From assembly GCA_902632145.1 (NCBI GenBank), contig CACPBH010000003.1, forward strand, positions 1-52,033: 52,033 nt of DNA, in the 5' to 3' direction. The position numbers were made by a program, and so were the translations under genes. Source of the stretch: an uncultured Pelagibacteraceae bacterium. Lineage in GTDB: Bacteria; Pseudomonadota; Alphaproteobacteria; Pelagibacterales; Pelagibacteraceae. The notes beneath the pieces are model-generated. The model made no database searches. It was not told the DNA's origin and saw only the letters and a program-made list of their open reading frames with translations. Of this stretch, positions 1 to 52,033 are shown piece by piece (positions within the stretch are counted from its first letter, which is position 1; every line of letters begins with the position of its first letter).

Positions 1-2
1 GG

Positions 3-1460
3 GGTAATCTAAGATCAATCGGAGAAAAAATTGGAAAAGTTGGAAAAACTTCTGGAATTATTCCTTTCATTAAAGTGATGGACTCTTTAACTTTAGCAAT
101 CAGCCAAGGTTCATTAAGAAGAGGCTCAGCTGCTTGTTATTTGCAAATTGATCATCCTGAAATTGAAGAGTTTATTGAAATGAGAAGACCAACTGGTGGA
201 GACGTAAATAGAAGATCTCTTAATTTACATCATGGTGTCTTAGTAACGGATGAGTTTATGAGAGCAGTAGAAACAGGTGGTCAATGGGCATTAAGAAGTC
301 CTTACGATGGATCTGTTCAACAAACTATACCAGCAAGAAATTTATGGATAAGATTATTGACTGCAAGAATTGAAACGGGTGAGCCTTACATCGTCTACAT
401 TGATACAGTTAACAGACAAATTCCACAGCATCACAAACTTGCCGGACTAAAAGTCAAAACATCTAATCTTTGTAGTGAAATTACTTTACCAACCGGAATA
501 GATAATGAGGGAAATCAAAGAACAGCTGTTTGTTGTTTGTCATCATTAAACTTGGACACGTACGATCAGTGGAAAGATGATCCACAATTTGTTGAAGACG
601 TAATGAGATTTTTAGATAATGTTATGACTGATTTTATAAATAGAGCCCCTGATGAGTTTGCTCACGCAAAATACTCAGCGATGAGAGAAAGAAGTGTTGG
701 TCTTGGAGTTATGGGATTACACTCATACTTCCAGCAAAAAAATATTCCTTTTGGATCAGTAATGAGCAAAGTGTGGAATAAAAAAATATTCCAGAATATT
801 CAAGAGAAAGTTGACGAAGCTTCAAAAACTTTAGCTGATGAGAGAGGATCATGTCCTGATGCAGCAGAGTATGGAATGAAGGAAAGATTTTCAAACAAAA
901 CTGCAATAGCTCCAACAGCTTCCATATCAATTATTTGTGGAGGATCTTCTCCAGGAATAGAACCTATTGCTGCTAACAGCTATACTCATAAAACACTTTC
1001 AGGTTCATTTAACGTTAGAAATAAATATTTAAAAAAGATACTTCAAAAATATAATAAGGACACAGATGAAGTTTGGTCAACAATAACAACCAACCAAGGA
1101 TCTGTATCACATTTAAATTTCTTAACAGCGAACGAAAAAGATACTTTTAAGACTGCTTTTGAAATTGATCAAAGATGGATTGTTGAACTTGGAGCAGATA
1201 GAACACCCCACATTTCACAAGCACAGTCAGTAAATATCTTCGTTCCAGCAGATATTCATAAAAAAGAACTTCACGATATTCATTTTCAAGCATGGAAGAA
1301 AGGTCTGAAAAGCCTTTATTACTGTAGATCCAAATCAATCCAGAGAGCTGAAAATGTAAACAATGGATCTTCAACAGATGTGACAAAAAATGTTTACTCT
1401 GGAAAACAAGAATCAAATAATGAAAACAATAACTATGAGGAGTGTTTATCATGTCAGTAG
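3..1460 (+). CDS. nrdA: Ribonucleoside-diphosphate reductase, alpha (large) subunit, 5'-truncated by window edge
   Basis: Catalytic subunit of class Ia ribonucleotide reductase, which reduces ribonucleoside diphosphates to deoxy forms in the cytoplasm with NrdB. The reading frame is open from base 3, so the gene begins before the window; 485 residues are visible, about the C-terminal two thirds. The active-site strand reads NLCSEITLPT, giving the Asn, thiyl-radical Cys and Glu of the family. It is followed by TAVCCLSSLNLD, which holds the second redox Cys. Near the end LYYCRS carries the Tyr-Tyr pair of the radical-transfer path, and the tail ECLSCQ keeps the C-terminal CxxC thiol shuttle. 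The first active-site Cys must lie upstream of the window. The 3' end overlaps nrdB by 10 bases. Identification is firm. Confidence 0.97.
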   Translation, partial: GNLRSIGEKIGKVGKTSGIIPFIKVMDSLTLAISQGSLRRGSAACYLQIDHPEIEEFIEMRRPTGGDVNRRSLNLHHGVLVTDEFMRAVETGGQWALRSPYDGSVQQTIPARNLWIRLLTARIETGEPYIVYIDTVNRQIPQHHKLAGLKVKTSNLCSEITLPTGIDNEGNQRTAVCCLSSLNLDTYDQWKDDPQFVEDVMRFLDNVMTDFINRAPDEFAHAKYSAMRERSVGLGVMGLHSYFQQKNIPFGSVMSKVWNKKIFQNIQEKVDEASKTLADERGSCPDAAEYGMKERFSNKTAIAPTASISIICGGSSPGIEPIAANSYTHKTLSGSFNVRNKYLKKILQKYNKDTDEVWSTITTNQGSVSHLNFLTANEKDTFKTAFEIDQRWIVELGADRTPHISQAQSVNIFVPADIHKKELHDIHFQAWKKGLKSLYYCRSKSIQRAENVNNGSSTDVTKNVYSGKQESNNENNNYEECLSCQ

Positions 1461-2458
1461 CAGAAAAAACTAAACCAACAATAATCCAGCCTAATAAAAT
1501 GGGCTTATTAGTAGAAAACCCAGTTTACAAACCCTTTAGATATCCATGGTGTTACGATGCCTGGTTAACTCAACAAAGAATTCATTGGTTACCGGAAGAG
1601 GTGCCTCTAGGAGATGATGTTAGAGATTGGCAGAAAAATTTATCAGTAGAAGAAAAAAATCTTTTAACTCATATATTTAGATTCTTTACTCAAGCAGATG
1701 TTGAGGTAAATAACTGTTACTTGAGGCATTACACAACAGTTTTTAAACCAACAGAAGTTTTAATGATGATGACAGCATTTGCTGCAATGGAAACGGTACA
1801 CATCGCTGCTTACTCTCATCTTTTAGATACTATTGGGATGCCAGAGACAGAATATTCCGCTTTCTTACAGTATAAAGAAATGAAAGATAAATATGATTAC
1901 ATGCAAGGTTTTGATGTTAAGTCAAAACACAACATAGCAATGACAATGGCCGTATTCTCTGCTTTCACAGAAGGTTTGCAATTGTTTGCTAGTTTCGCAA
2001 TCTTATTAAACTTCCCTAGATTCAATAAAATGAAAGGGATGGGCCAAATAGTAACTTGGTCAGTGAGAGACGAAACTTTGCACTGTAATTCTATGATCAG
2101 ACTATTTAGAGATTTCATTAAAGAGGAACCTCAAATTTGGAACGACAAATTAAAAAATGAAATTTATGAAGCATGTAAAACAATAGTTCATCACGAAGAT
2201 GCATTCATTGATCTTGCTTTCCAAATGGGTCCAATGCAAGGTTTGACTGCAGATGAAGTTAAACAATACATTAGATTTATTGGTAATAGAAGATTAGAGC
2301 AACTAGGTTTGAATCCTATTTACGATGTTAAGAAAAATCCATTAACTTGGTTAGATACAATGCTTAACGGAGTAGAGCACATGAACTTTTTTGAAGGTAG
2401 AGCTACAGAATACTCTAAAGCTTCAACAAAAGGTACATGGGGCGAAGTATTTGCTTAA
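1451..2458 (+). CDS. nrdB: Ribonucleoside-diphosphate reductase, beta subunit (radical-generating)
   Basis: Small subunit of class Ia ribonucleotide reductase; it houses the di-iron site and tyrosyl radical passed to NrdA. With the ATG at 1451 (335 residues) the ligands and radical Tyr fall at D83, E114, H117, Y121, E174, E208 and H211. The first four sit exactly one residue before the E. coli D84, E115, H118, Y122 numbering. I chose this ATG because GAGGAG at 1437-1442 lies eight bases upstream; the GTG at 1442 would start inside that ribosome-binding site. Overlap with the end of nrdA implies coupled translation. The stop codon abuts the stop of znuA on the other strand with no intervening base. 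Confidence 0.97.
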   Translation: MSVAEKTKPTIIQPNKMGLLVENPVYKPFRYPWCYDAWLTQQRIHWLPEEVPLGDDVRDWQKNLSVEEKNLLTHIFRFFTQADVEVNNCYLRHYTTVFKPTEVLMMMTAFAAMETVHIAAYSHLLDTIGMPETEYSAFLQYKEMKDKYDYMQGFDVKSKHNIAMTMAVFSAFTEGLQLFASFAILLNFPRFNKMKGMGQIVTWSVRDETLHCNSMIRLFRDFIKEEPQIWNDKLKNEIYEACKTIVHHEDAFIDLAFQMGPMQGLTADEVKQYIRFIGNRRLEQLGLNPIYDVKKNPLTWLDTMLNGVEHMNFFEGRATEYSKASTKGTWGEVFA

Positions 2459-3403
2459 TTAACAACCTTTAAAAGATGCATACATACTCTGTAATAACTC
2501 AGAGTACAAGCTTTTGCCTTTGTCTAAAGTTGCGCCAAGTGGATCTAGAACACTAGTTTTGATCTTAGTATCTTTTGCAATTGATTTTATAATAGCAGGA
2601 TTAAATTGAGGTTCTGAAAAAAGACAATTTACTTTTTCATGCTCTATAATTTCTCTAATCTCAGACAATTGTTCTGCCCCTGGCAAAACGTCTGGATTTA
2701 CAGTTAAAGCTCCAAGAACTTTAATACCAAATCTGTTTTCAAAATATTGATAAGCATCATGGAAAACAACAAATCTAAGATTTCCTTTAAGATCACTTTT
2801 AATATTTCTTGTTAAATTATCTAATTCAGACTGAGCCTTTTTAGAATTAGCTTTATATTTTGAGCTGTTATTTGGATCTAATTTAACTAATTGATTTTCG
2901 ATTTCTTTAACAATTACCTTAGCATTCATTGGATCTAGCCAAACGTGTGGATCGTGTTCTCCGTGAGCATGTCCTTCATGCCCGTGATCATCATGTTTCT
3001 TCTCTTTATGACCGTGTCCATGATCATCATGACCTTCAAATATATTTTTTTCTCTAAATTTAAGTTTTTTAACTCCACTTAAATCCATTATTTCAATATT
3101 TACTGCTTTTTTAGCAATTGTATTTAATGGTTTTTCTAAGAAAGCCTCTAAATCTTCACCAACCCAAATAATTAAATCAGCGTTTTCAATCATTTTTGCA
3201 TGAGAGGGTTTTAAACTAAATCCATGTGGAGAATTATAACCATCAACTATTACATCAGGTTTTCCAACACCATCCATAACGTAACTAACTAAGGAATGTA
3301 TTGGTTTAATTGATGCTACAACTTTCACTTCAGCTTTAGATATTGAAAGGGTTGCTAAAAATGCAAATAATACAGAAGAAATTAATTTAAGTATTTTATT
3401 CAT
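2459..3403 (-). CDS. znuA: Zinc ABC transporter, periplasmic substrate-binding protein
   Basis: Periplasmic zinc-binding component (314 residues) that delivers Zn2+ to ZnuBC. A signal peptide covers about residues 1-24 (Lys-rich start, hydrophobic core, cleavage near SKA/EVK). Three His sites match the family metal ligands: NSPHGFSLKPSH, EHDPHVWLDP and VVFHDAYQYF. Between the first two lies a His/Asp-rich loop (about residues 125-152) typical of zinc rather than manganese binders. Cys in VNCLFSEPQFNP and the C-terminal FKGC match the disulfide pair of E. coli ZnuA. It is divergent from znuC across the Zur operators. Zinc specificity is supported by the loop and by the operators. Confidence 0.93.
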   Translation of the reverse strand: MNKILKLISSVLFAFLATLSISKAEVKVVASIKPIHSLVSYVMDGVGKPDVIVDGYNSPHGFSLKPSHAKMIENADLIIWVGEDLEAFLEKPLNTIAKKAVNIEIMDLSGVKKLKFREKNIFEGHDDHGHGHKEKKHDDHGHEGHAHGEHDPHVWLDPMNAKVIVKEIENQLVKLDPNNSSKYKANSKKAQSELDNLTRNIKSDLKGNLRFVVFHDAYQYFENRFGIKVLGALTVNPDVLPGAEQLSEIREIIEHEKVNCLFSEPQFNPAIIKSIAKDTKIKTSVLDPLGATLDKGKSLYSELLQSMYASFKGC

Positions 3404-3407
3404 AATA

Positions 3408-3422
3408 TGTTATAAAGTAACA
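3408..3422. promoter_or_regulatory. Zur-type operator, znuA-proximal (imperfect)
   Basis: TGTTATAAAGTAACA: a 7-1-7 dyad with two mismatches in the second half-site. It lies 5 bases upstream of the znuA start and 18 bases, start to start, from a perfect copy. The half-site TGTTATA matches the known proteobacterial Zur motif. Repressor binding here would cover the znuA leader. Confidence 0.7.
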
Positions 3423-3425
3423 AAG

Positions 3426-3440
3426 TGTTATAATATAACA
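3426..3440. promoter_or_regulatory. Zur-type operator (perfect palindrome) over a -10 element
   Basis: TGTTATAATATAACA is a perfect 7-1-7 palindrome in the gap between divergent znuA and znuCB-zur. The plus strand contains a consensus TATAAT at 3429-3434 inside it, suitable as the -10 of znuC, though no good -35 is visible. Zinc-loaded Zur bound here should block transcription on both sides. The match to the Zur consensus, the flanking genes and the zur gene in the same cluster agree; binding itself is inferred. Confidence 0.85.
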
Positions 3441-3464
3441 TTTATTATTGCAAGGATTAATATT

Positions 3465-4217
3465 GTGAATAAATTAAATTCAGAGACCTTAATTAAAGTA
3501 GACAATGTTGGTCTATTTAAAAATGATAAATGGCTGGTTAAGGGTGTATCCTTAGAAGTAAAAAGGGGACAAATCGTTACATTAATTGGACCTAATGGGT
3601 CAGGAAAAACAACAACGGCAAAAATTGCTCTTGGTATTCACAAGAATATAGAGGGAAAAGTTTTAAAATTTACTGAAAAAGTTGGTTATGTCCCTCAAAA
3701 AATCTCTATCGATTGGACATTACCAATAAGAGTAGTTGATTTTATGTTACTCACACAAAATCTAAGCAATGAAGAAATTATAAATGCTTTAAAATTGACT
3801 GGAGTTGAACATCTTAAAAATAATAATTTAAGCAATTTATCTGGAGGAGAATTTCAAAGAGTTTTAATTGCAAGAGCAATTGCAAAAAATCCTGATCTTT
3901 TAGTGTTGGATGAACCAGTTCAAGGAGTAGATTTTAAAGGTGAAATCTCTCTTTATGAATTAATAAAAGAAATCTCAGAAAAGGTTAATTGTGGAATTTT
4001 ATTAATATCTCATGATTTACATGTTGTAATGTCTTCCACAGATTATGTAGTTTGTCTTAATGGACACGTTTGTTGCTCTGGCACACCACAATCTGTAGCT
4101 AACAATAATAAATATCAAGAGCTGTTTGGAGACCGTGCTTCAACAATTTTATCTGTGTACGAACACAAACATGATCATACTCACTCACCTGATGGAACAA
4201 TAAAGAGGAAACAATAG
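3465..4217 (+). CDS. znuC: Zinc ABC transporter, ATP-binding protein
   Basis: Cytoplasmic ATPase of the zinc importer (250 residues). The order of motifs is complete: Walker A GPNGSGKTT (about residues 42-50), Q-loop region VGYVPQK, signature LSGGEFQRV, Walker B LLVLDEP and the switch His in LISHD. The start is GTG at 3465 with AAGGA at 3452-3456. The last 20 residues include HKHDHTHSPDG, a small His-rich tail outside the ATPase core that might bind zinc. The TAG stop is followed at once by the ATG of znuB, so the two are co-translated. Expected to be Zur-repressed from the upstream palindromes. Confidence 0.93.
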   Translation: MNKLNSETLIKVDNVGLFKNDKWLVKGVSLEVKRGQIVTLIGPNGSGKTTTAKIALGIHKNIEGKVLKFTEKVGYVPQKISIDWTLPIRVVDFMLLTQNLSNEEIINALKLTGVEHLKNNNLSNLSGGEFQRVLIARAIAKNPDLLVLDEPVQGVDFKGEISLYELIKEISEKVNCGILLISHDLHVVMSSTDYVVCLNGHVCCSGTPQSVANNNKYQELFGDRASTILSVYEHKHDHTHSPDGTIKRKQ

Positions 4218-5021
4218 ATGTTTGATGATTTTTTTATAAGAGCTTTAATTGCTGGAATTGGAATTGCATTAGTCACCGGACCTCTTGGATGTTTTATAAT
4301 TTGGAGAAGGTTATCTTTTTTTGGTGATACATTATCTCACTCAGCATTACTTGGTGTGACTATAGCTTTCTTTTTTGAATTAAATATAGCGTTTTCAGTT
4401 TTTTTAATTTCATCAGCGATTGCACTGATACTTTTAAAACTTCAAAAAACCACAAAACTACCTGGGGACGCATTATTAGGTTTATTAGCACATTCATCTC
4501 TTGCAGTTGGTTTAGTTGTAATAGGTTTTCTTACCTCGATTCGATTTGATATAATGGGATTGTTATTTGGAGACATTTTAGCTGTAAATGAGATAGATCT
4601 GTTAATAATTTGGATCGGTGGAGCAGTAATCTTATTAATACTGAAATACATTTGGAAACCCTTGTTTGCCTCAACAGTTAATCATGAACTAGCTGAAGCT
4701 GAGGGCATGAACCCTGATAAAGTCAATGCAATCTTTACAGTTTTATTAGCAGCGATAATTGCAATATCAATTAAAATTGTAGGTCTTCTTCTGATAACAG
4801 GGATGTTAATTATGCCAGCTGCAATGGCAAGAAATGTTTCTAACAATCCAACGCAGATGGTTAAGTTGTCAATTATAGGAGGATTGTTATCAGTAATAAT
4901 TGGTTTATTTTCATCTTTAGAAATTAATACCCCTTCAGGACCTTCGATAATAACAGCTGCGTTAGTTTTATTTTGTCTTACACTTATTAAGATCAAAAAT
5001 TATTCTGAATTGAAAAAATGA
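4218..5021 (+). CDS. znuB: Zinc ABC transporter, membrane permease
   Basis: Inner-membrane permease (267 residues) of the ABC-3 family, pairing with ZnuC. Hydrophobic segments run through the protein and fit about eight transmembrane helices. Family-typical stretches are GCFIIWRRLSFFGDTLSHSA near residue 25, the loop NHELAEAEGMNP near 155 and LLITGMLIMPAAMARN near 190. It starts directly after the znuC stop, and zur follows after 23 bases, so the three genes look like one transcript. The ABC-3 family also includes Mn/Fe permeases; zinc is assigned from the neighbours. Confidence 0.92.
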   Translation: MFDDFFIRALIAGIGIALVTGPLGCFIIWRRLSFFGDTLSHSALLGVTIAFFFELNIAFSVFLISSAIALILLKLQKTTKLPGDALLGLLAHSSLAVGLVVIGFLTSIRFDIMGLLFGDILAVNEIDLLIIWIGGAVILLILKYIWKPLFASTVNHELAEAEGMNPDKVNAIFTVLLAAIIAISIKIVGLLLITGMLIMPAAMARNVSNNPTQMVKLSIIGGLLSVIIGLFSSLEINTPSGPSIITAALVLFCLTLIKIKNYSELKK

Positions 5022-5044
5022 TATTAAATTGGTAATTTATATTT

Positions 5045-5437
5045 ATGTCGCAAGCACAAATACTTTCTAAAAATCAACAAATTGTTTTAGATATTATTGA
5101 AAAAGCTAAAGGTCCTTTAAAAGCTTATTCCATACTTTTTAATGTGCAAAAAAAAGGAATTAACGCTCCTCAACAAATTTATCGAGCTCTAGATAAGCTG
5201 ATTGAAATGGGCAAAATTCATAAGATTGAAAGCAAAAATGCCTTCGTTGCATGCAGGAGTTCAAATTGTGAAATTTCAAAGGCAACTGCGTTTTCGATTT
5301 GTGAAAGTTGTGAAATGGTAGATGAAATAAGTGATGTAAAACTTTCAAAATATATATCTAGTTTTAATCATAAAAAAGGAATGAAATTTAAAAGATTTAA
5401 TTTAGAATTCTTTGGTTTGTGCAAAAAATGCAAATAA
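5045..5437 (+). CDS. zur: Fur-family regulator, zinc uptake regulator
   Basis: Zinc-responsive repressor (130 residues) with an N-terminal winged helix and C-terminal dimerisation domain. Cysteines C86/C89 (SICESC) and C126/C129 (CKKC) are spaced exactly as the structural zinc site of E. coli Zur (C103/C106/C143/C146). C70, H59 and E94 lie close to the places of its sensory ligands. The stretch before C86 (KATAFSIC) resembles Zur and lacks the HHxH block of Fur. One expected sensory His appears to be replaced. Encoded behind znuCB, so probably autoregulated through the upstream operators. Zur is preferred to Fur or Mur by the gene context. Confidence 0.88.
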   Translation: MSQAQILSKNQQIVLDIIEKAKGPLKAYSILFNVQKKGINAPQQIYRALDKLIEMGKIHKIESKNAFVACRSSNCEISKATAFSICESCEMVDEISDVKLSKYISSFNHKKGMKFKRFNLEFFGLCKKCK

Positions 5438-5560
5438 AAGACAAAATAAGCTAATCTTAAAAAATCATAAGCATATCTTCCATAATTCACTTTTTAGTTG
5501 AACTACGGTTACATTATTAATCCATACGTGTTAAAAAAATTGATGAAATTAGGAGGACAT

Positions 5561-6502
5561 ATGAAATATCTAAAATATTTAGTATCAATAATTACAGCAG
5601 TGTCTATTAGTAGTGTCGCGTTTGCAAACGAGATTAAGATGGGTAGAGCTGATTGGGACACAGGTTATTTCCAAGCTGAAGTTTATAAGCAAGCTTTAGA
5701 AAAAATGGGCTACAAAGTGTCAGGTCCAAAAACAATGAAGCCACAAGTATTCTACGTTGCTGCTGCAACAGGTGATGTAGATTTATGGGTCAATGGTTGG
5801 TTCGGCACACATGACGGTTACATCTCAGAGTCGAAAGGTAAAGTTAAACCGGTTGGCCATGTAATGAAAAAAGGTGGATTGCAGGGATACCTAATAGATA
5901 AAAAATCAGCTGACAAGTTTGGAATTAAAACAGTGTTGGATATTAAAAAACATGCCAAAAATTGGGACTCAAATGGTGATGGGAAAGCAGACATGGTAGC
6001 TTGCCCTCCAGGCTGGGGATGTGAAAAAGTAATCCAAAAACATTTTGATGAACTTGGTCTTGGTGAATTTATTAATCCAGTTAAGGCAGATTACTCAGCA
6101 TCTATGGCTGATGTAATTTCAAAATATAAAAATGGTAAGTCAGTGTTGTTTTATACATGGACACCTAACTGGACAGTTGGAACATTAAAGCTTGGGAAAG
6201 ATGTAGTTTGGATAGAAGTTCCTTACAGCGGATCTAAAGCAGGAAAGGTTCCTAATGCAACAAAATCTAAAGTAAATTTAGGTTTTGGAGCTGATGATAT
6301 TAGACCAGCCGCAAATGTTGACTTTTTAAAAGCAAATCCTAAAGTTGAAAAGATGTTAAAAAAAGCATCAATTCCTTTAGCTGACATTGCTGCTCAAAAC
6401 CTTAAGATGAATAAGGGTGAAAAGAGTGAGAAGGCTATTAAGAAGCACGCTAATGAATGGATAAAAGCAAATCAAAGTACATTTGATAGCTGGATCAAGT
6501 AA
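5561..6502 (+). CDS. proX: Glycine betaine/proline ABC transporter, substrate-binding protein
   Basis: Periplasmic binding protein of the ProX/OpuAC family (313 residues) for glycine betaine or related osmolytes. The ATG at 5561 is chosen because AGGAGG lies just before it at 5551-5556 and because a clean signal peptide follows (residues 1-22, ending AFA/NEI). Landmarks shared with E. coli ProX are SNGDGKADMVACPPGWGCE, FYTWTPNWTV and VVWIEVPYSG; Trp residues here supply the aromatic cage for a quaternary ammonium group. The gene is followed after 18 bases by the permease gene. About 120 bases upstream hold no gene; no promoter there is convincing. Exact substrate is uncertain. Confidence 0.92.
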   Translation: MKYLKYLVSIITAVSISSVAFANEIKMGRADWDTGYFQAEVYKQALEKMGYKVSGPKTMKPQVFYVAAATGDVDLWVNGWFGTHDGYISESKGKVKPVGHVMKKGGLQGYLIDKKSADKFGIKTVLDIKKHAKNWDSNGDGKADMVACPPGWGCEKVIQKHFDELGLGEFINPVKADYSASMADVISKYKNGKSVLFYTWTPNWTVGTLKLGKDVVWIEVPYSGSKAGKVPNATKSKVNLGFGADDIRPAANVDFLKANPKVEKMLKKASIPLADIAAQNLKMNKGEKSEKAIKKHANEWIKANQSTFDSWIK

Positions 6503-6520
6503 AGGTTCAGGTTAATTTTA

Positions 6521-7372
6521 ATGAATTTAAAATTAGCCCCTTCAGATTACGAAATATACATTCCATTAGGTGAATGGATTGAAGGAAATATTAAAGAGTG
6601 GCTATTCGAACAAAGGCCACTCTTTAAAAAAATTTCAGCACCAATAGATACTGTTTTAAACAGTTTAGACTCTTTTTTAAATTTTATTCCTTTTCCTATA
6701 ATACTTTTTATATTTATTTTCTTCGCATTCAAAACTAATGGTTTAAAGTTTGCAATTTTTTCATTTATAAGTTTACTATTTATTGATCTTGTTGATCTTT
6801 GGTCAGAAAGCATGACCACGCTTGCAATGATTTTTACTGCAGTTTTATTTTGTATGTTAATTGGAATTCCTCTTGGCATCATTGCTTCAAGAAGTAACAC
6901 TTTTGAAATTATTTTACGCCCAATACTTGATATAATGCAAACAATACCAAGTTTCGTTTATTTAATACCTGTAGTTATGCTTTTTGGGGTTGGTTTAACT
7001 CCTGGAGTGGTCGCTACTATTATATTTGCTTTACCACCAATTATTCGATTAACAAATTTAGGTATAAGGCAAGTTGGCAAAGGATTTAAAGAGGCGGGAT
7101 CAAGTTTGGGACTTACAAAATTTTTAATACTAATTAAAATTGAAATTCCTTTATCTTTAAAAACTATAATGGCAGGGGTCAATCAAACATTGATGCTTGC
7201 ATTGTCGATGGTGGTTATTGCAGCTCTTATAGGCGCTGGAGGGCTAGGTTTAACTGTATATATTGCACTTGGTAGACTTGATGTTGGTTCTGCAGTTATT
7301 GGCGGAACAGGCATTGTAATTCTAGCAATTATTTTAGATAGAATTACACAAAAAATTATTAAATCACACTAA
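6521..7372 (+). CDS. proW: Glycine betaine/proline ABC transporter, permease
   Basis: Integral membrane permease (283 residues) of the ProW/OpuAB type. An N-terminal amphipathic region (residues 1-60) precedes two hydrophobic segments (about 60-95) and the binding-protein-dependent transport domain. The EAA loop that docks the ATPase reads KEAGSSLGLTKFLILIKIEI (about residues 190-210). It is followed by ALSMVVIAALIGAGGLG, typical of ProW. It is shorter than the E. coli protein (354). No proV-type ATPase gene follows: the next gene is on the other strand and its stop overlaps this one by nine bases. The energising ATPase must be encoded elsewhere. Confidence 0.9.
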   Translation: MNLKLAPSDYEIYIPLGEWIEGNIKEWLFEQRPLFKKISAPIDTVLNSLDSFLNFIPFPIILFIFIFFAFKTNGLKFAIFSFISLLFIDLVDLWSESMTTLAMIFTAVLFCMLIGIPLGIIASRSNTFEIILRPILDIMQTIPSFVYLIPVVMLFGVGLTPGVVATIIFALPPIIRLTNLGIRQVGKGFKEAGSSLGLTKFLILIKIEIPLSLKTIMAGVNQTLMLALSMVVIAALIGAGGLGLTVYIALGRLDVGSAVIGGTGIVILAIILDRITQKIIKSH

Positions 7373-8272
7373 AGACTTTAATTTTTTAATATGTTTTGGG
7401 GTAATTTCACAACATCCCCCAATAATTTTAGCTCCCTTACTTTTTAATTTTTTACAAATTTCAAGAAACTTTTTAGGAGTAAGATCTTTTCTTTTCCCAA
7501 GCTGAACTTTTGGATTATTAGAGTCTGGTTTCCAACCTGGCGGAATATGCTCAAAAGCATTGATTTTAAATCCAAATGGGACTTTAAGTTTTTTTGCATC
7601 TTTTATAACTCCCTTTAAATCCTCATAAGAAACACAAGAAGCTATAATTCCAATGGGTTTATGTTTTTGAACTTTTTTTGCAACATTTATAAATTTTTCA
7701 CCTGAGGGCAACAACCCTTTACTCCTAATGTGAATACCGACTAAAATTTTTTTCTTATATTCTTTAATCGCACTTAAGCCTAATGAACATTCTTTCCAAC
7801 TACTCATTACATCTAGATAAAAGAAATCCACATATTGATTGAGATATTTTGCCTGAGATTTAAAACTTTCCTTTATAAATTTTAAATCTTTTCCAAGATC
7901 AGCAAAATAAGTAAAGTTTTGAGGAGGCAAACTTCCAGCAATTAAAACCTTTTTCCTAGACATTGCCACAGCTCTTTTAGCTAATTTTCCTGCTTGAACG
8001 TTAAGATTTTTATATTCTTTTACCAAACCATTTTCGATAAGCCTTCTTTTTCTGCTACCAAAGCTATTAGTTACTATAATTTCTGCTCCGGCTTTTATAA
8101 AATCTAAATGCGTTTTAACGACTGTCTTATGATATTTTCGATTATATAATGCTGAGGCTCCCCACAGAGTTCCGTGAGGTTTTACTCCACGGTTAAGGAG
8201 TTCCTGGCCCATGCCCCCGTCTAAAATTCTTGTTTTTTTAAAAAAATGATTATCCAGAAATTTCAATTCCAA
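7364..8272 (-). CDS. Homocysteine S-methyltransferase (betaine-type or related)
   Basis: Zinc-dependent methyltransferase that makes methionine from homocysteine (302 residues). The N-terminus has ILDGGMGQELLNRG, the family start motif. Zinc ligands are a Cys in IIASCVSY and the Cys pair in GGCCEITP near the C-terminus. Methyl donor could be glycine betaine (BHMT), S-methylmethionine or DMSP; the adjacent proXW favours betaine, which is inference. No ATG is available: the first codon is TTG at 8272, overlapping the small upstream gene by 23 bases, and a second TTG two codons later is possible. Last gene of the prpB-prpC operon. It converges with proW, sharing nine bases. Confidence 0.85.
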   Translation of the reverse strand: MELKFLDNHFFKKTRILDGGMGQELLNRGVKPHGTLWGASALYNRKYHKTVVKTHLDFIKAGAEIIVTNSFGSRKRRLIENGLVKEYKNLNVQAGKLAKRAVAMSRKKVLIAGSLPPQNFTYFADLGKDLKFIKESFKSQAKYLNQYVDFFYLDVMSSWKECSLGLSAIKEYKKKILVGIHIRSKGLLPSGEKFINVAKKVQKHKPIGIIASCVSYEDLKGVIKDAKKLKVPFGFKINAFEHIPPGWKPDSNNPKVQLGKRKDLTPKKFLEICKKLKSKGAKIIGGCCEITPKHIKKLKSLV

Positions 8273-8435
8273 AAAAAGTAGATAAAAGAATTACAATCGC
8301 AAATATTGCAAACCACATAAACCATTGGGACGCCACTTTAACCAAAGAACCTTTATCTATACCTTTCCAGGGCATGAAAGTATATGTAGCAAGCGTAACT
8401 AAAATTAAAAATAAAAGTAAATTTGTTAAAGTCAT
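8250..8435 (-). CDS. Small two-helix membrane protein, unknown function
   Basis: A 61-residue protein that I do not recognise. Hydrophobic stretches at about residues 3-21 and 36-56 are separated by a short polar loop with KGIDKGSLVK, so a two-helix inner-membrane hairpin is likely. It sits directly behind prpC with no spacer and overlaps the methyltransferase gene by 23 bases, so it is translated within the same operon. Its location suggests a part in transport or enzyme anchoring for the propionate or methionine step, but nothing in the sequence proves this. Confidence 0.7.
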   Translation of the reverse strand: MTLTNLLLFLILVTLATYTFMPWKGIDKGSLVKVASQWFMWFAIFAIVILLSTFFGIEISG

Positions 8436-9560
8436 TTATCTTTGGTTAAGCAACATAACTTCTCTTACTTCAGCCCCTCTGTATTTAGACAAAGGTCTTA
8501 TGAGTTTGTTTGAGGCGTGTTGTTCCATGATATGAGCAGACCAACCTGTAATACGAGACATAACAAATATTGGTGTGTAAAAATCTATATCAATACCCAT
8601 CATGTAATATGTCGGACCACATGGAAAGTCTACGTTTGGATGTATATTTTTTCGATTTAACATTACCTTTTCTAAAATTTCATACATTCTCGTATATTTT
8701 TCTTTTTTCAAAAGCTTAGCAACTTTAAACATATAGTGTTTCATTGTTGGTACTCTCGAGTCTCCTGTGCGATAAACTCTATGACCAAATCCCATAACAA
8801 CTTTCTTTTTATCTAATGCATTCTCTATCCACGCTTTTGCTTTTTCAGGTTTCCCAATTTCCTTCATCATATGCATTACCGCTTCATTAGCTCCGCCATG
8901 CAATGGACCTTTCAAAGAGGCTATAGCTCCTGTTATTGCGCCATGTAAATCTGATAAACTTGATGTAATTGTTCTAGCTGTGAATGTCGAAACGTTGAAA
9001 CTGTGTTCAGCGTATAATATTAACGAAATATCAAATGCTCTTACAATTTCTTTATCTGGAACTTTATTAAACATCATTTTAAAGAAATTTTCTGAAAAAG
9101 ATAATTTTTTACTTGGAGCTATAATTGACTTTCCTTTCCGTGTTCTGAAATAAGCTGCAACAGCTGTTGGTGTTTTAGCAAATATTCTCATTGCTTTTCT
9201 CATATTTGCTTTAGGAGAATTATCTTTTGTATCTTTATCTTCTAATGCCATTAAACTTACACAAGTTCTAATCACATCCATGGGATGAGCGTTTCGAGGC
9301 ATTTTTTTAATATCATTTAATATTTGTTTAGAAAGTTTTCTTTCTGACCTTTCTTGTTTGATAAATTTTTTCAGCTGGGTTTTGTTAGGGAGTTCTCCAT
9401 TAAGAACCAAATAAGCAACTTCCTCGAAATCACACTTGTCACAAAGCTCTTGAACTGTGTAACCTCTATAAGTTAAGGCACTCAGCTCGGGAACCACATG
9501 TGAAATAGTAGTTTCATCAACTACTATACCTAATAAACCTTTTTTAATTTCTTCACTCAT
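8436..9560 (-). CDS. prpC: 2-methylcitrate synthase (citrate synthase family)
   Basis: Condenses propionyl-CoA with oxaloacetate to 2-methylcitrate (374 residues, the short length usual for PrpC rather than GltA). Catalytic motifs are present in order: LYAEHSFNVSTFTART, GPLHGGANEAV with the first catalytic His, GFGHRVYRTGDSR with the second, and VDFPCGPTYYMMGI with the catalytic Asp. Its start codon shares one base with the prpB stop (TAATG), so translation is coupled. Some enzymes of this group also accept acetyl-CoA. Assignment as methylcitrate synthase rests mainly on prpB next door. Confidence 0.88.
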   Translation of the reverse strand: MSEEIKKGLLGIVVDETTISHVVPELSALTYRGYTVQELCDKCDFEEVAYLVLNGELPNKTQLKKFIKQERSERKLSKQILNDIKKMPRNAHPMDVIRTCVSLMALEDKDTKDNSPKANMRKAMRIFAKTPTAVAAYFRTRKGKSIIAPSKKLSFSENFFKMMFNKVPDKEIVRAFDISLILYAEHSFNVSTFTARTITSSLSDLHGAITGAIASLKGPLHGGANEAVMHMMKEIGKPEKAKAWIENALDKKKVVMGFGHRVYRTGDSRVPTMKHYMFKVAKLLKKEKYTRMYEILEKVMLNRKNIHPNVDFPCGPTYYMMGIDIDFYTPIFVMSRITGWSAHIMEQHASNKLIRPLSKYRGAEVREVMLLNQR

Positions 9561-10456
9561 TATTCATGTCCCTCAGTAGAAAAATCTGTAATCTTTTTGT
9601 CTGGCGTATTGTATTTCTCATATTCTACTAACTCGTACAACCTTTTTCTAGTCTGCATTTTGTCAATAATATTATTTTGATGGCCGTCTCTAAATATCGA
9701 TTTTAAACCAATTTCCACATTTTGCATCGCAAGTCTTTGTGTGGTTACAGGGTAGATTACAAGATTATAACCTAAATTTTCTAATTGTTTTTTATCCAGT
9801 AATTTAGATTTTCCAAATTCTGTCATATTAGCTAACAAATATCCTCCCGCTGTTTTTCTTACTCTTTCAAATTCACTTTCATCTTTCATAGCTTCAGGAA
9901 AAATCATGTCAGCTCCAGCTCCTTCGTAAGCTTTAATTCTTTCTAATGTCTTATCTAATCCCTCAACAGAATTAGCATCTGTTCTAGCAATAATTAAAAA
10001 ATTTTTATCTTTTCTAGCTTTTACTGACTCTTGAATTTTTTTTACCATTTCCTCTTTTGAAATAAGCTCTTTATTATCTAAATGGCCACATCTTTTTTCA
10101 GGTATTTGATCTTCTAAGTGACATCCTGCTAAACCTTTGCCTTCAAAAATCTCAATTGTATTTTTACAATTTCCAAAGCCAGTATCAATATCTACTATTG
10201 TAGGTAAATCAGTAACTCTTGCTATCTGATTACTTCTATAGCTCACCTGGTCTAATGTTGTTAAGCCAATATCAGGTAAACCAAGATCATTAGACATGAC
10301 ACCACCTGAAACATAAACTCCATCAAAGCCTATTTCTGCTATAAGTTTCGCACAGAGAGGATTATAAGCACCAGGAAATCTTAATAATTTTTTTGTTTGT
10401 AAAGCTTTAATTAAATCTGATCTTTTTTCTGAGATTTTCTTTTTAGTAAAATGCAT
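9560..10456 (-). CDS. prpB: 2-methylisocitrate lyase
   Basis: Cleaves 2-methylisocitrate to pyruvate and succinate, the last step of the methylcitrate cycle (298 residues, TIM-barrel of the isocitrate-lyase/PEP-mutase superfamily). The catalytic Cys lies in KRCGH at residues 121-125, the PrpB form of the lyase signature; D89 and D91 in DIDTGFG bind the metal. First gene of prpB-prpC-small membrane protein-methyltransferase on the minus strand, with a good promoter just upstream. No prpD or acnD/prpF gene is in the window, so the dehydration/hydration steps must be supplied from elsewhere. Confidence 0.9.
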   Translation of the reverse strand: MHFTKKKISEKRSDLIKALQTKKLLRFPGAYNPLCAKLIAEIGFDGVYVSGGVMSNDLGLPDIGLTTLDQVSYRSNQIARVTDLPTIVDIDTGFGNCKNTIEIFEGKGLAGCHLEDQIPEKRCGHLDNKELISKEEMVKKIQESVKARKDKNFLIIARTDANSVEGLDKTLERIKAYEGAGADMIFPEAMKDESEFERVRKTAGGYLLANMTEFGKSKLLDKKQLENLGYNLVIYPVTTQRLAMQNVEIGLKSIFRDGHQNNIIDKMQTRKRLYELVEYEKYNTPDKKITDFSTEGHE

Positions 10457-10464
10457 TCGAGTGA

Positions 10465-10493
10465 TTTATATTAGAGCAGGATATAAAAATCAA
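10465..10493 (-). promoter_or_regulatory. Sigma-70-like promoter of the prpB operon
   Basis: Read on the minus strand: TTGATT, a 17-base spacer, then TATAAA. It fits the 40-base gap between the upstream exporter gene and prpB, placing transcription start very near the prpB ATG. The match is to consensus only. Confidence 0.5.
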
Positions 10494-10496
10494 AGA

Positions 10497-11096
10497 TTAT
10501 TTAAATAAAATAAATAAACCAGTTAAAACTAATAGAATAGCTAGTAGATATTCAATTATCTTTTTAATTTTTATATTGGTTATAAATTTTCTAAGACCAC
10601 TTCCAAATAAAGCCCATAAACTTATTGTAGGAAAACATATTATAGCTGCTGTAATTGTTACAAATGCTATTCCAATTATTACATTTTCTTCGGTCGGAAA
10701 AAACCCTGATGCAACAGCAACAGCAATAGACCAAGCCTTAGGATTTATAAATTGAAATAAAGAGGCCTCATAAAATTTCAGCGGCCTTCCCGTTTCTTTT
10801 CTTAAGATGCTAAATGAACCAATCATTTTCCATCCTAAATAAACTAAGTAAACAAAACATAAAATTTTCATCATAAATTGAACCTGAGGATAAATTAAAA
10901 ATAAATTTGCTAGACCAAAACAAGTCATACCAATTTGAAATATATGACCCAAAGGAATTCCAATTAAATGTGGTAAAGTTCTAACAAATCCAAACTTCAT
11001 GCCAGACGCCGTAAGCATTGCATTATTAGGCCCGGGCGTAAAAAACATCGTAAAATAAAATATTGATAAAGCTGAGAATAAACTTAAATTTATCAT
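10497..11096 (-). CDS. LysE/RhtB-family amino-acid exporter
   Basis: Inner-membrane efflux protein (199 residues) of the LysE/RhtB superfamily, which exports amino acids or homoserine lactones. The N-terminal segment holds the family hallmark TPGPNNAMLTASG at about residues 21-33, followed by KFGFVRTLPHLIGIPLGH. Six hydrophobic segments fit the usual topology, and FINPKAWSIAVA near residue 115 is the second family landmark. Its start overlaps the stop of the HAD gene by four bases (ATGA), so both are one unit. Substrate cannot be told from the sequence. Confidence 0.85.
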   Translation of the reverse strand: MINLSLFSALSIFYFTMFFTPGPNNAMLTASGMKFGFVRTLPHLIGIPLGHIFQIGMTCFGLANLFLIYPQVQFMMKILCFVYLVYLGWKMIGSFSILRKETGRPLKFYEASLFQFINPKAWSIAVAVASGFFPTEENVIIGIAFVTITAAIICFPTISLWALFGSGLRKFITNIKIKKIIEYLLAILLVLTGLFILFK

Positions 11097-11755
11097 AAAT
11101 ATTTTTCTACTATCTTATTAAAGTGAATGAAGTCACAGATTAACTCATCATGTTTAATTTCTTTTGGTGTTTTTTCTGTATATCCATCTTCAACCAAAAC
11201 AAATGGTAAATTAGCATTGTAAGCAGAGTTTGAATCAACTTCACTATCGCCTACCATAATGGTTTTTTTTAAATCACCACCCACAATTTCAACCACGTTT
11301 GTAAGATGTCTTGGATCAGGTTTGTTAAATTCAAAAGTATCTGCCCCAGCTACATACTCAAAGTAGTTATACATTTTTATTTTTTTTAAAAGATCTATAG
11401 CTAAAACCTCTCTTTTATTAGTACAAACACCCATTGATATATTTTTAGATTTTGCCCATTCGAGAAACTCAAAAATACCTTTAATTGGCTTGCTTTCATT
11501 ATTAATATTTTTTGCATAATAACTTATAAACTCATCTACCATTTTTTTTTTGGTTTTTTCATCTGTTATTTCGTTTTTGAATGACCTTTGCATCATTATC
11601 CAAGCTCCCCTTCCTGCAAGTGTTTTAATTTCTGATAGTTGTTTTTGATTATGGCCAAATTTTTTCATTACATGGTTATGAGCCGCCATAAGATCAGGAG
11701 CTGTGTTTACTAAGGTGCCGTCTAAATCGAAAAGAATGGTATAAATTGGATTCAT
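11093..11755 (-). CDS. gph: HAD-superfamily phosphatase, phosphoglycolate phosphatase-like
   Basis: Cytoplasmic HAD phosphatase (220 residues). Motif I is FDLDGTLVNT with nucleophile D10 and acid D12, motif II is VCTNK, motif III includes the Lys of FNKPDPRHL, and motif IV is MVGDSEVD. The helical cap between motifs I and II is of the Gph/PGP type. Probable substrate is 2-phosphoglycolate, but the family is promiscuous. Divergent from the glmU-like gene across about 70 bases and translationally coupled to the LysE-type exporter. Confidence 0.75.
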   Translation of the reverse strand: MNPIYTILFDLDGTLVNTAPDLMAAHNHVMKKFGHNQKQLSEIKTLAGRGAWIMMQRSFKNEITDEKTKKKMVDEFISYYAKNINNESKPIKGIFEFLEWAKSKNISMGVCTNKREVLAIDLLKKIKMYNYFEYVAGADTFEFNKPDPRHLTNVVEIVGGDLKKTIMVGDSEVDSNSAYNANLPFVLVEDGYTEKTPKEIKHDELICDFIHFNKIVEKYL

Positions 11756-11780
11756 CTTTAAAGTATTAAAAAGAAATATT

Positions 11781-11808
11781 TTGTGACTTATTTCAGTTTA
11801 ATTATTAA
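11781..11808 (+). promoter_or_regulatory. Sigma-70-like promoter upstream of the glmU-like gene
   Basis: TTGTGA at 11781-11786 and TATTAA at 11803-11808 with a 16-base spacer. Transcription would begin around 11815, about ten bases before the ATG at 11825. It also argues against the in-frame GTG at 11783, which would lie inside the -35. Confidence 0.45.
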
Positions 11809-11824
11809 TGTAAAGAAATTTTTA

Positions 11825-12469
11825 ATGAATACAAATAATAAATTAAACAAAGCTAACTCATACAGGCTTTCACAAGAATTATTAAGAAATAAAGCTTTAA
11901 AAAAAGGTGTACATTTAGTTGCACCGGAAACAATATTTTTATCAAAAGATACTTTTTTTGGAAAAAATGTAACCATTGATCCTTATGTAGTAATTGGCCC
12001 GAGAGTAAAAATTGGAGATAACTCTCACATAAAATCTTTTAGCCATCTTGAAGGAACTAAGATTGAAAAAAATGTTACTGTAGGTCCCTATGCAAGATTA
12101 AGAGAGGGAACTGTTTTGAAAAAAAATACTAAAATTGGTAATTTTGTTGAAACAAAAAAATCCTCTATTAACCAAAATTCAAAAGTAAATCATCTTTCAT
12201 ATATTGGAGATACTTCAATTGGAAAAAATTCAAACATTGGCGCAGGAACAATTACTTGTAATTATGATGGTGTTAAAAAATCAAAAACAAAAATATCTGA
12301 CAATGTTTTTGTAGGATCTAACTCATCTTTAGTAGCTCCTGTAAGCATTGATAAAAATAGTTTTGTGGGAGCTGGATCAGTAATTACAAAAAATGTAAAA
12401 AAGAAGTCACTAGCAATTGCTAGAGCCTCACAACTTGAAATTAAGAATTATAAAAGAAAGAAAAAATAA
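11825..12469 (+). CDS. glmU: GlmU acetyltransferase domain only (glucosamine-1-phosphate N-acetyltransferase)
   Basis: Left-handed beta-helix acetyltransferase (214 residues) equivalent to the C-terminal half of GlmU, which acetylates glucosamine-1-phosphate for UDP-GlcNAc synthesis. Hexapeptide repeats fill about residues 40-205. Residues matching the E. coli active site are R91 (ARLREG), K111/K112 (FVETKKS), H123 (VNHLSYIGD) and N146/Y147 (TCNYDG). The first 35 residues resemble the helical linker of full-length GlmU. The uridyltransferase half (about 230 residues, G-x-G-T-x-M) is absent, and the upstream gene is divergent, so this is not a frameshift within the window. Overlaps glmS by one base (TAATG). 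Confidence 0.88.
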
Positions 12470-14286
12470 TGTGTGGTATTATTGGAATAGCTAGTAATAA
12501 ACCTGTTTCGATAAATATAATTAATTCTTTAAAAAAATTGGAATATCGAGGTTATGACTCTGCAGGTTTAGCAACTTTAAGTAACAACCTAATTGATGAA
12601 AAAAAATGCTCAGGAAGAGTAGAGGAACTCGAAAAAATATTATTTAAAGATCCGTCTAAAGGTAATTTAGGCATAGGTCATGTAAGATGGGCTACACACG
12701 GTGTACCCAATATTATTAATGCACATCCTCACTCCTCTGAGAAAGTCTCTGTAGTTCATAACGGTATTATTGAAAATTCAGACGAACTAAAAAAAGATTT
12801 AGAAGCCCAAGGTTTTAAGTTTAAATCACAAACTGATACAGAGGTAATTACTTTATTAGTTACCCAGTTATTGGAAAAATCAGAACCTTTAGAAGCAGTA
12901 CATAAAACCCTTAAAAAATTGAAAGGTAGTTTCGCTTTAGGGATTATATTCAAAAATTTTTCAGATATAATCGTCGGTGCTAGAAGAGGTAGCCCATTAG
13001 CTGTAGGATATTCCAATGAAGAGAATTATTTAGGCTCAGACTCTTACGCATTGAAATCCATGACAAATAAAATTTCTTATTTAGATGATGGAGAATTGTG
13101 TATACTTACAAAAAGCAATGTTGCTTTCTATGATGTTAATTTAAAAAAGATTAATAAAAAAATTCATACAGTATCAGATGATGATAACGTTTCTGACAAA
13201 GGTGATTATAAAAACTTTATGTCAAAAGAAATATTTGAACAAGCTAGTACGATTAAGAAATGTTTAAATGAATATACTGATAGTATTAAAAGAGATATTA
13301 ATATTTATAATTTTCCTATTGACCCAAAAAAAATTAATAAAATAGTTTTGATTGGATGTGGTACAGCCTATCATTCGTGTTTAGTAGCAAAATATTGGCT
13401 TGAAGAGCTTACAACTATTGATGCGGAAATAGATATAGCCTCAGAATTCAGATACAGGAAACTAAAATTTAACACTAATAATTTATATATATTTGTGTCA
13501 CAATCTGGAGAAACTGCTGATACTGCTGCTGCATTGGATATATGCAAAAAAAACAAAGTTAAAACTTGTTCTATTGTTAATGTCGTTGAAAGTACAATTG
13601 CAAGAAATGCTGATTGGGTTTTGCCTATTCATGCTGGTCCAGAGATTGGTGTTGCTTCAACAAAAGCTTTTTTAGGACAGCTAATTGTTCTATATATATT
13701 GTCTTTAAAACTTTCTATAATTAGAGGCGATATAGATAAAGATAAGTACAATGAAAATTTAAGAAATTTACATAAACTTCCAGAGTCGATTAAAAATACT
13801 TTTAAACTAGAAAATGAAATTCAATTGATGGCTAAAGAATTTTTAGACGCGAAAGGGTCAATGTTTTTAGGAAGAGGAAATTCATTTCCTATTGCTCTTG
13901 AAGGGGCGCTGAAATTGAAAGAGCTCTCTTATTTACATGCTGAGGGATATCCAGCTGGAGAAATGAAACATGGACCTTTAGCTTTGATTGAAGAAGGTTT
14001 ACCTGTAATAGTAATTGCTCCAAAAGATAAATACTATGAAAAAACCTTATCTAATACGCAAGAAGTTATAGCAAGAGGGGGTAAAATTTTTTTTATAACA
14101 GATAATAATAAAAGATTATTAAGCACCAATATAAGATATAGGTTGAGAGTTCCAAGAATAGATAATCTTCTATCACCAATATTGCTAACTATACCATTGC
14201 AGTTATTAGCTTATCACGTAGCTTTGTTAAAAAATTGTGATATTGATAAGCCTAGAAATTTAGCTAAATCAGTAACAGTTGAATAA
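12469..14286 (+). CDS. glmS: Glutamine-fructose-6-phosphate aminotransferase (isomerizing)
   Basis: Makes glucosamine-6-phosphate from fructose-6-phosphate and glutamine, the entry to amino-sugar and cell-wall synthesis (605 residues). The N-terminal glutaminase domain starts with the nucleophile Cys in MCGIIGIA and has HVRWATHG. Two SIS isomerase domains follow, with GCGTAYHSC and VSQSGETADT in the first and EGALKLKELSYLHAEGYPAG in the second. The C-terminal motif PRNLAKSVTVE is intact. Directly coupled to the glmU-like gene, so two amino-sugar steps are made together. Confidence 0.97.
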   Translation: MCGIIGIASNKPVSINIINSLKKLEYRGYDSAGLATLSNNLIDEKKCSGRVEELEKILFKDPSKGNLGIGHVRWATHGVPNIINAHPHSSEKVSVVHNGIIENSDELKKDLEAQGFKFKSQTDTEVITLLVTQLLEKSEPLEAVHKTLKKLKGSFALGIIFKNFSDIIVGARRGSPLAVGYSNEENYLGSDSYALKSMTNKISYLDDGELCILTKSNVAFYDVNLKKINKKIHTVSDDDNVSDKGDYKNFMSKEIFEQASTIKKCLNEYTDSIKRDINIYNFPIDPKKINKIVLIGCGTAYHSCLVAKYWLEELTTIDAEIDIASEFRYRKLKFNTNNLYIFVSQSGETADTAAALDICKKNKVKTCSIVNVVESTIARNADWVLPIHAGPEIGVASTKAFLGQLIVLYILSLKLSIIRGDIDKDKYNENLRNLHKLPESIKNTFKLENEIQLMAKEFLDAKGSMFLGRGNSFPIALEGALKLKELSYLHAEGYPAGEMKHGPLALIEEGLPVIVIAPKDKYYEKTLSNTQEVIARGGKIFFITDNNKRLLSTNIRYRLRVPRIDNLLSPILLTIPLQLLAYHVALLKNCDIDKPRNLAKSVTVE

Positions 14287-14289
14287 AAA

Positions 14290-14703
14290 ATGAAAAAAAA
14301 ATATCACGCTATGGTTCTTTCATGTATGGACCCTAGGTTCCAACCTATAGTTTATAATTATTTAAAAAAAAGAAAGTTAAATGGTAAATATAGCGCCTTC
14401 ACTTTTGCAGGATCTGCTATCGGGGTTACAGCAAACAAGTTTAAAAAATGGCATAAATCGTTTTGGGACAACATTGATATTTCTATTAAATTACATAAAA
14501 TAAAAAAACTTATAGTTATTAATCATCAAGATTGCGGTGCTGCAAAGATGATGAATAACAAGAAGTTCTTTAACAATATTATCGAAAAAGAAATTCACAA
14601 AAGATCTTTTATGTTAATTAAAAATAAATTTAAAAAAAAATATCCCTCATTAAGCATTGAAACAATTTTGATCTCTTTAAATAAAAAAGCCAAAAAATTT
14701 TGA
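14290..14703 (+). CDS. Minimal beta-carbonic-anhydrase-like protein
   Basis: A 137-residue protein with the zinc-site pattern of beta-carbonic anhydrases: C12-M-D14-P-R16 (SCMDPRF) and H79-Q-D-C82-G (INHQDCGAA). It would bind zinc by C12, H79 and C82, with the D14/R16 dyad. It is much shorter than typical beta-CAs (about 200 residues) and ends in a very basic Lys-rich tail. Begins three bases after the glmS stop, so probably in the glmU-glmS operon. Hydration of CO2 is plausible; the small size means activity should be treated as unproven. Confidence 0.72.
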   Translation: MKKKYHAMVLSCMDPRFQPIVYNYLKKRKLNGKYSAFTFAGSAIGVTANKFKKWHKSFWDNIDISIKLHKIKKLIVINHQDCGAAKMMNNKKFFNNIIEKEIHKRSFMLIKNKFKKKYPSLSIETILISLNKKAKKF

Positions 14704-14742
14704 TTTTTTTGCATTTTTAGACCAATTTATTTATATTCTTAC

Positions 14743-14771
14743 TTGGAAAAAATGTAATTGCACTATATATA
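14743..14771 (+). promoter_or_regulatory. Sigma-70-like promoter of the DAHP synthase gene
   Basis: TTGGAA at 14743-14748 and TATATA at 14766-14771 with a 17-base spacer, in the 83-base gap before the aromatic-pathway gene. The start of transcription would be within about ten bases of the ATG. Confidence 0.4.
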
Positions 14772-14786
14772 TACCGTGAGTTGAAT

Positions 14787-16163
14787 ATGAAAAAATGGAG
14801 TTTAAATAGTTGGACTAAATTCCCTGCTAAACATTTACCTGTTTATCAGGACAAAGAAGAATTTGATTTAGTTTTAAGCAAAATTAAGAAGTATCCGCCT
14901 CTTGTCTTTGCAGGAGAGTCTAGATCTTTAAAAAAAGCTCTTGCCGAAGTAGCTGAAGGTAAAGCTTTTTTATTACAAGGTGGAGATTGTGCTGAAAGTT
15001 TTGCTGAATTTCATCCAGATAATATTAGAGATACATTTAAGGTTCTTCTACAAATGTCATTAGTTCTTACAGCATCTGCCTCAGTACCTGTTGTTAAAGT
15101 GGGAAGGATAGCAGGTCAATTTTCTAAACCAAGAAGTGCCCCAACAGAAAAAAAAGATGGAAAAGAATTACCAAGTTATTTAGGTGACAACATTAACGGA
15201 ATGGAATTTACAGAAAAAGCCAGAATACCTGATGCCAAGAGATTATTCAGAGCATATTCTCAATCTGCATCAACTTTAAATTTATTGAGAGCTTTCTCTC
15301 AAGGGGGTTTTGCCGACTTAAGACAAGTACACCTGTGGAACTTAGGATTTATCAAAGATAAAACTAAAGGAAAATATAAAGAGATTGAAGATAAGATAAG
15401 TGACGCACTTGCTTTCATGGAAGCTTGCGGTATTAATTCTGATAATAATCGAAGACTAAGATCTGTAAACTTTTACACATCGCATGAAGCTCTTCATTTA
15501 CCTTTTGAAGAGTCGATGACAAGAATAGACTCTACAACTGGAGAATATCACGATACATCAGCGCATTTTGTTTGGATAGGAGATAGAACAAGACAACCCG
15601 AGGGAGCTCATGTCGAGTTTTGTAGAGGTATAAAAAATCCGATTGGTCTTAAGTGCGGGCCTACTATGAAACCAGATGAGCTTGTTGAACTTTGTAATAT
15701 TCTTAATTCTGATAATGAACCTGGTAGATTAACTTTAATTTCGAGGTTCGGAGCTGACAACGTTGAAAAATATTTACCTAAACTGATCAAGGTTGTTAAA
15801 AAAGAGGGGCTTAAAGTAGTTTGGTCATGTGATCCTATGCACGGAAACACTATTAAAGCAGCCACTGGTTTTAAAACAAGAACTTTTGAAAGTGTTTTAA
15901 AAGAGGTAAAAAACTTTTTTGCAATAAGCCAAGCCGAGGGTAGTTATGCAGGGGGACTGCATGTAGAAATGACAGGCCAAGATGTGACGGAATGCACAGG
16001 GGGTGCACAAAAAATTTCAGAAAATGATCTTTCGAATAGGTATCGGACTCATTGTGACCCAAGATTAAATGCTGACCAAGCTTTGGAATTAGCTTTTCTG
16101 ATTTCTGATGAAATTAAGAAAAATTCAAAATTTTCAAACAAAATTATTCAAGCCGCGTCTTAA
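14787..16163 (+). CDS. 3-deoxy-D-arabino-heptulosonate 7-phosphate synthase, class II
   Basis: First enzyme of the shikimate pathway, joining phosphoenolpyruvate and erythrose-4-phosphate (458 residues from ATG 14787; a TTG two codons earlier is less likely). It belongs to the class II, plant-like type. Landmarks are LLQGGDCAESF with the metal-binding Cys, GRIAGQFSKPRS, NFYTSHEALHL, WIGDRTRQ, SCDPMHGNT, AGGLHVEMTGQ and CTGG. Standard length and complete motifs. Gene stands alone, with its own promoter upstream and a strong hairpin across its stop codon. Symbols aroF, aroG or aroH are all used for this type, so none is given. Confidence 0.95.
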   Translation: MKKWSLNSWTKFPAKHLPVYQDKEEFDLVLSKIKKYPPLVFAGESRSLKKALAEVAEGKAFLLQGGDCAESFAEFHPDNIRDTFKVLLQMSLVLTASASVPVVKVGRIAGQFSKPRSAPTEKKDGKELPSYLGDNINGMEFTEKARIPDAKRLFRAYSQSASTLNLLRAFSQGGFADLRQVHLWNLGFIKDKTKGKYKEIEDKISDALAFMEACGINSDNNRRLRSVNFYTSHEALHLPFEESMTRIDSTTGEYHDTSAHFVWIGDRTRQPEGAHVEFCRGIKNPIGLKCGPTMKPDELVELCNILNSDNEPGRLTLISRFGADNVEKYLPKLIKVVKKEGLKVVWSCDPMHGNTIKAATGFKTRTFESVLKEVKNFFAISQAEGSYAGGLHVEMTGQDVTECTGGAQKISENDLSNRYRTHCDPRLNADQALELAFLISDEIKKNSKFSNKIIQAAS

Positions 16164-16186
16164 TAGTTATTGTAATTATTAAGACG
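16156..16186. other. Near-perfect hairpin over the stop of the DAHP synthase gene
   Basis: CGTCTTAATA at 16156-16165 is mirrored by TATTAAGACG at 16177-16186. Inside, a G-T pair and three more A-T pairs close on the triloop TTG, giving a 14-pair stem in 31 bases. The stop codon lies in the left arm. No T-run follows on either strand, so it is not a standard intrinsic terminator. It could be an mRNA 3'-end stabiliser, a termination aid or a protein-binding dyad. Confidence 0.6.
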
Positions 16187-16214
16187 AAACCTTAAAAGGA
16201 AAAAGGTATTAACT

Positions 16215-16952
16215 ATGGAAGTAAAAAAAAGAGCGAAAATAATCACTGATTGGATCAACAATTATTGTGATGCCTCATCATATAAGCCTAAAGCTTTAGT
16301 TGTAGGAATATCTGGTGGAGTCGACTCTTCTGTTGTTAGTACTTTATGTGCAAACACTGGTCGAAAAACAATTGTGTTAACGATGCCAATTAAACAAATC
16401 AAATCACAACACGATTTGAGCTTAACTCACGCAAAATGGTTAAAGGAAAAGTATAACAATGTTGAGCACCATTTGTTAGAAATGGACAAAATCTTTAATT
16501 CATTTTCTCAAGTTTTAAACAAATTTGATAATGAGCATGGATATGCAAATTCAAGAGCGAGGTTAAGAATGGCAACTTTGTATCAGGTAGCTGCAGCAAA
16601 TAATGGAATTGTTGTAGGTACTGGCAATAAAGTTGAGGATTTTGGTGTCGGTTTCTATACTAAATATGGTGACGGGGGAGTAGATATATCTCCAATAGCT
16701 GATTGTACCAAAACTCAAGTTTGGGAGTTAGGAAGATACCTGGGAGTATCAGAAAAAATTATTGAAACACCCCCAACTGATGGTTTATGGGACGATGGGA
16801 GAAACGATGTTCAACAACTTGGCATGAGTTATGAGCAATTAGAAAAAGCTATGGAAGATAAAAATGATCCGAACTATAAAAAATATTTAGAAATAAGAAA
16901 AAAAAATTTACACAAAATGAACCCTATACCTGTTTGTACATTTAATGAATAG
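16215..16952 (+). CDS. nadE: NAD+ synthetase, ammonia-dependent
   Basis: Amidates deamido-NAD+ to NAD+ (245 residues). The ATP-pyrophosphatase P-loop is GISGGVDSS at about residues 31-39. Further landmarks are the region around GTGNKVEDFGVGFYTKYGD and PPTDGLWDDGRNDVQQLG. It has no N-terminal glutaminase domain, so it should use ammonia directly. A good ribosome-binding site (AAAAGG) precedes the ATG. The 3' end overlaps cysS by eight bases, placing it at the head of nadE-cysS-cimA-trmJ. Confidence 0.95.
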   Translation: MEVKKRAKIITDWINNYCDASSYKPKALVVGISGGVDSSVVSTLCANTGRKTIVLTMPIKQIKSQHDLSLTHAKWLKEKYNNVEHHLLEMDKIFNSFSQVLNKFDNEHGYANSRARLRMATLYQVAAANNGIVVGTGNKVEDFGVGFYTKYGDGGVDISPIADCTKTQVWELGRYLGVSEKIIETPPTDGLWDDGRNDVQQLGMSYEQLEKAMEDKNDPNYKKYLEIRKKNLHKMNPIPVCTFNE

Positions 16953-18294
16953 TTTAAAACTCACAAATTCTTTAACTAGAAAAAAAGAAATTTTTAAACC
17001 TATAAATTCCAATAAAGTTTCTTTATATGCATGTGGTCCCACAGTTTATGATTATCCTCATGTGGGGAATGCAAGAACGTTAGTAGTTTTTGATATATTA
17101 TTTAGAGTTTTGAAACATGTTTATGGAAAAAATGTAAATTATGTAAGAAATATTACTGACGTAGATGATAAAATTATCGAAGCATCAAAAAAAAATAAAA
17201 AGCCAATTAATGAGTTTACTCAAAACATTACCAAAATTTTTCATAATGATTGTGAAAGTTTGAATTGTTTAAAACCAACTACTGAGCCAAAGGCAACTGA
17301 GCATATTGATGGAATGATCAAAATGACAAAATCCTTGATTGAAAAAAAATTTGCATATGTAAATGACGGTCATGTTTATTTCTCAGTATCAAGTTTTAAA
17401 GATTATGGAAAATTATCGAATAAAAAATTAGATGAACTGAAATCTGGAAATAGAATTGAAGTTTCTGATTTAAAAAAAGACCCAATGGACTTCGTTTTAT
17501 GGAAACCGTCAAATAATGATGACCCAGGTTGGGAATCTCCTTGGGGAAGAGGTAGACCAGGTTGGCATTTAGAGTGCTCAGTAATGAGTGAAAAATATTT
17601 AGGAAAAATATTTGATATTCATGGCGGTGGTCTTGACTTGATCTTTCCACACCATGAAAATGAAATAGCTCAATCTTGTTGTAATAATTCTACTAATAGC
17701 TTCGCAAATTATTGGGTACATAATGGTTTTGTAACTTTTAATAAAGAAAAAATGTCTAAGTCACTAGGAAATATTATAACTATTTCCGAAGCTGTTAAAA
17801 AATATACGGGCCAAGTAGTGAGATTAGCTTTACTAAGCGCACATTATAGTCAGCCACTAGACTGGAATGACGAACTTTTAAACAATCAAAAAAATACTCT
17901 TGATAAATGGTATAATCTTTATCAGGAGCAAAAAAACTATAAAACTTTTGACGCCACAGATATATTATTAGATGATTTAAATACCCCAGGTTTTATAGCA
18001 AAGATACATGAATTATATAATCAGGCTAGTAATGGAGACTCAGATAAAAAATCATTATTCAATAGCGCTTGTAGGTTTATAGGCTTATTTAATATATCTA
18101 AGAACGAGTGGCAAAATTTAAAAAAGAAACAAATAAAAATTTCTGAGGACTATATTGAGATCAAAATTAAGGAAAGAATAAAAGCAAAGAATAGTGGAAA
18201 CTATGATCTCGCTGACAAAATAAGAGAGGAACTACTGAACGCAGGAATACTTATTGAGGATGAAAAAGGTAAAACCAAGTGGAGATACAAATGA
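16945..18294 (+). CDS. cysS: Cysteinyl-tRNA synthetase
   Basis: Charges tRNA-Cys with cysteine (449 residues, near the usual 460). Class I signatures are both clear: the HIGH motif as HVGN in YDYPHVGNARTLV (about residue 35) and KMSKSLGN near residue 268. Zinc ligands are the Cys of LYACGPTVYD, the Cys of WHLECSVMS and the His-Glu of FPHHENEIAQS. The gene overlaps nadE upstream and shares an ATGA junction with cimA downstream. Confidence 0.97.
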   Translation: MNSLKLTNSLTRKKEIFKPINSNKVSLYACGPTVYDYPHVGNARTLVVFDILFRVLKHVYGKNVNYVRNITDVDDKIIEASKKNKKPINEFTQNITKIFHNDCESLNCLKPTTEPKATEHIDGMIKMTKSLIEKKFAYVNDGHVYFSVSSFKDYGKLSNKKLDELKSGNRIEVSDLKKDPMDFVLWKPSNNDDPGWESPWGRGRPGWHLECSVMSEKYLGKIFDIHGGGLDLIFPHHENEIAQSCCNNSTNSFANYWVHNGFVTFNKEKMSKSLGNIITISEAVKKYTGQVVRLALLSAHYSQPLDWNDELLNNQKNTLDKWYNLYQEQKNYKTFDATDILLDDLNTPGFIAKIHELYNQASNGDSDKKSLFNSACRFIGLFNISKNEWQNLKKKQIKISEDYIEIKIKERIKAKNSGNYDLADKIREELLNAGILIEDEKGKTKWRYK

Positions 18295-19895
18295 ACAAAG
18301 ATAAAATCTATTTATTTGATACCACTTTGAGAGATGGTGCACAAACAGAAGGTGTAGATTTTTCTTTAGAGGATAAAAATAAAATTGCAAATGTTTTATC
18401 TGATATTGGTATAGATTATATTGAGGGTGGATGGCCAGGGGCAAATCCAATTGACACTAAATTTTTTTCAAAACCTCCTAAAACTAAAAAGAGCATTTTT
18501 ACAGCTTTTGGGATGACAAAAAAAACAGGTAGGAGTGCTGATAATGACCCAGGATTGGCATCATTAATTAATGCAGATACCTCTGCAGTTTGTGTTGTTG
18601 GAAAAACTTGGGATTTCCATGTAAAAGTCGCTTTAGGAATTGAAAACGAAGATAACTTAGAAAATATAAGAGAAACAACCAAGCATTTTATAAAACATAA
18701 AAAAGAATTTTTGTTCGATGCTGAACATTTCTTTGATGGTTATAAAGCTAATTCAAACTACGCACTAGATTGTTTAAAACAAGCATATGACTCAGGAGCA
18801 AGGTGGATTGTTTTATGTGATACAAACGGTGGAACACTTCCAAATGAGGTAAGAGAAATTGTTGAACAAGTTACAAAAGTAATTCCTGGCAAAAATCTTG
18901 GTATCCACGCACATAATGATACAGAAAATGCAGTGGCTAACTCTCTTGCAGCTGTAGAGTCTGGTGTTAGACAAATTCAGGGTACAATAAATGGATTAGG
19001 CGAGAGGTGTGGAAATGCTAATTTAATGTCAATTATTCCTACTTTATCTTTAAAAAAATCATTTAATGAAAGATTTGAAATTAATATTAAAAAAGAAAAA
19101 CTTTCATCTTTAACAGATTGCTCAAGACTCTTAGATGAGATATTGAATAGAAAACCTAATAAAAATATGGCTTATGTTGGAGCTTCGGCTTTTTCACATA
19201 AAGGTGGTTTACACGTTTCAGCAGTAAAAAAAGATCCAAAAACATATGAACATATTAATCCTGAGTTAATAGGCAATCACAGAAATATAATTGTTTCAAA
19301 TCAAGCTGGTAGGTCAAATATTTTATCAAGGCTTGAAAAATATGGAGTTAAAATAGACTCAAATAATCCAAAAGTTCAAAAAATTTTAGACGAGGTGAAA
19401 GATAGAGAATTTAGCGGATATACTTACGATGGAGCTGACGCATCATTTGAATTGCTAGCAAATAGGCTTTTAGGAAAATTACCAGAATATTTAAAGGTAA
19501 AGAGTTACAATGTAAGTGTTTCGAAGTCTGATAAGATTTTAACAAAGGCAAATGTTGTATTTCTTATAGATGGAAAGGAAATTAGTTGTGATGGTGAAGG
19601 TAATGGTCCAGTAAATGCCCTGGATAATGCAATAAGATCAAATTTTAAAAAAGTTGAGAAATATTACAATTTTTTCGCAGACTTAAAATTATTAGATTAT
19701 AAAGTAAGAATTTTAAACACAGGTACTGAGGCAACAACAAGAGTATTAATTGAAAGCACTGACAAAACGGGTATTAGCTGGTTTACCGTTGGAGTGTCAC
19801 CAAATATAATTGAAGCATCTTTTAAAGCTTTAATTGATAGTTTAGATTATAAACTTTACAAAGAAAAAGCGCCAGCAAATTTCAATGAAAAATAA
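18291..19895 (+). CDS. cimA: (R)-citramalate synthase
   Basis: Condenses acetyl-CoA with pyruvate to citramalate, a threonine-independent entry to isoleucine synthesis (534 residues). The N-terminal HMGL-like barrel has FDTTLRDGAQTEGVDFS and the metal site HAHNDTENAVANS. GLGERCGNANL and FSHKGGLHVSAV follow, then a C-terminal LeuA-type allosteric domain (about residues 395-520). I use ATG 18291, which forms an ATGA overlap with the cysS stop; an in-frame ATG four codons earlier is inside cysS. Length and DGAQTEGV favour CimA over isopropylmalate or homocitrate synthase. Confidence 0.9.
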   Translation: MNKDKIYLFDTTLRDGAQTEGVDFSLEDKNKIANVLSDIGIDYIEGGWPGANPIDTKFFSKPPKTKKSIFTAFGMTKKTGRSADNDPGLASLINADTSAVCVVGKTWDFHVKVALGIENEDNLENIRETTKHFIKHKKEFLFDAEHFFDGYKANSNYALDCLKQAYDSGARWIVLCDTNGGTLPNEVREIVEQVTKVIPGKNLGIHAHNDTENAVANSLAAVESGVRQIQGTINGLGERCGNANLMSIIPTLSLKKSFNERFEINIKKEKLSSLTDCSRLLDEILNRKPNKNMAYVGASAFSHKGGLHVSAVKKDPKTYEHINPELIGNHRNIIVSNQAGRSNILSRLEKYGVKIDSNNPKVQKILDEVKDREFSGYTYDGADASFELLANRLLGKLPEYLKVKSYNVSVSKSDKILTKANVVFLIDGKEISCDGEGNGPVNALDNAIRSNFKKVEKYYNFFADLKLLDYKVRILNTGTEATTRVLIESTDKTGISWFTVGVSPNIIEASFKALIDSLDYKLYKEKAPANFNEK

Positions 19896-20604
19896 ATTTG
19901 GCTTTGTTTTAGTCAAACCGCAATTGGGTGAAAATATTGGAGCTGCTGCACGGTCATTAAAAAACTTTGGTTTTAGCAAATTAAATTTAGTTACACCAAA
20001 ATTTACATTTCCAAATCAAAAAACAAAAGTTACATCAGTCGGAGCATTTGATCTGATTAACTCTGCCAAAGTTTTTGATAATATTGAAAAAGCTATAAGT
20101 GAATTTGATGTTGTTATTTCATTAAGCGCAAGAAGAAGAGATATAAATAAAAAACATATTACTTTAATGGATCTTAATAATATCTTAAAAAAAAGAAAAA
20201 ATTCTAGTTTTGGATTTATGTTTGGGCCAGAAAATTCTGGATTATCTAATAAAGATATTTCTTTATCAAATTTTATTTTACAAATACCAACATCAAAAAA
20301 ATTTAAATCTTTAAATCTTTCACACTCTGTTACAATAATTTGTTATGAGTTATTTAAGTTTCTTAATAAAAATTTATTAAAAAAAAAGGGTAGAAGTTTA
20401 AAAATTGCACAAAAATCTCAAATATCTTTACTAGTTAAACATTTAGTTAAATTATTAGAAACCAAAGATTTTTTTCTCCCAAAGGAAAAAAAACATTCAA
20501 TGATAGTCAACATTAATAACTTAATTTACAGGTTAGAACCAAATGATAAAGAATTAAGGATTTTAGCCAGTATTATTAGCTCTTTAGGTAAAAAAAATCA
20601 GTAA
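19885..20604 (+). CDS. trmJ: tRNA (cytidine/uridine-2'-O-)-methyltransferase, TrmJ type
   Basis: SPOUT-family methyltransferase (239 residues) expected to 2'-O-methylate position 32 of tRNA. Motif 1 is ENIGAAARSLKNFGF, motif 2 is FGPENSGLSNKD and motif 3 is LNLSHSVTIICYE, which together form the SAM-binding knot. A C-terminal helical tail (about residues 165-239) matches the TrmJ extension. It overlaps cimA by 11 bases and closes the nadE-cysS-cimA-trmJ unit. Position specificity is by family analogy. Confidence 0.87.
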   Translation: MKNKFGFVLVKPQLGENIGAAARSLKNFGFSKLNLVTPKFTFPNQKTKVTSVGAFDLINSAKVFDNIEKAISEFDVVISLSARRRDINKKHITLMDLNNILKKRKNSSFGFMFGPENSGLSNKDISLSNFILQIPTSKKFKSLNLSHSVTIICYELFKFLNKNLLKKKGRSLKIAQKSQISLLVKHLVKLLETKDFFLPKEKKHSMIVNINNLIYRLEPNDKELRILASIISSLGKKNQ

Positions 20605-20611
20605 AGCATAA

Positions 20612-20639
20612 TTGACAAATTAAAATGAAACCTTATAAA
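20612..20639 (+). promoter_or_regulatory. Sigma-70 promoter of rpsD
   Basis: A perfect TTGACA at 20612-20617 and TATAAA at 20634-20639 with a 16-base spacer, lying in the 51-base gap before rpsD. Among the strongest promoter matches in the window, as expected for a ribosomal protein gene. Confidence 0.65.
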
Positions 20640-20655
20640 CACTCAACGATTAATA

Positions 20656-21273
20656 ATGACAAAAAGACTTAAATCAAAACATAAAGTTGACAGAAGATTA
20701 AAAGCTAATCTTTGGGGTAGACCAAAAAGCCCATTTAATTCTAGAGCATATCCTCCCGGACAACATGGTCAAAATAAAAAAGGTAAACCTACCGATTATG
20801 GTATTCAGTTACAGGCTAAACAAAAACTTAAAGCATATTACGGGAATATTAATGAGAGACAATTTCGAAACATTTATAGAAAAGCTTTATCAAAAAAAGG
20901 AGATACAACGGAAAATTTAATTACATTATTGGAGAGCCGATTAGATACAGTTATTTACAGAGCTAAGTTTGCACCTACAGTTTTTTCTGCTAGACAAATG
21001 ATCAATCATGGTCACATAAATGTAAATAAAAAAAGAGTAAATATTTCTAGTTATTTAGTTAAAGGTTCAGATCTTATAGAAATAAGAGAAAAGTCAAAAA
21101 AATTGACTATTATTGATGGCTCACTACAAAGCAAAGAAAGGGATGTTCCAGAATATATTCAACTAGATGACAAAAATAAAACTGCAAAATTACTAAGAAA
21201 ACCTAAATTTTCAGAAGTTCCATATCCAGTAGTTATGGAACCAAATCTAGTTATTGAATATTACTCAAGATAA
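20656..21273 (+). CDS. rpsD: 30S ribosomal protein S4
   Basis: Primary 16S rRNA-binding protein uS4 (205 residues, normal length). The N-terminus has [15 protein letters not shown] and a [18 protein letters not shown] stretch. The S4 RNA-binding domain begins around residue 94 with [18 protein letters not shown] and [13 protein letters not shown]. The N-terminal zinc-Cys motif of some S4 proteins is absent. Monocistronic here, away from the alpha operon, with its own strong promoter. Identification is firm. Confidence 0.97.
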
Positions 21274-21311
21274 TATTTCAAATTTCATATTTTTTTTTAT
21301 AAGTTTATTCT

Positions 21312-22889
21312 GTGAATCTTTTTCATATAATTAAAAAAAACTATTTTTACTTATTCATAGTCTGTTTTATATTTATTGGTGTTTTATTAGCATTCAACAC
21401 TGGCATTACCCACGATGAATACCATGATTTGTTCGTTTGGAAAGCAAACAAAAATCTTATACTAAACAAATTATTTAACTCAAATTTAGACACAAGTTAT
21501 TTGACAGGCGGTAATTTATATTATGGAAGTGGTTTCCATTACATTTCATTTATAGTTGAATTTCTCACTTTACAAATACCTATAATTGATAATTTTGATG
21601 AAATTACAAAATTATTATTGTCAAAACATATTACTGTATTCTTGTTTTTTGTTACATCAGGAATTTTTATTAGAAAAATTTTAAAGATTATAACTAATAA
21701 CAGTACTTTTTCTGATCTAGGATCTATTTTCTATTTACTTTACCCTTACTTACTAGGGCACAGTTTTTTCAATGTTAAAGATATTCCTTTTTTATCTGTA
21801 TGGTGTATTTGTACTTATTACATAATCAGAATCATAAAAACATTTTTAGATAAAGATATTATATTAAAAAAACATATTATATTTATTTCTGTTCTAACTG
21901 GTTATTTGCTCTCAATTAGAATAAGTGGAATTTTGATATTTATTCAATATTTAATTTTTATTTTTTTTACAACTGAAGTAAAAAAGATTAAGTTTTTGAA
22001 ATTAATAAGAAAATTTTTCAAAGATTTATTTATTTTTATTTTTCTCACTTTTTCTATATTTTTTTTATTACAACCAACCTATTGGGAAAATCCACTTATT
22101 TTTTTTCAAGCAATAAAATATATGTCGCAACACATTCAAACAGTTTGCACAATTACATTGGGAGAATGTATGAAAGCACAGGAATTACCTGCAAGCTATA
22201 TACCCATTTGGTTTTTTTTTAAATTACCTTTGATAATTTTATTTGGCTTATCATTATACCCATTTATTGAAAGTAAAATTAAATCTAAAAATCAAGAATT
22301 ATTAATTATAAATTCTTTAGGACTATCTTCCATATCTATTATTATTTTACTAATTTTATTTGAGGTGAATTTGTATGATGAAATAAGACAAATAATGTTT
22401 TTGCTTCCATCAATTTTCATTATTTCACTCTCTTTAATTTTCTTTTACTCAAGAAAAATTTTTAAATATTTAACTTTGTTTTTTATAATTTTTTTTGCAA
22501 TACAAAATATTAAAATATATCCCTATAACTACGTCTGGATAAACAATCTTTCTCATATAACAAAAATAGGTGGAGTTTTTGAATTAGATTATTGGGGTGT
22601 TTCAACTAGAAATATAGCTTCTAAAATTAACGAAATAAATTTAAAAAATTCTGAATGTATTATCTCTAATAGAAATAATGGACTAAAGCCATTTTTAAGA
22701 GAAGGTCAATGTTTTATCCCATTCAATGATTTGCATAAAAATAATAAAAGACCGTTCTATGTAAGTTTAATGGAAAGGGCTTTATCTAAAGGAGTCCCAA
22801 ATAATTGTTCTTTAATTTATACCGAAAATAAAAAAATCAATTTTTCTCATGAAAAAGTTTCAATGGCAATCTTATACAAGTGTGATTAA
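21312..22889 (+). CDS. Polytopic membrane glycosyltransferase-like protein (GT-C fold)
   Basis: A 525-residue, very hydrophobic protein with about ten to twelve predicted membrane helices. The first helix (about residues 10-30) is followed by GITHDEYHDLFVWKANK; an acidic DE in the first outside loop is the catalytic mark of GT-C lipid-linked glycosyltransferases. A second landmark, LLGHSFFNVKDIPF (about residues 150-163), occurs in PMT/ArnT-like proteins. The C-terminal 120 residues are largely soluble. Starts with GTG at 21312. Sugar donor and acceptor cannot be told; the call is from motif memory and topology. It converges with the small gene after it, sharing four bases. Confidence 0.6.
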   Translation: MNLFHIIKKNYFYLFIVCFIFIGVLLAFNTGITHDEYHDLFVWKANKNLILNKLFNSNLDTSYLTGGNLYYGSGFHYISFIVEFLTLQIPIIDNFDEITKLLLSKHITVFLFFVTSGIFIRKILKIITNNSTFSDLGSIFYLLYPYLLGHSFFNVKDIPFLSVWCICTYYIIRIIKTFLDKDIILKKHIIFISVLTGYLLSIRISGILIFIQYLIFIFFTTEVKKIKFLKLIRKFFKDLFIFIFLTFSIFFLLQPTYWENPLIFFQAIKYMSQHIQTVCTITLGECMKAQELPASYIPIWFFFKLPLIILFGLSLYPFIESKIKSKNQELLIINSLGLSSISIIILLILFEVNLYDEIRQIMFLLPSIFIISLSLIFFYSRKIFKYLTLFFIIFFAIQNIKIYPYNYVWINNLSHITKIGGVFELDYWGVSTRNIASKINEINLKNSECIISNRNNGLKPFLREGQCFIPFNDLHKNNKRPFYVSLMERALSKGVPNNCSLIYTENKKINFSHEKVSMAILYKCD

Positions 22890-23149
22890 TTTTTTAGCTC
22901 AAGCTCTTTTTTGATTTTTTCTATAAAATTTTTAATCAAAATTCTTTCTTCATCATCTAAATAGTTTTCTCTATCATTAGCTTTTCTCATCTCTTTTTTG
23001 ATAGAATTTACGATTTCTTTTCTACCTTCTTTAGTAGAAAAATAATTTATTTTTTTGTTAATTTGACTAATTTCTTTTCCTATAGTTAGTTTAAAAACCA
23101 ATATAATTGCAATTGCTGCAATTATCACTTTATAGATATAATTTTTCAT
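22886..23149 (-). CDS. Small membrane-anchored protein, unknown function
   Basis: An 87-residue protein not recognised. Residues 5-23 form one hydrophobic helix (IYKVIIAAIAIILVFKLTI). The rest is highly charged and helical (KEISQINKKINYF, then a Lys/Glu-rich C-terminus). It is therefore likely an inner-membrane anchor with a cytoplasmic or periplasmic coiled helix. Last gene of the purine-bolA-grxD operon and coupled to grxD by TAATG. Composition matches the neighbours, so it looks native. Confidence 0.65.
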   Translation of the reverse strand: MKNYIYKVIIAAIAIILVFKLTIGKEISQINKKINYFSTKEGRKEIVNSIKKEMRKANDRENYLDDEERILIKNFIEKIKKELELKN

Positions 23150-23466
23150 TAAATTATTTTTTTAGACTCAAGAAGTTTTTTAAGTTCACCATTTTCAAAT
23201 AGTTCTTTTACTATATCAGAACCTCCAATAAAATCTCCTTGCACATATAATTGTGGTATTGTTGGCCAATCACTGAAATCCTTAATTCCTTGTCTTAAAT
23301 TTTCATCTTCTAACACATTTATACCTTTAAATTTTACATTAAGATGCTTTAAAATATTTGAAACTACCATTGAAAAACCGCATTGCGGTGAGTCAGGTGT
23401 TCCTTTCATAAATAAACATATATTATTTTCACTAATAAGATTTTTAATTTTATCTTTTATTTCCAT
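23149..23466 (-). CDS. grxD: Monothiol glutaredoxin (Grx4 type)
   Basis: CGFS-type glutaredoxin (105 residues) that binds a glutathione-ligated [2Fe-2S] cluster and delivers or senses it together with BolA. Visible residues are K21 in FMKGTP and the active site C29-G-F-S (SPQCGFS). The WPTIPQLYV stretch with cis-Pro and the GGSDIVKELFENGEL glutathione site follow. Full family length. Coupled by TAATG both to bolA upstream and to the small membrane protein downstream; the bolA pairing strongly supports the role. Confidence 0.95.
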   Translation of the reverse strand: MEIKDKIKNLISENNICLFMKGTPDSPQCGFSMVVSNILKHLNVKFKGINVLEDENLRQGIKDFSDWPTIPQLYVQGDFIGGSDIVKELFENGELKKLLESKKII

Positions 23467-23696
23467 TAAACTCCCTCAGTTGTTAAAGATAAGGCGTGAA
23501 GTTCATTACCCATTTTGCCTTTGAGTGATTTATAAACTAGTTTATGTTGCTCTATCTTATTTAAATTATTAAATAATTTTGACTTAATAGTAGCTGAATA
23601 GTGATTTTTATCTCCCATTAAATCCTTAATTTCAATTTGTGCATCTGGTATTGATTCTTTAATCAATTTTTCTATTTCATTAATAGATAGTGGCAT
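23466..23696 (-). CDS. bolA: BolA-family protein
   Basis: Small BolA-like protein (76 residues), partner of monothiol glutaredoxin in [2Fe-2S] cluster handling. The class II KH-like fold is suggested by IEKLIKESIPDAQIEIKDL, then HYSATI, and the invariant His H67 in ELHALSLTT. H32 and H51 are other candidate ligands. It lies between purL and grxD with one-base TAATG overlaps at both ends. Which BolA subtype (BolA, IbaG) it is cannot be settled; the GDKNHY loop resembles the IbaG/YrbA group. Confidence 0.88.
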   Translation of the reverse strand: MPLSINEIEKLIKESIPDAQIEIKDLMGDKNHYSATIKSKLFNNLNKIEQHKLVYKSLKGKMGNELHALSLTTEGV

Positions 23697-25876
23697 TAAT
23701 AATTATTATACCACTGATTATTTATTTTAAATAGGTCATTTACGCCAATGTTAAATTCACTTTCTACTTCAAAATTTTTAGCTTGAGTTTTACCTATATT
23801 TTCATAATAAACTTCATTGTCATTTAACATTTTAATCACTTTTTCAAGATCAGTTTTTTCAACCTCTACAATATACCTTCCTTGATCTTCACCAAAAAAG
23901 TACTCAAATTTATTAGTTAATTTTTTTGGTTTATAGATTTTAGCTCCTAAATTTGAGCCTATAGACATTTCGCTTAATGCTACTAACAAACCTCCACTAG
24001 AAATATCATGAACACTCGTAACTAAATTTTTTCTAATTAATTGTAATACAGTCTCACCGTTATTTTTTTCGTTATTTAAATTTATTTCCGGTGGTAAACC
24101 CTCAGATATAGAAAAATTTTCTTTCAGAAAACAACTTTGTTCAATATGACCAAAAGTTTTACCAATTAAAAGAATATTACTATTTTCCTTTTTAAAATAA
24201 TGATTAAGTGTTTTTGAGATATCAGGTATAAGACCTACACCGCCTATTACTGGAGTGGGAAAAATACTTTTTTGATTAGTTCCATTGTAAAACGACACGT
24301 TGCCAGATACTACGGGGAAATTTAAAAATTCACAGGCCTCTTTAATACCCTGTATGCATTCTGCAAATTCTCCCATTATTTCTTTATTTTCTGGATTACC
24401 AAAATTTAAACAATTCGTTATTGCGATTGGATTTGCGCCCACTGAAATTAAATTTCTCCAATTTTCACACACTACTTGTTTGCTACCAGTGAGAGGGAAT
24501 GATTTGCAATAATTTGCTGAGGAGTCTACGGTTACAGCAATAGCTTTACTAGTATTATGTATTCTTATAACTGCAGCATCAGAGCCTGATTTTTGAACTG
24601 TATCACACATTACCATTTGATCATACTGATCAGTAACCCAACTTTTGTTTGAATGATTTGGTGAAGATAAAATTTTTATCAATGCATCTTCTAATTTAAT
24701 TTTTTTAAGTTGTTTGATAGCTATTTTTTTTTGTACTACCTTTTTCTTAACCCATTTTCTGTCATATATCGGCGCTTTTGTAGCTAATATTTCAACAGGA
24801 ATTTCTCCTTCTATCTTGTTATTATATTTTAGAGTTAAATTTTTTGAGTTATTTGTTTTACCAATTATAACAAAATCTAAATCCCACTTTTCAAAAATCT
24901 TTCTAGCATGATGTTCTTTACCGTCTTCTAAAATAATTAGCATTCTTTCCTGGCTTTCTGATAACATCATTTCATAAGGAGACATATTATCTTCTCTACA
25001 AGGCACTTTATCTAACTCTAACTCTATACCTAGCGATCCTTTTGACGCCATTTCTACACTTGATGAGGTTAGACCAGCTGCACCCATATCTTGAATTGCA
25101 ATTATAGAGTCATCTTTCATCAACTCTAAACAAGCCTCTAAAAGTAATTTTTCTGTAAATGGATCTCCTACTTGCACCGTCGGTTTTTTTTCTTCTGAAT
25201 TTTCGTCAAACTCTGCAGATGCCATAGACGCACCGTGAATACCATCTCGACCTGTCTTCGAGCCGACATACACAACTGCTTTATTAAGACCTTTAGCTTT
25301 TGAGTAAAAAATTTTATTTTTTTTTGCAAGACCTACTGCCATTGCATTCACTAATATATTTTCATTGTATGTCTCGTTAAATTTAGTTTCACCTGCAACA
25401 GTTGGAATACCAATACAATTTCCATATCCTCCTATTCCTGAGACGACCCCATTTAATAAACTTTTAGTTTTTGGATGAGTAGTAGAACCAAAATGGATTG
25501 AATTTAAAAGCGCTATTGGTCTGGCTCCCATTGTAAAAACATCTCTTAAAATACCTCCAACGCCAGTAGCGGCGCCTTGGTAAGGTTCGATATAAGAGGG
25601 ATGATTGTGGCTTTCTATTTTAAAAACGATTGCATCGTTATCTCCTATATCTATTACTCCAGCATTTTCACCAGGACCTTGTATTACCTTTTTCCCTTTA
25701 GTAGGTAATTTTTTTAAATGTATCCTTGATGATTTATACGAACAATGCTCATTCCACATCGCTGAAAAAATTCCAAGTTCAAGTATATTTGGATTTCTTT
25801 TTAAAAGTTTTTGAATGGTTTTATACTCATCTAATTTTAGACCATGTTTTTCAATGATTTCATTTGTAATTTTCAT
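23696..25876 (-). CDS. purL: Phosphoribosylformylglycinamidine synthase, PurL subunit
   Basis: Catalytic subunit of FGAM synthase, step four of purine synthesis (726 residues from the ATG at 25876; a TTG one codon earlier is passed over). This is the small PurL that works with separate PurS and PurQ, both encoded just upstream. Landmarks are [12 protein letters not shown] with the active-site His near residue 49, [13 protein letters not shown] for [18 protein letters not shown], and QDMGAAGL. A second AIRS-like half starts around residue 425. The stop shares one base with the bolA start. Confidence 0.97.
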
Positions 25877-25883
25877 CAATAAA

Positions 25884-26561
25884 TCAATTAAGTAAACTTG
25901 AAAATAAATTTACACCATCGTCATTAGAAATAAATTTATCTACCATTCTCTCAGGGTGGGGCATCATTCCTAATATGTTTTTTTTTGAATTAAATATTCC
26001 AGCTATGTTATCCAAAGCTCCATTAGGATTTGACTCTAAGTTTGTGTTTCCTTTATTATCACAATACTTAAATGCAATTAGATTATCATTTTTTAATTCC
26101 TGAAGATGCTTACTATCTGTAAAATAATTTCCCTCATTATGAGCAATATTAATATTTAAAACTTGATTTATTCTGTATTTGGAAGTGAATTGTGTTTTAT
26201 TATTTAAAACCTTAATGTTCACATCTTTATTAATAAATTTTAGATTTTTGTTTCTTAATAGGGTACCTTTCAACAGACCTGTTTCAGTTAATATTTGAAA
26301 ACCATTACAAATGCCAAGGATTAAACATCCATTTTTAGCGAATTTTATAACTTCATCAATAATTAAAGATTTACCTGCAATAGCACCAGATCTCAAATAA
26401 TCACCGTAAGAAAAACCACCCGGAATAACTATTAAATCAGTTTTAGGCAATGAAGTTTCTTTATGCCAAACCATTTGATTTTTGAATTGCATTTTTTCTA
26501 ATGCCACAGCAATATCTCTGTCACAATTTGATCCTGGAAAAACTATTACTGAAGATCTCAT
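25884..26561 (-). CDS. purQ: Phosphoribosylformylglycinamidine synthase, PurQ glutaminase subunit
   Basis: Class I glutamine amidotransferase subunit of FGAM synthase, supplying ammonia to PurL (225 residues). Starts with [12 protein letters not shown]; oxyanion region [18 protein letters not shown]; nucleophile C85 in [11 protein letters not shown]; His and Glu of the triad in GMMPHPERM near the C-terminus. All catalytic residues are in place. It overlaps purS by four bases (ATGA) and is seven bases from purL. Confidence 0.97.
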
Positions 26562-26800
26562 ATTAGTTTAGTGATTTTAAAATCCTCAATAATTAAGTTA
26601 ACTAGTAATTTTTCACACATAACCTTCACTTTTTCCTCTGCTTTTTTTTGGTCATTCTCATCTACTTCAATTTCAAAAAATTTACCTTGCCTGATACTTT
26701 TAAGATTTCCCATACCCATGGATTTTAAAGTATTTTCTACAACTTTACCTTGTGGATCTAAGACATCTTTTTTAAGCGTAACTGTTACTGAGAATTTCAA
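26558..26800 (-). CDS. purS: Phosphoribosylformylglycinamidine synthase, PurS subunit
   Basis: Small structural subunit that bridges PurL and PurQ (80 residues). I start it at TTG 26800, giving MKFSVTVTLKKDVLDPQG, which fits the family N-terminus and length. The longer frame from ATG 26839 would overlap purC by 38 bases and add a basic leader not typical of PurS. Landmarks are DPQGKVVENTLKSMG and SIRQGKFFEIEV. The TTG sits one base after the purC stop, suggesting translation by re-initiation. Confidence 0.9.
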   Translation of the reverse strand: MKFSVTVTLKKDVLDPQGKVVENTLKSMGMGNLKSIRQGKFFEIEVDENDQKKAEEKVKVMCEKLLVNLIIEDFKITKLI

Positions 26801-26801
26801 T

Positions 26802-27593
26802 TTATTTTTTTTTAAATTTAATTGGAATAGTTTTGCCAAAATTTACTTCACTAATATTGGTTTCTTCAGGCATTATTCCCAATCTTCTCGCAACTTCCTG
26901 ATATGCTTGAATTATATTCCCTAAATTTTTTCTAAATCTATCTTTATCAAGTTTTTTCTCAGTTTTTATGTCCCATAAACGACAAGTATCGGGGCTTATT
27001 TCGTCAGCTAAAACTATTTCTTTTTTTTCGGTGTCCTTATTCCAAACTTTTCCATATTCAATTTTAAAATCAACAAGTTTTATTCCTATGGCCCTAAACA
27101 TTCCAGTTAACAAATCATTAATTCTTAAAGTCATGTTATCAATAATTTTTATTTCCTTCTCAGTTGCCCATCCAAAAGATAGAATATGTTCTTTTGAAAT
27201 TAATGGATCATTTAATTCATCCTTTTTATAACAATACTCTAATAATGGTTTTTCTAAATGTGTGCCCTCTGGTATTCCAAGTCTTTTAGTTAAAGATCCC
27301 GTTGAAATATTTCTAACAATAAACTCTATTGGAAAAATGTCGGCTTTTTTTATCAATTGTTCCCTCATGTTTAATCTTTTAACTAAATGAGTTGGAATTC
27401 CACATTGAGATAAATTAGTTAGAATGTATTCAGAAATTCTATTATTTAAAACGCCTTTTCCCTCTACTTTAGCTTTTTTTAAATTATTAAATGCAGTAGC
27501 GTCGTCTTTAAAATGTTGAATAACTAAATTTTTATCTTTTGTTTCATAAATTATCTTAGCTTTTCCTTCGTATAATTTATTTCCTTTATTCAT
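26802..27593 (-). CDS. purC: SAICAR synthetase
   Basis: Phosphoribosylaminoimidazole-succinocarboxamide synthase, joining CAIR and aspartate (263 residues). N-terminal LYEGKAKIIYET is the ATP-binding start; VEGKGVLNNRISEYI, FIVRNISTGSLTKRLGI and EIVLADEISPDTCRLWD are the substrate signatures. The C-terminus is a basic stretch (PIKFKKK). Four bases after purB and one before purS. Confidence 0.97.
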   Translation of the reverse strand: MNKGNKLYEGKAKIIYETKDKNLVIQHFKDDATAFNNLKKAKVEGKGVLNNRISEYILTNLSQCGIPTHLVKRLNMREQLIKKADIFPIEFIVRNISTGSLTKRLGIPEGTHLEKPLLEYCYKKDELNDPLISKEHILSFGWATEKEIKIIDNMTLRINDLLTGMFRAIGIKLVDFKIEYGKVWNKDTEKKEIVLADEISPDTCRLWDIKTEKKLDKDRFRKNLGNIIQAYQEVARRLGIMPEETNISEVNFGKTIPIKFKKK

Positions 27594-27597
27594 TTGA

Positions 27598-28896
27598 TTA
27601 CTTTTTTTTTAGACTTCTGTTAAAAATTATATTAATTCTTTTAGTATGGTAACTAAAATTAAATAATTTTTTTAGTTTATTAACAGGTATTTTGTTTGTA
27701 ATTTTTTTTTCTAAGAGAATATTACCTAAAAAAGATGAATTTTCCTTCCAAGATTTCATCGCATTTTTTTGCACCAATTTATAGGCCTCTTCTCTTGTAA
27801 ATCCCACTTCTGTTAGTTCTAACAAAACTCTCTGAGAAAAAAAAATACCATTAGTAATGTTTAAATTTTTGAGCATTTTTTTCGGATAAATATTTAAGTT
27901 TTTGACAACACTGCTCAATCTAGCTAAAGCAAAATCCAATGCTATAGTTGTATCTGGTCCAATATTTCTCTCTACTGCAGAGTGTGAAATATCTCTCTCG
28001 TGCCATAAAGAAACATTCTCTAGTGCAGGCATTACACTTGATCTAATTAATCTTGCTAAACCTGTTAAGTTTTCGCTTAGGATTGGATTTTTTTTATGTG
28101 GCATTGCAGATGAACCTTTTTGTTTTTTTCCAAAAAATTCTTCGACTTCTAATACTTCAGTTCTTTGCAGATGTCTTATCTCGGTAGCAAACCTTTCAAT
28201 TGAACTAGCAATAATTGCAAGTGTAGAAAAAAATTGAGCGTGTCTATCTCTAGGTATAATTTGAGTTGAAATAGGTTCGATATTAAGTTTAAGTTTTTTT
28301 GCAACGTACTTCTCAACTGCAGGATTTACATTGGCAAAAGTGCCAACTGCACCAGAAATAGCGCACGTTGAAATTTCTTTAATTGAATCATTTAATCTCT
28401 TCTTATTTCTTAAGAACTCTTGATAAAAAGTTAACATCTTAAGACCAAAAGTAGTAGGTTCAGCGTGAATACCATGACTTCGTCCGATACATAAAGTATA
28501 TTTATGTTTTTTAGCTTGTTTCTTAATGGAGGCTAGTAATTGATCTATATCAGTTAATAGAATTTCACCTGATTGTTTAAGTTGTAAATTAAAACAGGTA
28601 TCTAAAACATCAGAGGAAGTCATCCCTTTATGAAGATATCTAGCTTCTCTGCCAACCTTCTCAGTTATCGAAGTTAAAAAAGCAATCACATCATGTTTGA
28701 CTTTATCTTCAATTTGTAAAATTCTTTTTACGTTAATCTTTGCTTTAGCTTTTACTTTTTTAGAAACACCACGTGGAATTATTTTTAACTTTTCCATTGC
28801 TTCAGCTGCAGCCAATTCAATATCTAACCACAAAGAGTACTTATTTTTATCTTCCCAAATATTTTTTATTTCTGTTCTCGTGTATCTTTCAATCAT
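27598..28896 (-). CDS. purB: Adenylosuccinate lyase
   Basis: Removes fumarate from SAICAR and adenylosuccinate, so it acts twice in purine synthesis (432 residues). Landmarks of the fumarase/aspartase superfamily are HDVIAFLTSI, KGMTSSDVLDTC, the catalytic-His region GRSHGIHAEPTTFG near residue 140, and the signature loop GSSAMPHKKNPI with its mobile Ser near residue 263. Normal length. Sits between map and purC in the operon. Its shorter-type sequence resembles the B. subtilis form. Confidence 0.96.
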   Translation of the reverse strand: MIERYTRTEIKNIWEDKNKYSLWLDIELAAAEAMEKLKIIPRGVSKKVKAKAKINVKRILQIEDKVKHDVIAFLTSITEKVGREARYLHKGMTSSDVLDTCFNLQLKQSGEILLTDIDQLLASIKKQAKKHKYTLCIGRSHGIHAEPTTFGLKMLTFYQEFLRNKKRLNDSIKEISTCAISGAVGTFANVNPAVEKYVAKKLKLNIEPISTQIIPRDRHAQFFSTLAIIASSIERFATEIRHLQRTEVLEVEEFFGKKQKGSSAMPHKKNPILSENLTGLARLIRSSVMPALENVSLWHERDISHSAVERNIGPDTTIALDFALARLSSVVKNLNIYPKKMLKNLNITNGIFFSQRVLLELTEVGFTREEAYKLVQKNAMKSWKENSSFLGNILLEKKITNKIPVNKLKKLFNFSYHTKRINIIFNRSLKKK

Positions 28897-28904
28897 TTTT
28901 TTTT

Positions 28905-29642
28905 TTACAAAGTAAAAATTTCATAACCATCTTTTGTTACACCTATAGTATGTTCAAATTGTGCAGACAAAGATTTATCTTTTGTTACTGCCGTCCAACC
29001 ATCGTTTAAAGTTTTTGTTTCATATTTTCCAAGATTTATCATTGGTTCAATAGTAAAAATCATTCCAGCTTTAATCTTTTCACCTGTCCCTTTTTTTCCA
29101 TAATGAAGAACATTTGGTTCTTTATGAAACTCTTTTCCAATTCCATGTCCACAAAAATCCTGTACAACAGAAAATCCCTCTGCTTCTACATGATTTTGGA
29201 TTGTGGACCCAATATCTCCTAAAAAAATATCCTCTTTAACTATTTCAATAGCTTTCATCATCGCTTCGTATGTAGTTCGGATTAATTTTTTTGCTTTAAT
29301 CGAGACTTCACCTATTTCAAATGTTCTACTTGTATCTCCATGCCATCCATTTTTTAAAGCAGTTACATCAACGTTGATAATATCTCCATCTTTTAAAACT
29401 TTATCAGAAGGTATTCCATGACAGACAACATGATTAGCTGATGTACAACATGATTTAGGAAAACCTCTATAAAAAAGTGGAGCCGAGTAGGCACCATGAT
29501 CATTTATAAATTCATAACACAAACTATCAATTTGATCAGTTCGTGTTCCAGGTTTTGCTATTTTAGCAACTTCATCTAAAGCGCCTGCAGCTATTTTTCC
29601 TGCAAATCTGCTTTTCTCAAATGCTTCCTTATAATCAATCAT
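28905..29642 (-). CDS. map: Methionine aminopeptidase, type I
   Basis: Removes N-terminal methionine from new proteins (245 residues). All five metal ligands are visible: Asp in INVDVT, Asp in HGDTSRTFE, His in CGHGIGKEFHKEP, Glu in FTIEPM and Glu in QFEHT. The substrate His in NHVVCHGIP is also present. Type I, without the insertion of type II or an N-terminal zinc finger. It overlaps sfsA by four bases and lies eight bases before purB. Confidence 0.97.
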   Translation of the reverse strand: MIDYKEAFEKSRFAGKIAAGALDEVAKIAKPGTRTDQIDSLCYEFINDHGAYSAPLFYRGFPKSCCTSANHVVCHGIPSDKVLKDGDIINVDVTALKNGWHGDTSRTFEIGEVSIKAKKLIRTTYEAMMKAIEIVKEDIFLGDIGSTIQNHVEAEGFSVVQDFCGHGIGKEFHKEPNVLHYGKKGTGEKIKAGMIFTIEPMINLGKYETKTLNDGWTAVTKDKSLSAQFEHTIGVTKDGYEIFTL

Positions 29643-30337
29643 TGAATTTTGAATTTTATTTCACGGTTTAGTTTTATTCCTTTTGGTGAAAATTTACAAT
29701 CATAGCAGAGTATTTTTAAATTTTTTTTAACAGCTTTTATTAAAAATTCGCAATATTCAGGATCAATATCTTTCGCTAATTGAAACTTACTACAATCATT
29801 TCTTTGTATTAAAAAAAGAAGATAAATTTCAAAACCTTTTTGTTTTGCTTTTAACAACTCTTTCACATGTTTCAGTCCTCTGGAGGTAACCGCATCAGGA
29901 AATTCTGCTATATTTTTTTCTCTCGAGAGAGTTACATTTTTAACTTCAATAAAGGTTTTTTTTGTTTTTTCAGTCAATAAAAAATCAAATCTTGTATTTT
30001 CACCAAATTTTACCTCCTGTTTTATACTATCAATATTTGTAAAATTTTTTATCGAACCTTTTTTTAAGGCATCAAAAACAATTTTATTTGTTAAATGAGT
30101 ATTAATACCAACTTTTGAATTTTGATCTTCAAAAATTTGCAAAGTATATTTTAATTTCCGTTTGGGGTTATCAGACTTGCTTAACCATACTTTGTTTCCC
30201 TTTTTCAACAAACCCATCATTGAACCTGTGTTAGGGCAATGTGCAGTAACTGTATTATTACCAATTTTTATATCGACAAAAAAACGTTTGTATCTTTTTA
30301 TAAATTCACCTGATATTAATGTTTCATTAAAGTTCAT
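29639..30337 (-). CDS. sfsA: SfsA family protein (sugar fermentation stimulation protein; putative nuclease)
   Basis: SfsA homologue (232 residues). Landmarks are KRYKRFFVDI, AHCPNTGSMMGLL, TRFDFLLTE, TFIEVKNVTL and FPDAVTSRGLKHVKEL. The E-x-K in FIEVKN and the upstream Asp resemble a PD-(D/E)xK nuclease core, the recent view of this family; the old name refers to a phenotype in E. coli. First gene of the minus-strand purine operon, 16 bases from the divergent cinA-like gene, so its promoter must be very close to or inside that gene. Confidence 0.88.
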   Translation of the reverse strand: MNFNETLISGEFIKRYKRFFVDIKIGNNTVTAHCPNTGSMMGLLKKGNKVWLSKSDNPKRKLKYTLQIFEDQNSKVGINTHLTNKIVFDALKKGSIKNFTNIDSIKQEVKFGENTRFDFLLTEKTKKTFIEVKNVTLSREKNIAEFPDAVTSRGLKHVKELLKAKQKGFEIYLLFLIQRNDCSKFQLAKDIDPEYCEFLIKAVKKNLKILCYDCKFSPKGIKLNREIKFKIQ

Positions 30338-30353
30338 GTATAATTAGTAATCT

Positions 30354-31109
30354 ATGATGAAAAAAAAGAAAGTAAATGCAGCAATTTTGATTATTGGAAA
30401 TGAAATTTTATCTGGAAGGACACAAGATAAAAATATTGCATTTTTAAGTAATTGGTTAAACATGAATTGTGGAATAACAGTTTCTGAAGTTCGAATTATA
30501 CCTGACGTTGAAAAAATTATTGTTAAAAACATAAGACTACTATCAAAAGAATTTAATTACGTATTTACTACTGGAGGAATAGGACCAACACATGATGATA
30601 TCACCGCAAAGTCAATTGCTAAAGCTTTTAAAGTTAAGTATGGATTTCATAAAGAGGCATATAAAATACTTGAAAACTATTATGGCATAGAAAAATTTAA
30701 TGACGGTAGAAAAAAAATGGCAAAGATGCCTAAAATAGCAAAACTGATTTATAATCCATCTAGTGCAGCACCAGGATTTATAACAAAAAATGTTTTATCA
30801 CTTCCTGGTGTTCCATCGATTTTAAATTCAATGATAGAAAACTGCAAAAAATATTTAGTTAAAGGTCTCAGAGTTCATAGTAAAACTGTTAATCTTTTTA
30901 CTGTTGAAAGCAACATTTCAAAACAATTAGAAGATATTCAAAAAAAATACGACAAATTTGTTGAAATTGGTAGTTATCCTTTTTTTAGATTAGGGAAAAT
31001 TGGTGTATCCGTAGTTTCAAGATCAACTTCAAAATCAAAATTAATACTAGTTAATAAAGATTTAATGAAGGCAATAAAGACTAAAAAAATAAAAATTCTT
31101 AATATCTAA
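30354..31109 (+). CDS. CinA-like molybdopterin-binding-domain protein
   Basis: A 251-residue protein of the MoCF/CinA N-terminal group. Landmarks are LIIGNEILSGRTQDKN (residues 12-27), FTTGGIGPTHDDITAKSIAKA near residue 80 and LPGVPSILNSM near 150. In full CinA a C-terminal PncC nicotinamide-nucleotide amidase follows; here that domain is missing. Function may be an ADP-ribose or NMN-related hydrolase, as for the COG1058 family, but is unproven. TATAAT at 30339-30344 would place transcription start about three bases before the ATG. Converges with the GT9 gene, sharing four bases. Confidence 0.82.
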   Translation: MMKKKKVNAAILIIGNEILSGRTQDKNIAFLSNWLNMNCGITVSEVRIIPDVEKIIVKNIRLLSKEFNYVFTTGGIGPTHDDITAKSIAKAFKVKYGFHKEAYKILENYYGIEKFNDGRKKMAKMPKIAKLIYNPSSAAPGFITKNVLSLPGVPSILNSMIENCKKYLVKGLRVHSKTVNLFTVESNISKQLEDIQKKYDKFVEIGSYPFFRLGKIGVSVVSRSTSKSKLILVNKDLMKAIKTKKIKILNI

Positions 31110-32059
31110 ATTAAACTAAGAACTTCATCGACATCAATTGAATTTATATCTTTTGTATTATGAATTATTTTACTATCTAATACTTTAGTAAATTTATTTT
31201 TGGGTGCAAACTTTTTTGAGTTAGTTGGTCCAAAAAGAACTATCATAGGTATATTTGCTAAAGACATCATATGCATCACTCCGTTGTCAATTGACACTGC
31301 TATATTTAATCTGGAAGCCAGAGCAGTAACTAAAGCTGGACAAGATAAATTCGAATTTAGTTCAGGAAAAATAGCTGAGGGGACTTGGTTTTTAATTTTT
31401 TCAATTAAATCGATTTTATTTTTTTCAATAAAAAAAACAGGGACTTTATTTTTAGAGAGTATTTTGTTAGCTAATGCTGTAAATTTATATATAGACCAAC
31501 TCTTTTTTCTATATTCATTTCCTTGAGTGACAGAAAAACCTACATAGTTAGTATTCGGTAGAAGTCTTTTAGCTTCTTTTAATATTTCTTTAGGGAGTTT
31601 ATTTACCTTAAAATCTAGTTCGATTATGTCTTCTTCAAAAAACAAACTAAGATTTTCCAAATGATTTAAAGAATAAGTCTTAATTTTTTTTGAGCAAAAA
31701 TATCCATTTAGGGTTTTAGAATAAAATAATTCATGTGGCACTCTTTTTAGAATAAGTGAATTTCTAAATTTTGTTTGCAAATCAATTATAAGATCAAACT
31801 TCCCCAAAGATTTACTGGACGCTCTTTTGTTGGCAAATAATAAATGCCACCATCTAAAACCAAAATATTTCAAACCTAAATCTAAGGTTTCTAAGTTAAT
31901 ATTATATTCTTTTAATTTTCCGTTAAAATGATTTGTGTGGGCCCCTAAATAATAAAATTTTGTTTTTCTGAAATGCGCTTTTAAACTTATTAATATTGGA
32001 AATAATTGTATTGAGTCGCCTAATCCACCTCCAGAATTATAAATTAAGATTTTTTTCAT
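31106..32059 (-). CDS. Glycosyltransferase family 9 (heptosyltransferase-like)
   Basis: GT-B fold enzyme (317 residues) of the lipopolysaccharide heptosyltransferase family, likely cytoplasmic and membrane-associated. The N-terminus ILIYNSGGGLGDSIQLFPIL is the acceptor-side glycine loop. The donor-side motif is VSIDNGVMHMMSLANIPM, then VLFGPTNSKKFAP, near residues 250-285. No signal peptide. Sugar and acceptor are unknown; SAR11-type cells are not known for classical heptose cores, so another sugar may be used. Stands alone, between convergent cinA-like gene and the tRNA-Leu region. Confidence 0.8.
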   Translation of the reverse strand: MKKILIYNSGGGLGDSIQLFPILISLKAHFRKTKFYYLGAHTNHFNGKLKEYNINLETLDLGLKYFGFRWWHLLFANKRASSKSLGKFDLIIDLQTKFRNSLILKRVPHELFYSKTLNGYFCSKKIKTYSLNHLENLSLFFEEDIIELDFKVNKLPKEILKEAKRLLPNTNYVGFSVTQGNEYRKKSWSIYKFTALANKILSKNKVPVFFIEKNKIDLIEKIKNQVPSAIFPELNSNLSCPALVTALASRLNIAVSIDNGVMHMMSLANIPMIVLFGPTNSKKFAPKNKFTKVLDSKIIHNTKDINSIDVDEVLSLI

Positions 32060-32177
32060 TGCATATTTATACTTTAACTGAAAGCAGACAAGAAGATAGA
32101 AACGGAAAATATTTTTTTTACTTCTTTTAAACTCTTGTGTATTAATATATTAACAATAACAATAAAAATAACGACGT

Positions 32178-32263
32178 GCCCTCGTGGTGAAATTGGTAGA
32201 CACAAAGGACTTAAAATCCTTGCCCTTTTGGGAGTGCCAGTTCGAGTCTGGCCGAGGGCACCA
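32178..32263 (+). tRNA. tRNA-Leu (anticodon TAA)
   Basis: 86-base tRNA with a 7-base acceptor stem GCCCTCG/CGAGGGC, discriminator A and encoded CCA (32261-32263). Anticodon stem AAGGA/TCCTT encloses loop CTTAAAA with TAA at 32212-32214. A long variable arm and a TTCGAGT T-loop fit tRNA-Leu. Only seven bases separate it from the NAD kinase gene. The 118 bases upstream hold no gene and only a weak promoter candidate. Confidence 0.96.
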
Positions 32264-32270
32264 CTAAAAA

Positions 32271-33038
32271 ATGAAAAAAAAAATAATTATTTCTGATAAA
32301 AATAAAAGATCCTTAAAAATTAAAAAACAAATATTAAACATTTTAAAAAATCAATCCTTAAAAAAAGCTAATATTATTATCGTTATTGGTGGAGATGGTT
32401 TTATGTTGCAAACTTTAAAAAGAAATAGAAATAAAAAAAATATTTTTTATGGAATTAATTCGGGTAATTATGGTTTCTTAATGAATAAATTTTCAAAAAA
32501 AGACATTATAAAAAATATAAATAAATCTAACATGATAAGTATCTCGCCACTTGAAATGAGTGTTTTAGGTAAGAATAAAACAAAAAAAAGTTTAGCAATA
32601 AATGAGGTTTCTATTTTAAGACAAAGTAGACAAGCAGCAAATTTATCAATAAAAAATAATACTTCCTATTTAATGAAAAAATTAGTTTCTGATGGAGTAT
32701 TAGTTTCTACCCCAGCTGGTAGCACAGCATACAATCTTTCAGTCCATGGTCCAATATTAACTTTAAATTCTAAAAAGATTTCAATTGCACCAATAAGCGC
32801 ATTTAGACCAAGAAGATGGCCTGGCAAAATAGTAAGTGATAAATCTAAAATTACAATTACTAATTTAGATTATATCAAAAGACCAGTAAGTGCAGTAGCG
32901 GATAATGTCGAGATTAGAAACGCCAAAAAAATTATAATAAAAGTAAAAACAAAAGTTAAATTTAATTTACTTTATGATAAAAATAGTAGTCTACAAAAAA
33001 AGATAAAATTAGAGCAGTTAAGAAAAGAGACTTCCTAA
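32271..33038 (+). CDS. nadK: NAD kinase
   Basis: Phosphorylates NAD to NADP (255 residues, short for the family). Landmarks are VIGGDGFMLQT (GGDG motif, about residues 41-48), INSGNYGFLMN, and STPAGSTAYNLSVHGPI around residue 150, which binds NAD. SAISAFRPR-type C-terminal region is seen as APISAFRPRRWPG. Lies seven bases after tRNA-Leu and two before the tRNA-Thr on the other strand, so it is probably on one transcript with tRNA-Leu. Confidence 0.93.
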   Translation: MKKKIIISDKNKRSLKIKKQILNILKNQSLKKANIIIVIGGDGFMLQTLKRNRNKKNIFYGINSGNYGFLMNKFSKKDIIKNINKSNMISISPLEMSVLGKNKTKKSLAINEVSILRQSRQAANLSIKNNTSYLMKKLVSDGVLVSTPAGSTAYNLSVHGPILTLNSKKISIAPISAFRPRRWPGKIVSDKSKITITNLDYIKRPVSAVADNVEIRNAKKIIIKVKTKVKFNLLYDKNSSLQKKIKLEQLRKETS

Positions 33039-33040
33039 AA

Positions 33041-33116
33041 TGGTGCCCTCACACGGACTCGAACCGCGAACCTATTGATTACAAATCAATTGCTCTACCA
33101 ATTGAGCTATGAGGGC
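33041..33116 (-). tRNA. tRNA-Thr (anticodon TGT)
   Basis: 76-base tRNA on the minus strand. Acceptor stem GCCCTCA/TGAGGGC, CCA encoded at 33043-33041, anticodon stem TTGAT/ATCAA with loop TTTGTAA giving TGT. D-arm AGCTCAATTGGTAGAGC and T-arm GGTTCGAGTCC are standard. Starts 54 bases downstream of rlmB on the same strand. Confidence 0.96.
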
Positions 33117-33129
33117 TTCAACGTCTCTT

Positions 33130-33178
33130 TAAAATAATTTTACAAAAAAAACAATAAAAATAAACGAAAATTATTTTA
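33130..33178. repeat. 12-base perfect inverted repeat at the end of rlmB
   Basis: TAAAATAATTTT at 33130-33141 and AAAATTATTTTA at 33167-33178 are exact reverse complements with a 25-base A-rich (plus strand) spacer. The right arm contains the rlmB stop codon. All pairs are A-T, so stability is low; it may be a weak 3'-end structure before tRNA-Thr. Confidence 0.4.
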
Positions 33179-33914
33179 TAGAGTTAAATATATGATGACA
33201 CACAACCGAAACAGTGTTGGATATATTTAAGCTTTCAATATTATCATTCATATTAACTTTAAACTTAAAATCGGAATTTTCTAAAGTTTTTGCTTTAATT
33301 CCATATCCCTCAGATCCAAATAACAGTACGTTTTTTCCCTTCCAATTGTTCTTTGTAAAATCTTTTGTTGCAGAAACATCAAATGCGCTTACCCAAAATT
33401 CTTTAGTTTTTAAAAATTTTAAAGCAGTATTTAAGTTAGAAACTTTAAAAATCCTAATATGTTCAGTTCCACCACTTGCACTTTTAAATAATAATTTGCT
33501 TTTAGAAGGAAAAGACCTTTCCTTAACAATTAATCCGTCAATATTAAATGCTACAGCACTTCTAATAATTGAACCGATATTGCGTGGATCTGTTACTTCT
33601 TCTAAGGCAATCAAGTTAATATTTTTATTTTTATTATCTAATATAAACTCTTTAAGAGTTATTTCATCCAGCTGTTCAACTTCAGCTACTAAGCCTTGAT
33701 GTGCAGTCTCATCTCTACCACATAAATTATCTAATTCTTTTCGTGATTTATAAAAAACGTTAACTGATTTAAATAAATTCAATGATTGATTTTCTCTATT
33801 AAGGTTTTTTTGAGCGTCCTCTGTTAAAAATACTCTCTCAATTTTTCTCGATGGGTTTTTTAAGGCCTCTAAAACTGGATGTTTTCCAACAATTAAAAAA
33901 GTGGTTTTTTTCAT
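33171..33914 (-). CDS. rlmB: 23S rRNA (guanosine-2'-O-)-methyltransferase, RlmB type
   Basis: SPOUT-family RNA methyltransferase (247 residues). The N-terminal substrate-binding domain has VGKHPVLEALKNPSRKIERV and ETAHQGLVAEVE. The catalytic knot has EEVTDPRNIGSIIRSAVAF, LLFGSEGYGI and ESLNISNTVSVVCH, the three SpoU motifs. The layout matches RlmB (TrmH group 3), which methylates a guanosine in the 23S peptidyl-transferase region. The exact target is by family analogy. tRNA-Thr follows on the same strand. Confidence 0.88.
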   Translation of the reverse strand: MKKTTFLIVGKHPVLEALKNPSRKIERVFLTEDAQKNLNRENQSLNLFKSVNVFYKSRKELDNLCGRDETAHQGLVAEVEQLDEITLKEFILDNKNKNINLIALEEVTDPRNIGSIIRSAVAFNIDGLIVKERSFPSKSKLLFKSASGGTEHIRIFKVSNLNTALKFLKTKEFWVSAFDVSATKDFTKNNWKGKNVLLFGSEGYGIKAKTLENSDFKFKVNMNDNIESLNISNTVSVVCHHIFNSIK

Positions 33915-34049
33915 GATTTTTACGTAATTTTTTCAAATTACTAGCATATTTTAAGGCAAAATGATTTATTGCAATTATTCCATAAATGCTTATAAAACGC
34001 TTGTTGTTAAATGCTTTTTAAGTTAGTGGGTATCCCCACAATAATGTCA

Positions 34050-34135
34050 GGAGGGGTACCAAAGCGGTCAAATGGGGCGGGCTGTAAACCCGTTGACTTC
34101 GGTCTTCGAAAGTTCGAATCTTTCCCCCTCCACCA
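34050..34135 (+). tRNA. tRNA-Tyr (anticodon GTA)
   Basis: 86-base tRNA with acceptor stem GGAGGGG/CCCCTCC, discriminator A and encoded CCA. Anticodon loop CTGTAAA with GTA at 34084-34086; long variable arm as expected for tRNA-Tyr. A small hairpin, GTGGG/CCCAC with loop TATC (34026-34039), lies ten bases upstream. The 135 bases before the gene hold no ORF; the promoter is not clear. Confidence 0.96.
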
Positions 34136-34180
34136 AACTTAAAAACTTTGATAATAAAGAGCGAGATGAGTTTGGATTTT

Positions 34181-34254
34181 GCGGGTGTAGTTCAATGGTA
34201 GAACGCTAGCCTTCCAAGCTGGATGTAAGGGTTCGATTCCCTTTACCCGCTCCA
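34181..34254 (+). tRNA. tRNA-Gly (anticodon TCC)
   Basis: 74-base tRNA. Acceptor GCGGGTG pairs with TACCCGC (last pair G-T), discriminator T and encoded CCA. Anticodon stem CTAGC/GCTGG with loop CTTCCAA, anticodon TCC at 34213-34215. T-arm GGGTTCGATTCCC. Between tRNA-Tyr and tuf, the same order as in the E. coli tufB operon. Confidence 0.96.
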
Positions 34255-34291
34255 AAATTAGTAATAAAAAATTAAAGTGAGGAAAAAATAG

Positions 34292-35491
34292 ATGTCAAAA
34301 GAAAAGTTTAACCGAAACAAACCACATTGTAATATTGGTACAATCGGACACGTAGACCATGGTAAAACAACATTAACGGCTGCTATAACTAAAGTCTTAT
34401 CAGAAGCTGGAGGCTCAAGCTCTGCAAACTTTGTTGCTTATGATCAAATTGATAAAGCCCCAGAAGAAAAAGAGAGAGGAATTACAATTTCAACAGCTCA
34501 CGTTGAATATGAAACTGAAAAAAGACACTATGCGCACGTTGACTGCCCAGGTCACGCTGACTATGTAAAAAACATGATTACAGGTGCAGCACAAATGGAC
34601 GGAGCAATCTTAGTTGTTAATGCAGCTGATGGTCCTATGCCTCAAACAAGAGAACACATACTTTTAGCTCGTCAAGTTGGAGTACCCGCAATCGTGGTAT
34701 TTTTGAATAAAATTGACACTGTGAAAGATAAAGAGTTAGTTGATTTAGTCGAAGAGGAAATTAGAGAGTTACTAACTTCTTATAAATTTCCAGGTGACAA
34801 AATTCCTATAGTTAAAGGTTCTGCTTTAAATGCTGTTGAAGGAAAAGATGAGGCTACTGGTAAAAACGCAATCATGGAATTAATGAAAGCTGTAGATGAA
34901 ACAATTCCTCAACCTGATAGACCAAAAGATAAACCTTTTTTAATGCCTGTTGAGGATGTTTTCTCAATTTCTGGAAGAGGTACAGTAGTTACTGGAAGAG
35001 TAGAGTCCGGTGTTATTAAAGTTGGTGAAGAAATTGAAATAGTAGGTATTAGAGATACTAAAAAATCTGTTTGTACTGGCGTTGAAATGTTTAGAAAACT
35101 TTTAGACAGCGGTGAGGCAGGTGATAATATAGGCGCACTTTTAAGAGGCGTTGAAAGAGATGATGTAGAAAGAGGTCAAGTTCTTTGTAAACCTGGTTCT
35201 ATCACTCCTCACACTGAATTTGAATGCCAGGCTTATATTTTGAAAAAAGAAGAAGGAGGTAGACATACTCCATTCTTTACAAAATATAGACCTCAGTTTT
35301 ACTTTAGGACTACAGATGTAACAGGTGAAGTTACTCTGCCATCTGGAACTGAAATGGTAATGCCGGGTGATGATGGTAAATTTACTGTTAAATTAATTAC
35401 TCCTATCGCAATGAGTGAAAATCTGAACTTTGCTATTAGAGAAGGTGGAAAAACAGTAGGAGCAGGAGTAGTTACTAAAATAGTAAAATAA
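34292..35491 (+). CDS. tuf: Elongation factor Tu
   Basis: GTPase that brings aminoacyl-tRNA to the ribosome (399 residues). G1 GHVDHGKT (residues 19-26), G2 RGITIST, G3 [10 protein letters not shown]4 NKID and G5 SAL are complete. Domains 2 and 3 follow with [16 protein letters not shown] and [19 protein letters not shown], the kirromycin/tRNA surface. Preceded by GTGAGGA. No second tuf lies between fusA and rpsJ in this window, so this may be the only copy. tRNA-Trp follows after six bases. Confidence 0.98.
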
Positions 35492-35497
35492 ACGCTT

Positions 35498-35573
35498 AGG
35501 AGCGTAGTTCAATTGGTAGAGCGCCGGTCTCCAAAACCGGAGGTTGTGGGTTCGAGTCCCTCCGCTCCTGCCA
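35498..35573 (+). tRNA. tRNA-Trp (anticodon CCA)
   Basis: 76-base tRNA with acceptor AGGAGCG/CGCTCCT, discriminator G and encoded CCA. Anticodon stem CCGGT/ACCGG with loop CTCCAAA, anticodon CCA at 35531-35533. Lies between tuf and secE, a conserved bacterial arrangement, and must be cut from the tuf-secE transcript. Confidence 0.97.
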
Positions 35574-35588
35574 AAACTACAGATTAGT

Positions 35589-35780
35589 ATGAAAAACCCT
35601 TTAAAATTTATACAAGAAGTAAAACAAGAAACTTTTAGAATTACTTGGCCCACAAAAAAAGAAACAATGATGGGTGCTATAATGGTTTTTGCTTTAGCTT
35701 CTATTGCTGCGATATTTTTTTTAATTTTAGATCAAATTTTAAGATTTTTGCTAAACTTAATTTTAACAATAAATTTCTAA
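35589..35780 (+). CDS. secE: Preprotein translocase subunit SecE
   Basis: Essential single-helix subunit of the SecYEG channel (63 residues). The amphipathic cytoplasmic helix KFIQEVKQETFRITWPTKKE is followed by one membrane helix (about residues 28-58). This is the short, one-helix form of SecE, unlike the three-helix E. coli protein. Start at ATG 35589: the longer frame reads back into tRNA-Trp and is not real. Three bases precede nusG. Confidence 0.94.
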   Translation: MKNPLKFIQEVKQETFRITWPTKKETMMGAIMVFALASIAAIFFLILDQILRFLLNLILTINF

Positions 35781-35782
35781 CA

Positions 35783-36307
35783 ATGAATTGGTATATAGTT
35801 CAAGCTTATTCGGGATTTGAAAAAAAAGTTGTAGAATCCATAAAAGAAGAGCTAAAAAAAAATAAACTTTCAGATAATCTACAAGAAATACTGGTACCTA
35901 CTCACCAAGTTACAGAGGTTAAAAAGGGAAAAAGAACTAAAAAAGAGAAAAAGTTTTTTCCTGGATATGTATTAGTAAAAATCGAACTCACAAAACAGAT
36001 TTATCATTTAATAAAAAATTTACAAAAAGTAAGTGGCTTTTTGGGTTCAACAGATAAACCAACACCAATCTCTGATAATGAGATTAAAAGAATTCTTGGA
36101 CAAGTTTCAGAGAGCGCAGTAAGCCAAAAAACAAGTATAAACTTTGAAATTGGTGAAAAAGTAAAGGTTTGTGATGGGCCATTTGCCTCTTTTAATGGAT
36201 TAATTGAAGAAATTGATGAAGAAAAATCTAGACTTAAAGTGTCAGTTTCTATATTTGGTAGAGCAACTCCAGTAGATTTAGAATTTAACCAAGTGGAGAA
36301 AAATTAA
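35783..36307 (+). CDS. nusG: Transcription termination/antitermination protein NusG
   Basis: RNA-polymerase-bound processivity factor (174 residues) that links transcription to Rho and to the ribosome. [16 protein letters not shown] is the conserved start of the NGN domain; [12 protein letters not shown] lies in its core. The KOW domain begins near residue 120 with [18 protein letters not shown]. The true start is ATG 35783; the frame is open 46 codons further upstream but that stretch overlaps secE. Stop and rplK start overlap by one base (TAATG). Confidence 0.96.
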
Positions 36308-36732
36308 TGGCTAAAGAAATAACAGGTTATGTAAAATTGCAAATTAAAGGTGGACAGGCTAATCCTGCACCTCCTGTAGGCCCCGCACTCGGTCAAAGAG
36401 GTATTAACATAATGGAATTTTGCAAAGCGTTTAATGAAAAAACAAAATCATTTATGGGAAAACCTGTCCCAGTCGTAATAACAGTGTATAAAGATAAAAA
36501 ATTTGACTTCATTATAAAGTCCCCCCCTGCGTCTCACTTTATTAGAGAGGCCGCCAAATTAAAAAGTGGCTCAAGTGAACCTGGAAGAGTTGTTGCGGGT
36601 TCTATTACAATGAAACAAGCAGAGGCAATAGCAAAAGAAAAAATGAAGGATTTAAATGCTTTTGATTTAAAAGAAGCCACAAAAATAATCTGCGGTTCAG
36701 CTAGATCAATGGGCATTGAAGTAAAAGAATAA
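36307..36732 (+). CDS. rplK: 50S ribosomal protein L11
   Basis: uL11 of the GTPase-associated centre and stringent-response trigger (141 residues, standard). Landmarks are [20 protein letters not shown] with the thiostrepton-loop prolines, then [13 protein letters not shown] and [10 protein letters not shown] at the end. Coupled by TAATG to nusG, so it lacks a separate leader; any L1 binding site must lie within nusG. Confidence 0.97.
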
Positions 36733-36734
36733 TT

Positions 36735-37421
36735 ATGAGAAAAAATTCAAAAAGATATAAAGCTATTTTTAAAAACTCTATTAAAGACAAAAAAGTGGGT
36801 GCCAAAGAAGCTATGGAGTTAGTTAAAAAGAACTCAACAACAAAATTTGATGAGTCAATAGATGTATCATTAAAAATAAATTTAAAGCAATCAAAAGGTG
36901 GCGATTTTAATTTAAGAACTGTTGTTAATTTGCCAAATGGATCTGGAAAAAAAAGTAGAGTTGCGGTTTTGTGTGAGCCAAGTAAAATTGATGAAGCAAA
37001 AAAAGCAGGAGCAGATGTAGTTGGCTCTGATGATCTTATTGAAAAAATTGCCTCAGGGAAATTTGATTTTACAAAACTTATTTGTACTCCAGCGATGATG
37101 GGTAAAATTGGAAAACATGGAAAAGTTTTAGGTCCAAAAGGTTTAATGCCTAATCCAAAGCTGGGAACAGTATCGACAGATTTACTAAAGTCAGTCAAAG
37201 AAATAAAAACAGGATTAGTTGAAATTCGAAATGATAAAGATGGTAATCTCGCTTCCACAATCGGTCGAAAAAGTTTTTCTACTGAGAAATTATTAGAAAA
37301 TTATAATTTTCTTATTGAAAGTGTAAAAAAAGAAAAACCTGACACAATCAAAGGTGAGTTTATTAAAGCTACATACTTAACATCTACTATGGGTATTTCT
37401 TATAAAGTAGGAGGGAAATAA
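36735..37421 (+). CDS. rplA: 50S ribosomal protein L1
   Basis: uL1 of the ribosomal L1 stalk (228 residues), and in many bacteria the translational repressor of rplK-rplA. Landmarks are DESIDVSLKINLKQSKGGDF, FTKLICTPAMMGKIGKHGKV and LGPKGLMPNPKLGTV in the second domain. Normal two-domain length. Two bases after rplK and four before rplJ. Confidence 0.97.
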   Translation: MRKNSKRYKAIFKNSIKDKKVGAKEAMELVKKNSTTKFDESIDVSLKINLKQSKGGDFNLRTVVNLPNGSGKKSRVAVLCEPSKIDEAKKAGADVVGSDDLIEKIASGKFDFTKLICTPAMMGKIGKHGKVLGPKGLMPNPKLGTVSTDLLKSVKEIKTGLVEIRNDKDGNLASTIGRKSFSTEKLLENYNFLIESVKKEKPDTIKGEFIKATYLTSTMGISYKVGGK

Positions 37422-37425
37422 ATTT

Positions 37426-37938
37426 ATGATGTCAAAAGCAGCTAAGAAAAATTATGTAGAGGAGATGAAAAAAAACTTTACTGATAATGAGTCAGTAATG
37501 ATAGCTCAATACCAAGGACTTAATGTAAATGAATTAGATGCTTTAAGAAAAGAACTGAGAGATAAAGGTATTTTATTTAAGATCACAAAGAATAGAATAA
37601 CTAAAATAGCTATAAAAGAAACTCCAAAAAAAGATCTTGAAAAATATTTTATTGGACCAACAGCGGCAGCAATTTCATCCGATCCTATTTCAACAGCAAA
37701 AATTTTAACAAAATTCTCAAAATCTAACAATAAGCTAAAAATAGTTGCCGGTTTCATGGATGGTAAAGTTTTAGATGAAAAAGAGGTGTCAATAATAGCG
37801 ACACTTCCGTCATTAGAGGAAGCAAGGGCTAAAATTGTAGGTATTTTGGCCTCACCAGCACAAAAATTAGTGAGTATTTTACTTGCACCAGGCTCAAAAA
37901 TTGCTAATTTAGCGCGCGCAAAGAGTTTAAAAAATTAA
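37426..37938 (+). CDS. rplJ: 50S ribosomal protein L10
   Basis: uL10, base of the ribosomal stalk that carries the L7/L12 dimers (170 residues). Landmarks are ESVMIAQYQGLNVNELDALR and LFKITKNRITKIAIKETP; the C-terminal helix KLVSILLAPGSKIANLARAK binds L7/L12. GGAGG around 37410 provides the ribosome-binding site. Only four bases separate it from rplA, so the long L10 leader known in E. coli is absent. Two ATG codons in tandem make the start ambiguous by one residue. Confidence 0.96.
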   Translation: MMSKAAKKNYVEEMKKNFTDNESVMIAQYQGLNVNELDALRKELRDKGILFKITKNRITKIAIKETPKKDLEKYFIGPTAAAISSDPISTAKILTKFSKSNNKLKIVAGFMDGKVLDEKEVSIIATLPSLEEARAKIVGILASPAQKLVSILLAPGSKIANLARAKSLKN

Positions 37939-37953
37939 TTCACAGGATACATA

Positions 37954-38325
37954 ATGGCAGATTTAAATAAAATTATCGATGAACTTTCAACTTTAACAGT
38001 TGTTGAGGCGGCAGAACTTTCAAAACAGTTAGAGGAAAAATGGGGCGTAACAGCAGCTGCACCAGTTGCAGCAGCACCAGCCGGAGGAGCAGCGGCACCA
38101 GCAGGCGAAGAAAAATCTGAGTTTTCTCTTTTCTTAGCATCTGCAGGAGATAAAAAAATTAATGTTATCAAAGAAGTTAGAGCAATAACAGGCTTAGGTT
38201 TAAAAGAAGCAAAAGATTTAGTTGAAGCAGCACCAAAAGAGATTAAAGGTGGTGTAGCTAAAAAAGATGCTGAAGAGTTTAAGAAAAAGCTTGAAGCAGC
38301 TGGGGCTAAAATAGAATTAAAGTAA
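37954..38325 (+). CDS. rplL: 50S ribosomal protein L7/L12
   Basis: bL12 stalk protein that recruits translational GTPases (123 residues). N-terminal dimerisation helices ([20 protein letters not shown]), an Ala/Pro/Gly-rich hinge (residues 34-50), and the C-terminal globular domain with [20 protein letters not shown] and [14 protein letters not shown]. Last gene before the rplL-rpoB hairpin, which may lower rpoB transcription relative to this very abundant protein. Confidence 0.98.
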
Positions 38326-38342
38326 ACAAGATTTAAAGTAAG

Positions 38343-38379
38343 ATTTCATTGCAACCATATATTGCGATGAAATTTTTTT
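38343..38379 (+). terminator. Strong hairpin plus U-tract between rplL and rpoB (attenuator candidate)
   Basis: ATTTCATTGCAA at 38343-38354 pairs with TTGCGATGAAAT at 38362-38373 (12 pairs, one T-G), loop CCATATA, followed at once by a run of T to 38379. This has the shape of an intrinsic terminator. Because rpoB starts at 38387 and has no other obvious promoter in the 58-base gap, it is more likely a partial terminator that sets the ratio of ribosomal proteins to RNA polymerase. In E. coli an attenuator and an RNase III site lie at the same position. Confidence 0.72.
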
Positions 38380-38386
38380 ATATTTG

Positions 38387-41300
38387 ATGCAATTATCTTT
38401 TACGCAAAAGAAAAATATTAGAAAGAATTTTGGCAAATTAGTCGAAGGTTTATCTATTCCAAATCTTATAGAAGTCCAAAAAAACTCATACAATGAATTT
38501 TTAGAGTCAAAATCTCTAAAAGATCAACTTAGCGAGCTTTCAAAAGGTATTGATAAAGTTTTTAAGAGTATATTTCCTATAGAAGATGGTAATGACAAAG
38601 CAACTCTTGAATATATTTCTTACAAATTAGAAAAGCCAAAATTTGATGTTATAGAATGCAAGCAAAGAAGTTTGTCTTATTCAGCAGCATTAAAAGCAAA
38701 TTTAAGACTAGTTGTATACGATATTGACACAGAAAATAATACTAAGCAAATTCTCTCAGCCAAAGAACAAGAAGTATTTATAGGTGATCTACCTCTCATG
38801 ACACCTAGTGCAACATTTATAACCAATGGTGTTGAGAGAGTTGTGGTAAACCAAATGCACAGAAGTCCCGGTGTATTTTTTGACCACGACAAAGGCAAAA
38901 CACACGCGAGTGGAAAACTTTTATTTAATTGTAGAATAATTCCTGGAAGAGGATCATGGTTAGATTTCGAATTTGACCCAAAAGATATTCTATATTTCAG
39001 AATAGATAGAAAGAAAAAATTACCGATTACTACAATTCTTTACGCTTTAGGTTATACAAAAGAAAAAATTATTGAAACATTTTATACAAAAGATAAATAC
39101 ACATACAACAGTGACGCAAAAAATTGGACAACAAATTTTGATCCAGATAATTATAAAAGACCAATTAAACTTTCATTCGATTTAGTGGATGCGAAAACTA
39201 ATAAAAAAGTTTTGTCAAAAGGTGAAAAACTAAATTTTATAATTGCAAAAAAACTACAAGAAAAAGGTTTAAATTCAATTTCTGTAACTAATAATCAAAT
39301 TATAGGGAAATATGTTGCTTCTGATATTAAAAATAAAAATAATGAAAATTTGATAAGTGCTGGTTTTGATATCACTGAAGAGCAACTAGAAAATATTCTC
39401 AAAAATGAGGGAGATAAGAATTTTAATTTAGTAAATATTGATCCAATTAATAAAGGACCATACATTTTAGAAACACTTAAAATCGATAAAAATTCAAATA
39501 AGGCCGAAGCTTTAAATGATATTTATAAAGTTTTAAGGCCAGGAGAAGCTCCATCTATAGAGATTGCTCAAGAGATTTTCAATAATCTATACTTTAAAAA
39601 AGAAAGATATGACCTTTCAGAAGTAGGGAGAGTTAAATTAAATTCAAAACTAAATTTGAACACAAGTCTAAAAAAAACAATTTTGGAAACTTCAGATGTA
39701 ATAGAAATCATTAAATTCATGCTTGATTTACGGGATGGAAAAGGAGAAGTAGATGATATAGATCACCTTGGTAATAGACGTGTTAGATCCGTAGGTGAAC
39801 TGGTTGAAAATCAGTTTCGGATTGGTCTGTTAAGAATGGAGAGAACTGTTAAAGAAAAAATGTCTACTTTCTTAGAAATAGAGTCCGCGATGCCCCAAGA
39901 CCTTATAAACGCTAAACCAATTACAACATCGTTGAAAGATTTCTTTGCAACTTCTCAACTTTCTCAATTTATGGATCAAACAAATCCACTATCGGAAATA
40001 ACTCATAAGAGAAGGGTATCAGCATTAGGACCGGGTGGTTTGACAAGAGAACGGGCTGGATTTGAGGTAAGGGATGTACACCCAACGCATTATGGAAGAA
40101 TTTGCCCTATAGAAACTCCTGAAGGTCCTAATATTGGATTAATAAACAGTTTAGCTACTTATTGTAGAGTAAATAAATTTGGGTATATAGAAAGTCCATA
40201 TAAAAAAGTTGTTAACGGCAAAGTTACCTCAGAGATAAAATATTTATCAGCTATTGAGGAAGAAAAGTATACCATTGCTCAAGCTAATTCTATTTTAAAT
40301 AGCGATGGTTCGTTTACAGAAGATTTAATTGCTTGCAGAAAAAATTTAAACTTTGAACTATCCACTAAAGAAAGCATTGACTACATTGATGTGTCTCCAA
40401 AACAATTAGTTTCTGTAGCAGCTGCTCTAATTCCTTTTTTAGAAAATGATGACGCTAACAGAGCTTTAATGGGTTCAAATATGATGAGGCAAGCTGTTCC
40501 TTTATTAAAACCAGAGGCTCCATTAGTAGGAACAGGAATAGAGTCAGACGTAGCTTTAGACTCAGGAGTTACAATAGTGGCAAAAAGAAACGGAGTCGTA
40601 GATAAAATAGATGGTAAGAGGATCGTGGTAAAAGCTACCGAAGTTACAGATTTGTCTCAATCAGCAGTGGATATTTACAACCTATCTAAATTTCAGAGAT
40701 CTAATCAAAATACATGTATAAATCAAAAACCATTGGTAAAGGTTGGAGATAAGATAAAAAAAGGAGATATAATTGCTGATGGACCAGCAACAAAACTTGG
40801 TGAACTTGCCCTAGGAAAAAACGTTACGGTGGCATTTATGCCATGGCAGGGATATAATTTTGAGGACTCCATATTGATATCTGAAAGATGCGTTACGGAT
40901 GATGTTTTTACGTCCGTTCATATCGAAGAGTATGAGTCAATGGCAAGAGATACTAAATTAGGAGCAGAGGAGATTACTAGAGACATACCTAATGTGAGTG
41001 AGGAAAGTTTAAGAAATTTAGATGAGTCAGGCATTGTATATGTAGGCGCAGAGGTAAAACCAGGTGATATATTAGTTGGTAAAGTTACACCTAAAAGCGA
41101 AACATCATCAAGTCCAGAAGAAAAACTATTGAGATCTATATTTGGTGAAAAAGCAACGGATGTAAGAGACTCGTCATTAAAATTGCCCTCTGGAAGCACA
41201 GGTGTCGTAATTGATGTAAGAGTATTTAATAGACATGGAATAGAAAAAGATGAGAGATCTATAGCTATTGAAAGAGCAGAGATTGAGTCTGTTCAAGAGG

Positions 41301-42481
41301 ATAAAAAAGTTGAAGAAGAAATTTTAAATAGAAATATTAAATTAAGAGCAATAGATCTTTTAAATGGTCAGAGTATTAATAAACAATTTAAAGAATTAAA
41401 ACCAGAGACTACATTAAATAAAAATGATCTAGAGAATTTAAACTTGAAAGATTTTTGGAAAATTTCATTACAAAAACAAGAAATAAACAATAATCTTGAG
41501 AAACTTAAAAATCAATACGAAAATGCAGCAGAGGACATTAAAATAAGATTTGAAGATAAGGTAACTAAAATTCAACAAGGTGATGACTTGCTACCCACTG
41601 TAATGAAAGTTGTGAAAGTTTTTGTTGCCGTTAAAAGAAGATTGATGCCGGGTGATAAAATGGCTGGAAGACATGGGAATAAAGGAGTTGTAAGTAAAAT
41701 AGTGCCAGTCGAAGACATGCCTTATATGGAAAGCGGAAAACCTGTTGATATAGTTTTAAATCCCTTAGGAGTGCCAAGTAGAATGAATGTTGGCCAAATT
41801 CTAGAAACGCATTTGGGTTGGTCATGTTCAGAGCTTGGAGATCAAATTAAAATTTATTTAAAAAATTTTGAGAAAGAAATTGATAAATTAAAAGGGAAAT
41901 TAAAAGATATTTATGGTGCTAACTATTTCAACCAAGTTATCTCAAAATTATCTACAAAAGAGATTGCTGAATTAGTTCAAAATCTCTCTAATGGTATACC
42001 AATAGCAACACCAGTTTTTGATGGTGCTAGCACAAAAGATATAAATGAAATGCTAAATTTAGCGAAACTTCCTGGTACTGGACAAACAAATTTGTGGAAC
42101 GGACAAACAGGAGAAAGATTTGACAGACCAGTAACAGTCGGAATTATTTACATGTTAAAATTAAATCACTTAGTCGAAGATAAAATACATGCAAGATCAA
42201 CCGGTCCTTACAGTCTAGTCACACAACAACCACTTGGTGGTAAAGCACAACTTGGTGGACAAAGGTTTGGAGAAATGGAGGTGTGGGCATTAGAGGCTTA
42301 TGGAGCTTCTTATACACTTCAAGAAATTTTAACAGTTAAATCTGATGATGTTGCAGGTAGAACAAAAGTCTATGAAACTATTGTAAAAGGTAATAATAAT
42401 TTTGAGTCTGGTGTGCCAGAGTCATTTAACGTCCTAGTCAAAGAAATTAGAGCGTTAGGCCTAAATATTGAACTTAACTAA
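38387..42481 (+). CDS. rpoB: DNA-directed RNA polymerase, beta subunit
   Basis: Beta subunit of core RNA polymerase (1364 residues from ATG 38387; a TTG lies one codon earlier). The rifampicin-pocket stretch [20 protein letters not shown], with [16 protein letters not shown], keeps the Asp, His and Ser found in sensitive enzymes. Later landmarks are [21 protein letters not shown] and [15 protein letters not shown]. The C-terminus includes [18 protein letters not shown]. No visible ribosome-binding site; the hairpin ends 7 bases upstream of the ATG. Two bases separate it from rpoC. Confidence 0.98.
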
Positions 42482-42483
42482 TT

Positions 42484-45400
42484 ATGGAAAAAAATCTCAC
42501 AAAAAATCTTGAATCACAGTCATTAACACAAGAAAATGATTTTAATAGTATTAAAATCACTTTGGCTAGCCCTGAAAAAATTAAATCTTGGTCTTATGGT
42601 GAAATAAAGAAACCAGAAACAATTAATTACAGAACTTTTAGACCTGAGAAAGACGGTTTATTTTGTTCAAGAATTTTTGGACCAGTTAAAGATTATGAAT
42701 GCTTGTGCGGAAAGTATAAAAGAATGAAATTCAGAGGTATTATTTGCGAGAAATGTGGTGTTGAAGTAACAAAATCAAATGTAAGAAGAGAGAGAATGGG
42801 CCATATAGATTTAGCTTGTCCAGTAGCCCACATATGGTTTTTAAAATCTTTACCTAGTAGAATATCGTTAGCCATTGATATGAAACTCAAAGAGGTTGAA
42901 AAAGTTTTATATTTTGAGAGTTTTATTGTTATAGAGCCCGGTCTTACAACTTTAAAAAAAGGTCAACTTATATCAGAAGAGGCATTAATAAAGGCACAAG
43001 ATGAGTTTGGAGAAGATGCTTTTACTGCTGGTATTGGCGCTGAAGCAGTAAGAGAGATATTAGTGAGCTTAGACTTAAAAAAAGAACAAAAAAAATTAAG
43101 AGACTCTTTAGCTGAAATCAAATCAAAAGTTACTGAAGAAAGAACCATTAAAAGATTGAAACTTATTGAGTCATTTATTTCTTCAGGTAATAAGCCAGAG
43201 TGGATGATTTTAACTTCAGTGCCTGTTATTCCTCCTGAACTAAGACCTTTAGTTCCCCTTGACGGAGGCAGATTCGCTACTTCTGATCTTAACGATTTAT
43301 ATAGAAGAGTGATTAATAGAAATAATAGATTAAAAAGACTATTAGATTTAAAAGCACCTGACATAATTGTAAGAAATGAAAAAAGAATGTTGCAGGAGTC
43401 CGTCGACGCATTATTTGATAATGGTAGAAGAGGTAGAGTAATTACAGGAACCGGAAAAAGACCTTTAAAGTCTCTTGCAGAGATGTTGAAAGGAAAACAA
43501 GGTCGATTTAGGCAAAATTTATTAGGTAAAAGAGTAGATTATTCAGGAAGATCAGTAATTGTTGTAGGCCCAGAGTTAAAATTACATCAATGTGGTTTAC
43601 CAAAAAAGATGGCTTTAGAACTTTTCAAACCTTTTTTATACGCGAGATTAGATAAGTTAGGACTTGCTACTACAATAAAACAGGCAAAAAGACTTGTTGA
43701 AAAAGAAAAAAGTGAAGTGTGGGACTCATTAGAGCATATAATTAGAGAACACCCAATTCTTCTTAACAGGGCTCCAACTTTACATAGACTTGGTGTTCAA
43801 GCCTTTGAAGCTAAATTAATTGAGGGTAACGCAATAGAGCTACACCCACTAGTGTGCGCAGCATTTAATGCAGATTTTGACGGTGATCAAATGGCTGTTC
43901 ACATACCTTTAAGTCTTGAAGCTCAGTTGGAAGCTCGAGTATTAATGATGTCTACTAATAACATTTTAAGTCCATCTAATGGAAAACCTATAATAGTCCC
44001 AAGTCAAGATATAGTTTTAGGCATATATTATCTTTCGCAGTCAGAGGAGAACGATAAAAAACCCAAAGGTATATTTTCAAATATAGAGGAAATAGAACAG
44101 GCTCTAGAAAGCAATGTGATAAGTTTACATTCAAAAATTATTTCAACATTCAATACTATCGATAGTAATGGTAAACCTATCGTTGAAAAATATACAAGTA
44201 CGGCCGGAAGATTTTTATTAGCAAACGTATTACCAAAAAATAGCAACATAAAATTTTCTTTGATAAATAAGCTTTTAACAAAAAAGAATGTTTCAGAGGT
44301 AATAGACACAATATTTAGATATTGCGGACAAAAAGAAACTGTTATTTTTTGTGATAGAATTAAAACTTTAGGTTTTAAACACGCTTTCAAGGCAGGAATT
44401 TCATTTGGAAAAGATGATTTAATTATTCCAAAAACAAAAGAAAGCTTAATAAATAATACTAAAAAACAAATCGAGGAGTATGAGAAGCAATACTCTGATG
44501 GATTAATTACTAGAGGTGAGAAATATAACAAAGTAGTAGACGTGTGGTCTAAATGTACTGATACAGTTGCTAATGAGATGATGAAAGAAATTTCTTCGGC
44601 AGAAAAGATTTATGACGATGACAGAATAGAAACAAACTCAGTTTATATGATGGCTGACTCTGGTGCAAGGGGCTCTCAAGCTCAGATGAAACAATTAGCA
44701 GGGATGCGTGGATTAATAGCAAAACCTTCCGGCGAAATAATCGAAACACCAATAATTTCAAATTTTAAAGAGGGATTATCGGTATTAGAATACTTTAACT
44801 CTACTCATGGCGCTAGAAAAGGATTAGCCGACACAGCTTTAAAAACAGCTAATTCAGGGTACCTTACAAGAAGACTCTGTGATGTCGCTCAGGATGTACA
44901 GATTACAAAAAAAGAGTGTGATCCAAAGAAAAGATCTTCGGTAAATATTTCTGAAATTATTGAAGGGGGTAATATTTTAGTAAGTTTATCCGAAAGAGTT
45001 TTAGGAAGGGTTATTGCTGAAAATATTAAAAATCCTGTTACTGGCGAAGTGATAGTAAAAAAAGACAAACTAATCGATGAGTTTGACTGCGAAAAAATTG
45101 ACGCCGCAGGAGTAAAATCTGTAAATGTTTACTCTGTAATAACTTGTGCCTCAACTCGTGGTGTATGCCAAATATGTTATGGTAGAGACCTCGCTAGAGG
45201 AAAATTAGTAAGTGTTGGTGAAGCAGTAGGTATGATAGCTGCTCAATCAATCGGAGAACCTGGAACTCAGCTTACAATGAGAACTTTTCACGTAGGGGGA
45301 ACTGCACAAATCAAAGAAGAATCTCAAATAATTTCACAAACTAAAGGTAAATTAAACATAATAAATAAAAACTTAATTGAAGACTCAAAGAAAAATATAA

Positions 45401-46677
45401 TTGTGATGGGAAGAAATACTCAACTAAGTATTGAAGATGAAAATGGAAGGCAACAAGCTATTTATAAGGTAAATTACGGATCGAAATTATTCTTTAAAGA
45501 CGGAGACACGATAGACAAAGGAAAAAAAATTGCTGAATGGGATCCTTATACATTACCGGTTATAGCTGAAACTAGCGGTATAGTTAATTATATGGACTTA
45601 ATGGAAGGAAGTTCATTGACAGAAACCTTAGATGACGCAACTGGACTGTCGTCTAAGTCAGTAACAGATTGGAAATCTTCATCAAAAAATTCAGAACTAA
45701 AACCTAGAATTACTTTAAGGGATGACAAAGGAGAAATAATCAAAAAAGCAGACGGTAATGAGGCAAGATATTATCTTGTTCCAGACACAATTTTATCAGT
45801 AAAAGATGGACAAAAAATTTCAGCGGGAGATGTTCTTGCTAGGCTTCCAAAAGAAACTTCAAAGACAAAAGATATAACTGGAGGATTGCCAAGAGTAGCA
45901 GAATTATTTGAAGCAAGAAGACCAAAAGATAGCGCAATTATAGCAGAGAACGATGGTGTTATTGAGTTTGGAAAAGAGGTGAGAGGCAAGCAAAAAATTT
46001 CAATAGTTTCCTCTAACGGAGAAACATCTAATTACCTTATACCAAAAGGCAAGCATGTAAATTTTAACCAGGGAGAAAAAATTAAAAAAGGTGAATACCT
46101 TTTAGACGGTAGCCCTGCTCCACATGATATTTTAAGAATTTTAGGTGTAGAAAAATTGACTGAATATTTTGTTACTGAAGTTCAAGAGGTTTACAGATTA
46201 CAAGGAGTTGTAATTAACGATAAACACATTGAAACAATTGTTAGACAAATGCTAAAAAGAGTTGAAGTTAAAGATCCAGGCGACTCTGAACTATTAACTG
46301 GTGAAGTAATTGATTTATTAGATATTAATGAAATAAATGATAATTTAAGAAAAGAAAAAAAGAAACCCGTCATATTTGAAAGAGTGCTGCTTGGAATAAC
46401 TAAAGCATCTTTACAAACAAATTCATTCATTTCTGCAGCATCATTCCAAGAGACTACTAGGGTCTTAACTGACGCATCAATAAAAGGAAAAACCGACACA
46501 CTTGAGGGGCTGAAAGAAAATGTCATAGTAGGCAGATTGGTTCCAGCTGGAACAGGTCTTACAAAAATTGAGTGGGATAAACAAGCTAGAGAACAAGATA
46601 AAGTAAGATTAGAAGAGCTAAAAAAACAAGAGCTAGAATCTGCTGCTGCTGCGCCAGAACAGCCTTCACAAACCTAA
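42484..46677 (+). CDS. rpoC: DNA-directed RNA polymerase, beta' subunit
   Basis: Catalytic beta' subunit (1397 residues). N-terminal zinc ribbon with [20 protein letters not shown], the catalytic [12 protein letters not shown] loop near residue 460, trigger/bridge region with [18 protein letters not shown], and a second zinc site [15 protein letters not shown]. The C-terminal tail is Ala/Gln/Pro rich ([16 protein letters not shown]). Complete and of ordinary length. The rpsL promoter lies in the next 147 bases. Confidence 0.98.
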
Positions 46678-46695
46678 ATAAAGATTAGTAAAATA

Positions 46696-46723
46696 TTGAC
46701 TTTTACAAATTCGGTGTTAGTTT
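46696..46723 (+). promoter_or_regulatory. Probable promoter of the rpsL-rpsG-fusA-S10 cluster
   Basis: TTGACT at 46696-46701 with TAGTTT at 46718-46723, a 16-base spacer. The -35 is good and the -10 weak. A small hairpin, GGTAA/TTACC with loop AAC (46793-46805), follows in the leader, about 20 bases before the rpsL ATG, and could be a binding site for a regulatory ribosomal protein. The rest of this 147-base gap has no ORF. Confidence 0.4.
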
Positions 46724-46824
46724 ACGGCACATTTTGAATGTTAGAAGTAAGGTAGATTATAACTTTAAACACTAACAACAATTCTTAAAAAAGGTAAAAC
46801 TTACCTATAACTTCAAAATTTATT

Positions 46825-47196
46825 ATGCCGACAATTAATCAGTTGATTAAAAAAAGTAGAGTTAAACCTTTAGCTAGAAATAAAGTTCCGGCTCTTGAAA
46901 AACAGCCTTTAAAAAGAGGTGTTTGTGTTAAGGTTTATACAACTACTCCAAAAAAACCAAATTCGGCTCTTAGAAAAGTTGCAAGAGTAAGATTGTCAAA
47001 TGGATTTGAAGTAACCGCTTATATTCCTGGAGAAGGACATAATCTTCAAGAGCACTCGGTTGTATTATTACGAGGCGGGAGAGTTAAAGATTTACCCGGA
47101 GTGAGGTATCATATACTCAGAGGTAATTTAGATACTCAAGGGGTGGCCAATCGTAAAAAAAGAAGATCATTGTACGGAACAAAAAAACCAAAATAA
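46825..47196 (+). CDS. rpsL: 30S ribosomal protein S12
   Basis: uS12 of the decoding centre (123 residues). [20 protein letters not shown] and [18 protein letters not shown] carry the two Lys positions whose changes give streptomycin resistance; both are of the sensitive type. The DLPGVRYH Asp that is methylthiolated in many bacteria is present. First gene after rpoC and head of the str cluster. Confidence 0.98.
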
Positions 47197-47199
47197 TTT

Positions 47200-47670
47200 A
47201 TGTCTAGAAAAAGAAAAGCACCTATTAGAAAAGTTTATCCTGACCCAAAATTTCATTCAGAAGTGGTTTCAAAGTTTATCAATTCAATAATGTATGATGG
47301 CAAGAGATCTACAGCGGAGAAAATACTCTATGATGCATTAGATATAATAAAGAAAAAAAATAATGAAGATCCACTAAAAGTTTTTAATAACGCAATAAGC
47401 AACGTAAAACCAAACCTTGAATGTAGATCAAGGAGAGTTGGAGGAGCAACTTATCAAGTTCCTGTTGAAGTTAAATCAAAAAGAGCTCAAGCTTTAGCTC
47501 TTAGATGGATAATGGAAGCAACTAGAAAACGAAAGAATAAGTCAATGGCTGAAAAATTATATGCAGAAATTTTGGATGCGTCACAGAATAAAGGATCAGC
47601 AATAAAAAAGAGAGAGGATACTCACAAAATGGCAGAGGCAAATAAAGCTTTTGCTCATTTCAGATGGTAA
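47200..47670 (+). CDS. rpsG: 30S ribosomal protein S7
   Basis: uS7, primary assembly protein of the 30S head (156 residues). Landmarks are [58 protein letters not shown] and [13 protein letters not shown] at the end. Normal length. In E. coli S7 represses its own operon by binding the rpsL-rpsG gap; here the gap is only three bases, so that site is absent. Confidence 0.98.
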
Positions 47671-47676
47671 ATTTAT

Positions 47677-49749
47677 ATGGCTAAGTACTCATTAGAAAAA
47701 TATAGAAATATTGGTATCATGGCTCACATTGATGCGGGTAAAACGACTACAACAGAGAGAATTCTTTATTATACTGGAAAAAGTCATAAAATTGGAGAAG
47801 TCCATGATGGTGCTGCGACTATGGACTGGATGGAACAGGAGCAAGAAAGAGGGATAACAATTACTTCAGCAGCAACTACATGTTTCTGGAGAGATCACAG
47901 AATTAATATTATAGATACTCCAGGACACGTTGATTTTACTATTGAGGTAGAGAGATCTTTAAAAGTTCTTGATGGAGCAGTTGCTGTATTTGACGGAGTT
48001 GCGGGAGTTGAACCTCAATCTGAAACTGTGTGGAGGCAAGCAGACAAATATAAAGTTCCAAGAATCTGCTTTGTAAACAAATTAGACAGAACAGGGGCAG
48101 ATTTTTATCGATGTGTTGAAATGATTAAAGAGAGACTTGGATGTAAACCTTTACCTTTACAATTACCTATTGGATCCGAGGCAGAATTAAAAGGAGTGGT
48201 GGACTTAGTGAAGATGAAAGGGGTTGTTTGGCAAAATGAAGATTTAGGTGCTAAATTTGATTACGTTGAAATTCCAGCAGATCTAAAAGAAAAAGCAGAA
48301 AAATATAGAAAAGATTTAGTAGAAACAGCTGTTGAGCAAGATGAAAAACTAATGGAGGCTTACTTAGAAGGTAAAGAACCTTCTGAAAGTGATTTAATTA
48401 AATGTGTGCGAAAAGGCACATTATCATTTGATTTTGTACCAATTTTAACTGGATCAGCTTTTAAAAATAAGGGAGTCCAACCTCTATTGGATGCAGTTAT
48501 CGACTATTTACCAAGTCCGAGTGACCTTAGTTCCATCGAAGGAACCAAAGTTGGTTCTGAAGATAAAGTAACAATGAAATTCGATGAAAAAGAAAATTTT
48601 TCAGCTCTAGCTTTTAAAGTTGCTAATGATCCGTTCGTTGGATCTCTAACTTTTATAAGAATATATTCTGGAACATTAAACGCAGGAACCTCAGTATTAA
48701 ATTCATCAAAAGATAAAGATGAGAGAATTGGCAGAATGCTTTTAATGCATGCAAACAGTAGAGAAGATATCAAACAAGCTACTACAGGTGATATTGTTGC
48801 TTTAGCTGGTTTGAAGCACACAGTTACAGGTCACACATTATGTGACTCTAAGAATCCTATTTTACTGGAACCGATGGAGTTTCCTGACCCAGTTATCGAA
48901 ATAGCAGTAGAGCCTAAGACGAAAGGTGACCAGGAAAAAATGGGAGAAGCATTAGCAAGGTTAGCAAAAGAAGACCCATCTTTCAGAGTATCCTCAGATG
49001 AGGAGTCAGGACAAACAATAATCAAAGGCATGGGAGAATTACACTTAGATATAATTGTAGATAGAATGAAAAGAGAGTTTAAAGTCGAGGCAAACATTGG
49101 TGCTCCTCAAGTAGCCTACAGAGAAACTATATTAGGGTCTGCAGAAATGGAATATATACATAAAAAACAAAGTGGTGGCGCAGGACAGTTTGCCAAGGTT
49201 AAATTAGGTGTTGAACCTCTTGAGGCCGGCAAAGGAAGGGAAGTTGAAAATTTAATTAAAGGGGGTGCAATTCCCAAAGAATTTATTCCTGGAGTGGAAA
49301 AAGGAGTAGAAAGTGTTTCTGATAGTGGAATTTTAGCTGGCTTCCCTATTATAGATTATAAAGTCAAAATTTTAGACGGACTTCATCATGATGTAGACTC
49401 TAGTGTACTTGCTTTTGAAATTGCGAGCAGATTTTGCTTTAGAGAAGCTTGTCAAAAGGCTACTTTAAAATTATTAGAGCCAATGATGAAAGTCGAAGTT
49501 GTTACACCTGAAGAATTTATGGGCGATGTTATTGGAGATTTAAATAGTAGAAGAGGACAAGTTGGCTCAACTGAACCAAGAGGAAACGCAACTGCTATAA
49601 ATGCAGTAGTCCCTTTGGCAAATATGTTTGGATATATAAATAATTTGAGATCATCTACTCAGGGGAGAGCGCAGTACACAATGCAATTCAGTCATTATGA
49701 TAAAGTTCCACAAAATGTTCAAGATGAGGTAACAAAGAAATTAGCTTAA
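47677..49749 (+). CDS. fusA: Elongation factor G
   Basis: Translocation GTPase (690 residues). G1 AHIDAGKTT (about residues 17-25), G2 [12 protein letters not shown]3 DTPGHVDFT and G4 NKLDRTGAD. Domains II to V follow, with [17 protein letters not shown] and, in domain IV, the tip residues near [30 protein letters not shown] lies in domain V. Two bases precede rpsJ; the tufA found here in many bacteria is missing. Confidence 0.98.
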
Positions 49750-49751
49750 TT

Positions 49752-50060
49752 ATGGAAAATCAAAATATTAGAATACATTTAAAGGCATACGATAACAAGA
49801 TCCTAGATTTATCAACTGAGGAAATTGTTAATACTGCTAAAAGAACTGGGGCTCAAGTCAAAGGACCTATCCCATTGCCTACTCGTATTGAGAGATATAC
49901 AGTTTTAAGGTCTCCACACATAGATAAAAAAAGTAGGGAACAATTTGAGTCAAGAACACATAAAAGATTGATTGATATAATTGAACCTACTCCGCAGACT
50001 GTCGAAGCATTGATGAAACTTGATTTAGCATCGGGTGTAGATATAGAAATAAAGATTTAA
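49752..50060 (+). CDS. rpsJ: 30S ribosomal protein S10
   Basis: uS10 (102 residues), also the NusE partner in transcription antitermination. Landmarks are [34 protein letters not shown] and the [13 protein letters not shown] loop. First gene of the S10 block, joined directly to fusA with no promoter gap, so the str and S10 operons are fused. Confidence 0.97.
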
Positions 50061-50064
50061 ACTT

Positions 50065-50769
50065 ATGAGTATTGGATTAATAGGAAAAAAAATTGGTATG
50101 ACTCGAGAATTCATGGAAACAGGTCAATCTGTTCCAGTCACAGTCATTAAAGTAGAGAAAGGTAGAGTTTTAGACGTGATTAACAAAGATAAAAGAGGAT
50201 ATAACGCTGTGAAAATTGGTTTTTTTAAAATTAAAAATTCAAAACTTTCTAAACAAATGAAAGGATACTTTGCTAAAAAAAATACAGAACCAAAAAAAAT
50301 TTTAAAAGAATTCAGAGTTGCAAATAATGATCAATATAAAGAAGGAAATGAACTAGGTTTGGAAATTTTTAAAGATAAAAAGTTTGTTGATGTAAAATCA
50401 AAAACTATTGGTAAAGGGTTTGCAGGAGTGATGAAAAGATGGAATTTTGGAGGATTAAGAGCCTCTCATGGTGTATCTGTATCACATAGATCACATGGAT
50501 CTACGGGACAAAGACAAGATCCTGGTAAAGTATTCAAAGGAAAAAAAATGGCAGGACATATGGGTGATAAATTAAGAACAATGTTAAATTTAGAGATTGT
50601 TAAATCAGATTTAGAAAACAATCTTTTATATTTGAAAGGATCAATACCAGGATCAAAAAATTCAACAGTTATATTGAGAGAGTCGATTAAAAATGTGAGC
50701 AAGAAAACAATAAAAGAAAAAAACGAAGCCAAAGTAAAAGCAGCAGCAGCTAAAAAAGGAAAAAAATAA
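50065..50769 (+). CDS. rplC: 50S ribosomal protein L3
   Basis: uL3 (234 residues). Starts GLIGKKIGMTREFMETGQSV; the conserved core has FAGVMKRWNFGGLRASHGVS, then SHRSHGSTGQRQDPGKVFKG with the Gln that is methylated by PrmB in other bacteria, and KKMAGHMGD. The C-terminus carries an extra Lys/Ala-rich tail of about 20 residues. Adjoins rplD without a spacer. Confidence 0.97.
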   Translation: MSIGLIGKKIGMTREFMETGQSVPVTVIKVEKGRVLDVINKDKRGYNAVKIGFFKIKNSKLSKQMKGYFAKKNTEPKKILKEFRVANNDQYKEGNELGLEIFKDKKFVDVKSKTIGKGFAGVMKRWNFGGLRASHGVSVSHRSHGSTGQRQDPGKVFKGKKMAGHMGDKLRTMLNLEIVKSDLENNLLYLKGSIPGSKNSTVILRESIKNVSKKTIKEKNEAKVKAAAAKKGKK

Positions 50770-51405
50770 ATGAAAATTCCAATTTTAAATATTGATGGAA
50801 CAAAAGGTAGCTCTGTAGAAATATCAGATAAATTAGTTAACTTAAAAGTTAATCATAAACTAATAAAATATGTAATTGATTGGCAATTAAATCACGCCAA
50901 ACCAAGAACAGCAAAAACAAAACAAAGAAATCAAATTACAGGCTCAACAAAAAAAATCGTAGCTCAAAAAGGTAGTGGCGGCGCTCGTCACGCAAGTAAG
51001 AAAGCACCAATATTTGTAGGTGGTGGTGTAGCTCATGGACCTAAAGGAGCTGTTTATAAAAATAAAAAGATAAATAAGAAAGTAAGAAAACTTGCACTAG
51101 CTCAAACTTTATCAAAGAAAAATTTAGATAAAAATCTGTATATTTTAGCTGATGTAAAAAAAGAAATTAAAAAAACTAAAGAATTTAATAAGTTCTTGTT
51201 AAAAAATAAGTTAAAAAATATCTTAATTATATCAGATGAGGACTCACTTAAAAATATTAATAAGTCTGCGAGAAATATAAAAGATTTAAAATTGATAAAG
51301 CATGAAGGGACTAACATTTATGATCTTTTCAAATATAAAAATGTAATTATTACATCTACATCTGTAAAAAAAATTCAAGAAAGAGTTCTAAATGAAAAAA
51401 ATTAA
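50770..51405 (+). CDS. rplD: 50S ribosomal protein L4
   Basis: uL4 (211 residues). The long loop that reaches the exit tunnel reads RTAKTKQRNQITGSTKKIVA and continues KGSGGARHASKKAPIFVGGG. In E. coli L4 regulates the S10 operon by binding the leader; here no leader separates fusA from rpsJ. Overlaps rplW by 14 bases. Confidence 0.96.
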   Translation: MKIPILNIDGTKGSSVEISDKLVNLKVNHKLIKYVIDWQLNHAKPRTAKTKQRNQITGSTKKIVAQKGSGGARHASKKAPIFVGGGVAHGPKGAVYKNKKINKKVRKLALAQTLSKKNLDKNLYILADVKKEIKKTKEFNKFLLKNKLKNILIISDEDSLKNINKSARNIKDLKLIKHEGTNIYDLFKYKNVIITSTSVKKIQERVLNEKN

Positions 51406-51685
51406 TTATATAGATTCAATTAGATACCCAATAATTACTGAGAAGGCCACGATTCTATCTGAACAAAATAAAACAGTTTTTAGAGTTCATGATAAGGCTA
51501 ATAAAAAAAATATAAAAAAAAATATTGAAAAATTATTTAAGGTAAATGTAGTGAAAATTAATATTATAAACCAAAAAACTAAAATAAAGATGAAACAAGG
51601 CAAAAAATCTTATAAGCACGGATATAAAAAAGCTATTGTTACTTTAAAAAAAGGACAAAGTATTGATCTAACAACAGGAATATAA
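51392..51685 (+). CDS. rplW: 50S ribosomal protein L23
   Basis: uL23 at the exit-tunnel mouth, docking site for trigger factor and SRP (97 residues). Landmarks are DSIRYPIITEKATILSEQNK, VFRVHDKANKKNIKKNIEKL and FKVNVVKINIINQKTK. The ATG at 51392 lies inside rplD, overlapping it by 14 bases, so translation is coupled. Normal length. Confidence 0.96.
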   Translation: MKKINYIDSIRYPIITEKATILSEQNKTVFRVHDKANKKNIKKNIEKLFKVNVVKINIINQKTKIKMKQGKKSYKHGYKKAIVTLKKGQSIDLTTGI

Positions 51686-51688
51686 TTT

Positions 51689-52033
51689 ATGGCATTAAAA
51701 ACCTTCAAACCCTACACAAAGTCTACAAGAGGAACAGTTGTTTTAGACAAAAGTAATTTATGGAAAGGTGCACCATATAAGCCTTTAACTAAAGGACAAA
51801 ACTTTACAGGTGGAAGAAATAATAATGGAAGAATTACTTCTAGACATATTGGCGGAGGCTCAAAACACAAATATAGGATTGTAGATTTTTTCAGAAAAAA
51901 ACACAACGTTGTCGGTACCGTTGAAAGAATTGAGTACGATCCAAATAGGACAGCTTATATTGCATTGATTACTTATACCGATAAAGAAAAATCTTATATC
52001 ATTTGTCCTCAGGGATTAAAAGTAGGTGACAAA
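51689..52033 (+). CDS. rplB: 50S ribosomal protein L2, 3'-truncated by window edge
   Basis: First 115 residues of uL2, needed for subunit joining and peptidyl transfer. [15 protein letters not shown] is the family start, followed by [20 protein letters not shown] and the OB-fold region with [19 protein letters not shown]. The catalytic-region His and the C-terminal SH3-like domain lie beyond the window. Begins three bases after rplW. The reverse-strand frame here is a shadow. Confidence 0.96.

Follow-up and report, generated by a model that had tools for sequence, protein, structure and literature searches.

In Escherichia coli, the spacer between rplL and rpoB contains an attenuator according to the introduction of a research paper (PMC4670729), and the same spacer is listed among the substrates of RNase III (PMC2777011). 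Stem-loops located 3' of selected genes are described as setting stoichiometry in operons with selective processing and stabilization (PMC8219983). Internal termination in the ribosomal-protein/polymerase operons of an archaeon is reported to matter for growth (PMC10450193), which indicates that the junction of ribosomal-protein and polymerase genes can carry such control. A survey of RNA candidates in P. ubique used spacers over 100 bp and gained few candidates when a lower threshold was explored (PMC2704228); for that reason, the rplL–rpoB spacer, at 61 nt, is absent from its table.

Growth depends centrally on the ratio of ribosomes to RNA polymerase, for which streamlined cells have few regulators. 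The rplL–rpoB spacer of SAR11 bacteria (Pelagibacterales) contains a hairpin retained by most members of an order from which nearly all other spacer DNA has disappeared, which makes the junction a spot where SAR11 may set this ratio. Among the matches listed for the open-access literature (titles and abstracts), there is no earlier report of this hairpin.

The rplL–rpoB junction of a SAR11 genome

The window, i.e., the whole stretch of 52,033 nucleotides that was analyzed, is part of a SAR11 genome of 560 kb (55% complete). The locus has the gene order tuf, tRNA-Trp, secE, nusG, rplK, rplA, rplJ, rplL, and rpoB, followed by a long frame that is taken as rpoC because of its position. The spacers from nusG to the presumed rpoC frame measure at most 15 nt, with the sole exception of that between rplL and rpoB, most of which is occupied by the hairpin (Table 1). 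Judging by gene order, nusG-rplKAJL-rpoBC would be transcribed as one operon, and the hairpin lies inside it, as had been claimed in an earlier reading of the same DNA (the sequence-only reading). The promoter-like matches listed, beyond which there are 13 weaker sites, include none in the rplL–rpoB spacer; since rpoBC is also essential, readthrough into rpoBC would be expected.

Table 1. Features of the rplL–rpoB junction (positions in the window)
Feature	Position	Strand	Basis or remark
rplL (ribosomal protein L7/L12), upstream gene	37954..38325	+	Pfam PF00542 and PF16320; ORF
rplL–rpoB spacer, 61 nt	38326..38386	+	
5' arm of hairpin	38340..38354 (12-pair core 38343–38354; A/T foot 38340–38342)	+	Pairing; covariation in 35 clade spacers including that of the window
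Hairpin loop, 7 nt	38355..38361	+	Sequence and length vary among relatives
3' arm of hairpin	38362..38376 (12-pair core 38362–38373)	+	Pairing; covariation
Seven-T run, overlaps stem foot	38373..38379	+	Feature mainly of the window's clade
A/T-rich single strand, 7 nt, before rpoB ATG; candidate RNase E site	38380..38386	+	
rpoB, downstream gene	38387..42481	+	Pfam; ATG start at 38387; no Shine-Dalgarno sequence

The hairpin comprises 12 contiguous pairs, one of which is G-U, and reaches 15 pairs when the A/T foot is included (38340–38376). Folding of positions 38326–38400 yielded −16.2 kcal/mol (z = −3.68), a value reached by 1 of 200 shuffles, and folding of the segment cut to the hairpin (38340–38379) yielded −14.1 kcal/mol (z = −6.65), reached by 0 of 200. 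The 12-pair stem, the 7-base loop, and the T-run ending 7 bases before the rpoB ATG had all been located correctly in the sequence-only reading. A chance origin of the hairpin is ruled out by the folding shuffles together with the spacers of relatives.

Three scans of the window for terminator-like sites returned 22 sites (13, 7, and 2), which corresponds to chance level (shuffled means of 9.0, 8.5, and 5.6). The claim that the rplL–rpoB site is the sole strong terminator shape in the window nevertheless holds: it stands alone with its 15 pairs, as every other listed site has at most 7, and it is the strongest hairpin among the 11 co-directional spacers of 20–150 nt in the window (−14.0 versus −7.6 kcal/mol for the next, which is located in a tRNA-bearing spacer).

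An assignment to a repeated element was rejected, because the remaining top-ranking hairpins in the lists for the window and genome G021, down to −6.2 kcal/mol, are terminators or parts of tRNAs. A repeat search at default settings did not have the rplL–rpoB hairpin among its results, probably because the one G-U pair breaks the exact seed. The same hairpin census, which covered the window and stretches of three genomes, shows a few GC-rich hairpins without a long T-run in G062 and G047. Near positions 823541–823585 of G062:C1, a co-directional spacer contains a GC-rich 11-pair hairpin that has no T-run and ends 5 nt ahead of a start codon.

Conservation of the hairpin across Pelagibacterales

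The comparison included 122 loci of Pelagibacterales, among them the window's own copy (L002), collected in four sets (30 + 40 + 40 + 12) from a chosen part of 208 matching genomes, with extra weight on the clades g1, g9, and f2. After removal of a stretch without rplL (L011) and four repeats (L034, L062, L047, and L050), the set consisted of 117 distinct complete spacers, which represent core g1 (the clade of the window; 35 spacers), deep g1 (12), g6 and similar (32), g5/7/8 (8), f2 (25), and g9 (5). The named loci (L032–L070 and L077) received their clade labels on the basis of similarity; the title of L070 gives no more than “Alpha proteobacterium”. A script was used to set the rpoB starts in f2, L153, and L158, and that of L158 is one base off an ATG. 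Within its first 200 residues, the rpoB match of L158 (genome G190) also contains a single in-frame TAA, which may be due to the frame or the assembly.

A hairpin that ranks in the best 1% of shuffles is present in 94 of the 117 spacers, and one in the best 5% is present in 108. At the 1% level, the hairpin was found in core g1 (34/35), deep g1 (10/12), g6 and similar (27/32), g5/7/8 (6/8), and f2 (17/25), where the hairpins are the weaker ones. Only 13 of 94 other co-directional spacers of 35–80 nt, taken from the window and three genome stretches, pass the same test, and these are mostly terminators. The median stem has 15 pairs in the window's clade and 9–11 pairs in the other hairpin-bearing clades. 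Close relatives of the window retain the stem, the lack of which had been named in the sequence-only reading as evidence against its own interpretation.

The g9 lineage has lost the hairpin, or nearly so (0/5 at the 1% level), which indicates that it is not indispensable. The g9 loci (L127–L130 and L038) either lack the hairpin (L127) or have only short, weak stems of about 7 pairs or fewer, and represent a natural deletion experiment.

The distance between the rplL stop codon and the 5' foot of the stem is almost constant, with medians of 15 nt in core g1, 18 nt in g6 and in g5/7/8, and 19 nt in deep g1 and f2. The distance from the 3' foot to the rpoB ATG varies, with medians of 9–10 nt in the f1 clades that keep the hairpin and 22 nt in f2, whose starts are script-set. 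A constant stop-to-stem distance combined with a varying stem-to-ATG distance indicates that the hairpin goes with rplL and not with the start of rpoB, although the constancy could also reflect slow indel evolution rather than function. Judging from ribosome footprints, the foot of the hairpin sits about where a ribosome positioned at the rplL stop codon would end. In f2 (L132–L151 and L159–L163), where the gap between hairpin and rpoB start is about 12 nt longer than in f1, this gap contains a GG in 24 of 25 spacers.

Covariation of the stem in the message strand

Base pairs were counted on plain MAFFT alignments of core g1 (n = 35), g6 (A2; n = 29, without L036, L051, and L066), and f2 (A3; n = 25), with deep g1, g9, and g5/7/8 outside the alignments. 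Compensatory changes in relatives, which the sequence-only reading had proposed as a check, are indeed present. The proportion of pairs with two-sided changes is 8/13 in core g1, 7/11 in g6, and 10/12 in f2, and 97.4%, 91.8%, and 84.6% of the cells, respectively, are paired; the structure for each alignment was taken from one of its own sequences, which tilts these counts toward that structure. When the partners are slid by 1–3 columns, the paired fraction falls to 62% or less. The covariation scores and paired percentages were matched in none of 500 shuffles of any of the three alignments. The number of pairs with two-sided change was equaled in 4 (A2) and 20 (A3) of 500 shuffles, and the counts of pair types are unremarkable (equaled in 74 and 285 of 500, respectively).

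Among the cells that depart from Watson-Crick pairing, G-U combinations outnumber A-C combinations in core g1 (47:2), g6 (24:5), and f2 (22:5). Because the other strand, if it acted as RNA, would give the reverse, this bias points to selection on the RNA of the + strand, which has the sense of the mRNA. Together, the compensatory changes and the G-U exceptions show that selection acts on an RNA structure of the message strand. A palindrome acting at the DNA level or a protein site is ruled out by the excess of G-U over A-C exceptions and by stem sequences that differ between clades.

Termination, processing, and translation as possible functions

The sequence-only reading had described the hairpin as terminator-like, which is appropriate for one feature and mainly for one clade. 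In the window, a U-run (seven Ts at the foot) directly follows the stem, and six or more consecutive Ts are present in the last 20 nt before rpoB in 25 of the 35 spacers of core g1. This is far above the background at that place (9 of 384 genes of G021) and favors some termination in the clade. A looser T-rich tail (5 Ts among the 8 positions following a stem that was trimmed in favor of termination) is found in all 35. Outside the clade, the hairpin is kept while long T-runs are rare (2/82; deep g1, 1/12; g6, 1/32; all others, 0/38) and looser tails occur in 19 of 82 spacers, which means that the long T-run was added in the clade of the window and does not belong to the design shared across the order. 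With a terminator score, core g1 is borderline (median −4.4; 12/35 above 0), and the other sets have medians of −28 to −87 (1/82 above 0). By the same score, 13 co-directional spacers of related genomes (G021, 5; G062, 7; G047, 1) contain clear terminators, with values of +16 to +45 and 4–7 G-C pairs. These are ordinary GC-rich terminators; the hairpin in the window, which has 3 G-C pairs and −14 kcal/mol, lacks their strong G+C-rich stem and is outside that class. In E. coli K-12, the measure applied to the other spacers returns two hairpins, one of 8 pairs without a T-run 17 nt after rplL and one of 11 pairs with a T5 tail 39 nt after it; the second is consistent with the attenuator that has been placed in this spacer (PMC4670729). 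A partial intrinsic terminator (attenuator), at which a fraction of the polymerases would stop in the T-run and thereby lower the transcription of rpoBC, could be seen as the counterpart of that hairpin and agrees with the T-runs of core g1. Such a function is a possible but not a probable explanation of the element, given the low scores, the few G-C pairs, and the scarcity of T-runs outside the clade, which extends to other Alphaproteobacteria (T-rich tail in 3 of 56 spacers).

The conserved part of the element consists of the stem and its tie to rplL, which favors a stabilizing or processing hairpin. As the best explanation, in which our confidence falls slightly short of even, we consider the hairpin a streamlined element of the rplL 3' end that would favor the ribosomal-protein part of the message, mainly via processing or stability of the mRNA, and to which the window's clade would have added weak termination. 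The hairpin would fold once a ribosome reaches the rplL stop codon about 15 nt upstream. Cleavage, probably by RNase E, would occur in the short A/T-rich stretch before rpoB, and the hairpin would then block 3'-to-5' exonucleases. The upstream part that bears rplL would outlive the rpoBC part, yielding more L7/L12 than polymerase. In the window's clade, the U-run gained at the foot of the stem may stop a minority of polymerases. A conserved stem-loop 3' of the favored gene that does not need a U-run, as expected of a stabilizer, is what the SAR11 spacers contain. Several observations count against this explanation: AU-rich stems with medians of 9–15 pairs are modest barriers to exonucleases, the T-runs of core g1 favor some termination in that clade, looser T-rich tails also occur outside it, and g9 has lost the hairpin.

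Genes encoding RNase E/G, RNase III, and Rho were found in all 11 genomes searched and that of PNPase in 10, so that none of the candidate mechanisms is excluded by the absence of an enzyme. RNase III might also process the transcript at the hairpin and thereby separate the rplL message from that of rpoB, as suggested by the listed substrate in E. coli and the median of 15 pairs in the window's clade, but RNase III usually needs stems longer than the 9–11 pairs that are typical of the other clades keeping the hairpin, which makes this function unlikely. The role in setting the ratio of ribosomal proteins to RNA polymerase that had been proposed in the sequence-only reading is plausible, considering that a conserved, covarying element is located at the junction where E. 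coli separates the two expressions.

The lack of a Shine-Dalgarno sequence before rpoB had also been noted correctly, but it is ordinary in the window and in related genomes. Matches of at least 5 letters to the Shine-Dalgarno consensus precede 4 of 51 genes in the window, compared with 2 of 51 in a control stretch. The corresponding numbers for five-letter matches are 35/384 genes in G021, 39/412 in G062, and 41/325 in G047 (control stretch: 13, 13, and 9, respectively), and a pattern of the 16S tail had no match in the loci searched. The accompanying suggestion that the stem could affect the translation of rpoB is weakened by the distances, as the families differ in that to the start codon but not in that to the rplL stop; it stays as a weak rival. 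The hairpin would then limit or position ribosomes at a start without a Shine-Dalgarno sequence, or bridge a Shine-Dalgarno-like tract upstream of the stem to the ATG. The proximity of stem and start in the f1 clades agrees with such a function, as do the GG of f2 and four-letter Shine-Dalgarno-like matches upstream of the stem, which are present in 24/35 spacers of core g1 (6.0 expected by shuffling), 9/12 of deep g1 (1.8), 13/32 of g6 (7.0), and 1/25 of f2 (0.4). However, these matches have only four letters and are not independent, five-letter upstream matches occur in 1 of 35 spacers of the window's clade, and the window itself has no GG upstream of the stem. The bridged pattern is compatible with a binding site but thin, and translational control by the hairpin is very unlikely.

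With their differences in U-run, in the length of the stem, and in the distance to rpoB, and with one loss among them, the natural variants of the hairpin lend themselves to distinguishing termination from effects on mRNA stability.

Comparison with other Alphaproteobacteria and known RNA elements

The outgroup comprised 68 loci of other Alphaproteobacteria (L078 and L079 are titled only Proteobacteria). Twelve were dropped for lack of one of the two genes or of a spacer of 20–700 nt, and the 56 usable loci have spacers of 119–615 nt. In a set not thinned for relatedness (L071–L111 and L221–L248), 31 of the 56 spacers carry, in the 80 nt that follow rplL, a hairpin that reaches 1 in 100 or better, and in 40 of 56, likewise not thinned, the hairpin ranking best over the entire spacer begins no more than 60 nt from the rplL stop. 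Among two AT-rich outgroups, the hairpin is present in L102 and absent from L238. Class-wide occurrence in Alphaproteobacteria is tentative. It is a doubtful idea that the hairpin belongs to a so far undescribed cis RNA element of Alphaproteobacteria, located about 10–40 nt after the rplL stop, that would work without a U-run, that the ribosome terminating on L7/L12 would either free or block, and that would set the ratio of ribosomal proteins to RNA polymerase. SAR11 would possess the minimal form, which one clade would have turned into a weak terminator. If this is true, SAR11 keeps the element as nearly the sole content of the spacer.

No known Rfam family matches in the window at the gathering threshold or around the hairpin, where the covariance models RF03074 and RF01709 yielded nothing at E values up to 5. 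Rhodo-rpoB RNA (RF03074) is also a cis RNA between rplL and rpoB in Alphaproteobacteria and matches three Rhodobacterales of the outgroup (L090, L097, and L109), but it has 93 positions and two stems and ends about 30 nt before rpoB. Lacto-rpoB RNA (RF01709) is likewise named for rpoB (PMC2864571) but belongs to Lactobacillales. The SAR11 rpsL motif and other RNA candidates of P. ubique are structured RNAs from the same gene region of SAR11, but the motif is located between rpoC and rpsL (PMC2704228). The place in the window where that motif would be expected is the 147-nt spacer before rpsL (46678–46824), which has no Rfam match at the gathering threshold.

The stem-loops that act as stabilizers in selectively processed operons resemble the SAR11 hairpin in being intergenic and 3' of the more needed gene, and they are kept apart from terminators in the paper describing them (PMC8219983). 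By contrast, the SAR11 hairpin is AU-rich and weaker, and the abstract of that paper does not list SAR11 among its organisms. The E. coli attenuator and RNase III site share with SAR11 the same junction, a hairpin close to rplL, and the expected effect of fewer rpoBC than rplL transcripts. They differ in that the E. coli spacer has 319 nt and GC-rich stems, whereas that of SAR11 has 61 nt and a single AU-rich stem, with a T-run that is not order-wide. A hairpin between rplL and rpoB is already known from E. coli; what SAR11 adds is a minimal, AU-rich form that has been kept through most of the order without the need of a U-run.
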